DNA of 64,000 nt, taken from Owenia fusiformis (lineage: Eukaryota; Annelida; Polychaeta; Sabellida; Oweniidae). Below, in pieces: positions 1-64,000 of the stretch. The stretch is from the NCBI GenBank assembly GCA_903813345.2, contig CAIIXF020000005.1, positions 23,191,375 to 23,255,374 of the forward strand. The letters run 5' to 3'. The notes below the pieces were generated by a model, which worked only from the letters and a program-made list of their open reading frames with translations, was not told where the DNA came from and ran no database searches. The translations under genes were made by a program, and so were the position numbers. The first letter of the stretch is position 1. Every line of letters begins with the position of its first letter.

Positions 1-87
1 TTATATGAAATATCATACCTTGAAACAATTTACAAGATCCTTTTTTAAAACTATGGAAATGGAGTTGATACAATTTCCCACCGGAAT

Positions 88-1892
88 AACAGCTTATTTC
101 TAATTTCAAATTGTCATATCTGATATCAACTGTTTCAACCAATCAACTCTCTAAGAATTGGTCATGTGACTTGCAAAACTTGGAGTTATAACAATCTTGT
201 ATTAAAACAAAGTATGCCAATATGCATGTTATTGTATCTAGAATGAAAAATAATGTTTTGCTTTGTAAAAAAATCTTCAAAAACCAAAGAATATTATTTA
301 ATAAAATAAAGAAAATTCAATTTATAAAACTTTAAAATCAATTTCTCAAATAAGTACAATTATTTCTTAATTTTGGAATCTCAGGACACCCTTCAAAAAG
401 AATTTATTGCCTTTGAAACTAAGGCAGAAGTACAATGCATTGAAACCAATGATGCCATTACGGTCCCCCACATATTTCCCTCGGTATAAACCCTGTAGCC
501 TAAACCTCCCAGCACATTACAATGTAGCCCCTAAGGGCCGGTCCGCTGGTCATTATCAGGTTATTTTTGATACAGACCAGTTGATTTTTTCACTGGGTAT
601 AGGAGAATAAAATTGCAACTGGTCCGTAATTCCATTTTGACCAGCAGGTTTCAGATCCTTAGGGCCTAAGACATAACCAATTTTTATTACATGCACATGG
701 AAGAAATTTGAAAATAGAAAAATAATTTCTAATTCATTTTAGATTAATGAAAGTGATGAAACCTCGATTTAGGTAATCACATTTTGTTCATTGGGATGCG
801 GCTATCATTATCCATTCATTGTCTGTTGTTTGCTACCCTGTGGAGTACAATTGGGAATTGAAGCAATTGTAGAAGTGGAGACTAAGAGTGGCTCTTTGTA
901 AAGAAATTGAACCAATTTGTTACTTTTCCAAAATAAAATGTAGATGATCTAAAAACAATGATCCCAAAAATGCAAAAGAAAGGACAAATCTGAAAAACAT
1001 ACTAGTAATAAAATAACTAAAAAGATCCCAGATGTTCAGTGAAAAGCGCAAAGTAAATCATAGATGAAGAGAAAATAAAATAAGTATACTAACATAAAGA
1101 TAACTCCTTATTGATATAGTGTATGGTCAGTAAAAGTTAAAGCTAGTTTAAATAGATTAAGCTTTTTTCCACAAACTACAAAACATCATTTTGAAAGAGA
1201 TTTCAATAGTATACAGACAGTGATTGCCTTTGAGCAATGTAGTGCAAAATATGACAGTTACTATTTGTTTTGATTACTATATCTAGTATATAACCTATTA
1301 TTATGTACTCTATTTGAAAAAACAAATAAGTAGTCTTTCATTTTCAACATTTAATGATGACAGCTTCGTATATGCATTTCTATTGCATTTGGCCATTCAA
1401 ACCCCTATAAGACCTGGTAGCAGGGAAGATAAAGGGTACTTTTGACTGCTCACATGATCTAATTAACTGGTCATTTGTACTTTTCATCTTCCCTGGTAGT
1501 AAGGATTTAGGTTTTCGAGGAAATTAGTAATTCTATTTCATATCATGTGGCCATGAATAATCCAATGAGCATCCATAATACAAAGAGTAATTGAGGACAT
1601 ATAATTTGAATATGCATGGGATTACACATACTGTATCATTTTATTTTTTTGATCTACTTGTAATAGTTCTAAAACTAAAACATGAAAGGCCAGGCATGCA
1701 AACTGGCATAGTATTGTGTTACAAAACATTATTTCATTCTAGATACAATAACATGCATATTGGCATACTTCGTTTTAATATAAGATTGTTATAACTCCAA
1801 GTTTTGCAAGTCACATGACCAATTCTTAGAGAGTTGATTGGTTGAAACAGTTGATATCAGATATGACAATTTGAAATTAGAAATAAGCTGTT
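88..1892. mobile_element. Non-autonomous DNA element with ~170-bp terminal inverted repeats
   Basis: Positions 88-260 reappear as a near-perfect reverse complement at 1722-1892, so the arms are about 172 bp and enclose about 1.46 kb. The arms share long identical stretches, for example around AGAATTGGTCATGTGACTTG. The 9-mer TACAATTTC lies just outside both ends in direct orientation (69-77 and 1906-1914) and could be a decayed target duplication, although it is offset 10-13 bp from the arm ends. The interior has no open frame longer than 67 codons and no transposase motif, so I read it as a deletion derivative or large MITE of unknown superfamily. Confidence 0.75.
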
Positions 1893-4326
1893 TGTCTGGA
1901 GATGGTACAATTTCACACTGAATTCTAGCTTAATGAGAGGGAATTGAGATGGGGCATGTATCTGAGATGAAAGCCTGTGTTTCAAATAGTAAAATTCCAT
2001 GTCTATCTCAATTTTTTTGAAAATGGCAGTTAGTACAAAGTTATTCTCACGCGACGATGTATTAAGACCAAAAAGCGAGTCAGTGTTCGATGCAATATTT
2101 CTTTATTCTATGCATGCTGCGATCAACTGAGCTCTATTATTTATCTGTTTTATTCTCTTCTATATTTAACAATGGGTTTTTATTCCTGCCTGTCCAATAT
2201 CGATTAACAGTTTAATATTAAGTTAAGTCACTTTTGACTCATAAGAATCCCGAGAATGAAAGCACATTGTAAAAGTTACAATTTCAGAATGAAATGAGCG
2301 AAATACGCAAACGAATTAAGTCATTTTAGTTCAACAATCCCAAAATGAATGAAATCTAATAACAAAGGTGTTGCAATATACTCCAGCTCATAGAGAAATA
2401 TGATGAAATCATAGTGGCCAAGTGATATTCTTTAGCATGGATAAAGCTTGCTTTGGTAAACAATGCTCGTGTTTAACTATTTCTCGAATTTCAAAATCTT
2501 ATTATTGAGTAAGGGGTTAGGAACCCATATGTTAATGGTTGTACCCTTGGACTTGGAAACAATCAACTGAGTTGAGACGAAGAACGACAAAATTGAGCAA
2601 ATGTCATGATTAAATTTGTAAACTCTAGCATAAATGCCTTTGTAGTTTTACGTGTAATCGTATGTTTCATGTGTTTGTATCATAGTTTATTGAATCTGAT
2701 TCGTGAATGGTTGCGTTTGCTAGATTTCAAACCTCATTCGCCCTCATTTAAATCGCGTCGACAATAAACAAAATCAAACCATATTTGTGACCTTTGTGTC
2801 ACTTACGTAAGGAATGTGTTAACCTACCAAACAACCAGAAAGCATTACCATACATTGCCAATATATTGATAATTGAAACACTGATCTGCACACAACTTGA
2901 TATTTGAACTAATATTCAACGTTTACGAACATGTTCTATTTGATAAATTCCCGGTAGGTTCCCGGTAAGTAGGCTACTAGCTCTTATAACATCTCTCTTA
3001 TACGTTTGACGAGAGACACTAAAGATTTGTGAAGAACGACAAGCAATATCCGATCATTTTTCTTATAACTTCTTGTGTGCTTATGATGTTAAGATAAATA
3101 TTTGACTTGTAAACGTACGGATTAATAATACGCCCTGACTTCCTATTACCCTATTGGGTAAAAAAAATCGTCGAGGTGTTAACGTCAATTCATTCATACT
3201 TTTTATATTTTATATAATACCATGTCAGGCTGAAGAAATGAAAGTTTCTAGCATAGAATTAACTTTTTGGGCTTGGGATCTAACATCGTAGATACAGTAC
3301 ATCAAGGATTTTGTAGGACCATACAACTGTTAGATTTTTGGTCAGTCACCCTAATTTTGACCGTCGCCTTTATAGTACTAATCCAGTATACATTGAACCT
3401 ATTACCTAAGCCCCCATTTGAGTTCTAATTATGGATATATAATCCAGAACCAAGTATCGATATGCATATATAGTCCATGAAGTAGAGAAGCTTTGTTGTA
3501 TGCTATCCATTCAGGTATATATGACAAGAGAACCCATTCGACTTTCACATACTCATTTCCGAGTCTGTTTGGAATAAACTACATCGTGGCCATGCTTGAA
3601 ATGCAAAATAGAGTAGAAATTCACAAAATCAGCAAATAATCAAAAACGCATTCATTACGTGCATACTCTTTATTATATTGAAACATGATTATTAAGCACG
3701 ATTCTTCTAATGTTGAAAGAGAAATGTGAAAAGATGTGAAAAGGTAGACGATATTTGTAGTACGGGATAAACACGATGCGATCCACTTTACATGATGGAC
3801 TCTTTGACGGCACCAATCGATCTAAGGAACTGACATTTCCATAAAAGGAATATTTGTAGAAGAATTGTAAGTGAGAAAGTGAGAAAATAATGAAACGTAT
3901 ACTTATGTAATGATTCTTTGCATCCGGCTAATTAATTAAAGATGAGAGTAGCAGTGGGAAATGGAAATCTTTGATTGGTTATTTAGAATTTCAATTAATT
4001 TAATTGATCAGTCGATAAACCAAAATTTATTGTGCCTACATGTATTGTCTTAAGTCAACTTTATATACCGAAGGCATTCTTATGAATAACGATTTGCATT
4101 TGGTGTAACTGGTTGACTTTTAAAAACCATCAGCCCATCAGAATGAATATGTTTTGCAAAATGAACTTGTGCAATATGCACAAATTCATGTTTGGTTATT
4201 GTTTGAAGTGATAGCTTCAATGATATTGATTCGCAAACCAGTGTTATCTGTCTTAACACCAACGATGCGTTTTGATATGAGGTATAGAATACATTTCAAT
4301 GAGAAAATGCGCCGCTCGTGTACACT
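1893..4326. other. Intergenic, no gene recognised
   Basis: AT-rich sequence with no open frame above about 60 codons and no recognisable protein, RNA gene or clear repeat. It may be intergenic or lie within a very long intron. Confidence 0.6.
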
Positions 4327-4791
4327 GTTATAAAGACTTTACATCTAGTAACAAAATGGATGAACTTCCGCCAGAAGAAATTCTTATTTTCCTAATTTTC
4401 ACGAAGACGGAGGTCGATTAGTATATTTACCCGTATGTTAATAGTACCATCCGGTTACAGTCACGAGTATATACATCAAGGGTTCCAATGATCGAGTGAG
4501 AATTCCTCACTTCAGCAACCAGCACGTTAATATACTATAACACAACGCAACCAGGACGTTATGAAATTCACCAGATAATGCCTTGGTTGCTGAAGTGAGG
4601 AATTCTCACTCGATTATTTGAGCTGCTGAAAATGTTTGCTCGTGCCTGACTAGGTTTTCAGTAACCGGATGTTACCATTAACAAATGGGTAAATCATTTG
4701 GATGCAACTCAACCTTCTACTTGGTGAAAACGATGAAAATAAAGAAATCCTCCGACGGTTCAGTTCATCCATTTTGTAACGTCTTTATAAC
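4327..4791. mobile_element. Foldback MITE, 465 bp, nested inverted repeats
   Basis: The ends are inverted: GTTATAAAGAC at 4327 against GTCTTTATAAC at 4781-4791. The arms stay complementary inward through several blocks: the ACAAAATGGATGAACTT type block, the block at about 4427-4458 against 4662-4694, and an inner block of about 31 nt at about 4490-4520 against 4581-4612 containing GTGAGGAATTCTCAC. The whole unit can fold into one long hairpin. A related copy of one arm is at 17,779. No coding capacity was seen. Confidence 0.75.
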
Positions 4792-4880
4792 CAGGTGGGG
4801 ATCAGTGATGTATAACTCATGTTTCTCTAACACATCCCAATTTGTTATAGTGGGGGGGGTGTATAGGGGGTCTTGGATAT

Positions 4881-4990
4881 CATATACAATATTTTTCAGC
4901 TCTCTTATACCATATACAATATTTTTTCACCCCTTTTATACCATATACAATATTTTTCACAGCTCTTATACCATATACAATATTTTACAA
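4881..4990. repeat. Four-unit tandem repeat, ~30 bp period
   Basis: CATATACAATATTT starts at 4881, 4911, 4942 and 4972, so the period is 30-31 bp, with CTCTTATAC-like spacers. A run of eight or nine Gs lies just upstream, near 4853-4860. It creates a small open frame that I regard as chance. Confidence 0.85.
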
Positions 4991-4991
4991 A

Positions 4992-6186
4992 AGTTTAGGT
5001 GAAATACAATATACGATAATTTTGAAACTACTGTGTTGATCGAATATTTGATATTTATAAGGAAATAATATAAGGAGAGAATCCATATGTACTACAGTAA
5101 ATGTATCATTATAAGGCAAATAGACCCCACATACTTACCACAATGATTTCATTTATTACATTATGACTGAGACACCATTCGGGTACATCCGCATCAGAAA
5201 TTCTGTGACCACTTTTTATTTTCAGGTAAACACGTTGATTTAAAACATATTTATAGTATAAGATTCTTGACTTCTCTTTAGTGATTTCACAATCTACTTT
5301 GACCAAAACATTAACTTGACATTTCTGCAATTGGCTAAAGCCAGTATCTGCTATTCTTACTTATTTTCTTTTTTTACTCAAAATCAACTTGATTTTTTAT
5401 GCTTACCAACCAGCAATACCTTAAATAAACACTTGTCTGTTAGATACTGCACTACTACTACTACCTGCATACACTTTTCTATCATTTTGTAAAACGATTA
5501 CCAAGATGTTGGAGTTGAATGTGATGCTGGTTAAAAACAGATTAAGTCTCAAGGTCTTGTGTTGCCCATCTTGATATCTCTACTTTGTTTTTATCTCTGC
5601 CCTTGTTTCACACCTTGTACAATCTGACATTCCAATCCAAGACCTAAACAAACTAGAAACACGTGTTTCTGGCCTCAGCAACCTGGAGTTACACATGTTG
5701 ATAAAATCTACCACATGTGTTTTCTCAAATTTATTTACATATACAATGGTCTCGACTGTGTGATTCTCATTTTTATTCTTATACTTGTTATGAAAAAAAT
5801 TCAACTGAAGAAATAAGTATGCGTATAGCTAGGAATTCCAAGGAATGATGATCTCATTCACGTATGATCTTTATAAGCCTTAGCTATTTATTCAGGGTTA
5901 TATTTTGGCCTTCTCTAAAACCGAAACACCGAAGTAGTAACGAACGACCAATATTTGGACCATGATACCATGATTCAGTGAGCCCAGTGATAACATGAAA
6001 GCAATGACACCACAAATTAGTGATACCTCCTGTTTATGGATGTGACCCTTGGCACGTGGTCACAATACTGTTGCATTGCAAGTGCAGTAGGCAGGTAATT
6101 CAAATGGTACCATTGTATGGTGTTTAAGCTGCTTCTTTATACGGTACATTAAATATTCCATAAATCCCAAATAAAACAAACAATTC
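4992..6186. other. Intergenic, no gene recognised
   Basis: AT-rich, with no frame above 75 codons, and no protein family, RNA gene or clear inverted repeat seen. Confidence 0.6.
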
Positions 6187-6802
6187 TACGCTCGCCGTAG
6201 AATTTCTGCGGTCGGATACTTTTGCAGTCACATTTCCTACGGCAGCCGCACGGCGAATTTTGAATTTCTATCGATAAACGTTAATGTGTATTTCTATTTA
6301 ATTTAAATCAGTACAATTTATAAATAATATTTATAGTGCTAGGGTCAAATAAAAAGAGTTAAGTGATACGTTGACCAATAGTAACTTAATCTTTTGTAAT
6401 ATAGGTTGCTGTGGTATCAGTGATCTTACATCAAAAACTATACCTATTACTTTGTGTTCACAGCAAAGATATGCCAGCAACTGGAAAACTGTTTCCCGAA
6501 TGTACATAACCTATCAAAACAATACGACAGATAAAGTCGTAAACCCAACGTGCGTCCACCATGGGACCGTTCTGCAATCTGGCAATGACCTGTTGATTTC
6601 TACGGGGACCGCAAAAATGAACAAATATTATAACTCCAAGTTATACCTTCTACTACTACCCTGCGGCCTATAAACAACTGGATACGCCGTACAGAGACCG
6701 CAAGGCGATCGTAGTTTTCCTACGCTCGCCGCAGAAAATCACTGATTTAATTGATCTGCGGTCGACTTACGGCCGCCGTACAACAAATGTGACTGGTGTG
6801 TT
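6187..6802. mobile_element. MITE-like element, copy A of the TGTGACTGGGGTG family
   Basis: This region is homologous, in reverse orientation, to 41,445-41,986. Shared landmarks include CTCGCCGTAGAATTTCTGCG (reverse complement in the other copy), a GGTTGCTGTGG block, a TGTGTTCACAGCA block and ACGGGGACCGCA. The ends carry CTACGGCG-type motifs and finish in AATGTGACTGGTGTGTT. The 100-codon open frame inside lies wholly within repeat sequence and is not credible as a gene. The internal region is richer in CpG than its flanks. Confidence 0.7.
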
Positions 6803-6916
6803 AAGAGTTTCATTCGTTCTTTGTGTTGGCATTCACATTTGATATTTATACATGTATTTGTTTGATGCGGCGAATCAATTTGTTTTCCTTAAGTATAATT
6901 CAATTAATTATTTGTA

Positions 6917-7140
6917 CATTCGGTATTTAAGTTATTTATATTCGGTAAATACCGAATGCAACATTCGATAAATTTCGTTATTTTTCGATACTTTACGAGA
7001 CTTTCAGTCACGTGAAATATTTGAACGATGTAGAATAGCTGCGCGGCCATTTTGCAAATCTCGAGGTCACGTGACAAAAATATCGAACAACAACGAAAGT
7101 TATCGAATATTACTAAGTTTATTGCATTCGGTAAATAGCA
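6917..7140. repeat. Small foldback repeat built of CATTCGGTA / ATTCGATA motifs
   Basis: CATTCGGTATTT at about 6917 pairs with AAATACCGAATG about 20 bp on. The next block, about 6963-6990, is inverted at about 7080-7108 with about 24 of 27 positions matching. CATTCGGTAAATA recurs near 7126. Two CACGTG hexamers sit between the arms. It looks like a small non-autonomous element; exact ends are uncertain. Confidence 0.55.
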
Positions 7141-9097
7141 AATTACCTTTTGGTAAAATACATTAACTATGTCATAGAAAAATAAACCATTTGGTAAATA
7201 TAGGCAAACTTATTTCGGTAGGGTTCAAATAGAAATTCAATATTGTGCATATAATGTGTTACTCTTAAGGAATACCATAACAATCTACGCAAAAAAACAC
7301 ATCAATTTAATTTAATGCACATAGTATTAAGTGATTGGCATTTTGAAAACCTAATTTGCTGTAACAAACATATAAACGTTTTTACCGAAAAGAAAAATGA
7401 TTTAGCGAAAATAACTATTTTCATATATGAATGCCATACCATTGTATCATTGAAAAATAAATTTCATAAAAACTCCACAAGGATGAGTATATCGCCACAA
7501 TATCCTCCGCACTATATTGAATTTCCGGAATATATCGTGGCGATATCCTCCAGTAATTCATTTCGCCAATAGCTATCAAATTTATTTTTTAATGTTATTA
7601 TACATTTAGTACACCGAGTGTACGATAAAACGTGATAGCAATATATGATTTGGCCTTATTTGACACCTGATCACATTCTGAAAAAGGCGGGCCAAGAGTG
7701 GTTAGCTTGAATCATACAGGGACCATACAGAATTCATATGTGCATATGAATCCTGCCTCTGGGCTTCTGAGGTTTGATTCACGTTTATGTTGTTAATAGT
7801 ATCGTGGTCCCATGCTCCCGTGCTTGTACTTAACTATATTCTCGGTGACTTCCCATACAATTTTCAAACACCTTTGTAATTCCCCTGTTGTTGTAGAATT
7901 ATCACAAATGGCTCTTTCATTCTCATCTTTCAAGTGCACGATTAGCCAATCTAAACTTACCATATGTTTTCACATTTCAAATAGTTTAATCTTGGTATAA
8001 CTGATATGTTTTATACAATCCTACTTAGGATGTCAATTTTATCTGACATCATTGGATTCAGCTGATATCAGCGAATGGGCAATTTTCTGATACGTGACTT
8101 TGACTAAACGAAGGAAATTGATGGTCTCGGCGAAAGAAAAAACGTAACCGAGACAGTTCTCTCTATTTGTTTTTCATATTCTCTACGTAAATCTCGAGCA
8201 GTACAGTTAAGGGCACAACGAGTGAAAATTTCTTATCTAAAATGATTATTTCATTTCATTTTTCTTTGTAATGGATATTATAATTCATTGTACATTGTTC
8301 TGAAACCATATTTGGTAAAATGCATGTAATAGTTGAAGATACACGAATGGAAATTTACTCATTGGACATCTACTATCATTTTAAATGTTTTTCTACTCAT
8401 ATTTCATTAAAACGATACGTGTACAAACGTGTACATGTTTTTATTATTTATTAATTACGAATTTCCTTGATTTTGTGTCAAAATATGTTTCCAGATTCCT
8501 GAAGGATATATTTAGGTTTTAATTGAGATTAGTATTTGTCAAACTGTATGTACAAAAACGAACCTTACAGACATCAAAGAACTTTACAATGATAGATGGT
8601 ACTGACTGACTTCATTAACCTTATATTCTGAATTAAGGTCGTTCTGCCTCATTCACTTCTAGTTGTCTTCTCACTGACTGTTATCTAATACGAAACCTAT
8701 AAATCTCTCATACATTCACTAGCCGTACCACCTAATCCAGCAAGGCATTACGTGCATTTAACAGTTGCAATCGTCGCCTTTCCACTAGGTTTCTGTAGGT
8801 CTAAAAGGTGAACGAAAAATTGTGAATATTACATTCCATTGCTTCATTACATCTTTCTGTATTCCAACCAACATTATACTTCTGGAGAGGAACCTATAGT
8901 AAGAGTGTCACAATGGTTACTTTTACGATTTAACTGAGATTTTACTTGAAACAAAAACTGTTCCTGGCAGGTCAATTCTCCTTACCAACATTTGGAAACT
9001 TTGAAATGCTTTGCTTTAAAGGAGTGTACACATGAATGCAAAGGATTGAACACTATACCAAGCACTAGTTCACTGCTAAAGTCCATATCAATAATAC

Positions 9098-9171
9098 CCT
9101 TTACATTCGTTCGACTTCACTTCTTAAAAGAGAGCTTCGTCTTCGGTGTTTATTACTAGACTCTGCGCGCA
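9098..9171 (+). repeat. Dispersed ~75-bp repeat, copy 1 (ACTAGACTCTGCGCGCAG core)
   Basis: CCCTTTACATTCGTTCGACT followed by ACTAGACTCTGCGCGCAG. Two further copies are at about 23,446-23,496 (plus, internally shortened) and 63,809-63,882 (minus). CTGCGCGCAG is itself a palindrome. I do not recognise the family; it may be the end of a longer mobile element. Confidence 0.6.
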
Positions 9172-12086
9172 GAAAATATCAATTATTTCATCTCGAGGCA
9201 AATATGTTATTATTCAAGTCATTGAAAAAGCATTTACAATTCACTTCTTTCAACTAAGGTGTGAATTCTCTGTGTAAATATTGACTTAAAAAGTACCATT
9301 GTTGACTGGAATATACTGCATCATGATAAGGAAAACTCATTTACACATTTCAGTATCAATATCCGATGTTTTTAAGTAGTTTTTTTCAAATGCTGGGTAA
9401 CAGTATATAATCAAAATAAAAGGTCAATTATATTCGCTTAATGATAGTGGACTGAAGCGCAAAACGGCTCTTATGTGTGCTTTTGCTGAATCAATCAAAG
9501 TGTCGTTTCTTATAATTTCTTTTTCTCAGATATCGTTATTATATTTAGACAGGCAATTTTGTCTATAATACTGCAAAGTAGCCCATTTATATACTTATTT
9601 TTGGACTAAAACTCTCATAAAATACAAAATAATGGTTTTTCTGATTCAGAAGATGTTTAAAGAGACAGACTAACCTTGTTTCAAAAAAGAAATGTTTGTA
9701 GATGCGATTGCAAACAAAACCTACATTATTTTGTTCATAAACAAACTACATATATCATTCATTCGAGCTCGTTTACGTCATTTTTGTCCGCCTACAACCT
9801 ATTCTGACTAATAACGTTTTGTAGGGAATAAAAAGCTAAAAATAATGTCAAGAACAAGCTCCAACAGTTACATATTACAGATTATATTTTACTCTCTCTT
9901 CTCCTCGTTCCAATCAAGAATACAATGGACCCGATTTTCCAGGTGAATATCTTAAATCAAAAATAAAGGTGTAAAGTAGGATTTAAGCTTGAGCTTCGAG
10001 AGAATCCGGAAATTATTCCACTGATTTAAAGCCAGTCCGGAGTTGTCAATACTGTGTGTATTTAATCTAATGTATCTAATTTTCACGCTTTTGTTTTCGC
10101 CAACAAATATATTTGCATTGACGTTTCAATCAATTTCATTTGATTCGTCTGGCTGTCTACTCTATTTTCCCGTCTGGTGCACAGACACAAGAAAGCATGG
10201 CCATTAGGTATTTAATGCGTCGGTAGGGTTATCACGGGTTAGGGTATTTCAAGAACAACGTCGTAGATGTTTGCATATACCCTCCGACAGTCATGCAACG
10301 ACACAATCCATCTAAATATTGGACAAATGGATTTCTAATTACATACAAAGTGTGTATTGTTCCCGTCTTGCATGACGCGGGTCAATATTTATATAGATGG
10401 GATAAGTTCGGATCACCAGGCCTTGCAACGGTGAAAATTAAATCGTATTTCACTTCACAACATTGAATTAGAATAGGTTTTATGTTTTCTCATGGTTGCA
10501 GCTTTATTTTGTCTGTCCCGTATCATTTATAGAATGGGTGCCATTTTGCACAATATAATGTACTATATGTATATAATGTATTGTATATTTAATTCATTTA
10601 TCAGCCAAACAACATCCCAATCATGTTTTATCGAAACGAAAAAGTCCTACTTATAAGTTTGAAAATGTTTCAGAATTTCATATTTCCCTTCAACGCAGTG
10701 TCTTGACACATCCAAATTACATCCAAAGCGTTCTTCACCTTAATTCACAAGGTCTCAGTTGTTCCAACTTATAACACCTTTGAAGTCGAAGATAAGTGTT
10801 CTTAACAAAACATTAAATTAATACAATATAACCTCCTAATATTGTTTTGTCAAACTCACAACTAGCATATCTAGGGATATTCTGATACTAAAAGCATCTT
10901 TCTGTTTCACCTGAAACATGATCTCAGGGCTGATGTAAGAAATGAGATGTCATGGTTTATCATAATGTATCTAGGGCGTATCGTAAAAGAACAGCCTTGT
11001 AAAGAAGTACGATGAGACCGTTTCGTGGTTTTTGTAATCGAGTAAATGGAATTATCACGTGACACCAGAAGTAGTGCAAAAATGGCCTTTTCACGACTCG
11101 GCATAGTTTTGATGACATTTAAAGACATAGTTCCTCCCTCATGTGCATTATCCCATGGAAATTGGCATACCATTGCAAAGATCTTTGTTCTGTGATAAAG
11201 AATAGCTATCAAACATTGTCTGAAGAGCAAATTTAGCTCCGTAATTCTACTTTTAACATTGCGACCAAAATACAGCCATTTGGGCGATAATAGATGATTC
11301 GGAAGTTAAAATGAGTGCGTTTTTCGTGGTTTCACTTTGACCAAGCCTAGACAAAATTCGAAGTGGTAAACCTACCCCCACTTTTGACATTTTAGTTTTC
11401 GAGAAGTCATCAAGATGATATTAATGTTTAAGAAAATTCGTGTGTCTAGAAATATTAAAAAATTAGTGCCATTATGGTAGGTTTGGATGCTTTTTGCTCT
11501 CACTTTTAACCCCATTTTCACGGTTGACATGATAACTTGAAGGATTTGGTAACCATTATAACTTGATTTTTGAAGAATATCCATCTGATAGTAGTTGGGC
11601 CAAGTTTGATGGAAATGGGCCTGGTTTGATAATCTAGCAGTGAGGTTGATTGTGGCAAGCAGTAAATAGGAAAAACAATGGGGGAGTCAGACCATATACA
11701 GTTAGTATCACTTAAAAATGACTTTTTGCGAGGAAACTTTTCTGCAAGGGTTAACTAGGTCAACAGACTCAACACTAACATCAATTCCATAGCCATTTGA
11801 CATTCATTTAACACTAATATAATAACCATTTGGCCTGCAAAAGCACCGGTACCTAGGTCGTTATTCCCTATGATACTATTGATAGATTTTCACTCAAAAA
11901 TGAATTTGACATATGTGTAATCAGTTACACTAGAACCTAACATAAGCCCGGGTACATTAGAGTGGGCGCCTGATTGAAATGTGTTGTGATTGGCTGATAT
12001 TGGACACGCCTTGTATAGATATTGTGAATATGGCATATTCACCTGCAGCGCGGATAATGGCATGTCCATTTGCGGAATAATGACAT

Positions 12087-15000
12087 AATAGAGAGGTTTC
12101 GCAAAACGTTTTTTAGCTCCACGGATCCGTATCCGTAACGTATTTACCAGATTTATGCGGAGTCAGTTCAATTTATACGTGAAATGATACGGAAAACACG
12201 AAAAACGAGGCTTTTGTACGTTGGTCATTTACCTATTCGATTTTACCCTTCGATTATATTGTTTTTAGTTCTAAAGGTATCACTATATGAACAAGCACAG
12301 TGTGCTGTGTATAATTTGATTAAAATTTGGTGAATGAATTTGTTTATTGTTTGAAATAAATCGAGTTTTTCAAATGGTATGTTCAACTCATTTTACACTG
12401 TATGGAATGGTATTGCAATAATTACTGTGTACATGTTTCGCACAACGTTTAAGCTACCCGTATCAAAATCCGTAACGCATCGATGGAGTAAAAGTGTACT
12501 CAATACGTTTGTGATACCAACAGCAATACCGAAAGTACGTAAACTAACACTTTCTGTGCGTAGTTGTCTCCGTATCTATTTTGTCCTTCAAATCTTGATA
12601 AATATTTCCCTAAATGTATAATTTTAGTAACCCACATATGTTTTCATGTGAATCTTGCTAATTTTGATGAAGTGATAGCCTTATCTGCCGATAAATTTGA
12701 TCATAAGCGAGGGGCCTGCAATTTTAACGAATAAAGCTTTAGTCACATTTGCTGATAGGCAGATGTAAGGTCTATCGTTTCTGGGCTCAATAGTAATACC
12801 GTAGTCAATTTCTTAGGGACATCAAACCAATAGTTAGCAGCTCATCCTCCGATCACAGGGCTTCAAAATCCAGAATATATTCTTTCTTTTTACCGGACAC
12901 CTGCTTAGGAGGATGTTAGCAGCTAGGCCACCTAAATATATATTTTGTGCCTTAAGTCACGCTCCGAATTCATATATAGATGATATAGAGCAGGGTTCTG
13001 GGCTTAGTTTGAGTATAGTAGCTTGGTCCTGACCTAGACAATGAATGTGATACTGGGTCTATAGATGGCGCCCCGCATCACTCTTGCCCGTATCCAGCTT
13101 GTGGCAAGGGGGAGCTTTTTGGCCCGAAAATTGATCAGTATGATGAAAAACTGAATGATTTTGAAAAAAATTCTAGCCAGGTAGCTTCTTCCCGTGGTAT
13201 GACTTGAACACACATCAAGTCATGCGATCTATGTCAAATAGTAAGCGGCCTCGTTTGGGGGTCCAGGGAGACTAGTGCCCTAAAGCTTAGTGCCCAAGCT
13301 TCCCCGAACCACCGTCAGTGATTATGTAACAGGTAGAGTATATTTCTTTGATCCTAGGATGATGAGATTTTCATTTTTTGTAAAGACAGGCCTGACATCC
13401 AGATCTTGTAACGGATCTTCTCTCTTGCACATGAGTCACGGTAGGGGCCCCAGATGTTCCTAACTCTTGGGTAGTGGTCCATGATGTGTTCTTCATTAGC
13501 AGCCTTGTGATGATAGGAAAGGGGAGTTGTAATTCAAGTACATATTCAGTTGATATCGGGTTGTCCCCTATTGTTTTGTGCGATTGTCTCCAGTTGGAAT
13601 TACTTAGTTGAGTAAATCGGTATCAACGTTTCGTTGTGGTTTATTGGTTGTGCCTGATTGTGTTTTGATGCGTTGGGTAAATCGTTTTAGTATTTGGTTA
13701 AGCCTGGTTGTGTAATGGTGGGTTAGTGTAAAGTAGGTATAGGTTTTGCCGAATTGTGTTGTGTACGTTTGAGACTCGGTTCTCTCTTTATGGTTGTTAG
13801 TTTGGTGATTTAGTATCGGGTTGTGTCCCATTGTGTTATGTTAATCTTATGATGGGTTGTTTTCTTTTGTGAATATGTTTTGTTGGTTGGCTAGCGGGTT
13901 GTGGCTAGTCGGGTGAGGTATCTTGTTGTGTCTGATTGTGTTGTGTGATAATTTCACAGTTCGATGTGGTTTCCTTGTTGTTAGTTTAGTTTTCTTTTAT
14001 TGATTGTGCCTGATTGTGTTTTTATTGTTTAGTGTTGGGTTGTGCACAATTGTGTTGAGTTAATTCAACAATTGGTTGTGTTTCTCTTTGTTGTCTTATT
14101 ATTGGGTTGTGACATATTGTGTTAATCTGACAGTTGGTTGTGTTTTTGTAGTTGTAAGTCAGGTTGCGCTATGCTGGCTTTGTTGCTTGCTTATGCTCTA
14201 TTGCGTTCTGTGTATTTTGACACTTGGTTATGTTCTATTGTACTGTTGCATGATTGGTGATCTAGGTTGTGTTTGGTTGTAATAGGTTATATATGTCGAG
14301 TTGTGGGCTGTGTCCGATCAGGTTGTGGTGTTTATTGGGTTAAGAAACAAATGGCCGGTTTAGGGTATTATGTTGTTGGTTTATCAGTTGATTCTGTGTA
14401 GACCCCAAAGGGGATATAGGGTATTATGATGGTGAGATATTCAACTGGTATGATAGGTGTTAGCTTCGCGTCGTTCTCTGATGAGCTGGTCCCCTGTTGT
14501 TCAATGAATTTAAGAAAAACAATGCTAATTCATCTTTTTACATAATATGTTTTTTGTTGATTTCTCATACAAAACATACTTTTATTGCATAAATGATATA
14601 TTTGTGTCGCTTTCTATCATCAAATGTGTTACTTTGCTCCCCTCCTTAATGAGGCATGGGTTTTCAACTAAAGCACATGTATGAGGAAAGGGGGTGGCTT
14701 ATGTGAAAACGTATGGTTTCCGAATGTCTTGGCCTTGCCCAAGTCGCTATTTTTTACTTATTTGATCTTGAATTATTACCAAAATATACAGCTGCAAAAA
14801 CATAAAATTAAAGATCCATGTGCAGTATGGCAAGTGATTTTAGAAATGTTTGTAAACGCATTTTGTGGCATAATGCAGTCACTGCACGTCACTTAATGAC
14901 CACTATTCAGCCTATCTGTTTTCAAACCCTTAAATATTCCCAAAAGTATAATTTGACACTGAATTGGTTATTGTAAACCTAAAAATAAACTTTTCTGGCC

Positions 15001-15336
15001 TAAAGTATATTCTTCATTTTGAAATTGATATCATGAAATTAATAAATGACACATTGGGGATGAAAGGGTTAATATGTATTTTCGCACTCACCAAAAATAC
15101 TTTTGGAGTTGTGATTCTGAAAGCTGACACTCCCAATTTTAAGATCTTAGTGCAGATGAAGCCTTTTATTTGACCCTAGTTTTCACTACTATTAAACACG
15201 ATTGAGATGCGTTTATAATTACGTACTTCAAAAAACGAACTGCGAAACGAAAATTATCGAAATACGTATCCGTAAACGTAACGAGATACGGATGCGGATA
15301 CGTTTTAGCTAATTCGTTTTGCGAAACCTCTCTATT
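12087..15336. mobile_element. 3.25-kb DNA element with 22-bp perfect terminal inverted repeats
   Basis: Positions 12,087-12,108 (containing GAGAGGTTTCGCAAAACG) are the exact reverse complement of 15,315-15,336. Subterminal GGATCCGTATCCGTAACG-like and GATACGGATGCGGATACG motifs are clustered on both sides, as in many cut-and-paste transposons with subterminal transposase sites. No transposase-length frame is present; the longest interior frame is 80 codons. The superfamily is not assigned. Much of the interior is the GT-rich array at 13,560-14,350. Confidence 0.75.
13560..14350 (+). repeat. Degenerate G/T-rich tandem array
   Basis: The plus strand is strongly G+T biased and repeats GGGTTGTGNCNNATTGTGTT and AGTTGGTTGTGTTT motifs. 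Successive GGTTGTG...ATTGTGTT landmarks near 13,648, 13,818, 13,926, 14,004, 14,039 and 14,105 are spaced in rough multiples of 33-40 bp, with a longer unit of about 66-78 bp. It is a decayed minisatellite. The strand asymmetry means one transcript would be GU-rich and the other CA-rich. Open frames inside are by-products of the bias. Confidence 0.7.
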
Positions 15337-16212
15337 GTTTCGTGTTTACCGCATTACAATTGTTTCTATATTAAACCTTGCTATTACTGGAATAAAACGG
15401 CATAGATTTGTCAAAAATCAAAGTATAAAGTATAATCCAAGATGATACGATGTCAAACATGAGTTCCTGTATTAACACTTTTTAACACTTGGCACTCGAC
15501 CGTCTGACAACAATCTATCAAACGATGCTTCTTTGCTGACAGGAGAGAAATCTCTATTGATCACCACCCATATTGAAACTGTCGTCTGCTAATTATTACA
15601 TCACGTCATTCTATATAAAATGTGTATGATATGTCCCGTTTTCTTGTTTGTGCAAACAATTAAGAGTGTCGGGTTTGTAACTATATATTTCATTTCTGGA
15701 TGTTCGCTCTATTTTGCATTTCAGAACATGCTTGTGTTGACATTATATTTGTGAGGATCACAATCAAATGGTATTTATGGGACTTATACAAAGTCATTAA
15801 TCATTGTGATCATCGTGTCCCTTTTAAACAATTATGGCAATGGCATGAATAATGAAATGAAGATTGTGATTACCAGAATTGTGATTACCAGAATTCAGAT
15901 AACTCAACAGTATCATTTAGATGTCATGACAATTAAAGTATAGGAAATTGTCAATAAAGTAGACGAGGACAATTTTTCATCACTACGTTTTTACAATATC
16001 TTTAGTGACCTTCATACCCATCCAACTGAGTGCACTCTTTATCATTCCAGCACAAAGTCGTCTGAATTTTTTCCAATCTCTCAAATGGAGTTGTTGTCAT
16101 ATTATACGCCAATCTCTTAACGCCTTGCTCCATGACCAGTTCGGGACCAGTACATTGTTTACAAAATGTTTATGGCTTTTATGAATGAAGATAAATGACT
16201 TGACGTGACGCA
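15337..16212. other. Intergenic, no gene recognised
   Basis: AT-rich; no recognisable exon or repeat apart from a short duplicated phrase (GTGATTACCAGAATT) near 15,868-15,895. Confidence 0.6.
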
Positions 16213-16490
16213 GACGACATTTTGGATCAAGAGATAGGAAATGGAAAACGTTTGAGAAAAAGTCACTATGAAGAACTGACACGGAATAAATATGAGCAGA
16301 CGACATTTAAGATCAAGAGATCGAGAAGTGAACTGAAACATGTATGGAGAAAAGCTCACTGTGAAGGGAACTGCCATAAGTATGAGTATGCAACATTTTA
16401 GATTAGTGAAATGGAATACGAATGAGAAAACTTTGAAAAAACTGGTATGAAATAATATTGACAGACGACATTTTGAGCAAAGGATATGAG
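16213..16490. repeat. Degenerate tandem repeat, ~75-90 bp units
   Basis: GACGACATTT or a close variant starts near 16,213, 16,299, 16,389 and 16,464. Each is followed by an ATCAAGAGAT-like block, then GAGAAAA and a CACTATGAAG-like block. There are about 3.3 units with heavy divergence. Two overlapping minus-strand open frames here merely reflect the repeat. Confidence 0.65.
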
Positions 16491-17778
16491 TTATAACAGC
16501 ATTTGAGAATTTTCCACTGATTCTATGGATTATTATAACCCAATAAATATCTGTCAGATCATCCGAAAATTATATCTAGGCAATATTCATTAATGGATTT
16601 ATTTAATTGCAAGTTAGTAACACTCATCTATCTTCGCTAAAAATCCATACCAGAGTTGAACAACCGCATGTGTCTTGAGAGGCCCATTAATGAAACAATA
16701 CGATTGACATTCCCATAGAGCAAATCGTAGGGGATTGAGTAAACAACTGGAAAGAAAACAATGATCATGCGTTTAAGTAAAATCATGTTCTTGGCAATTC
16801 AGTGGCAATCGGCGTAGATTTGTATAGGAAAGAAAAACATGAAAGTTGTATCTTTGGTAGGTCAATAAAGGTCAAAACCAGCATAGGAAGCAATCAGATT
16901 ATGAAGTTGATACATACAAAAAAGATGAGGAAATCCGTCATCCGTTTGGTATACGATATATTAAGCCGTTAGTCAGAGGAGCTTCAGTAATGAGGTTTGA
17001 CACCCTGACACTCTGAACAGAAGATGTGATGAATATTTTCAAGAAATTGTCTGATGACTAATACATGGAGACACTAATCTAACATTTTCTTTAATGTGTA
17101 TCGTGTTTTCTTGATGAGTTACCACAGATGAATTACTACATTGAATTATTTGTCCGTGCATATCGCTAGATCATTGCTTTCTAAGATTTGAATGACCTAC
17201 TTAATTTAAGGATTAAAGTACCCAAGATAGAAAAGATGTTTACATTGATAATTGATATGCAGTACTTACTTCCATTATAATACATCTATAGCTAATAAAA
17301 ATGGCGGAGTTAACCCCGGCTAAAAGATAAGGTCCAAATATAGAACACCCCTCAATATGATATGTCAAAAATAGTACTTTTTAACATGAAGTGTTGAAAT
17401 AATATCAAACACTTCAAACGCAGAGGTATAAAATCGCCCCTCACTGAGGACATCATGACATTGCAAGTTTCGGTAAAGAAATGGCAATGGACGTTGCATG
17501 GTAGGAAGTTGAGTTTTAAAAACCACCTGTACCAGGAAAATACATTGCAATATCTGAGGAATATAGTGTGATGTATATGTTAAGATAGGCGTTGATTATA
17601 ACTGATGCAAATAGACTGATCAGATCAAGTTAGTATGTTCATGTAAGTTACTCGATATCAAAAAAAGTTTTCAAAGTTTTAACATATCTAGAGAGAACTT
17701 GTGGACTAGCCACCAGTCTTGTATTGAAAGTATATACTGCCAAAACCTCTGGTCCCCAACTGGTGGTATAGAGGTTGC

Positions 17779-17850
17779 GTCTTTATAACAAAATGGTTGA
17801 ACTTCCGTCTGAGGAAATTTTATTTTCATCATTTTCACAAAGAAGCTGCC
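17779..17850. repeat. Partial copy of the 4.3-kb foldback family
   Basis: ACAAAATGGTTGAACTTCCG and the following GAGGAAATTTTATTTTCATC block match the left arm at about 4353-4400. The adjacent GTCTTTATAAC also occurs at the right end of that element. The matching inverted arm was not found nearby, so this is a fragment or solo end. Confidence 0.55.
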
Positions 17851-19705
17851 TCTCACAGCTGGGGATCGTACCCAAACGCCGCAAAAAGGAAGGACTCAGG
17901 GGTTCGTTTTTCGTACGATCGTAACTTACGATTCCGAGAAAACCATTTGTCTCTGTTTTGATGAACAATGACTTGCGACCAAATCGTATATATCTGTTAT
18001 AACAGAATAACATACCAACAGAAATGCATTTTTGTTTTGCTTTTAATGAAACAAGTTTGAAGAAAAACGGAGCAGTAAAGGATTTTCAAACATCTGGTAA
18101 GTCAAAATTCAAATTAACGGTTTTCAACGTGCAAAGTTGGACCCGCGTGAGTATGGTATTTTGTACTTATGTTCGATCTTATGGACATACTAAGAAATTA
18201 TTATTTTGCTTTCTCTGATTTGATCATCTCCGTCAAATTGTATGCACTAGCGTGGTAACTTCGAAATACATCCTTTTTGCATTTCATGTTCTCCATTAGC
18301 CTTGGCAAACTGTATTTCATGTTTTAAGCAATTTGCCCAATGTTTTATACAGGCATGAATTGATTCCCGTAACAGCAATCTTTTCAAATGCGAATTTCAT
18401 GGTTAGTGATTTGAGGCAACCAGTACGTTTTTGGTCTACATGAATTTCATTTTGGCAAGCTTGGACATCTTTAAACACGTTTGTCATTTCTAAAATTGTG
18501 ATTACACTCATTTTGGTTTACAAAGTTTCAATTATTACAACTTCTAAAATACAGACGAGTGTACACCAATTAGAAAGTCGGTTGAAATCCTTTACTTTGT
18601 CACATACAGATACAGAGTCATATCATCTTAATTGTATTGTCATTCTCCTATTGGATAACCCCTGTAGGTTCTCCAAGACGAGCTTAATTAAAGTTAAGTG
18701 AGAAATAAATCTTCCTGATTAGCTTTGAAGGTTTTACACTTCTCAGAGGAGTCTCTGGGATGATTAAAACACCTTCAAACAACATGGTTCTGTCTAACTG
18801 GCGAGTCTAAAACGGCAATCAACTCAGTGAAGGGCCGTATGATCGCACTTCGCCTTTCGCTCGGGTCTATTTAGTGTCTTGTTTTTCAATGAATCTACAA
18901 TTTCAGTTTGCGCAGCGGAGGATCTCTTCATGGGTATTAGGTTCAACTTATGGTCAAAGGAATGAGGATTGCCTGGCCTGGTGCCATTGGTTCCCCTTTT
19001 CAACATTACATAATTTAGACATAAACAAACACTAAAGTGAATGGAAGCGGTGTAAACCTGTTCAAATTCAAATACTCAAAACCTCTTTTACTGAAAATAA
19101 ATGCAAACCAGAATTGTTGGATGCTGGAGATGCAACTCTTCAAATGTAGTAAAAACATTAATAACTACTAATTTATTTGACAAGTTATTAGTGCTACTAA
19201 CGATATAATATAGAATTTGCATGACCCCAGAACCAAGCCAACCAATATTTACATTGATTTTAGAAGAAGAGTGACATTTTAATTGCAATCTTAGAAAATA
19301 TTTTGGAGAACAGAAATGCTCCAGAGGTCATAACTTATGAGAGATGACAGGTTCATTTTCTAGCTAGGGATCCATGAAAAATGACGAGTTATGAATTTAA
19401 ATAGAGCAATGGTCATAAATTTACATTGTGAAAATCACTGGTAATACTGCTAGCAATGATTCATGGATATTGATGGGACATTGGATAAAGAATTGATGAT
19501 TTGCGATCACCGAATGGATTCTGTCTTTTAGTGACGTCACAATTAGGTCACCCAGCTTTAGATGCTTGATTTTGAGAGATTATCTTCTATATTTCGTGCT
19601 TTATTGATTTATTTTTCACGAAAGCGTTCTATTTGACTAGATCAACATTCATGCTAAGCACATACCAAGTCTAAGGTCTTACTGACATGATTTAGATAGC
19701 GGTTT

Positions 19706-19740
19706 AGCGCCCCCCGATTTTGACAAAAACGGGGGGCGCT
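19706..19740. repeat. GC-rich perfect hairpin in AT-rich DNA
   Basis: AGCGCCCCCCG (19,706-19,716) and CGGGGGGCGCT (19,730-19,740) are perfect 11-bp inverted repeats separated by a 13-nt A/T-rich loop. It has no U-tract terminator context and function is unknown. Confidence 0.8.
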
Positions 19741-20639
19741 TATAGGCATCGATGTTTAGTATGAATTTCACCCAAACTTCGCATATATATAGACATACTC
19801 ATGATCTAGTCAAATCGGCATACCTGGTAAATATCCGACCCATGGTTTTTATATAAGAAACGACAATATTTTTAGCTCAAAACTGCCACGTGTCCGCCAT
19901 TTCGTGATTCCATCATGTCTAATATCATTTCTATATGACGTCATACCAATAAGACGAAATACGTGACAACAGTATCCATAAACAAAATTCCTAAATTCTG
20001 ATCGCAAAAGGTCAATTGCATAACAACAAAGTGTACTAAAGCTTATTAAAGATGATACATTTGATAAATCATTATACAGAACCGGAAGATATTAATATAA
20101 CGATGTAACATGGAATCCCTGCAACCAGCGTTCTTACATACAGACATTGATCCAACGCAAGCTTTGTTCCCGACCCGTACCCCTTCTCTTCGTTTCACAT
20201 GTAATGCAGCGATACTGGAAGGCGCTTTATACCCGCACGACTCTTCTCGCATCCGAGAGTCAATGGTCCTTGGCTTCGCCACCAGACTTGCACTGATACA
20301 CAGACAATGATCTCATGAACGCCTTCCACAAAAACGCAAACGACACTAACGAGAGCTTTATTATATCAGTCCGAGTTTCTGCTGCTATGTAAAACTAACG
20401 ACTTATTCATAAATTGACCGGTGATATCCTCGTGTGAAACACTGAGCTCGAGGCAGATGATTCTCTCTAACCGTGTCTTATATATGCAAACACACATTAT
20501 TTGTATCTATCACTGAAAGGACGCGTATGACAATGTGAATCCTGCCCAAGTTCTATCGCTGACATTAACCAAAACCTTTCCTTTCAAGATGTATCAGAAT
20601 CGGATACACGCAAATAAACAGGATTTTATTGGCGCAGAC

Positions 20640-20752
20640 TGTCACGTGACCATTTGAAGAAATTATATTGGTTAGATATGGTCACATGACGAAGTCTGAA
20701 CTCTCTTAATGCAGCTTTTCATTGGTTTGATATGATCACGTGACATTTTTGA
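20640..20752. promoter_or_regulatory. Candidate regulatory cluster: CACGTG E-boxes and ATTGG (CCAAT) motifs
   Basis: Within about 110 bp there are two TCACGTGA-type E-boxes (near 20,643 and 20,741), a variant GGTCACATGAC, and two inverted CCAAT boxes in a repeated ATTGGTT-GATATG context. The wider segment adds TGACGTCA near 19,532 and CACGTG near 19,898. Such combinations occur in animal promoters (USF/MITF-type bHLH and NF-Y sites), but the duplicated context also fits a small repeat. No gene is attached. Confidence 0.3.
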
Positions 20753-21175
20753 TGTGCTCACCTCTCATAATAAAAACTGGCATATACGAATTTGTACTTG
20801 TGAATAGAGCAAATACGGATAAATTGTTAACATAAGATCAAATGTCACTCAAATACATTACTATCCTAATAATTAATAATAACTAACAGGTTGTAAGTGT
20901 CGTATTTGTCTTAATAAAACGTTGTCACTATCTTAATCAAGTGCCACTTGACAAATTTATAACTTATTAATTTCTGGAAGGTGTTCGTAGCGGTTATTAA
21001 ACGTAGGTTTTTGATTAATCATAGTCTAACAAAAGAGAGTGTGTGGTTTAGGTGTTTAGGTGTTTCAAACTTTTGTACCGCTTTCGATCATAGTTTCATG
21101 ACGGAACAATGTATATCTGCTGAGTGTTCAAATAATCAATGCACTCGGATGTATGATGAGTCAATATATTAGTTA

Positions 21176-22590
21176 CGAGTAGAAATGAGCTTGATTTACT
21201 TTATTCAAAATTTAGTTAAAAATATTTCATATTTGAAGTCTACGTGTAAAATTGCATCTACAAATGTGGTTTGAAGAAAGCATTAACCAACTTTGAAAAT
21301 TGAATTTTCTTTGAAAATGTGACTTCTAGGTCGGGGAGATTCCCCATAGACCCCATGTTACAAAACCACAAAAAGTGAAATATCTTTTCTGGTGTCGGGC
21401 AGATAATATCTTTTACTGGACATATACAGGGTGGTCCAAATAAAAGTGAACCCCTGCAACTGGCCATATTTCCCTTATTACTTGCAGGAATTATTTTTTT
21501 ATTTTCACATGTTGTAGAGGAAGGTCTAAAATTTATGTTGGTACCATACATTTTTCTTAGTCTTGAAATTTGCAGAAATCATAAGCCTAACCAAACATTA
21601 CTGAAAATGGACAAATTGTGATTTTCAATATTCGTGATTCTTCAACCCTTTAACACCTTTCCCCGAGAATTTTTTAAGCTGCAGTCTTAAATTACTAATA
21701 TTTTCTGACTTTGTTCAAATTTAAATCTTGCACATTATGGCTTAAAACAAGCATCCTATATTTGTTAGTCGCAAAGTTATTGTGATCCAAAGAGATGTGC
21801 TAAGCTTCCACAGACGAAAACATTTTCCAGTGAAATCATGAACATAGCCCTATATGATCTTGAAATGTCAATATCTTCATAAATCATGGACCAATTCTAA
21901 TGATATATGGCTCAAAACATTAAATATAGGATTTTCTTTAGTTTTTTAAAGATATTTGATGAAGGGGTTATCAGATTCCTGGTCACAGGGGGCAACTTCC
22001 TTCCATAAGAGGCCCCCCTCTAACTGTTAGTGTAGGTAACATACCCCTGACCTATTGAACAGTTAAACGTGCTTCAAAATGATCAATGAAAGTGTGAAAT
22101 GTGTTTTTTGCTTGAATAGTGTCTCTTTTGTCATATGGTAGGGTTTTAAACTTGTATCTCTAACTGAAAGCTGTTTAAGACCATCCAATGTGTTTCAACA
22201 ATTTCCGTGAATCACATCTGTTAAATTTTGTACAATATCTAATTTCCAGGCATGTTTGTTAAACGCTTGCAATATTTTCAAAATTTAAGACTGAGAATAA
22301 ATTATGGCATCAACCAAAATTTTAGACCTTTCTCTACAACATGTGATAATATGAGCCAATTCATGCATGTATTAAGAAAATTGTAGCCTGTTGCAGGGGT
22401 TCACTTTTTTTTGGACCACCCTGTATATTCTCGTTTGAATAACTATCAAAAACATATATTAAGGATTATATGAAAGTTGATCCACTTAAACTGCTAATAT
22501 TCAGGTTTAGGGGAACTTTCTTATATAGCTGACATGTTGACTCAACCCGAATCAGCAATCTGGTGGTGAAACTGGTAACTACCTACTCGC
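21176..22590 (+). mobile_element. ~415-bp GCGAGTAG MITE, copy 1, interrupted by a 1-kb insertion
   Basis: The left part (21,176-21,426) and right part (22,424-22,590) together align with the reverse complement of 23,778-24,193, at roughly four-fifths identity by eye. The terminal motif is CGAGTAG at the left and CTACTCGC at the right. Removing the inserted 997 bp plus 4 bp leaves about 414 bp, the same length as the other copy (416 bp). No coding capacity was seen. Confidence 0.75.
21427..22423. mobile_element. Mariner-like non-autonomous element, TIR CAGGGTGGTCCAAA, TA/TATA duplication
   Basis: The element starts CAGGGTGGTCCAAATAAAAG and ends with the inverted counterpart (TTTGGACCACCCTG). 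Complementarity continues through a GAACCCCTGCAAC block and a further block near 21,507-21,547 against 22,303-22,345 (CACATGTTGTAGAG), so the full inverted arms are about 120 bp. It is flanked by TATA on both sides, consistent with TA-targeting Tc1/mariner integration. The 997-bp body has no transposase frame. Superfamily assignment rests on TIR style and TA target only. Confidence 0.75.
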
Positions 22591-22832
22591 ATGAGGGTAA
22601 TTAGTGAAACAATCTATCTGTTTTGTAAAGAACTGTAGTAGTTTATCATCAAACGTTCACAACAAAATTCACATTGAATAAATTATTTTTTTGAAATTTC
22701 AAGGCAGGATATGCAAAATTGACCGAGTTATTCAACTTTTCTTCGGTCCTGTTTTTGACACCATGTACCTACCTTCAAGACTTATAAAAGAGAACTTTAG
22801 TGATACAAAGTGCCCGTGTATTAGACTAGACA

Positions 22833-23052
22833 TGCCTCTTATTTCCTCTACTTCACGTGTATCAGACTATGCCGCTCATTTCCTCTACCTTCCCGTGTAT
22901 TAGACTATTTAAAGGCCCTAGACATGCCGCTCATTTTCAATACCTCCCCGTGTATTAGATTATGTAAAGGCCCTATGCCGCTCATTTCCTCTACTTCACG
23001 TGTATTAGACTATTCAAAGGCCCTAGACATGCCGCTCATTTCCTCTACCTCT
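22833..23052. repeat. Tandem repeat, ~50-55 bp units, about 4.3 copies
   Basis: Units begin TGCCGCTCATTTCCTCTAC (first unit TGCCTCTTATTT) at 22,833, 22,870, 22,925, 22,976 and 23,030. They contain CGTGTATTAGACTA and AAAGGCCCTA. Unit 1 is short (37 bp); later spacings are 55, 51 and 54 bp. Confidence 0.85.
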
Positions 23053-23445
23053 TGCTTAATAAAATATTGTTGTTAAATAGGGTATAATAAATTACATTGA
23101 TTCTACCTCAGGGAGCTTGCAAATCAGAATATAGTTAAAAACCAAGCAAGCCCAGATACCAACGACAGCAAAACAGTATTCAAATAGGATTGGAGTTGTC
23201 AATCTATGTCAAACAAATGCGGATGCCCTGTAGAGATTATTCAAACATTCATCAGGGTTAGCGCTGTATTTAATTTTACTAATCCTCTCCAGAATGGAAA
23301 ACTGTTGAACTCATTGTTCCTGACAGGTCTGTGAAAATATTTTAAACAACCCATTCGATTGAGGTTCAGAGCACATTAAAAACTATTTAATTTATCACAT
23401 TCAACTTCTGAGGTGGTTTTAACACAGTCGGAGCAACTGAAATTA

Positions 23446-23496
23446 CCCTTTGTATTCGTTCGACTGGTAGTTTATAACTAGACTCTGCGCGCAGGG
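23446..23496 (+). repeat. Dispersed 75-bp repeat, copy 2 (internally shortened)
   Basis: CCCTTTGTATTCGTTCGACT is followed directly by GGTAGTTTATAACTAGACTC and TGCGCGCAG. Compared with copies at 9.1 and 63.8 kb it lacks the middle TTCTAAAAGAGCTT segment. Confidence 0.6.
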
Positions 23497-23777
23497 TAAA
23501 CTGAAACCTATGTGCTAATGAAATATGACCTGCTGATTAGAGGACACCAGCCAGCACCCGCACATAAAAAAAGTCAATCTGTACGGATAAGGAATTAAGG
23601 ATAATTGATAATTTGTAACCTCATGAATATGAGCATTTTAGATCATCATTCTTCTATCCATTTCTAATTATTTTCACATATTCACTTAAATTTTAAACCA
23701 ATCAACAATGATGGGACATTCGATACATACGTCTGATCATACACTCACCCATACCTAGACATTCTAATAACGCAGAT

Positions 23778-24193
23778 GCGAGTAGGTAGTTACCAGATTC
23801 ACCACCAGGTGGCTCGTTCGGGTCAGATAGCATGGCGGGTATAGGAGAAAGTTCCCTTAAACTTAAATCACATCTGTTTTAATGATTCAATTTTCATATA
23901 ACCCTTATGTATCTAATAGTTATGCAAACTGAAATATGTCCAGTAAAAGAAAATGTTATCTATCCAATACAAGAAAAGATATTTCACTTTTTGTGATTTT
24001 GTATCATTGGGTCTATGGGGAATCAACCCGAACAAGAAGTCACATTTTCAAAAAAAATTAAATTTTCAAAGTTGATAAACAATTTTCGAAACCATATTTT
24101 TAGATGTACTTTTACATGCAGATTTCAAATATGACATCACTTTGACTGAATTTTGAATATTTAATGACGTAAATAAAGATTATTTCTACTCGC
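23778..24193 (-). mobile_element. ~416-bp GCGAGTAG MITE, copy 2, uninterrupted
   Basis: It starts GCGAGTAGGTAGTTACCAG and ends in CTACTCGC, and is the reverse complement of the copy at 21,176-22,590. It is intact at the place where the other copy carries the mariner-like insertion, so it supplies an empty-site reference. Alternatively, both copies could be the arms of one 3-kb foldback. Confidence 0.75.
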
Positions 24194-27076
24194 ACCTAGT
24201 CTATTAGAGAAAACATTTGGCTTTGTGTAAAATGTTAAAAAAAGGTTTCAGTCTGTACTGTGATGTCTCGGCAAAAGGCTTGCATAAGGAACACGTTGAT
24301 TAAATCCTTAAACAAATCATTGAGTCCAGAATCAATATATTTGTTTGATTTATTATGCATTCGTGCGTTTAAATTTTGAATAAATATGTTTTACAACTGA
24401 GCAAGAATGCGAATGACTGAACAAGATTTTAGAAAGATTCCACATTTTTGAAACTGTTGCCATCTGTGACACATATCTTACTCTAACTATGCACCTGACT
24501 TCATCTTCAATTATAAACCTGGGGCGTGTATATTTTAGAACAGATCGCACGTTCGACATATCTGTACTCAATCCGAGTTCTTACAATAAATATTATTACT
24601 ATTTTAACTAAAAATTGAATCATAGCTTCTTATTTGACGAAGAATATTTCTTTTTAGATGGTAGCGATGTATACATGAACTGTAGCTTACCGAATAATTC
24701 ATAGAAATTTAGAAATCGAGTAAAATAAACTCCTTAAAACTTTTAGATGTTTGGGAAAAGGTAAATGTATGTCATGTATAAACTGGAATTGTTTATATAA
24801 TCATCGTTAACTCATAATGTGCCTGCGGGTTTTAATAAAACTAACAAGAAAAATATCTATGTAAATATAGTTATCATCTGTTTCTATTCAAGCTTTTCAT
24901 CTCTTTGAGCAGAAATAATTATGACACACTGTACTATACAACATCAATATTACAAAACATATTTTATTAAATACCTCGTTATTTTTGAAATTATATGATA
25001 GCAATAACCAGGGGAGTTTGAGTAGTGTTTCATTTTCAGGCAAAATCTACGCCCCATGATGTGATGTGACATAAAGTCATATATTGAGCAAAGGTCTTTT
25101 GATCATCAGGCATTGGTATATAAAATTTGGACCAAATCTGCTACCTGGTATTTGTAATATCAGATAAAATTTGAATTCAATTATAATATTCCTTCTTCAA
25201 AGGCCTATGGCAGTTAAACATCGGTGCATAAAATTTGACCAAATCTGAAAATGAATCAGTATAAACAATCTGAACCGAATCCATTAAGATTACATTAAAA
25301 ATGGCGGCCATTTTGAATTGTGGTCATATTGGAAGTTCTTTTTTGAACAGAAGTCCCTTGCCCATGTGAAATTAGCCTAAAAAATTAGGACCAAATTCTA
25401 TATCTTTTTTGAAATGTCGGCCATTTTGAAATTCAGCGACCATCTTGAAAATTCTTCTTGAGTAGAGCTCTTATGTCCCTTAGGCAGTTATTGAAAATCA
25501 CATTTTTAATGAAAAATTGCAGCTTTTTAAAATTGAGTAGCAAGAAAAGCATAAGCATTAAAAGTTGAGCCAAATCCGTCAACTGGTATTTGAGTTATGA
25601 ACAAGGGGGGCAATTTTGAAATGAGCGGCCATATTGATAATGCGTCATTTCCTTTAAGCAGAAGTCCTTTCCCCATAAGACATTAGCCTATAAAATTTAG
25701 ACCAAATATCAAAATTGTATTTTGGTTACCAGAGATTACACTTTTATGAAAAATAGGGGGCCATTTTGAAATTCAGCGGCGATTTTGTAAACTTCTTGAG
25801 CAGGGCTCAAATGTCCCTTCTTTTAAGCATCAGCATAATGTGAAGCAAATAATATCCACGTGCGTGTAATTTTCGCGCTGTTCCTGAATGCTTTGCCCAG
25901 GGTGCTATGAACACGCGAATACAACATGGTCGTGAAATAAATGTGCACCATATAATCGGAGTGAACTTAAAAGAGGAAAATGTTGGCCTGGTGACGGATA
26001 AGTAAGAGCATTTTTAGGGAGAATCTGTAAATTACCAATACGCCGGGGCCTATACTTAAAATTATATCACTAAAATAATTTCTTGATAAGGATTATCACA
26101 TTTAAACAACTTGTCAAAATTTGGTGTAAAAATATTAAATAGAACTGGATATATTGTCATTTCATTGAGCCTATCGTCCTGAAAGGTATTACATAAGAGG
26201 ACTCCATATGGAGCCAATCGTCGTGAAAGGGTTAAGAGAAAGTTCAAATTGAAAGTGAAAACCTGATCCATGTACGTACCTTGATTTCACGACCAGGAGG
26301 TTTTTCTACACACTATCCATTGTTTGTAAATTATCCTTTGTTTGTACGTTTGCTTTACATGTTAATGAATAAATTAGAACATGTAGTTTCTGCTTGTTTG
26401 TGTGTTTATTGCAATTAACTTCGAAGCCAAAATTAAAACACCTAATATGGCGCTTATTTTCCATACAGTATAACATTTGGAACCAAATCCGTAAATTGGT
26501 ATTTGATTAATCAAAGATTACATGATTTGTGAAAAAATGGCGGCCATTTTGAATTGATCGACCAAAATGCAAATCCCTCTCGAGTAGAGTTTCTTCACTC
26601 ATAAACCTATAAAATCTGAACCAAATCCCTCCATCCGTACTTGAATCATCTTCCGCATACACGAAAGGACGGACGGGTTCTCCATATACCCACGGAATTT
26701 GTTCGTTTGGATAAATATCATAAATAGTCTATAGCTAATTTTCACCTTCTATTGAAATATCGAGGGTACTTAAGCATTTTCGAGATTGATCCAATTTAAG
26801 GAGCGCTTCTGCACGAGGCAACCGATTTGGTAAGTCGGCTATCAATTTGGCCATGAAATACGCTTTTGGTGTAGAAAATCTGGGACAACTCCAAAATAAG
26901 GCTGAATGTGAGCAAGGGCTTTACTTCGCCAGCACTAACTAATTATGAACTAATTATTTTTTAACTGAAGCATTATCCAGTTAGAAATTTGTAGTCAAGA
27001 AACCACGTTAGATAGATGAGGGTTATATAGTGGTACACTCCCCTGCATGAGTTTGGCAACCTTAGCTCCCCCATTG
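24194..27076. other. Intergenic block with diverged GGCCATTTTGAA repeats
   Basis: No gene was recognised. From about 25,020 to 25,860 and again at 26,440-26,650 a loose unit recurs: a TAAAATTTGGACCAAATC phrase followed after about 60-100 bp by GCGGCCATTTTGAAAT and then TTCTTGAGCAGAAGTCCCT-like text. This is a heavily decayed repeat array, seen at least four times. Confidence 0.5.
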
Positions 27077-27649
27077 AACTACGTGTTAAAGCCTCTTTAC
27101 GTTTGAATTTTTATTTACTGAACCTGCGATGAATAACTTATAATATTGATGGAAACGTAACTTGATTATATATTTATTAATATTTATATTAATATTTAAT
27201 AATTAATATTTCCAATACCTCCAAATTTTCTCAATTTTTTTCCTCAATTACAATAGGTTGAAAATCGATGATAAATTTGATGAATTTTTCAAAATCGTCA
27301 TTCCCATGTAAACCAATGGGGAGTGGTGGGTTCGGGGCAAATCAGAACTCAGGATATCTATTCAGTAAAAGATTCAGCAAAAAAATATTTTTATATAGAA
27401 ATTGAATTGTCTTTTTTGTACACTTTAAGTGTTTAGTTTACTTGATGAATACTAAAGTTACAGAGCTTCAAAGTCATTTTTGAAAATCATTTTTCGCCTC
27501 CTGTGTTATTTCAATGGGAGAGGTTTTTTGAAAAACAATTTTGACTTTAAAGCCCCATAGCTTTGTTGAACCTGAAGAAACGCATCAATTTCAAGTTATT
27601 TCATCGCAGGTTAAGTAAATAAAAACGTAAAGAGCTTTAACACGTAGTC
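27077..27649. mobile_element. Foldback element, ~60-bp inverted arms
   Basis: Positions 27,077-27,139 (ACTACGTGTTAAAGC, CTTTACGTTT, ACCTGCGATGAA) are inverted at 27,594-27,649 (TTCATCGCAGGTTAAGTAAA, ACGTAAAGAGCTTTAACACG). The body is about 573 bp, with no coding frame. Confidence 0.7.
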
Positions 27650-29894
27650 CAAAATTTAAAAAAATATATTTTGTAATATTGATTTTCGTTTTTCTACTTT
27701 TTCAGAGAAAATTTAGTAAAACAACACACACAGGACAGCGAAATGGTCATCATGTGATTTACTCAGCATGCCCAAAACCTAATCGGATCTTGACACTTGT
27801 CTGCTCTTGCATCGGTAAAATTTAAGTTGAATAGGTCAGTGTTTTTCTGGAATTGCTATGGCGAGAATTAATTTGTAGTCTCGAACTTTTAGAAACTTAA
27901 CATCGTCTGTGACCTAGTTTGATGACCTTGTCCTTCGACCTTAAAAGTTCACTTTTCAGACCTCTAAATTTGAATAAAAACAAATTCAAACTTTTTTAAC
28001 TTCCGAAGGTCACTGGAGGTCAACCAAAGGTCAAATCCCAGGTCAAATCTGAACTCCTGAGAACTTTTAGATGATTTTTTTAGAAAAGTGGTCAATCTGA
28101 AACAAGTTAAAAAAAATTCAAAATGGATGATTTATCAATAAATCATTATTGCTAAACTTCGACGGACATGCGGGTAGGCGCCACATAAAATAATATAGCT
28201 CTTTTCAAAATGAGATAAAAATCATATTTAGATCTTGATCTTTAAATTTTTCAAAAAAATATTCAAAGATAACAAAATTTCTTAATACGTTGGAACGGGA
28301 CCGGGATGGAAACAGCCTGCACTTCCCAGATCTTGGCGATAGCGGAATAGATACAGAAATTATCTATCCTGCTCCCTAGATAAACTATATATTCCCTTCT
28401 TATGATCATACACCTCAAAAGATATGAAATACAGAATGTTATTTCATGACCATGAAACGACACTCTCTTGTATAAGCGCCTCCCATTAATTTCAAACGCC
28501 CATAAAAATCCACGAAAGCTCCATTTGAGATATTCAAATCATTCAAACTGTCAGTAGCCGTCAGAGGATCGTGAGATATTTAGCTTTTCGGGGCTCACTG
28601 TTCAGATCATAAAACGAGCAACTTCAGAATAGGTACCGATATGTCTGATGAACTTGACATTAACAATGACTGCCAATAACGTAGAACTCGTTAATTAATA
28701 AACCACCCTAAGGTAAACAGTTAACGAGAAGTAATTTTAATCAAAATTATGAATCGGATAATTAATTCCATTGCGTAAGACTTGGACAAATACTCTTATT
28801 ATGTGAAGATATAATGGCGCACATGGATGGTTTAACCACATTCCCGATATCATTCATTTTCAAAATAATAGAAGTTTTAACATCAGTTCATTCTCTCAGC
28901 CACTCCGCACCCAGTTCATTAGAGTAGAAAAAGGGGACAAACTTAAAAAAGACATAACTGTTGGACTTTCAAAAAAGAGAAATTGTGACTACATGTACTT
29001 TTGTGACTTACTCTGAACTGTACCGTACCTTTCCCTTCTAGGCTATAATGAGTGTCTACTACAAAAAGTTATTAATCGGAATGTACACGACCAAGATACA
29101 GTTGTCGCTCTACGAAGAACCAATGTGAAAAACTATTGAATCGCGTTTCATATAATTCAGATATTTATGTTTATATTTGTATATATATATTTATTGCGAG
29201 GTTTAGTCCACTATCCATTGTGCGTTGTCAAAAGTTTCTGAGAAAATACTGAATCCATTCGATCCGCAAAATTTCAGAATATATTTTTCCAAAAGAAAGG
29301 CCACCTGAATGATACCACAGGGTGACCCTGCGTCATCATAACATTTAAAAAACGGTGTTGAGAAAATAATGTAATGCGTACAAGACCATGCTGATTTATC
29401 AGAGTCTCTCTTTATTTAAAGCTATTCTTTGGGATAGTAGAGACTGTCGATCCCACAATGATAAAGACCAACAATGAAAGACTTCGAAAAAACGTTTTTA
29501 AACAAGCAAAAATCACAACAAATGTACAATGATTAAAAAATGTTTTCATAATTTGCCCTGGGCCTTTAACCATATGGCAAAACGTAACAGGTAACTCTAA
29601 GAAGACATAGCCTAGTTATATAAATATCACCTGCAATACTAGTGCCCGGAAACTTTAATTTATCTAAATATGCCAATAAACAAAAATACATAGTTAGAGC
29701 AAATAGTTGTTACAAGATATCCCGGGTGTTTATATAGCGATCTATCAAAGGTATAATGATTTCAACCAAGAGTTGGTGCGGAGTAATAGCCAGTTATCTA
29801 ACAAACATTCTAACAAATATATACACTGCGTTCCAAAAGTTTGGGATTGAACTTCATCTCTCCATTGGCAGGTTGTAAATGTTTACTGTAATGC
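27650..29894. other. Intergenic block, no gene recognised
   Basis: AT-rich, with no frame above 66 codons. It contains the AGGTCA half-site array at 28,007-28,045, which lies in a dispersed repeat shared with 35.59-35.68 kb. Confidence 0.55.
28007..28045 (+). promoter_or_regulatory. Four tandem AGGTCA half-sites (DR4-DR5-DR6)
   Basis: Exact AGGTCA hexamers lie at 28,007, 28,017, 28,028 and 28,040, giving direct-repeat spacers of 4, 5 and 6 bp. DR4 and DR5 are established nuclear-receptor (RXR heterodimer) site geometries. The surrounding sequence is a repeat: its relative on the opposite strand at 35,646-35,661 keeps two half-sites (TGACCC, TGACCT) also at 4-bp spacing. Occupancy is unknown. 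Confidence 0.35.
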
Positions 29895-30203
29895 CAAGGA
29901 GGATTGGCTCCCAGGATCGAAACTCGATGTTTTCCAACAATGAAAACGTCGAAATGTCGTTATTTTCTGAAATTATAATTAAACCCGAATATAAATTCAA
30001 AATAACAGTTCAACAGATTCGAACCAATATCTCAATCATTTCTTGTGAGTTTTGGAATTTTTTGTTAGGAAATAAGACCAAAATTTACGATTCAAATGTT
30101 GAAGTGAACAAAATGCGGCTGTTTGAATTCAAATTTTGTATCACGACATGCCCATATATGAAACAGAATATCGATGTTGCACTCTGGGAGCCAATCCTCC
30201 TTG
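29895..30203. mobile_element. Short inverted-repeat element, ~310 bp
   Basis: CAAGGAGGATTGGCTCCCAG at 29,895-29,914 is exactly inverted at 30,184-30,203, and flanking bases are partly complementary (TAATGCC against GGCGTAATG-like). Overlapping 114- and 109-codon frames on the two strands lie inside or across it and are probably chance. Confidence 0.6.
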
Positions 30204-32444
30204 CCGTAATGCATATCCGGTAGGAAATTTATGACAAATTGCACAAATTTTTGAATCGCAAAACATAAACAGGTTTTTACATACTGTCCAATGGATAAGA
30301 GGTTTTGGTGAAATGAACAAAATCTAATTTTACCTATTAAGATTCTGTCTTCAAAATTTGAAAAATCCAAGATCAAAGGTGTGAGGTTCCATATCCATCC
30401 GCCAAAAGGTATATAGTCCATGTAAAAATCTGTGATTTTGTTCTAAATAACGCCATAGTTGGCTTCTAGGGTATCTAGTGTGCCATTATTTAATATCAAA
30501 ATAAAGTGGAGGAGTTCAACCTTCAGTTTAATTACGAAAATAGCGGTGAAGGTCAAAATAGTTCCAACGTGAGCATGTTTACTCCGCGTGTGTTTGTTAT
30601 CTCAGAATTGAGCAAATGGTAGCAAACGCGAGTTACAATAAATGGACGCTGATATCTCAAAAAGTAACATGACTCCCTATAATTTGATGTAGATCAATCG
30701 AACAACTATATGAACAAGTACATTCTGATATATAACACTATGGGGGGTAAGCGTTTCATAGTTGGTCACGAACGCCATGGCATATGTGCAAAGTATTGTT
30801 CAGAATTTTCGAATTTCGTGTTGGATTACGGTACTCTCACCTAAGGCGATCGTAGAAATGTTATTGACCGCAGAAGTGATGACCGCACGGTCACCGTAGC
30901 AAATGTGACTGTTTTGAGGATGCCCATGACAACCCAAATGTATGATAATGGGTTCCCGGACTTAACAGCGACAATGTCACGTTCAGTTATTTGTTTCTTT
31001 TGTAATTGGACTTTATCAAACATGTGTATAATCTATGGCAGAGCCTAGATACTCGCCAATTGCTGAAAGCCACTTAGATACTACAGAGAATATTTGAGAT
31101 ATGCGTGTAATTAGGAGATAACAATACGGAAGTAAACAGAATAATGTGTCTCATGTTTTTCCGCTCAATTCACAAATTTATGACTATTAATAGAACGTAT
31201 CAAAATTGTCTTGAATCGTTTCTTTAGGGTTGACTTCATGCGAAATTATTTTCATATATTACGAATTTCGATCGTCGTTCTAGCTAAATAAGTATTGCTA
31301 TGTCATAACAGTTTATTGAAGATCAAAATCGAGATATCTATGCCTAATTTTCGCAGAAGTTGGCTTGACGATTTGCAGTTCAATATGTTATGTTAGTTCA
31401 ATATGGCTTGCAGTTTTTTAGTTGGTGCCATGGTTACTAACAATATAATGATCCCTATCAAAGAATAGTAACATGTTACCCAGAATTCATATCCTCGCCT
31501 CACTAAGCTAGTCAAAAAAGTAAAATGTCATTCATGAAGAGCTACACACAAACTATGCTTTTCGCAATGATCAGGGTCTGAAACTTGGAAAAAATTAATG
31601 ATAGCACATTAGATCAATACAATATTTAATGTACATATAAAATACAATATATATAACTTTTAATTTACAATACATTAGCATCAAATGAAATACAATACAC
31701 AACGCAATGCTATAAAGTGTAATTGCAATAATAAAATTTGCAATACAAAAATACCCATATCAACGCAACAAAATGCAATGATACATACATTTTGTATTAA
31801 AGAAAGTGAAGCAAATTTACAGTATATCAAATACAAAACCTTGTTCTCCGTTTTTCTTTATTTCATTTGAATTAATCACATTTGTTTCAACAATATAAAA
31901 AATCAATTTAAAGATTAATCATGAAGCTGAAGACCTGAAAACGTTGAGCTTGTCTTTGTAGTACGATGTGCTCATCAATTACAATATGAGCGCCAATCAT
32001 GAAAATACAAACACTTGAAATAGCAATCAATATAGATAACTTTTCTAAAAATAAAAAAAGTTTTGATCTGTAAAATGAATATGGAAATGAAAAAAACACT
32101 TACATATTGACGTGTAATTTTTCCAGATTGAGAATATCCGTTTGTTAAATCGCTCTCAACAGTGTTTGTTTTCTTGGGAAATTCCTGGGGGATTAACGCC
32201 GGGAATCAGTTCAGGAAGTATCGCTCTTTAGATACATGCGCGCATCAATAGATGTGCTATAAAGGCTATGAAAGTACATAATAGATATCCTTTACAAATC
32301 CTCTCACTCTTATAAGCTAACGTCATCGGCATTCAGATTCTCCCGAATCAATGGCAGCGAACCTAGAAGGTAAATAGAACACTCTTCAATTATAAAGGTT
32401 TCATCCTACACATCCCGTTTACCTATCAACCTGAATGGAGGCTC
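30204..32444. other. Intergenic block, no gene recognised
   Basis: It contains a solo end of the CTACGG/TGTGACTG family (30,840-30,913) and a CAATAC-rich stretch at 31,615-31,800 in which CAATAC, CAATGC or CAATAT recurs every 10-25 bp. No exon was recognised. Confidence 0.5.
30840..30913. repeat. Solo end of the TGTGACTGGGGTG MITE family
   Basis: GCGATCGTAGAAATGTTA, a GACCGCAGAA block and GACCGCACGGTCACCGTAG followed by AAATGTGACTG match the right end of the element at 41,445-41,986. No partner arm is nearby. Confidence 0.6.
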
Positions 32445-32535
32445 GGCATGTCACAGCGATGGCCTATCATTATTAACCATTGCACTCAGGTTAGCGTCGA
32501 GAAGTTCGATTCTGGTTGTTGGTTTCATGCCAGTG
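32445..32535 (+). repeat. Possible tRNA-derived SINE or tRNA pseudogene fragment
   Basis: An A-box-like stretch (GCGATGGCCTATCATTATTA) is followed about 40 bp on by a B-box-like AGTTCGATTCTGG. Between them, CATTGCACTCAGG and GTCGAG resemble a tRNA anticodon region. The stems do not fold into a clean cloverleaf by eye. I cannot assign an anticodon and see no poly(A) tail or target duplication. Confidence 0.35.
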
Positions 32536-34452
32536 ATAGCCAATGATAATTATTAACTGAACTAAACGCCCTTCCATAAGGTTGGCAATTGGAAGTTTCA
32601 ATCTCAATTGTGTTACAGTAAACCCTTTGTATATTGAACATATAAACGTTGAAGTGTTGGTAGGTTTTCACTACAGAGAGGGTAATTTATACAATAGTGA
32701 TCAGTAGAGTATGTATGGAGAAAGGGTATCCACTAGAGACAGGTATTCACCAGAGAGAGGTGTCCAATAGGACATGTTTTACTGTAATGCATCCTCTAGG
32801 GATTTTTTAAAATCGCCAAACATTAACAAGCGTTGATAAGTGATTCAAAATGGGGACTTCCGAGAACAAAACTTATAGAGAAGAGTACCAATAGCTCAGA
32901 ATCGGAGACCCCAAAAATGTGACTCTTGAATTATTTTACAAGTGTATTTGTAATTGATCCAATGGCTAACATCGGATGTCTCTTAAAAGACAGAAAATAA
33001 AAACCATCCTCTTCTCTGTCGCTTTACTTTTGTTGAACCCCAGCTTTCGTTGATGTCCAATTAAAACATCAATTGATGTGAATGCCATCGTGTTAATGAC
33101 CGAGTCATATAGCGTCGTTCATTATAGCCAGACAAAATAGATTATCTTAGTTTCCACGTGCTTTCACATAATGATATATTTGTAAGAACTTTTAGTAAGT
33201 AATTGCTGTATATACATCTTGGCCAGTTATTTCTAATTTGGCCCTTTTAACCGGCTCAGCTCCTTCTCAAACCCCCCACCCCCCAAGTACATGTACATAG
33301 TCCAGTTATTTGATGCAAGAATTTTCCATAAATGATACCCGGTGATACGGCCCTTTAAACCACCCTTCATCAAAGGGCTTCATTTATTTTTCAATTCAGG
33401 AAAGAAGTGAAATACCCTCTTATACTTACCCAATACAACATGATCCAATACAGCATGTACAATTCTCGTTATGCCTACACATCTATCAATTCACCGATTA
33501 TTCCATGAATTGAAGGTTCGGTGCTTGCTGGAAGAAACGTAGTTGTGTATTATTTAAATGAGAAATATATGATCTATATCAGCACATTAATTCCATTTGC
33601 AAACAACAAGCATATACAGTATATCATTTGTCTGATGTGTCTGGCGAAATATTATGATATAAGCGCACGAATCAATTTACACATAGAAATTATGTCATTG
33701 TTGAAACCTAACAGACGACACATTTAGAGTACGATTCAAGTGTTCAGAAATGGGTGGATTGTGTTAAGTACATTACCCCAAGTGTTTGTTGTCCGGAGGA
33801 AAATATTATGGTATCAACACCTTGAATCCAAGATTGAGTATATAAGGGATAGTGAAAGAAAGAATAAACTAAACTAGTGTGAAGTGAACATCCTAAACTA
33901 AATTGAAAAATCAAGAAATTACACAATTTATTTAAATTTAAAAGAGGAATGAAGCGGAAAAGTCATCCCCAGATAGCAATCTAATTGGCATGGGTAGGCT
34001 ATCATATACCAATGTAAACGTATTCTTTTGATTACATTCTTCTTATAATCGATAAATTGCGATAAGAGATTGCCTCAATCGCTACGAGAGGTTGATTCTG
34101 ATCATATTTAACAATTTTATCAATTCGATCAATCCTGGTCTCCCTAATATATGATGCGCACTAATAATGACTATTTCCCTGTGATCTACCTAGGAGCTGT
34201 ATTACAGGCATCACAAAGTGAGGCTTAAAATATATATGTGGTTCAAATGTTAAATTTTGGTCAAAAATTAACCCAAGGTGTTCATGTTCATTTACTTTTA
34301 GAATTTGATCACTCCAAGTATCTGCATTGTTGGGGTTTGCAAATCAGATTTTCTAGGGTTAAATATGTTAATTCAGAGAGAATTTCCGCTTTTGTGGTAT
34401 GTAGTACAGTGTACTCGAGTATTGTGCAGAATAGTTTCCCATCTCAAAATAA
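32536..34452. other. Intergenic, no gene recognised
   Basis: AT-rich with a C-rich patch near 33,270-33,285; no frame above 68 codons and no recognised repeat. Confidence 0.55.
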
Positions 34453-34757
34453 CACGCCCGGTGATCGGGCAAAAAGGATAGAGGGGGGGGGGAGTAGACT
34501 ATTTCTGCAAGAAAATTCAACAAATCTGGAAGATTTATTTTTTTCAAGAGATAACTACACTTGTACAATTGAATTGCTACACGAATAGGCGGACGCATGG
34601 TAAAATATGTTAGGTCTTCTAGGATTTTTTTAAACCGATGCGCTTCTAAGATATGAGAAGAGGCATCGTCGCCAACGTGCAAAAGTCGATGTTTTGCTAT
34701 AAATCAGGCAACAATGGTCTACACGACCTCCATCCATTTTGTCCGATCACCGGGCGT
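34453..34757. mobile_element. Foldback MITE, ~305 bp, TIR CACGCCCGGTGATCGG
   Basis: The left end CACGCCCGGTGATCGGGCAA and the right end TCCGATCACCGGGCGTG are inverted, and complementarity continues inward (GGATAGAGGG against CCTCCATCC). A run of nine or ten Gs lies just inside the left arm. Two overlapping open frames (116 codons plus, 104 codons minus) fall in this element and its flank and are not credible genes. Confidence 0.75.
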
Positions 34758-37700
34758 GAGTAGGTTCTCGATAAAAATTTAGAACTCCCTGTTGAGGACA
34801 TCCTAGAAAGGTAAGAGAATTATCATGCTTAATGAGATGCTTTAATCGGCTTCTATTGGCCTTGGTATCTAGGACAATAACCATGTCATGATCCTCGGAA
34901 CTGAATCGATGACATGCATCTCTATATTGGTCCATGGACATGATATAACAGTAAGAATCTGAAAATATATCACAGTGTCAGGTTGCTCTAATCATTCATT
35001 TGCCCCAAGTCTTATACAAGTTCTCATTTTCTTAATTCTTGATAGATTATTGCTTGCGGAACAATGTCAATGTTAGTTTAGGCAGAGAGGGATCTGCGTA
35101 CCAGGCTCTATTAATAATCCTGGAGTATATGGAAGAACAGCACTGGGAAAACAAATGATTTTATTTATATTGAACAGTATAACGTGGTAATTTAAACAAT
35201 ATTCAAACCCTGCCTGCAACTCTATAACTCTCACCGACACAACAAAAACGTTGGCGTATATTATTGAAAATCGAAGAAATGAACGATTACAATCAATTGG
35301 CCTCTCTTTTGAATTTTTAGATCTCAAACTCACGATATTTGCATATTTAATCACCAAGAACTAAGATTTACAGTCCAATAGGCAATAATAATCTGCGCTT
35401 ACCTGTTCAGCTTTTTTACAGAAAAGTGCCAAAATCTGATTAGGTTTAGGGCATACTAGGTAAATTACTTGACGAACATTTAAAATGTCAAGTCGATCTG
35501 ATCAGGGTTTAGGTATGCTGGCTAAACTACATGGCAGTCATTTTGATAATTTTTTTGATAAATCGGCCATTTTGATTTTTCAAGTTGTTTCGATTTTACC
35601 AATATTTTTTAAAATCATCTAAAAGTTCTCAGTAGTTCAAATCATTGACCCTCAGTGACCTTCAAAACGTCAAAATGTTTATTTTTAAATTGAATTAATG
35701 AATTTTTAAATTGATTGATTCAAATGTAGGTCAGCATAATTACAAAGAATAATAGTTTTCGAATAATAGTTTTGTTTCAAGGATTAATTCTATGACATAT
35801 ACGAGACCAATATTAATGCTATCAGGGGAAATTAGACCTGCAGGCCTTACTATTTATACATGTTTTTTCTGTTTTGAAAAATTCGATATGTGATGTATAT
35901 TTCTTAGTTTTTCAAAGAAATATACAAATATTTCGTTCCAGTTTTATCTTTACATCGAAATTTCAATCACCGCCATCCCTTTTCAAACGAGTTACCTTGA
36001 AACGTCATGCTATTCTCATACTTATAGAACTTAATCTTTGGGTTGCGTTTTTAACACCATGTATTAAGCAGTAAAAATTGATTTGCTTCATGGGTGACAA
36101 AATGTTTCTAGTTTCCGGTTAAATGTCGACTGTCGAGTCTCGCATCATACGAATGTAATTTTAGGCGATCAGTCTGCATGGGATGTAAACCTACATACGA
36201 TCGATGTCTAGTGCGATACCCCTCCTCGACCAAACTATAGACACTGTATGATATCATAGTTAATGGCCCCAATTTCGAATTTACAAAAATGTTAATTGAA
36301 CGTTTATGATTAACTATGATCGATAAAGTTTGTAGTTGTATGATAGCCGTTCTAATTACATCTATAAAGACGCAGTAGTAACATTTGAATTTTCCAATCA
36401 GTCTCATTTTATCTAGGTTTTTGCCGGTGAGAACGGTTATTTCAACAGTTAATTTTTCATCAAGATTAATTTGTTGATATCTGGCCAATATATGCAAGTT
36501 GCTCTCAGTATCAATCAAGTAATAAAGTGTCCGTTTTAAAAAATATATGAAACTCAAATCGTGTCTTTTATTTGTTCTTTTGGTGTAATAAATTTATGTT
36601 ATATAGCTCTTGACATGTGGAAACGTGTATGGAGACTGATTAACATGGGGGCCTTGCCAAATGTTGGATTTGGAACTGGTAAGAGTGAATGGTCAAGATA
36701 TAAGTGCTAAATCACATATCCCGCATCTCATCGTTTTTTCAAAAGAAACAAGCTTTGATATCACTTCTTTAATTTGCCATCAAGTTTTAGATTTTTACCT
36801 TTTAGAAATATAATACCAGTTCAATGAACAAAACTGTTTTAACAGGAAAATACATGTTCTAAAACTTTTTGAAATCCATCGTAGAAAAAAATCTTGGAAA
36901 TGAATGATAGAGGAATTAATGATTTATTGACTCCACGCCAATATATAAGACAATTGTTATTTGAATCAAAAGTTTGTTTGACTTTCTGCTTTCCAAATTG
37001 ATATTAACATTTGCATAGTCTACGGGAATTTACATTTTACTATTTTGTGAAAATCGCCCGGGGACACTTATTTCTTGAAATTGCAGACAACTTTCTGAAT
37101 GACATTTAAAAATGGCTGCCAGAGGGGCTCTCGGTATAAAGTGACAAAAGAACAATTATATTGGGTCCGATCGTAATAAATGAAAAATCAATTCTATAAA
37201 CACATTTTTTGTTTATACAAAATCTATATGTTATATGTTTTCTATGTAAGTGTCAAATATAAATCGTTTTCCCGTTTTCGGTTCGGATATTTAAGGATTT
37301 AAGCCCTCGACTCAGTGCAATGAGGAATGACGATTCCTTGCATGTGTTGCTTTCGAAAATTTGCACGAGATCAGATGCGGAGCTTGTTAATTTTAGGAAA
37401 CAACGCCTGAAAGGAATGGTCATTACACAATGCATTGGGTCTTGTACTTAAATTCTTTTCAAACATTGCAAAATATTTTCTACACCATCTAAAAGATACA
37501 AAATCACAAAATAACATATTTTCAATGAAACTTTTTGCAAGGGTCAAGTTGGCAAGTTGTCAATTTCAATCTGTAGAGTCAAAGTTATCACCTTGACAAC
37601 CACATAAGGAGTGACCTTGGATGCGACGATGCATTGCAGTTATATCAAACACTGTGTTCGGATTGGCTGGAATCGGACAAATCTTGCCTAGGTAAGTGTG

Positions 37701-38146
37701 AAAAAAAGTTTATTAGCAATATTTGAAAATCAATATGGATGAAAAGTTCCCTGTAAATATAGTAATATGCATATTCACCAAAACTACAAACGCTTGCTTG
37801 ATTGTTCATATGTACTTTATTATTGAATGTCAGAACAGGGAACTGGCGCAGAAAAATGCTCGGTAGATGATTTCTGGCCAAATTAAAGACGGTTGAATTT
37901 TTAGCGATCTTAGTGGCCAATGTGAAAGATACACCACGTGTTTTCACGCTTTTGAAACAGTCCGTTATATGTCATTTTTATACCTTTTATCCGTCAGAAA
38001 TGTCTACCGAAATACACTTATGCTGATCATCGCCAATGTTTTTGACCCCTCTTGGATTGTAATGTCGCAAGATGGAACTTGAACGGGATGTAAGATAATA
38101 CAACGTGTCAGTTTATGTCAGAATAATAGTTCTCTGTCACTCTGTA
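34758..38146. other. Intergenic block, no gene recognised
   Basis: The longest unassigned frame of the window is here (36,108-36,557, minus, 149 codons). It shows no domain, signal or splice context that I recognise. A repeat related to 27.96-28.09 kb lies at 35,590-35,690. Other sequence is plain AT-rich. Confidence 0.5.
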
Positions 38147-38288
38147 ATGCCTTGGTCACATTTGCTCCGATTTTCACTACGGCGCCCGGGCGATTGAGTA
38201 TTTTGTTCAAAATTGAATACGATATTGAACAAAACACTCAATCGGCCGGGCGCCGGCCGATGGATCGGAGCAAATGTGACCCAGGCAT
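38147..38288. mobile_element. 142-bp palindromic MITE
   Basis: ATGCCTTGGTCACATTTGCT at the left end and its near-perfect inverse at the right end (24 of 25 positions) continue into GGCGCCCGGGCGATTGAGTA and TTTTGTTCAA blocks, which are inverted around a short centre near 38,217. Almost the whole element would fold as one hairpin. The CACATTTGCT terminal motif is shared with the element family at 6.2 and 41.4 kb and with the solo ends at 39.4 and 60.3 kb. Confidence 0.8.
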
Positions 38289-38829
38289 AAGTCATTAGTG
38301 ATGTGCGAAAAAATAAGACATCTTCTCCCAACATCCAGCCTTCAACACTAATATAGCTCCTCTAATTCATGGCCGTATCCAGGGGGTCGCTACGGGTTTC
38401 AGCGCACCCCACTCTGAGATTTGCCTCATGACTTTTCGAAAAAAATGCTTTTTTAATTTGCCTCAAATGTGTGAAAATTTTGCATCACCTCAAGTCATTT
38501 GTAACATTCCGCTTTTTGCCAGCATTACAACTTAGATTTTTGCACAGCTCAAATGTTTGCATTGCAGTGCCATAATATCAGGGATAGACAATACACAGCT
38601 GGTATGTTGAAATCTAGATGACATAAATGTTACTTTATGCACTGTACCTTACAAAACTAGCTGTTAATGTTTGCCTCGACGACGATGTTTGCCTCTCTGA
38701 CAAAAATATTACCTCGTTGATAGAAAAAATTGCTTCACTGCACCTTATGGAGTCCTAGCTTTTTGCCTCGTTGATAAAATATTGCCTTGTTGATAGAAAA
38801 ATATATTTGCTACAACTGTTACTTTTTTA

Positions 38830-39025
38830 GGGGCAATTTGATGGCACAATTTGTATTTTTTTTATTGAGGGCATGTAATGGATGGCAGGTCCCCGCCATT
38901 TCAACATACTTTATTTATTTACTCCATCTTGGGAATATACACAAACACTTGTGTCACCCACTCATTGTATACTATATTGTTTGTAATTTTATGAAATAAA
39001 CAAATTGAATTGAATTGAAAAAAAA
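38830..39025 (+). mobile_element. Probable 3' tail of a non-LTR retrotransposon
   Basis: The segment ends TTTATGAAATAAACAAATTG, then repeats of GAATT, then a run of about ten A. An AATAAA-like signal followed by a short GAATT microsatellite and poly(A) is the usual look of CR1/L2-type LINE 3' ends. No coding part is attached. Confidence 0.45.
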
Positions 39026-39176
39026 AATTAACCCACTGCACCCCCTCCCCATAAGAAATCTTGGATACGACAGCGCCAAGTGTACGTATTTTCAGTGCAG
39101 TACAAACATGCTTAAATGCCAGACGGACCAACGGCATGTTTTTCCCGTACCTCATCCAGATTCTGAAATCGCTCAC

Positions 39177-39302
39177 CCGTGTATTCCTTGAGTACAACTT
39201 AGCATTTGCTTTGATGTAGAAAGTGCAGATGATAGTTTGTTCATCGACTGGATGGTAGATGGTCTTTAAGTAGGACGCAATATTTTTAAGTTGGGTTTCC
39301 AT
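39177..39302 (-). CDS. Possible exon of an unrecognised gene
   Basis: On the minus strand a 126-nt segment starts with ATG directly after TTTAG (acceptor-like) and ends CGG followed by GTGAGC (a good donor). It would encode 42 residues beginning METQLKNIASYLKTIY, with varied codon use unlike the surrounding AT-rich text. The frame stays open past the donor for 127 codons in total, but the remainder runs into repeat sequence. I recognise no domain, and no partner exon was found on either side. It could be an initial exon, an internal exon or chance. Confidence 0.2.
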
Positions 39303-39415
39303 CTAAACGGGCAATCATCAATATTATAATTTTAGGAAAGGCTTGAATAATTCTATATTTGGAAAAGATCATTTACCTAAATATATTCAAATGAATTTAA
39401 TGTAATGAATTATGT

Positions 39416-39485
39416 CTCAGTCACATTTGCTACGGTGAACGTATGTCCCAATATCTCTAAGACCAGCAGTAACATATGCTATGGC
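39416..39485. repeat. Solo end of the CACATTTGCTACGG family
   Basis: CTCAGTCACATTTGCTACGG opens the stretch and a TAACATATGCTATGGCAG block follows. It resembles the ends of the MITEs at 38.1 and 41.4 kb. The 92-codon frame across it is probably chance. Confidence 0.4.
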
Positions 39486-40533
39486 AGTCTTACAATGTAT
39501 TTTGAATTTGGGGACCGTAAACATGCGTTGACCATAACTGGGATACGCCAAACCAGTCAATATGGTATAACGAAAATGGGACTTCTGCGCATGTTAAAAT
39601 TTTTCGTCAAAACTCAACTTTTGTTCAAGTTGATACGATTGTCTTTCGAACTAGAGACTTACCTCATTCGAAAGATCATATAAGACTTTATCTATACTGA
39701 AAATCTTAGATCCAAACATAGTAGAATACGCCGTCAGTTCGCATTTGATTTTTTGAAGTGAGTTTCGTAGATCGTCAGTTTTCTCCGACTGATATCGGGT
39801 TATCTCAAATAGGTTCGTTTATAAATACGAATTTCTTTACCGTTGTAAGGCGCATGCGCAAAATTGATTTATAAAAGGTTATTGGTTGATGGTTTTTCTC
39901 CTGAGCATGCGTGAAGTCTGATGACACTTATGACGAAGACCGGAGCAAACATTACTAGCTCTCGAACGAAATTCCAAGATTCAGATCATTTCGCCGTGTT
40001 TGCTAAGCGTGTATACGTGAATGACAAGCTGTTTTGAGTAGATCAGGTACCTGTTTTAGACACAACATTGATTTAGCTTGACATTGATGTGCTCATTGGC
40101 ACTTTTGAGCATGTTAATACAAGTTTTTACACTCTTAGCACGAGACGGGTTTTCGAAAAATCTGTTATCTGATTCACTCGATTATCGTATGGATATGTAT
40201 TTCTGCTGACATTTCAACACCACATCACATAGAATTACGATGCAGAATTATAATAAAACACAAAACAACGACTAAATTCCACTTGTTATTTCACAAGAGG
40301 TAAAAATGCAAACTGCCTAGATTCTTTGTAAGGGTCGTCAGACATCGGATTGGCCGCCATATTTGAAATGAAAATATCACTAAATAGAGGTCTGCGCATG
40401 TCTCAACATTTCGACTGAAACGGTCGCCTTTAAAGATACCTTGGTTTCGGATAGCCGTAAAGGAAATATGACTGAGGCATTAGGTAGTAGTACACCATTG
40501 TATGGAATATTTACGTTTTCAGTATTTAACCTG

Positions 40534-40700
40534 TTCAATGCAAAGTTTATCTGTTTTCATCCATGGATCAAAATTCTTATTTTCTTGTTTGGTTCATTGA
40601 AATACACTGCTATGTACCGTTTAGCAGTGTATTTCAATGAACCAAACAAGAAAATAAGAATTTTGATCCATGGATGAAAACAGATAAACTTTGCATTGAA
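40534..40700. repeat. Perfect 79-bp palindrome with 9-nt spacer
   Basis: I paired every base: 40,534-40,612 is the exact reverse complement of 40,622-40,700, with spacer 40,613-40,621. Arms include TCTGTTTTCATCCATGGATC and TTGTTTGGTTCATTG. No target duplication is visible outside. Two similar open frames, one on each strand, exist only because the sequence is palindromic. It may be a young foldback element, a replication-derived inverted duplication, or an amplification/assembly snap-back artefact. Confidence 0.9.
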
Positions 40701-41444
40701 ATAATAGAATAATAAATAATAAATAATGGTGCCAAATACTACAGTAGGTACAGAACCCACCAGTGGCGCTATTTAATAGTTAAAAGTTAAAAAAGACCTA
40801 AGTAGTTAAGATTTAATGTCCTGTTTAAGAACCCCTATTCTTACTATTGAAAATGGATTTTAGCAATACTATCCAAATCTACTTGTTGAGACTCGATCAA
40901 GCATTGAGCTGACGTCCTGAATCAAATCGTCACTAGCGCCTCCTATAATACCAGGGAGAAAATAAATTCCGGAAAAAATGTTGGGTCCCTAAAACCCAAA
41001 TTTTGAAAATTTGAGGCCCATTTTCTTCAAAATTTGGCCTGAAATTAAGAAAATAAGGGCTTAGAAATCCCAGTAATGACCAAAAAGGCCCACTTTTTGG
41101 GGCCTTAAGGCCTTTTTTTGGCCCAAAAACTTATTAGGGCCCAATTTTTTTTATGGGGCCATCCAAGGGGGGGGGGCACCTCCCCCCCAGATCCGCCAGT
41201 GAATACCCTATTCAATATATGGACCACCGCTTAGAGATGGACAAGAACAAGTGATCATTCATTTCATCATATGTTTCTTTTTATATGCTATGCGTTTAGA
41301 TGTCCTCTATTACAGTTTGCTACATGATGATTAATAGCAAAACATATAAGATCATTCAAAACATTTTAGTTGTCTATTTCAAAGAGCAAGAACAAAAGGA
41401 GCAAAGTCAGAGACGTATTTTTCTCAGTATTTAAAACTATAGTG
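40701..41444. other. Intergenic; contains G/C-run repeat end
   Basis: No gene was seen. Between 40,970 and 41,205 the text is rich in GGCCC and AAAATTTT blocks and ends with runs of G and C followed by AGATCCGCCAGTG. That arrangement looks like a terminal region of a DNA element, with a weak counterpart CAGTGGCG at 40,761. Confidence 0.5.
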
Positions 41445-41986
41445 TTACACCCCAGTCACAGGAGTTATAATATTTGTTCATTTCTGCGGTCCCCGTAGAA
41501 ATCAACTGGCCGTTGCCAGACCAAAGAACGGTTCCACGGTAGCCACACATCGGGCTTATGTTGACTTGAGTTTGCCGTAGTCAGGTAGTGTTTTGATGGG
41601 TTATATACATTTGGAAACAGTTTTTAGGTCAGGTTTGCTGTCATATATTTGCTGTGAACACAACGCAATATACCTTTTGATGTTATGCCACAGCAACCTA
41701 TACTCAAAAAATAAAGTTACGAATGGTCAATGTAACATTCAACACTTTTTATTTGATACTCTATCATAGCACTATAAATAACATTTAAAAATTGTACTGA
41801 TGTAAATAAATTAAAAATTAGTATAAGGTTTATCAACAGAAATTCAAAATTCGCCTTGCGGCTGCCGTAGAAAATGTGACTACAAAAGTATCCGACCGCA
41901 GAAATTCTACGGCGAGCGTAGAAATGTTACTGAACGCAGAAATGATAGACCGCACGGTCGCCGTAGGAAATGTGACTGGGGTGTTA
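41445..41986. mobile_element. MITE-like element, copy B of the TGTGACTGGGGTG family
   Basis: The left end TTACACCCCAGTCACA and right end TGTGACTGGGGTGTTA are inverted (15 of 16). Inside lie paired CTACGG and CCGTAG motifs. The body is homologous in reverse to 6187-6802. No protein is encoded. The clear TIRs make this the better-preserved copy. Confidence 0.8.
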
Positions 41987-44426
41987 TCCGTTTATACGTT
42001 ATACTCGAAAATTGAAGCTTACACTTGCCCATAGTGAATATTTCCACTAATATTTGTATTTCCAGGCAAGCCCCTAGCGAGGGATGTATTTTGGTATTTG
42101 GAGGCCTGGAATAACTCAACTCGATCGAATATTGATATGGCCTAATTAAATAAAATACCGTTGTTTTAAATTCCGGACTAGTTTACATTATTCCAGTCTA
42201 CACGATTGGATCAAAGATATACTAGCCTCATCACTAAAGATATAATGGGACGCATAAAGTTGATTAATGGGACGGGAGCTTAACCTTATTTAATCTTTAG
42301 TTCAATAACATCGTTATTCTAAAATCTATAAATGTGATCAGTCACTCTTCGGTTAAGACGTGCCTAATAACGTCAAATACGGCCAAATCAAAATGTCAGT
42401 TTAATTTAAGACGAGCGCAAAGTTGTTAGGATAAGGCAGTCTTACCATAATCTTTACAATTTCAATTCATCGATTAATGAATGATTCGACGCATGCCAGT
42501 GACACGTGTCTGACAATCAGAGCGGAGCTTCACGAAGAAAATGAGTCCGATCACAGGTTTAATCAGTATATCTCGACGCTACTCACAATCGTCGGCTAGT
42601 TTATTAGCTCACATGGTGACTTTTGTTGATAGTAATCCCGCTTTAAATATGTTTGGAGCATCAATACAGAATACCCCCCTTAGACTCCTGATTCAAAAGC
42701 TCGCTTACTATAATTTTCATAAAATCTTGGAATGCTTCCCAATCTTGGGAATTCTTCCCAAAATATTCTGATTTATAAAGTGTTTGAACTTAAAATGTAT
42801 ATATGCCTTAGCTATGCTGTAAGGACGTATGCTAGAAAGATTATTGAAGGAACACTGACATAGACCATTGAAAATAAACATAAACAACTGTCCCAAATTA
42901 GAAATAAATAGATTTGGAAAATGGATTGTTTCGACTTTAAATCTATTCATTTTTGTTCCTTCTTAATCAGTTAATATTCAGGTTAAGGTTCCTATACTAG
43001 GATTTGAGGAGGAAAGAAATGCCATAGTCATGATCGTTGTCATGGTTTATCAGAATCGCGACAATTCTAAAAATGTTCGTTCAGCGCAACGCAAAAAAAT
43101 CGGGCTAAGAGCTCTTTGCTAAAACTGATGGATTTACACTCGCCTGTAAAACGTTTTAACGCTAAGACGCCTTGGCTGTGACTAGGGCCCCAAAACGTTT
43201 TAGCAAATATTTCTCAAGGTTGATGGCAAATTAGGGTTAATTTAAGCTTGATGTCAAACTATTACAACATAAAAAAACTCAATCCTGAATCAAGCTTAAA
43301 TCAAGCTTGGTTCAACCAAGGGCGTTACAATACCCGGGAATTTATCGGTTCGTGCAGTACTTGTTTGTGATAGCGCCCTCTGTAGGTCACTGTGCTTATA
43401 GCCTACAGTAATACGGGGTAGGATATCGGGAATTCGGTCAGTTTCTATCCGTCGATTTCGCTATGAATTGAAGCAAGTGTGACCACTTTATCCACTTAAA
43501 CAATTTGATAATTGATTAAATCTTTAAACAAAATCGATAAACACGTTATACACTTCCTATCTCCTTAGAAATTAGCATGTATTTATGGATTGTGTTTTCG
43601 AACAAGGCTCGACCCATACCAATAGGGAAATCCTTATGCTAATTAGTATGACGTCATATTTTCCTGGGGAATCCTAGATTTCAAAGCCTCAGTCTGTTAT
43701 TGTGTCAAATGTAAACGCTCTTTTGCAGACAGAAAATTGACAGATTAGCTTTTAACTTTCAGCTTTGATGTTTAATCATTCTGTATTTCTACCGGACTTC
43801 TTGCTGAATATCATATAATGTTATAACTTGATTTGGACAATTGCCTGATTGATCATTCTGAAATTTTGATTGTGATTCATGATTGATTGGCAAGAAAAAT
43901 AATTCCTATTGTTTTCCAGCGAAGTCAAAATGTTACAGCATGAGTTATAATGTCGAGTTTGCATCATGTTAAATTCTGCTAGTGATTAGAAGTCCATGCA
44001 CAAGCATACACATAAGAGACAAACACACCCAGGCTCCAGGCCGTGGATGGAAATATAAAACTATTTAAGGCACAAACTGGTATTAATAGACCGATATGTA
44101 GTGTCTGCCATGTATTGAAGGTAAACCAATCTGCATTATTAATGTTTCTTCTATCAATACATGGATTGTGCAATAGAAAAGCAATGGCACAATCAAAAAT
44201 GTGCATATCAATCGTGAATATCTCTCGGTTCAAAGCTTATTTCCAACAGAATCGTGTCAAAATATGTGTCTGAGTAACAGTTATACATTATAAGATCGCA
44301 AACTCTTACCAATTATCAGCCGAATGGCTCATTTTCAACGAAATGTCTTTAAGACAACAGCCCTGGGTCGCGCCTGAGACCAAAAACTACTTCAAATAGC
44401 CCTCCCCTAATTATATTGGATAATTA
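41987..44426. other. Intergenic, no gene recognised
   Basis: AT-rich, with no frame above 84 codons. It includes GAATCAAGCTT-type phrases near 43,280 that recur near 47,210-47,260, and a pair of AAAACGTTTTA palindromes near 43,150-43,205. Confidence 0.5.
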
Positions 44427-44850
44427 AGTTTAAAGTTTAAAATATTTTATTTCTGTGTCACAGGTTTAAAAACTACATTCAATATCATATAATAAATACT
44501 TTTTTTAAAAAACCCACCAGCCGGCATCGGCTTAGGAGACACCATTAAATGTATATCTAATTGTAATTGAATATTGACTAGAGTAAGTTGACTTAATAGA
44601 GCACTCTTAGATAGAGTAGTACTCAAGTGCTGCCATCTTTAAATGCTTTGACAAATATTTTCTATTAATGGCCATTATCACAATAAATGAATATGCATGC
44701 ATAAATAAACTGTATTGATACAATAAATTTTGTAGTCAAGTGCTGGAAAATGACTATAACAGATTGGGGACACACACCTGCTGCCCAGTTATATCTTTAA
44801 TTCTAAAAAGTATCAGTTTTAACCAAGTCTGGACTTCACAAATGTAACTC

Positions 44851-45483
44851 CTATAATCTGCCATAGTCAAATTGCCTTTTTGAATACATATTATGAATAA
44901 GAGCTGCTAGAGGTTTTTGAATCTTCTTGGCAAGCATTAGGCTAATAAATGTCAAAAGTGAATTTGCATTATTCAAGTCTATATATGGCAATTGCTCTTG
45001 CACAATCTCTCTATAGAAGGTATCCCTTAGGAGCTTATAGTGTGGACATTTTATCAGAAAATGAATTTCATTTTCAACTTCATCCAAATCACAGAGTCTG
45101 CAAGTTCTCTGGTCCAGAGGAGTACCATCATATCTACCAGTTTCTATACGGAGTTGTAGCGTCCCAGTTCTCAGTTTAGCCAATGCACTTCGATGGTGTC
45201 TTGGGATGAAACAAGTTACATAACTTTCTGCTACTACTCCATACTTAAATTGCCTGAAAGTTCTTAATTTATTACCATTCACTTCATTGTTTTTGTCATT
45301 CCAAATGTTTTTTAGAAAGGGATCTTGAGATTGTTGATAAAGCTTGACCTCTTCTAAAATAGCTTTAGCATTTAAGTTTTCCATTTGAGTTATATTCCCT
45401 TGGCCTGATGCCTCTAAGAACTTGTAGACTCTGTAGTCCCAACTATTTTTACGTCTTAAAGGGTGACGCATATCGTTTAGCAA
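44851..45483 (-). pseudogene. LINE ORF2 C-terminal fragment with zinc knuckle
   Basis: A 210-codon open frame from the 3' part of the retrotransposon. It contains HRSALAKLRTGTLQLRIETG followed by the knuckle CRLCDLDEVENEIHFLIKC and a hydrophobic tail ending in RQFDYGRL. This region follows the RT thumb in jockey-superfamily ORF2 proteins. It is cut off from the upstream thumb fragment (45,981-46,571) by about 500 bp, so it cannot make a working enzyme. Confidence 0.75.
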
Positions 45484-45980
45484 ATCGAACGCTCGTTTCT
45501 GGTGTTGCTCACCGTTTAGTATAAAAGGCCCGATCCCGGAATAATACTCAAGGGTTCACAGGCTCGAGGTCGTTGTGTCAACACCTCTAACTGTTATATA
45601 GCATAAGTATATTATAGATCGTCACACATTTATAAAAGGGTGATTTTTATTTTGACAAATCAATTCCACATTTATGGGTGAAGTTTCAGGATCGTCTATT
45701 TGTGTATAATAAGGAAAAATTGACATCTAAATTTCCCCATAACGTAATAGCACACAGCTTGGCATATGAAATATCTTACAAATGAAACAAAGCAGTTCTA
45801 ATACAAGGATTTATATTGGCTGTTGTACATATTCTTTGAACGCAATCACTCTATGGATAACGTTTTCAAAATCATTATAAACGGATTACTTTATCTCAAA
45901 GACAATTTCAATAAACTGGATTTTACAGAACTCCCCTTATTTCTTAAAAATGGACTGATCCAGGAGCCGCCATATTGTTT

Positions 45981-46571
45981 TTATACGGGAAGCTTATCGG
46001 AACCCTTTAAGGACCAATGATGTATTTTTGAGTTTAACCTATCTTTGTCCAAATTTTGCAGGCGTATAAAAAGACGTGCACTCTCTATCTGTTGTTTGTG
46101 AAGTGGTAAGTCCCATCCAAGGTCAGCTCGAGCTGCTTCGTTGTTTGTTTTGACACCGACACCAAGAAAGAATTTTGATGCCTTATTCTGGACTGCATTT
46201 ATACACTTGTGCTCATTATTACCTATCAATGAACAGCCATAGTTGATCACAGGTTGCACTAAAGTGTCATATAATTTGCTGTAAACAGTTATATCCATGC
46301 CTCCAGTTTGTTGGAATTTTGACATTATTACACATAAAGCACGACTTGCAGACTTAGCAATTTCCTTTGCTGTTATTTGAGGGTTGACATGCTCTTCAAG
46401 CCATACTCCCAAGTATTTATATTTTTCAGTATATTCTATTGATTTTATTCCACACTTAAATTGATATGTAGATCTTGGTTTAGAGGTTGGCCTGTAGTGA
46501 ACGATTTTAGTTTTTTTCTGACCTATGCTGAGTCTCCATTTCCTACACCACTGGTTTACAACATTAATCAC
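45981..46571 (-). pseudogene. LINE ORF2 fragment, RT thumb region
   Basis: A 196-codon frame beginning INVVNQWCRKWRLSIGQKK, which is the block just after the YADD box in non-LTR reverse transcriptases. KYKYLGVWLEE follows, then the thumb helices around TLVQPVINYGCSLIG and FFLGVG. The catalytic aspartates lie upstream and are absent because the copy is truncated near 46,575. The frame stops where the unrelated 500-bp stretch begins. Confidence 0.75.
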
Positions 46572-46652
46572 ATTTATGCGTGCGCGCGCAGCTCATCCAC
46601 TGAACGAAACGCCACTTCCCGCTGAAATCACCGGGTATTGATCTTTCCCTTG

Positions 46653-47197
46653 GTTCAACCATGGGCTTTCAATTAGAAGGGTATGCAACTCTGTGTTGTA
46701 AACATGAGACCTTCAAATCAGCAATGCCACGCTTCCCTCTTTGTGGTAATATTTCAAAAAGTATTTGATAAATGTATATGTTTTAGGATTATTTTGAATA
46801 AAAATCAATTTTCAATATGATTAAAGCATAAAATATGTTCAGTCTCATGTAAAAGTAAACAAAAAGACCAATTAACTATCAAGATGTTCTCTTTGAGTAT
46901 TGCATTGTGGGTAATTATTCAAGAACACATTCCAATAAAAACATAATTTGTGGGAGAATGATCACTCTCTGTATTGTCATAATTATGATGAATTCCATTT
47001 TTATTAAATTATCAACATGTATGTAGGTGATCATGTTTTTATATTGGAGTTATTTCTTTAAATCATCCCTAAAAAGTAAAAAATAAGATTTTCTTGGAAT
47101 GTGTACATTCTCCAATTCTGAAAACCCAAAAGGCAATGCTTATGTGTGAAATATGGGAAGTTGCCTACCCTTCTAGTTGAAAGCCCATGGTTCAACA
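46653..47197. mobile_element. Inverted-repeat element, ~545 bp
   Basis: GTTCAACCATGGGCTTTCAA at 46,653 is inverted at 47,178-47,197, with about 40-bp arms matching at roughly nine positions in ten. The interior is AT-rich and non-coding. It sits just beyond the truncated 5' end of the LINE at 44.4-46.6 kb. Confidence 0.65.
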
Positions 47198-47860
47198 TCG
47201 ATATCCTCAACCTTGAATCAAGCCTGAAAAATCAACACTGAATCAAGCTTTGTTTAACATTGCATTAACATGATTAACTCATTAAGCAAATTATGGCTTT
47301 AGGAGGAATCAATGTTGATTTTTAGTCGAATCAACACTGAGAATATCAGAATCTTCGGATATTTAGAAAATGTAATTCAATTATCATGAATTTCCACTTG
47401 CACAATGAGCTCTTCAATTAATGATCAAATAAATAGGAAGCAACAAAATCAGCAAAAATGTGAACCCCAATGAGAGAAAACAACTTGAATCCTGACCAAA
47501 ATAATGTTTGTATGGTTGCTTCCTTGAATCAAACACTGCCCAGCCTATGTATGATTTGGTTGTATGTGTTTCCAAATTGTTGTCATTAATGCATTAATGT
47601 CCTATGATTGAATTATGTTCTGCATCATCAATTCACTCAAAGTGTAAGCTTCAACCAGCAGTTTATAGTAAATATTATTCAGTTGAGGGGGATTCGTGTA
47701 ATATTTTTTATACTTGCTGTTTGTTCTGATTACCAGTATGAAAAGGTAAGATCATTTTCAGTAAATCGTGTCAATGCACTATACTGCCTCCATCTTTGCA
47801 AAACGTCATCCATTTTAAGCCAAATGGGTTTAAAGCAATATATAAACAGAACGATATCAC
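47198..47860. other. Intergenic, no gene recognised
   Basis: AT-rich. Repeated GAATCAA phrases occur (CCTTGAATCAAGC, CTGAATCAAGCTT, GAGGAATCAATG). The 110-codon frame at 47,608-47,940 runs into the TIR of the next element and is not supported. Confidence 0.55.
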
Positions 47861-49517
47861 GGGGGATAAGCAAAACGAGGGCGAAGCCACGGACTGCGAC
47901 TCGCGTAATTCAAAACGAGGTTACAACGCATTATAGCTGAACAATGGCGGTAAGTCCAAACTTAATTTGGAAGGCATGTTAGGATTTGGGGTAGATTATT
48001 GGTTTGGATATTCTACAGAATAGCTAGTATGTTCCAGTCGGTGATCAACATATTCATACTCCACCTGCAATGGCATTCTTGGTGCTCGGCTGTCCAATAG
48101 TTTAGCATGAACACAAATGAATTCGAAATCTGCCACAAAAAATGTAATTTTGTCAATATTTGTCCCTAATATACCGATTTAAACAAAGGAATCAGAAATG
48201 ACATCGAATTAATATAATTATTCATGTTCTGTTGTTACAATTACATCTTCGTGTGATATTTGGTAAGCGGAAAACGTACAATTACATAGAAAATTGGAAT
48301 TTATAATAGTCGCAGTCCATCCATCTGCCCAACGCAGTCCGCGACTCAGTGTTGCTTTATATCTGAAGCTGAACGCAATCACAGCCAAAGGTAGATAGCA
48401 CAATGTGTGTACAGGTGTGGCCGAAATGGAGCAACTTTGGACAAAATTGAATATAAAGGGCTATTTTAATAGACCTACATCGTGTCTCAATCCATTCTGC
48501 AAATATATACAAGCTGTCAAATACAGCTGAAATCACGAAGTTATGGTAGCTAGCAATTGATGGACTGTTGGAAAGATCATCCAAAATTACATTAACTCAC
48601 CAACTCTCCAATTATTTGATATTTTCCTGATATCTTAAATACTAGTTAATGTACCCTTCCCCAACAGCTTTTATTGCATCATCAAAAAGTTAATTGTTTC
48701 GCATTTCTACTTCTTATAAAAAGTCTCACCACTATCCAATTATCTATATATTTAACCCTATCCACAAATTGGTTTGTAATAAACATATTACGTTGTCATC
48801 TTGCGCTCGACTGTTCTGCCAAATACGCTATTGAATTGCCATATTTCTAGGTCTTAAACGATACAATATAGCAATTTGGGACATTGATTCAGGTAATAGA
48901 TATATGTTAATCAACGTAACTTTGAATGATAATCAGGATGCTGACTTTCTTTTCCTGAAACAATAATAGCGTAGGAATATAGTTTACACTATCTTATTTA
49001 TTTCGTGTTCGCAGCTGGACTGCGTTGCTTAGAATATCAATGGAGGCTGTGTTGCGTTGTTGAAATAGCTTTGTTTACTGGACTGCGTCCACTATGAATG
49101 CGCAGTTTGAATCTAATTTTCTCCTCATGAACACATTCTATTATCAAATCATTTTCACGAATTATACTCGGAGCCTCAACTAACCTTTAGATATCAGAAA
49201 CGTGTTAAAACTCCTTTCAAATGTATAGTAAATTAAATAATATGCACATATTTTACAGGTAAAATCAGAACTTTGCTACTGTTTTAGCTTGATCTGGACA
49301 ACTGCTTATTTTCTTATCTACAGACCAACAGTAGATACAGAGTAATATTTTGGTCACCGATTAGACACTACGATAGCATTTAAAATACCTGGATTTCTCT
49401 ATTTTGTCGGAAGAAGCAGAAGGCACTGCCGGATGTCCCTCCATTTTGGCGCTGGGCTGCGGTGTAAAGTTACGCGAGTCGCAGTCCGTGGCTTCGCCCT
49501 CGTTTTGCTTATCCCCC
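47861..49517. mobile_element. 1.66-kb DNA element with perfect 48-bp GC-rich TIRs
   Basis: Positions 47,861-47,908 and 49,470-49,517 are exact reverse complements over 48 bp, starting GGGGGATAAGCAAAACGAGG and containing CGGACTGCGACTCGCG. ATATCA lies just outside both ends (47,854-47,859 and 49,521-49,526) and may be a target duplication. Related GGACTGCGT or CGCAGTCC motifs recur inside near 48,310-48,345, 49,016-49,024 and 49,080-49,088. The interior is AT-rich with no transposase. Perfect TIRs suggest recent activity or gene conversion. Confidence 0.8.
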
Positions 49518-49549
49518 GAAATATCAACATTTTTATTATCAATTAGCAG

Positions 49550-51538
49550 TGTTACTTCATTATTTTTTTTATTTTTTTTTATTCAAGTACTCATTTAATA
49601 CATTTCAAGTACAATATATAAAAGAATACAAATGTAATTTCACAAAAGTTTTATATGTAGAAATATGTACTATAAGTTTAAATAGATATAATTTTACATG
49701 ATCTTACAACTTGAACTTCATTCATACCCATTCAAATTCATTCATTCATGCATTCTCCCACTCACACGTTGACTTTTACATTGGTATATCTCTTCAATTA
49801 GAGTCCTAATGGACCATTTATTTTTATCAAACGAAACAGAAAATGTGGTGTTTTATTTATTTTTATTTATAAAAGTCTATATAGTGCATTTACATCGATA
49901 CCCCTTTGATCTAGGTGCTTAATGCTGTCTAGATACACTCTTAGATAATTGATCAATTTGAAAAAGTAAGGTATTTCACTTTCTAAAAATGATTTGTATA
50001 AAATATATTTCACAATCAGTATACATAAGTTAAGCTCATTGACTTTCTCTTCGTTCCGGGTGATACCTAATAAAATATTATTTTCAGTAACCTTTGATTC
50101 TTTATTTACTTTTTGTTTCCACCATTCAATAAATTGTTTCCATATATCTTTTGTTATTCTACAGTTCACGAGGATGTGCTTCATGGTATGGGTTTCATCA
50201 CACCATGGGCATTTGTCTGTCTGTGTAATGTTCATCATTTTTAACTTATTGTTGCATATTAATGTATTTGTCAATATTTTGTACTGGAAACTCCGAATTT
50301 TTGTTTCATATGTTACCTTTTTGGCAAGCGTATAATAGTATTTCATTTCTGTTTCCTTTACATCATTTTCTTGAATCCATTTTCTCAAAGATGTAGGTTT
50401 TTCTACCTCTTTTTCAAGGATTTTGTTATATATTGTTTTACATGTCAATTGACTGTGAAGCAGTAATGTTTTAATTGTGCATTTGTTTTTCAATCTGTTA
50501 TTTTTAAGATTTTTCCATGTTTTGGGAATAGCGCTAAGTATACTCGCATATTTCAAAAAGTCTATATGAATGCTAAATTTTTGTTCCAGTTCTGTCTTAG
50601 ATAAGAAGTTGTCATTTCTGTCTAAGATATCATGAATTTTAACAACTGCTAGATGCCATTTCTTGAAGTACAGCATTTTATTATTGACTAAAATATTTTT
50701 ATTATTCCATATGATTTCATTTTCAACATCATCCCAATTATTAACATTATGATGAGTTACTTCTGCCCATGTTTCTAGCATTGTCAAATAAAATTTAGGA
50801 ATTTCGTTATAGTTTTGAAAATACTTTATATGGTAGTTACACTTAGTGAGAAACTCAATTCCACCATGTTGTTTAATGAATAAATTTGGAATTTCTTTCC
50901 AAGATGATTGTTCTTTGTCTATCAATCGTTTTATCCAAGTGCATTTTAGGGATCTATCCATTATGATATAATCTTTCATTTTTAATCCGCCTTGTTCAAT
51001 TTCAGCAATAATTGATTTTCTTTTTACTTTTGGTGGTTTCTTTTTCCAAACAAATTCAAAAATTGTTTTGTTTATTTCTTGTAAAATCTGGGGTGGTATG
51101 TGCATAACTGAACTTACATATGTTAACTGAGAAATACCTAAAGATTTGATAATTTGAATTCTGCCTATTATTGTTAAATTTCTCAAGTTCCATAATCTTA
51201 TTTTATTTTTCATTTCTTTAATTTTCTTTGTGATGTTCAATTTTGATCTATCATCTGAATCATAGGTAAATGTTATTCCTAGAGCTTTTACACTAGTTTT
51301 TGATTTGATTCCATTTATATCTTGCTGTTTTTCCCGATCCCTTCCTATCCACATAACTTCAGTCTTTTCTTTGTTAATTTCTAGACCAGAACATTTTCCA
51401 AATTTTTCAACTAAATTTAAAGCATTATTTGTTGACTCCTGATCATTCAAAAATATGGTAGTGTCATCAGCATACTGACAAAGTTTGACTTCACATTCAT
51501 CTTTAATTGGAATTCCTTTTATGCTGTTATTTCATTAT
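49550..51538 (-). mobile_element. 5'-truncated L1/Tx1-like LINE with 14-bp target-site duplication
   Basis: The element body (about 49,564-51,524, minus) carries the 3' part of an RT ORF and a 3' A-rich tail, seen on the plus strand as T runs at 49,563-49,581. TGTTACTTCATTAT at 49,550-49,563 and TGTTATTTCATTAT at 51,525-51,538 match at 13 of 14 positions, the signature of target-primed reverse transcription. The 5' truncation falls just before the YADD box. The long open frame argues for a fairly young insertion. Confidence 0.85.
49867..51524 (-). pseudogene. LINE ORF2 C-terminal half, open ~550 codons
   Basis: Reading inward from the 5' truncation, the frame gives SIKGIPIKDECEVKLCQYADD, so the RT catalytic YADD box is present near 51,470. 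Next come CSGLEINKEKTEVMWIG and SVKALGITFTY (RT palm end), then a thumb-like LTIIGRIQIIKSLGISQLTY. The region around EFVWKKKPPKVKRKSI and EQGGLKMKDY is typical of L1/Tx1-type ORF2. The C-terminal knuckle is CPWCDETHTMKHILVNC. The endonuclease and N-terminal RT motifs are missing, so the copy cannot move by itself. No frameshift or stop interrupts what remains. The name L1/Tx1-like comes from motif style, not a search. Confidence 0.85.
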
Positions 51539-52153
51539 GATATACTATTGAATCTGCTATGTAACAAATGCGCCGGGTGTGTGAGTAGCATGGTGTTACT
51601 TCTCGAAGACAGTTTGGCCAGAGAGTAGTAACATACATACATGCTAAAGGTGGGCAGTCCCATAACTAAAAATAAAAACAGAAGTTCATGTCAAAACAAA
51701 CACGTCAGGCCAGGGTAAAACAATTCAAATAACACACTTTTATAGAGTATAAAGATTTGCATTATTGTTGCTGTGAGCGTAACGGACTCAACTTTAGTGA
51801 AGGTAATGAAAAGCCACAATGTCCTATCGCTGTGGGTTGTTTCTATCAGATGTATTTTTATACATTAAATCTTATTTTATTAATCTCCTTTTTACAAAAT
51901 TTTCATTTTTACGAAGTTTGAGTTCCCGTTCTCGATACCCCTCCCCCTTGTACTAAGAGTCCGTTAAAATGAAAAGGACTGCATGTAATTTAATAATAAT
52001 GAACAGTCACGCTAACTTAGTACCCCTGACACGTGAATGATGCAGTCATATTTTTACTTTATGTTTGCAATGGAACAACTATTCTTATTGAAATTTTCAA
52101 GATTTATTCTACAGACAATTTCAAACATGGAAAATAAATATATATATACTTCA
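51539..52153. other. Intergenic, no gene recognised
   Basis: AT-rich with no frame of note and no repeat recognised. Confidence 0.6.
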
Positions 52154-53586
52154 TTGTCAATAAAATCCAGGTTTTTGCTTGAACAATTGAACTTTTAACG
52201 TCATTTCAAATATTGTAGGCCGCCTAAAGTCTTTCCAGATATATTTGTTGCCATATTAACAATTATGGCTGATAATATACAAATAGTGACTGCCATTGAG
52301 GGCAATAGTGTAAATTATTTCCCCGAGGGAATATCCTCTACAATGTAATATTCCCGAAGCCGCAGGCTGAGGGAATAGTACATTGTAGAGGATATTCCCA
52401 AGGGGAAATCATTTACACTATTGCTCGAAATTAGGCAGTCACTATTTGTTTTATTATATACCCTATACTGACTCTTGTCCCGTTTCCTTTGCGAAGACCA
52501 AAAAGGCTTAGAAAGCCCCCTCCCCGGGCCCATTGTTAGCATTATAAGCTCTGACGTCATCAGATGCTCAACAGAAATTTTTGCCTCTGAGACTCTCACT
52601 TAACAAATTCAATCGCGTTTAACACGCGGAATAGATTATCATAACACTTGAAATTACACAGACGTATTAAGCTTAGGGAACTTTATACACGTTGCTTATA
52701 CTGTATCGTTCACGCACGTCTGTCATGGTGAACGGAGTGGACTTGTGTTTGTGCTCATCCTCCATTTTTCTGTTTTTTGTCTGCGCAGTGATGATGCGCA
52801 GACGTTTCCAAGGGTAATAGAAGTTGCAATCGTGACGTCAGCGGGCAATAGTTCAAATGTATATTCCCGCTGACGTCACATTTGAGGGAATATAACTTTC
52901 CGAGGGAAATAGTAAATCTATTTCGGAACACGTGACTAGGTATTGACCAATCAGGATTAGTGTTACATATTGGGTATATAATAATTGACTTTAGTCATAT
53001 TCAATATAATTACAGTGCATTAGGCCAATAAAAACTTGTTGCCCTGGGTCTCGTTTTGTGAAGCGTTCCCTAGATTAAAACCAGGTAGAGGAGGTCAATC
53101 TTCTTGTCAACTGACACGAGTTCAACCCTATCGAACTGTTCAATGCAATACTGTCCAAAATGAAGTTAAACATTACGAATCTCCAACTTCAAGTATTCCC
53201 AGCATTAGATTCTTCAGAGATGTTAGTATATAGCTGTGTTAAATTATGTCATGAAATTGTCAAGGAAACCTGACACATTCAAAGCAAGGTACAATTTACA
53301 TGCCACAGGGTTGCAATCTGAGTGATGGTGGTGGAAAAGCCCAGTGGAGAAAAAGTGCTTTATCAGAGGAAATGAGACCCAGAGTGACAAGTTTTTCATT
53401 GGCCCAATGCACTGTAATAATATTCTTGAATATGACAAAAAGGAACAACAATAATTAGCCATAATTAATATGGCATCAAATATATCTGGAAAGACTTTAG
53501 GCGGCCAACAATTCAAAAGCTAGACAATCTCTGAAATGACGTTAAAAGTTCAATTGTTCAAGCAAAAACCTGTATTTTATTGACAG
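52154..53586. mobile_element. 1.43-kb compound foldback element
   Basis: The outer arms 52,154-52,270 and 53,456-53,586 are inverted; they share AGGTTTTTGCTTGAACAATT and GCCTAAAGTCTTTCCAGATA, and the right arm has about 15 extra bases. A second inverted pair joins about 52,997-53,060 and 53,360-53,440 (ACAGTGCATTAGGCCAAT type). A third, nearly perfect hairpin fills 52,281-52,448 (AGTGACTGCC against GGCAGTCACT, centre near 52,361). GAGGGAATAT recurs several times. No protein is encoded. It resembles nested or serially folded foldback DNA. Confidence 0.75.
52833..52983 (+). promoter_or_regulatory. Promoter-like cluster: CRE, CRE, E-box, CCAAT, TATA
   Basis: In order on the plus strand: TGACGTCA at 52,833-52,840 and 52,871-52,878 (inside an inverted pair GTGACGTCAGCGGG / CCCGCTGACGTCAC), CACGTG at 52,929-52,934, CCAAT at 52,947-52,951 and TATATAATA at 52,975-52,983. 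A further TGACGTCA is at 52,552-52,559. The order and spacing match a CREB/ATF-USF-NF-Y-TATA promoter. No convincing gene follows (the 65-codon frame at 53,036 is weak), so this may drive transcription of the foldback or be coincidence. Confidence 0.35.
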
Positions 53587-54271
53587 TGGAGTGTTTTCGA
53601 AAACCTGTCCGGGGTACTATGAATTCTTGATAATCATTTGGCGAATAGATATTTATAAACGATACAAAAAATAAAAAGTCCGAGTACTCTACTGGTGTCA
53701 GGCCGTGTGCAACAACAGGGTAGGTGACTTTTCTGAATTGTAATCCAATTGAAATCTGATCATGACTATGTAATCTTAATTCTCAGTTCATACATGATCA
53801 CAATAATCTTCTGATCACTGCAGGCCCGTAGTCAGGATTTGCCAAGGTCCTTGAAAAGTGCTCAAAATGGTGAAAAACTGCATGATTTTGGCCAGGGGGA
53901 GCGAACCCATCGAACCCCCCCCCCCCCTTGTTCTAATACATGCACCTAGTTTATCTAGTGCCAATACTATCTCAGAATTTGGTCTTGGGCACATATAATA
54001 GAAGTTTACATTATAATTCAAAAGTCGAAAATTTTCGGCACTAGCCAGCCACATAATTCTTACCTCAATTGATTCTGAACACCACCCAAAAAAGTTGCGA
54101 CTGCATCTAGTGTCAGTCTCTAAGAAGGTCTCTCGAGGTCAGAACCTTGGTACAAGATAACCACGTCGTGCAATCTTGATTCACAGGGTAATTATATCAT
54201 CACTTCCCGGATCTCTTCCAACTTCTACAATCATCTTGTAACCAGAAGATGCAGACTGTGCAATGCTTCTC
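53587..54271. other. Intergenic, no gene recognised
   Basis: It contains a run of 14 or so C near 53,916-53,930 preceded by GGCCAGGGGGAGCG. This resembles the G/C-run end of another DNA element; similar text (GTGAAAAACTG, ATGATTTTG) occurs near 13,130-13,160. No exon was recognised. Confidence 0.5.
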
Positions 54272-55075
54272 GACATGTGCAATCAGACCCTTAGCTATAG
54301 TCTTACATACACACCCGGACACATGTGCCATCAGACCATAAGTTTTACATGCCCACCCGGACACATGTGCCATCAGACCTCAAGTCTTACATGCACACCC
54401 GGGCACATGTGCCATCAGACCCCAACTCTTACATGCACACCCGGACACATGTGCCATCAGACCCCAAGTCTTACATGCACACTCGGGCACATGTGCCATC
54501 AGACCATAAGTCTTACATGCACACCCGGGCACATGTGCCATCAGACCCCAACTCTTACATGCACACCCGGACACATGTACCATCAGACCCCAAGTCTTAC
54601 ATGCACACTCGGGCACATGTGCCATCAGACCATAAGTCTTACATGCACACTCGGGCACATGTGCCATCAGATCCCAAGTCTTACATGCACACCCGGGCAC
54701 ATGTGCCATCAGACCCCAAGTCTTACATGCACACTCGGGCACATGTGCCATAAGATCCCAAGCCTTACATGCACACCCGGGCACATGTGCCATCAGACCA
54801 TAAGTCTTACATGCACACCCGGGCACATGTGCCATCAGACCCCAACTCTTACATGCACACCCGGACACATGTGCCATCAGACCCCAAGTCTTACATGCAC
54901 ACTCGGGCACATGTGCCATCAGACCATAAGTCTTGCATGCACACTCGGGCACATGTGCCATCAGATCCCAAGTCTTACATGCACACTCGGGCACATGTGC
55001 CATCAGACCCCAAGTCTTTCATGCACACTCGGGCACATGTGCCATCAGATCCCAAGTCTTACATGCACACCCGGG
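54272..55075. repeat. 42-bp minisatellite, ~19 units, one E-box palindrome per unit
   Basis: Eighteen full 42-bp units start at 54,320 (CACATGTGCCATCAGACC...), preceded by one longer divergent unit. Nearly every unit holds CACATGTG, and units after CCGGG have the 12-bp palindrome GGCACATGTGCC. Because 42 is divisible by 3, several frames on both strands stay open (307 codons plus, 207 codons minus); these look like repeat artefacts. Units 5-11 (54,488-54,781) and 12-18 (54,782-55,075) match variant by variant, indicating a 294-bp higher-order duplication. The array ends 1.55 kb upstream of the homeobox start codon. Confidence 0.95.
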
Positions 55076-56624
55076 CATGCACAACGATCCCCCAAAATAT
55101 TTAGCCGTTCTCAACCCCAAGACATGGGGAAATGGTTTGTTGGACTTGGCACAAGACCATTTCGGACATGGGTGAGCTTAGGCTAGCTTGTTCTACTTTA
55201 GTGTTTTCCAGCTTAAAATGCACGATTCTGATTGACCAAAGAGCGGTAAATAAATTTAACTATTGCCCATGCAATATCTACAAATTGACATCGATATTTT
55301 TCCATTTGGCGTCGGTTTTAAATGTCAGAACACCGTTTAAATAGCCAACCTCTTGACCACTTTCGGGTTTAATATCTGTACGGGGGTGCAGTCAATGCAT
55401 GTAGAAGTGTTACCCATGCCCTTGGGTGTAGCCTCTGGGGTGGATTCAAGGCTGAAAATAAACACCTATAAAGAATCTTGGCACCCGGGTCTTTTCATAT
55501 TTACAATGGCTTTTTCATTCAGTCTATTTCGTGTACAATTCACCAACCGAGCAAGTATGTTATTATGGTATAGTATTTCTTTGGTAGTTGTAAGACATTA
55601 ATGGGGGGGGGGTAATGAGTAGGACGAGCCAAAAAATGATATAATTTAAACAAATGGCTAAAGAAATAAGAAAATGGAGCAATCAAAACAATTTTTGTTT
55701 AAAACAAGTCTTTGAACCATGTTCAATAATGTTGTTTGTCTTTGTCAATATAAATATACCACTTGAATTATGTGGACGATTGCATGTCAGTGCATCATAT
55801 ATTTATTAATTTACATGACTATAACAAGAGAATCTATAGTTTAACTCATATTCCAAACGTCGAACAGTTTAAGCTTGTCTAAAAATGTATCAAAAATCTA
55901 ATAATTCACACAACCCAACGGTTTACCTTGTATTATCGGTTGAGGGTATAGAGTGTAATAGGCGTTAATAGGGCGTTTAATTGCTATTATTCGAAAACCA
56001 CTCACAACAATTATTGGATAAAAGAAAAACACATGTAATGTACTTATTGTAAACACCTAAGTAAACATATTGAAAGACGGAGCAATCATCAAACATAGTG
56101 TAATTGTCGGCTTTTCAATGGGGGCCCTAATTTACTCGATTATCAGCCCAGTATGTGGCTAATAGAGTAATATACTGTAGTAATTATGTTATTGTCAGGC
56201 GTTTAGCCGAGTCTTTCGTCTGGCTTCTTGTCGCCAGTGTCTCGCAAGCTTTAGGAGTTTGGGCAAACTTAGCCAATTACGCACCTTTGACTTGAATAGG
56301 TACATGGGCCCCCACTGTGCTAAACACAGTAAAGGTTTTGTTTGCCTCTGCAACTCGTGATCGGGATGTCTGAGCTTACTATTCCGAGGCGCCAGCGACG
56401 GGCAAAACCCGGGCAGATTTGTCTAGAAGCTCGACACCTAATATAAGTTTTAACAAGCTTTTCAGCAATAATTAATATGAGTGAGTATTGTGTGATCTAT
56501 GTCATTTCTGGCATTTCACATCTCATCGTCGAAGTAGCAACACGCCTGAGACATAAAAACAAAATAAAAAACAAATATAACACATCGGAAAAACAGGAAG
56601 CACCTTTCATAGAAGGTTACTAAA
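55076..56624. promoter_or_regulatory. Upstream region of the homeobox gene
   Basis: Non-coding DNA between the minisatellite and the homeobox ATG. It must contain the 5' UTR and promoter if transcription starts nearby, but no TATA box at a convincing distance was found. TAATTA occurs near 56,180. A more GC-balanced stretch lies at about 56,210-56,430. An in-frame TAG sits 15 bp before the ATG. A run of about ten G is at 55,602-55,611. Confidence 0.35.
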
Positions 56625-56805
56625 ATGGCGACTGGAAAATATACGTCGTTTTCGATTGATGCGATTCTTGGCTTGCGATCCAAAGTGGAGGATGCAAAGG
56701 ATGCACAGGGTGAAGGTGATGCAACTGTCTCTCAGAAACGAGAGTCTGTTCATCCAGCCTATACTCATCTTCTGGACCAAACAACTACAGTTTCTAGAAC
56801 ACTGG
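56625..56805 (+). CDS. Homeobox gene exon 1 (eh1 motif)
   Basis: Sixty codons plus one base, ending AACACTGG before the donor GTAAGT at 56,806. The exon ends in phase 1 and its last G joins AC from exon 2 to make an Asp codon. It encodes [17 protein letters not shown] and an Asp/Glu/Ser-containing stretch. Confidence 0.88.
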
Positions 56806-57932
56806 GTAAGTGTCAAATCTATACATCATTTTATGTTTACAACGTATTTTATCAGAGACACATAATGCGAACTGGCGACTTGGGTTTTGTGAATATGTTC
56901 GAGTTCTACATTTGTTTAATTATTCATTTACTGTTGTTGTTTGCATTGTTTATTTATGTTTTGTTGACTCTTTGAAACATGGAAATAACATTCTAGTTTG
57001 CTTGATTAAAGTTCCTGGTCCTGCAAACATATCCATTTCTTGAATTTTTGGTATTGCTGATTTACCACAAGTTATTATCGAAAAAATGTACGAACTGATA
57101 TTATGCTTATTTCGGTTAAAACACACCCGCTGAAAACCATAACACGAATGACATTCCATATCATTGTAAAGATGGTAACCGCAGATATTTTAATCATTTA
57201 TGTTTTTATATTCCAGACAATAGCAGCTATGTTAGTGAGCGACAGGTGCGAGCTGACAACACCTCCCCTACCCCCTCTCTCAACAGTATTGGAGAATCCG
57301 ACCACGATAGTCTCGCAAGTTATGCTGCAGACTCTGACACCGACTCAAACGGCGATACTCTCAATGAAAATGTTGACAATAGCGATAAGAAAAAGAAAAA
57401 CCGAACTGTATTCTCAAGGCGTCAGATTATTACCATGGAGACTGCTTTCAACAGTAAACGATATTTATCCACCCCCGAGAGGAACGCTCTGGCCCGGAGT
57501 CTAAACCTCAGTGACACACAAGTGAAAATATGGTTCCAAAACAGAAGAAATAAATGGAAGAAAATCGCAAACAGCTCCCCAGAAACTGATATCTATCAGC
57601 GCCAGCTAGTAGCGCTCCAAGACACTAGACTTGGATACAATCTATCAAGTGCCACATACCCTCCCACTCTTCAGCACATGCCACACATTCAACAGCCATT
57701 ACCATCTGTAGGTTGCAAAACGACTTATGTTGGGTCAAACATTGCGTCAATGACATCACATGTACCACATATGACGCCCACTATTCATGCGATATCATCA
57801 GCGCCATCTAGTATTTCGATGGGACACTACGCAAGTACTTTATCGACTGGACACTCAGTGTTTGCTACTGGGAAACATGGTTTGCACTTACAACAACAAT
57901 CTAATCTTATACGACGGACTTCTTTTTATTAA
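56625..57932 (+). CDS. HMX/NK5-like ANTP-class homeodomain transcription factor, two exons
   Basis: Spliced coding sequence 56,625-56,805 joined to 57,217-57,932 (298 residues). The start is the first ATG after an in-frame TAG, in an AAAATGG context. Exon 1 carries FSIDAILGL at residues 9-17, an eh1 motif of the type that binds Groucho/TLE corepressors. After an acidic, Ser-rich linker, the homeodomain spans about residues 119-178, opening [12 protein letters not shown], with KRYLS in helix 2 and [11 protein letters not shown] in helix 3 (Gln50, Asn51, Asn54). RTVFSR, KRYLS and Asn54 point to the HMX family. Oddities are Met at homeodomain position 16, usually Leu, and no recognisable HMX tail after the domain. 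It should act in the nucleus, probably as a repressor. NK1/NK7-like assignment is less likely. Confidence 0.9.
56806..57216 (+). other. Homeobox gene intron, 411 bp
   Basis: Starts GTAAGT and ends in a T-rich tract followed by TTCCAG. Joining across it preserves the reading frame into the homeodomain exon. Small open frames inside are chance. Confidence 0.88.
57217..57932 (+). CDS. Homeobox gene exon 2 (homeodomain and C-terminus)
   Basis: Begins AC after the acceptor at 57,215-57,216. It encodes the acidic linker (about residues 87-117), the Lys-rich entry to the homeodomain and the 60-residue domain. A roughly 120-residue tail rich in Ser, Thr, His and Pro follows, ending LIRRTSFY then TAA. 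Confidence 0.92.
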
Positions 57933-59165
57933 AACAAAATAAAGTGGATACTCGTACTCAAAATAAGATTATTCGAAGTTTTTGATGTGAAAAACTGTTA
58001 AAGAATAAATAAACAGACTAGATCATATTTAATTCATGCATTGCAATTTCTAATCATCGATCAATTACAAAAAATGTAATATCTAGCATGTGATTGTTAC
58101 ATATTGGATAATTAGTCAAACTGTGAATTTCTAATTACATGCGAATATCAGCAGGCGTTTAAATACACGAATTAAAACTCAATTAACATATGTTGTTCTT
58201 TTTGTTACCAATATGCAATCCTTTTCCATAGCCAGTGGGATTGCCCGTGCTCAGGTGCTCCAGTCCCTATTATTCCCGCATAAAAATGGATTTCATCCAA
58301 CACAAGCTGACCAGTACATTCAATTTAATTTGTCCTTTGAGAATTTTTGTGGGTCAAAGTGACATCAAATGCAAAATTAGCCTTGTACTCTGCTTTTGAC
58401 CCCATCTAACTATTTCCATCATATTGTATTGAAGGTTGAACAGTTGAACTTCACTTAAACATTTATGATTAACATTTATTTAATTTACATTTTTTACTTC
58501 CAACTACCACGTTCAAAGTATACAAGATCGATGTCCTCGCAATGAGCACATTTTCAGGGGTAGAGTTCATCCATTCGAGAGAAAGATATGCAGTTATGAG
58601 CAGTGCCTCGGGATTTCAAAAATGCTTCCTGTACATATTCCAAGAAAACAATTTTGTTTATTTTTCATGTATAATTTCTAGAAACAACTCATAAAACATG
58701 ATTATTATGCAAGCATGTTGATTATATAATACAAAATTGATTTATATAGAAAACCTGTAGATTGTACCATACATTTAATCAGTTAACGATTTATTTGTAA
58801 ACTTTCTCGTGAAAAAATAAATCTTGGAGATTTGTTAAATTTTCTAGCAGATATCGGCCACTCCCCTTCCCCCGTTCATTTTTTCGATTCCAAGGGCCGG
58901 GAAGAGTCACCCATTCAGTTGAAAATACGAGAATGGGCGGAAGGCATTACTTCTAAAAGAGAATCCATTGCCTTTGTTTAACCCCAATTCACTGTTGTAA
59001 TTAGTTACGGGAGGAACACACCAGTTGGCATGACAATTTCACCGACTTTACTTAAATCGAGACTGATATACAAATTATGGTTCACTATAGTGAAGTATAC
59101 CATGCTTCATGCAGGGAATGAATATGGTGTAGATGGGGTAGTTCAGTTCTCGACCTATGTCTTCA
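57933..59165. other. Convergent intergenic space between homeobox and MCT genes
   Basis: It holds the 3' UTRs of the two tail-to-tail genes. TTTATT near 58,789 would read AATAAA on the minus strand for the transporter. No other gene was seen. Confidence 0.5.
57938..58013 (+). terminator. Candidate polyadenylation signals of the homeobox gene
   Basis: AATAAA at 57,938-57,943, only 5 bases after the stop, and overlapping AATAAATAAA at 58,004-58,013. The second leaves a more usual 3' UTR length. Cleavage site not determined. Confidence 0.5.
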
Positions 59166-60190
59166 TTATGAATAGTTTTGAGCAACATCTAATAGACTTT
59201 GTCTAATAAAATCATCTGTGGAGACATCTTCATCATCGTTTTGTGTATCGATGTTCCTCGTCCTAATATAGGGTATTAACATACTTATGCCGCTTAGAGC
59301 AATCACAGTTCCACCGAGATAGAAAGATCCGGCGTATTGTTGGGTTCGGTCAAACATCATTCCTGCTATCGGTGCCCCTGGTAAAATACCCGCTGCACAA
59401 CATATACATAGAAGTCCATATCCCGTCGAAAGGTCTTTCTGACCCAAGAATTTACGCACGATCTCTGGAGCGAATACTCCAAAAGCAGCGCTACACATTC
59501 CAAAAACGACTGCAAACGATACTAATAAAGGATACACATTCTGTAGCGGAACTGTCAACATTAATAAACCAGTTATTGCAAATGTTGAACCGTAGAGAAG
59601 TATAACGTTTGTACATGGATGCCTTATGGTTGATAAAGCTCCAAAAATAAATTTTCCTACTAAATTGGAAAATCCGATAATTGAAAATAAAAATGCCGCC
59701 TGCTCTGGTTCGATTCCAATGGTGATTGCATACTCTGCAAAATGCACATACAGAATAGAATGCCCAATACAATAAAGGAAGTTGGTCATGCACATTATCA
59801 TAAAATTCAAGTTCAGAAAGACACGTGCATTAAAAACCGTTGTTTCTGTACTAACATTTTTTACTGTTGTGTCGTCAGTGGCTTCAGCAACGCTTTTATA
59901 TTCAATGTCATCATGCATATCATCTTTCATGCGACGTGTAGGGTCATCACTTATATTCTTAGGTCTCATAATGGCACCACAAACACATATATTGAAGGTT
60001 ATAGCGGCCAAGATTAACATACACCCTCTCCAACCGAAGATGGCTGTGAGTGTGGTGATCAATGGCGGATAAAGGAACATCCCTATTCCAACTCCAGATG
60101 AAGATAATCCAACAGCCAATGTCAGGTTCTTTGAAAAGTAGACGGCTAAAACCGTTATTGTAGGAATGTAACAAATGCCAAGACCACAAC
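59166..60190 (-). CDS. MCT-like gene, terminal exon
   Basis: Acceptor CATTTCAG then GTTGTGGTCTTGG. The exon is 1025 bp and contains TM4 to TM12 and the stop. The cytosolic loop (about 40 residues around DDMHDDIEYKSVAEATDD) is short compared with many MCTs. The C-terminus ends in LLDVAQNYS. Confidence 0.9.
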
Positions 60191-60687
60191 CTGAAATGAA
60201 ATCCACCGAAGATCAATATATACAATTAATTCAAAACAAAGAATCGATATAGAACTGTTTATCCTTATATTTTTATGCATATTTCTCTCGGTTTAGGGAA
60301 GCTAAGGCCACCACACGGTTGCCGTATATCGAAATGTGACTTTGACTCAGTGTTCAGAAAAGGAAAGTGTGGAGCTTATAATTTTATTATTTGGGAGAAT
60401 TGTCATTATGTGGTAAACCTCGTCTTATAACGACAAAATCAATTTCTAAATGCATCAGTACACAATCTTACTATTTACGAGTTCGAGAATGTTATGAAAG
60501 CATAATAATTGTACAAATTCTCCTAAACTGAATGGTAGGATACCTGTTAAAAATCCAAATGTTATATATAAGTGATATATATTTGTTGAAAGGGCACTCG
60601 TGGCTAATCCTATAGCTGCCACGACGCCACCTATCATCATTGTTGTTCTATATCCTAACTTGTTGGTCAGCATGCTCGCCACTGGAC
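59166..60687 (-). CDS. Monocarboxylate transporter-like (SLC16/MCT, MFS) gene, last two exons
   Basis: Exons 60,687-60,544 and 60,190-59,166 on the minus strand give the part from TM2 to the C-terminus (about 389 residues); the N-terminal exon with the usual DGGWGW motif is not in view. Family motifs: GPVASMLTNKLGYR before TM3, GCGLGICYIPTITVLAVYFSK in TM4, SSGVGIGMFLYPPL, and GWRGCMLI in TM5. A polar cytosolic loop with many Asp and Lys follows, then TM7-TM12 ending in GAPIAGMMFDRTQQYAGSF. In TM8 the sequence is GFSNLVGKFIFG. MCT1-type carriers have Asp and Arg at the places where this has Asn and Lys, so lactate/proton coupling should not be assumed. Likely a plasma-membrane carrier of unknown substrate. 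Confidence 0.88.
60191..60543 (-). other. MCT-like gene intron, 353 bp
   Basis: GTATCC donor and TTTCATTTCAG acceptor on the minus strand. It holds a short solo end of the MITE family (CCGTATATCGAAATGTGACT near 60,322-60,341). Confidence 0.8.
60544..60687 (-). CDS. MCT-like gene, internal exon (144 bp, phase 1-1)
   Basis: Acceptor ATTGTAG precedes GTCCAGTGG, and donor ACAG|GTATCC follows at 60,543. It encodes GPVASMLTNKLGYRTTMMIG and the next hydrophobic helix to FGFLTG. Both ends are phase 1, splitting Gly codons as G|GT, so the frame continues exactly into the next exon. Confidence 0.88.
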
Positions 60688-61048
60688 CTACAATTACAAG
60701 ATTGACATATCTATTCAAAATCACAAGACGATGATATGATTAAACATTATCTGAAGTTATTCATGAGGCATATTTCATATGGCATGTTCAGAAATATAGA
60801 CCTTTATCCTATGCCAACTATAGTTTTAGGGACATATGTTGGTAAGGTATATCCCGTATCCTGATTTTGAGGTTTCCATATCCAGAACCTCCATATCTCC
60901 CGCCATATCTCCCGCTTCGGTGCATATCTTCCCGCTTCCGGTAATGCAGTAAAATGACTTTGCATATGAATGATTTGTTTATTTTTTACACCTTGTACTA
61001 TTGAAATGGCCATATGCCCCTGAAAACTCAACTTGGTATGTGATAAAG

Positions 61049-61188
61049 CAGTTATGTACGGTCGGTTTGGATATAGGGTTCATCCCTCGTGAGATATGCA
61101 CATCTACCTTCGGTCCCTACGGTCCCTCAGGTAGATATGCATATCTCCCTCTGGATAAACCCCATATCCAAAACCTCCTAGTACATAA
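61049..61188. mobile_element. 140-bp foldback repeat
   Basis: GTTATGTACGGTCGGTTTGG (61,049) and the following blocks GATATAGGGTTCATCC and GAGATATGCACATCTACC are inverted at 61,128-61,188 (AGGTAGATATGCATATCTCC through CCTAGTACATAAC). Arms are about 60 bp and roughly 80 percent alike. A related half-unit with ATATCCAGAACCTCC lies at about 60,850-60,912. The 100-codon frame through it is an artefact. Confidence 0.65.
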
Positions 61189-61568
61189 CCCTTATTTATA
61201 TGCTCCCGATGCAGATATGCAAGACTCAAGAATAATTGTCATTTTACCTCAAGCGAACTTAATAATGAAAGGACTCGTAAGGTGTTATGCTAGCATGTGG
61301 TAAAAATCTTTTACTTTTTTGGTACTTTTGTACACTAAAAGCCTTTTGGACGTTTTTTATCAACTGCAAAGTACAATGAATGGCTCCGATTAAACTAGAG
61401 ACATCTATGAATTCATGAGTTATATATTAGAATGATATATCATGTATTATTTGATAGCATGGCGTGACATCTTTAAATAGCTTCTTGTACCAGGGCCATT
61501 GATTAACATTTGCCAAATTCTCTCAAAACCATACAAAACTAGATTAAAATCAATCGGTCATTGAATGT

Positions 61569-62399
61569 TTAAAGGCCCCATATAAAGTTGAAACCACTTT
61601 GTCTTATATTGTAGTCCTACCCAATGTTATCAAAGTGTGATATGTGATTTTTTAATTTCAAAAAGTGGTTTTTGAAAGACTTTTTGTTCCAAAATTTTTG
61701 AATTTATTTTAAACCAACTTTTAGAGGTCACTCATATCTTCTAATTAGCCACCATTCATATCAATGCATAGTATTCATCCTCCCATGTTTTTTGCCGAAA
61801 AAATAAGAAAATCGGTTCATAAATAAGCGAGAAATGAACTAATCAGTGCATGAAAATGATTCTGAGAAAAATGCATTTCAAAATTTTAGTTCTCATAGAA
61901 ACCAAGGGTACAATGATATCTAAAGCATAATTTATTCTTCCTTTTAACCTGGTTAGACAATCAACATTGGTTTTTTATGAAAGTCTAGCATATTTAGAAA
62001 AGATTGACATCAAAAAAAACTTTTCAATTTTTTTCAAAAAGTTTTTGCTACCTTAGTGACATCACTAATGTTTCAAAATATTTTTGATATGCTAAAACAT
62101 TGAAGTGGCCCATTAAATATGGCATTTTATTATTGAAATAGTGTGTCCTTTGTTCAATCTTTGCATTGGTGTTAAAAAGATGATCTTTTTTGAAATGCAT
62201 TAAGAAATATTTGATGGTTAAGAAATTTCAACTTTTTTGAAAAATGGCGGGAAATTTGAATATTTGAGAAATAAAATGCTCACAACTTTTTTTTCAAAAT
62301 TGTTTTTTGTTCAAAAATCTCTAAAATCACTTTTTAAGTCCTGACAAATAGTAAATGAATGATAAAAAAATATTTTCAAACTTTAGACGGGGACTTTAA
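61569..62399. mobile_element. Short-TIR DNA element, ~831 bp
   Basis: TTAAAGGCCCCATATAAAGT at the left and its diverged inverse (ACTTTAGACGGGGACTTTAA) at the right share about 22 of 27 positions. The interior is AT-rich without a transposase. TTTAA flanks both ends but overlaps the TIR, so the target duplication is unclear. Confidence 0.55.
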
Positions 62400-63808
62400 C
62401 TGACAGTTGACAAGATGATTTAATGACTAGCTTAATGCTTGGTTTACTATTTTGAATCACGGTGAAAAGCGCTTGTCCTTTGTATGCATGAATATATCAT
62501 TTTAAAAGAATTTAATGTTTTGAGTAGTTTCTCGGTCAGTGAGTGTACATTTTTCATTTGGCATGAGCAACATTGAAAACGACAGAAATAATTAGCTTTT
62601 AGATTCAATGCATCCTTCAAGATCGGACATTCACTGTCCAAGGTAAAAGATAAAAGTTGGCCCTTTGTCGTAGATCCTAACCTTAACTGCCGAGTTTAAC
62701 TTTCACAGCCCCCCCCCCCCCTAGATCTGTTCTAGATCTAGTTAAGACCATTTGACTCCTTTCACTACATTCTACATCTATTATAAGGTTTTCCAATCCC
62801 CAATGACCAGATTTTCCTTTAACAATTTACATTGTATGTCATTTTACAGTATTAACTGCTCTTTCTTTACCAGGTAACAAATACATTATGGTATCAAAAC
62901 ACAATGAGTAAGAGCAGTAGACAATGCAAATAGCCATATAACGTCTTACATCTTTTGTTTTCGTCAGTAAATTATTCAATGCATGATGCATGATGCATTG
63001 AATAATTTAACGAGAATCACTAATATATAGAATATAAGAAGGAACTGATATCTCTAAAAATTCGATTTGACATGTTTCTAGCAAAAATGCCATACACCTT
63101 GTTACTTGAACAAGAAGTATATAGCATCCAGGCGGGTAGAACTGCAGACCTGGTCACATGACTAATATTCGTACTAGGAACAGATTAATTGGCAACATTT
63201 TCTAGGAACGTACATTTAATAGGAACGAACATTCCCAATTAGAATTCTCTGTTCAAATCATTGGTGAAATGTTTCTAGTTGAAAGAAAAACTGACCATAT
63301 TTCTGTTCCTTACAAGAATTTGAGCTAAAGAGCATTTTCACGGTGATTTTTAGATATTACAGGTACAGTGTGCCTTATGGACTGATTGACAATAATAATG
63401 ATAATTTTGCTTTTGATTTGAACCCACCAGCAGTGGGAGGCATCAAAGATAGTATTACACACAGAAATTGACATACATGTAAATAAGCTTCTTGAATACA
63501 ATTAATTCATTGTTTTTGGCGCTACCTAATGAAATTATTAACAAATCTAAGCTTATTGAAGTTTATAATGACTATTTGAGAACTTTAATTAATTTTTTTC
63601 TTTACCCCATTCAAAACTGTATGAAATGCTTGCACATTCTAGAAAAAAGCCTTTTCAGAAAACAAAATTTCTCAATATTAACTTTTACATCCAAAGAAAC
63701 AAACCTAAAAGGTTAATGTAAATATTTCATTTTGACACATACACAATAAAGATATGGAACGCATTAATTTATCCCAAGCGTTACATGGCAAGAATGCAAT
63801 AAGTTAGC

Positions 63809-63882
63809 CTGCATGCAGAGTCTAGTTATAAACTACCAAAGCTCTTTTAGAAGCCAAGTCAAACGAATGCAAAGGGTAGTAA
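63809..63882 (-). repeat. Dispersed ~75-bp repeat, copy 3
   Basis: Reverse complement reads CCCTTTGCATTCGTTTGACT, then GGCTTCTAAAAGAGCTTTGG and TAACTAGACTCTGCATGCAG. It matches copies at 9.1 kb (whole) and 23.4 kb (shortened). Confidence 0.6.
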
Positions 63883-64000
63883 TAAGTAAAATCCCTGCTT
63901 ATTTGACTATTAAGCGGTTCCGTCAAAATCGTATAAATACAGTGATACAATCGCTTGTAATTGTGGACATTCTGATTTTAACTAATTTATCTATGACCCC

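Follow-up and report, generated by a model that had tools for sequence, protein, structure and literature searches.

A tandem repeat with a 42-bp period, found upstream of a homeobox gene in the annelid Owenia fusiformis, carries an E-box motif in almost every unit. The question raised by this locus is whether these motifs form a regulatory element acting on the gene or were multiplied incidentally, together with the repeat. The window, the whole stretch of DNA that was analysed, is 64,000 nucleotides (64 kb) long. The array is very probably an ordinary local minisatellite in non-coding animal DNA, beside repeat-rich sequence, with E-boxes that are incidental to it. Its parts are the following:

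54273–54290, no strand: worn half-unit at the left edge, identical to the consensus at 17 of 18 bases (local alignment)
54299–55077, no strand: 42-bp minisatellite, with 18 full units followed by a partial one of 23 bp (TRF, unit table)

TRF describes the tandem array at 54299–55077 with a period of 42, 18.5 copies, a 91% match and 0% indels, which bears out the 42-bp minisatellite proposed in an earlier sequence-only reading of this DNA; its score of 1285 is the top one among the 13 TRF rows for the 64-kb window. The units, laid in register, give the consensus AGTCTTACATGCACACCCGGGCACATGTGCCATCAGACCCCA. A minisatellite is described in a review of promoter repeats as a series of near-identical copies of a unit longer than 10 bp, arranged head-to-tail (PMC3899988), and the array consists of head-to-tail units longer than 10 bp. 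The limits given in the earlier reading (54272–55075) were right, the start at 54272 being accounted for by the worn half-unit at 54273–54290. At the right edge, the array stops abruptly after the partial unit, which is perfect over its 23 bp, and no wear is seen, unlike at the left edge; this counts against an ordinary minisatellite. A search for further copies of the 42-bp unit in the 64-kb window gave none that was significant (the best E-value of those shown was 0.36). The exact pattern CGGRCACATGTGCCATCAGA had 0 matches in viral and bacterial/archaeal contigs, a search uninformative on animal relatives.

The internal structure of the array points to growth through the duplication of units and blocks, and two blocks, of three and seven units, can be distinguished:

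54383–54508, no strand: 3-unit block (units 2–4), recurring at 54509–54634 and 54803–54928
54467–54760, no strand: 7-unit block (units 4–10), with a tandem duplicate at 54761–55054 (units 11–17)

The copy of the 3-unit block at 54509–54634 (units 5–7) differs in 1 of 126 bases and the copy at 54803–54928 (units 12–14) in 0 of 126; the 7-unit block and its duplicate differ in 7 of 294. The mean distance per unit is 1.9 differences at lag 7 versus 2.8–3.7 at all remaining lags up to 12. With the unit order shuffled 20,000 times, the similarity at lag 7 has a permutation P of 0.0003, and that at any lag from 1 to 9 a P of 0.0018. Duplication of the 7-unit block accounts for the array's second half. 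Four of the nine private changes are located in the two leftmost units, which adjoin the worn half-unit. Block duplications and a worn edge are an ordinary pattern for a minisatellite. The array, known from one sequence only, shares head-to-tail near-identical units longer than 10 bp and multi-unit block duplications with minisatellite (VNTR) loci and shows no essential difference from them.

These data suggest the following history. A single 42-bp unit, containing CACATGTG by chance, would have been amplified; the array would then have lengthened through duplication of the 3-unit and 7-unit blocks, the copying proceeding by replication slippage or by unequal exchange, and the left edge would have decayed meanwhile. 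Judging from the comparison of units, all sites in the array go back to a single ancestral unit that was multiplied via block duplication, so that the E-box count is a count of copies and not of independent sites.

The motif itself is located as follows:

54320–55041, no strand: CACATGTG octamers, 17 exact copies, present once in every unit but the one starting at 54551 (sequence matches)

An E-box site had been claimed for each 42-bp unit, and the exact octamer is indeed intact in 17 of the 18 full units; in the remaining one, which starts at 54551, CACATGTA takes the place of CACATGTG. The octamers in the array are spaced by 42 bp, with a single 84-bp step. The window contains 18 exact matches, 17 in the array and one distant at 5712; 100 whole-window shuffles average 1.25 and never exceed 4. 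The earlier statement that the site is often part of a 12-bp palindrome also holds: GGCACATGTGCC is present in 13 of the 18 full units, and every one of the 13 copies in the window belongs to the array. The five units without it have GACACATGTGCC (four units) or GACACATGTACC (one unit). Between 54257 and 55090 there are 36 CANNTG hexamers (18 CACATG and 18 CATGTG); the density of E-box hexamers is 43 per kb in the array (36 in 834 bp) versus 4.7 per kb elsewhere in the window. The array is an E-box cluster beyond chance, though one that came about through the copying of one unit.

These features can also be read in another way, with the array as a bHLH-responsive enhancer tunable by copy number, in which bHLH dimers would all be recruited to the same face of the DNA, with the number of units setting the expression of the homeobox gene. 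The 17 intact octamers in 42-bp steps and the difference in E-box density argue for such an enhancer, and the derivation of every copy from one unit argues against it; on balance it is judged improbable. The structure of the site is a further point against it. CACATGTG consists of two E-box hexamers, CACATG and CATGTG, that overlap by four bases and are both non-palindromic; the dyad of the octamer, between CA and TG, is one base off the centre of either CANNTG hexamer. One bHLH dimer would presumably occupy either of the overlapping hexamers, never both simultaneously. Since the hexamers overlap, are non-palindromic and lie off-centre from the dyad, the array would offer about 18 possible bHLH binding positions, not 18 symmetric E-boxes. 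The earlier expression ‘palindromic E-boxes’ was loose wording, because the octamer dyad coincides with neither hexamer dyad: its count of about 18 sites stands, and the symmetric E-box gives way to two overlapping non-palindromic hexamers.

Outside the array, the window yields 3003 tiled stretches of 42 bp; an E-box hexamer is present in 16.7% of them, a 12-bp palindrome in 2.1% and CACATGTG in a single one. In dinucleotide shuffles of the unit (n = 5000), CANNTG occurs in 50%, CACATGTG in 1.7% and a 12-bp palindrome in 1.2%. The octamer is thus uncommon, a point against the incidental reading, yet both the octamer and the palindrome were picked after the data had been seen.

The sequence-only reading had further proposed that the period of 42 bp would place the sites on the same side of the helix. 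The 42-bp phasing was confirmed; a fixed helical phase is automatic in any tandem array free of indels and so comes at no cost, which also counts against the enhancer. By a rough estimate, about one period in ten would by chance come within 0.5 base of a multiple of 10.5 bp. The free phase and this chance of about one in ten make the helical argument for function weak. Nucleosomal DNA has about 10.2 bp per turn, and at this turn length 42 bp correspond to 4.12 turns.

Folding of two units as DNA gave −10.1 kcal/mol (z = −1.56); no strong case can be made for a selected single-strand hairpin, because 20 of 200 shuffles fold equally well or better. Alternating purine–pyrimidine runs of at least 10 are frequent in the array, which contains 35 of the 103 such runs in the window, and may indicate a Z-DNA tendency.

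Conservation of the site within the unit bears directly on the enhancer, and the site columns show no significant excess of it. Thirteen of the 42 columns of the unit are variable, compared with one of the eight in the octamer (hypergeometric P = 0.21, at the low power of 18 related units) and two of the 12 in the palindrome (P = 0.19, with the same 18 related units and low power); one of the nine private changes falls in the octamer (P = 0.47, also at low power). The best kept of the unit's 42 circular 8-mers are six, among them the octamer, each found intact in 17 units; 14 of the 42 circular 12-mers, including the palindrome, are intact in at least 13 units. The site leans to fewer changes, though not significantly and with low power. 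The octamer is situated where the unit varies least, in columns 22–33, which bear one singleton only; this is in favour of the enhancer, and because of it the octamer may be under weak constraint. The regulatory role, which the sequence-only reading itself offered as an inference, finds no positive support in the sequence: the sites are block copies of one unit, their columns are not significantly better kept (at low power), half of the dinucleotide shuffles contain CANNTG, and the phase is automatic.

The gene downstream of the array is represented by two features:

56625–56805, + strand: probable first coding exon of a homeobox gene (read from the sequence, limits inferred)
57390–57572, + strand: HMX-like homeodomain (Pfam PF00046, E = 3.5e-21)

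The probable first exon ends at a GTAAGT donor-like sequence; a Pfam search with this exon alone gave no match. The distance from the end of the array at 55077 to the probable ATG at 56625 is 1548 bp, in agreement with the earlier value of about 1.55 kb to the start codon. This proximity is another point for the enhancer; four E-box hexamers are present between the array and the ATG. The homeodomain has 39 of 60 residues identical to HMX versus 31 for NKX2-5 and 29 for MSX1, against hand-typed reference sequences. This identity is the likeness of the gene to HMX (Nkx5) genes; it differs from them in a search of solved structures, which ranks engrailed, GBX-1 and BarH-like 1 first and has no HMX name among the best 60 of 135. 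The gene is best described as HMX-like, a putative subfamily assignment from pairwise identities.

The hTERT intron 2 minisatellite VNTR2-1st is reported, in a 2021 paper, to have a 42-bp unit and enhancer activity. It is like the present array as a minisatellite in a regulated gene, with an E-box in many units, and differs in the E-box (CACGTG versus CACATG/CATGTG here), in position (an intron versus upstream of a gene), in the gene and in the organism; the resemblance would be one of possible function only, and no homology is claimed. Three publications provide precedents for the enhancer. Many repeats of the hTERT intron 2 minisatellite bear the MYC E-box CACGTG (PMC2915984), promoter tandem repeats that alter the number of factor sites have been reviewed (PMC3899988), and in a human survey commonly polymorphic minisatellites were enriched at transcription start sites and enhancers (PMC8096271). 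In the light of this last enrichment, nearness to a gene is unremarkable, yet it leaves room for function. Judged by titles and the beginnings of abstracts, none of the papers found on E-box or homeobox-enhancer minisatellites clearly deals with an array of this kind, which is not a claim of absence. A rotationally phased bHLH platform, with the number of units tuning the HMX-like gene, would be the invertebrate counterpart of E-box minisatellite enhancers and is considered very improbable.

In the preferred reading, that of an ordinary minisatellite, both the E-boxes and the proximity of the homeobox gene are probably incidental. The array may weakly bind bHLH proteins, as is expected of DNA of this kind, with no selected role behind it. 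Nothing tested in the sequence sets it apart from an ordinary minisatellite. Minisatellites with factor-like sites are already a known class, and the array as it stands matters little; if relatives had retained the octamer amid drift in the other columns, the locus would offer a clean natural test of the tuning of a developmental gene by repeat number and by the helical phasing of E-boxes.

The DNA upstream of the array is repeat-rich, which favours an ordinary minisatellite, and includes the following elements:

49867–51531, − strand: LINE-type reverse-transcriptase ORF (RVT_1, zf-RVT; Pfam)
52148–53592: inverted-repeat element with arms of 145 columns at 81% (alignment)
53821–53927: CAGGCCCGTAGTCAGGATTT (the CAGGCCCGTAG piece), followed some 95 bases later by a poly-C tract (read from the sequence)

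Repeat-bearing Helitron-like or MITE-like elements are classes with an internal tandem-repeat core, and the array could be the core of a transposable element, an explanation compatible with incidental E-boxes and regarded as unlikely. It is favoured by the inverted-repeat element at 52148–53592, just upstream, and by the CAGGCCCGTAG...poly-C piece at 53821, which may resemble one end of a DNA transposon. However, only two inverted pairs of at least 14 nt bracket the array in 53700–55700, one of 24 nt, mostly poly-C/poly-G (75%), and one of 14 nt (86%). There is no second CAGGCCCGTAG in the window at up to one mismatch, nor its 20-mer at up to three, and the 42-bp unit has no significant other copy in the 64 kb; for the downstream flank, two matches elsewhere in the window were obtained, both short and weak (E = 0.002 and 0.023). 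No convincing paired terminal repeats were found around the array in 53700–55700. In the inverted-repeat element at 52148–53592, the ungapped blocks of the arms reach 93–96%, and nested inverted pairs are present inside.

Since 42 bp equal 14 codons, the array might also encode a 14-residue protein repeat in the 314-codon open frame at 54242–55186, although this is extremely improbable. Several frames are open through the array; long open frames are found there because the unit length is divisible by three. In frame +1, synonymous changes make up 6 of the 15 variant types versus 27% expected, a somewhat high share that would suit a coding repeat, but this frame is hit by TAA in 5 of the 18 units (ATA at columns 40–42); in the long open frame the share is 2 of 15 versus 24% expected. 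Over the six frames, the synonymous share ranges from 13% to 40%, compared with 23–27% expected. No Pfam or NCBIfam match was obtained at E-values up to 0.001. The coding repeat was rejected on the basis of the missing synonymous excess in the long frame, the stops in frame +1 and the lack of a Pfam or NCBIfam family match.

E-boxes within a tandem repeat also occur elsewhere in the window, a point in favour of the incidental reading:

22828–23050: second, less regular tandem array with 38/55-bp units and two CACGTG sites (TRF)

This array lies some 34 kb from the sole homeodomain found by tblastn in the window. The window as a whole contains 17 CACGTG sites, versus a mean of 6.8 and a maximum of 14 in shuffles (n = 100), a mild excess that is spread out. 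Two copies of a dispersed inverted repeat, at 6179–6637 and 41461–41928, align over 484 columns with 79% identity. Beyond the homeobox gene, pieces of an MFS transporter are present in two ORFs on the minus strand, at 59166–60739.
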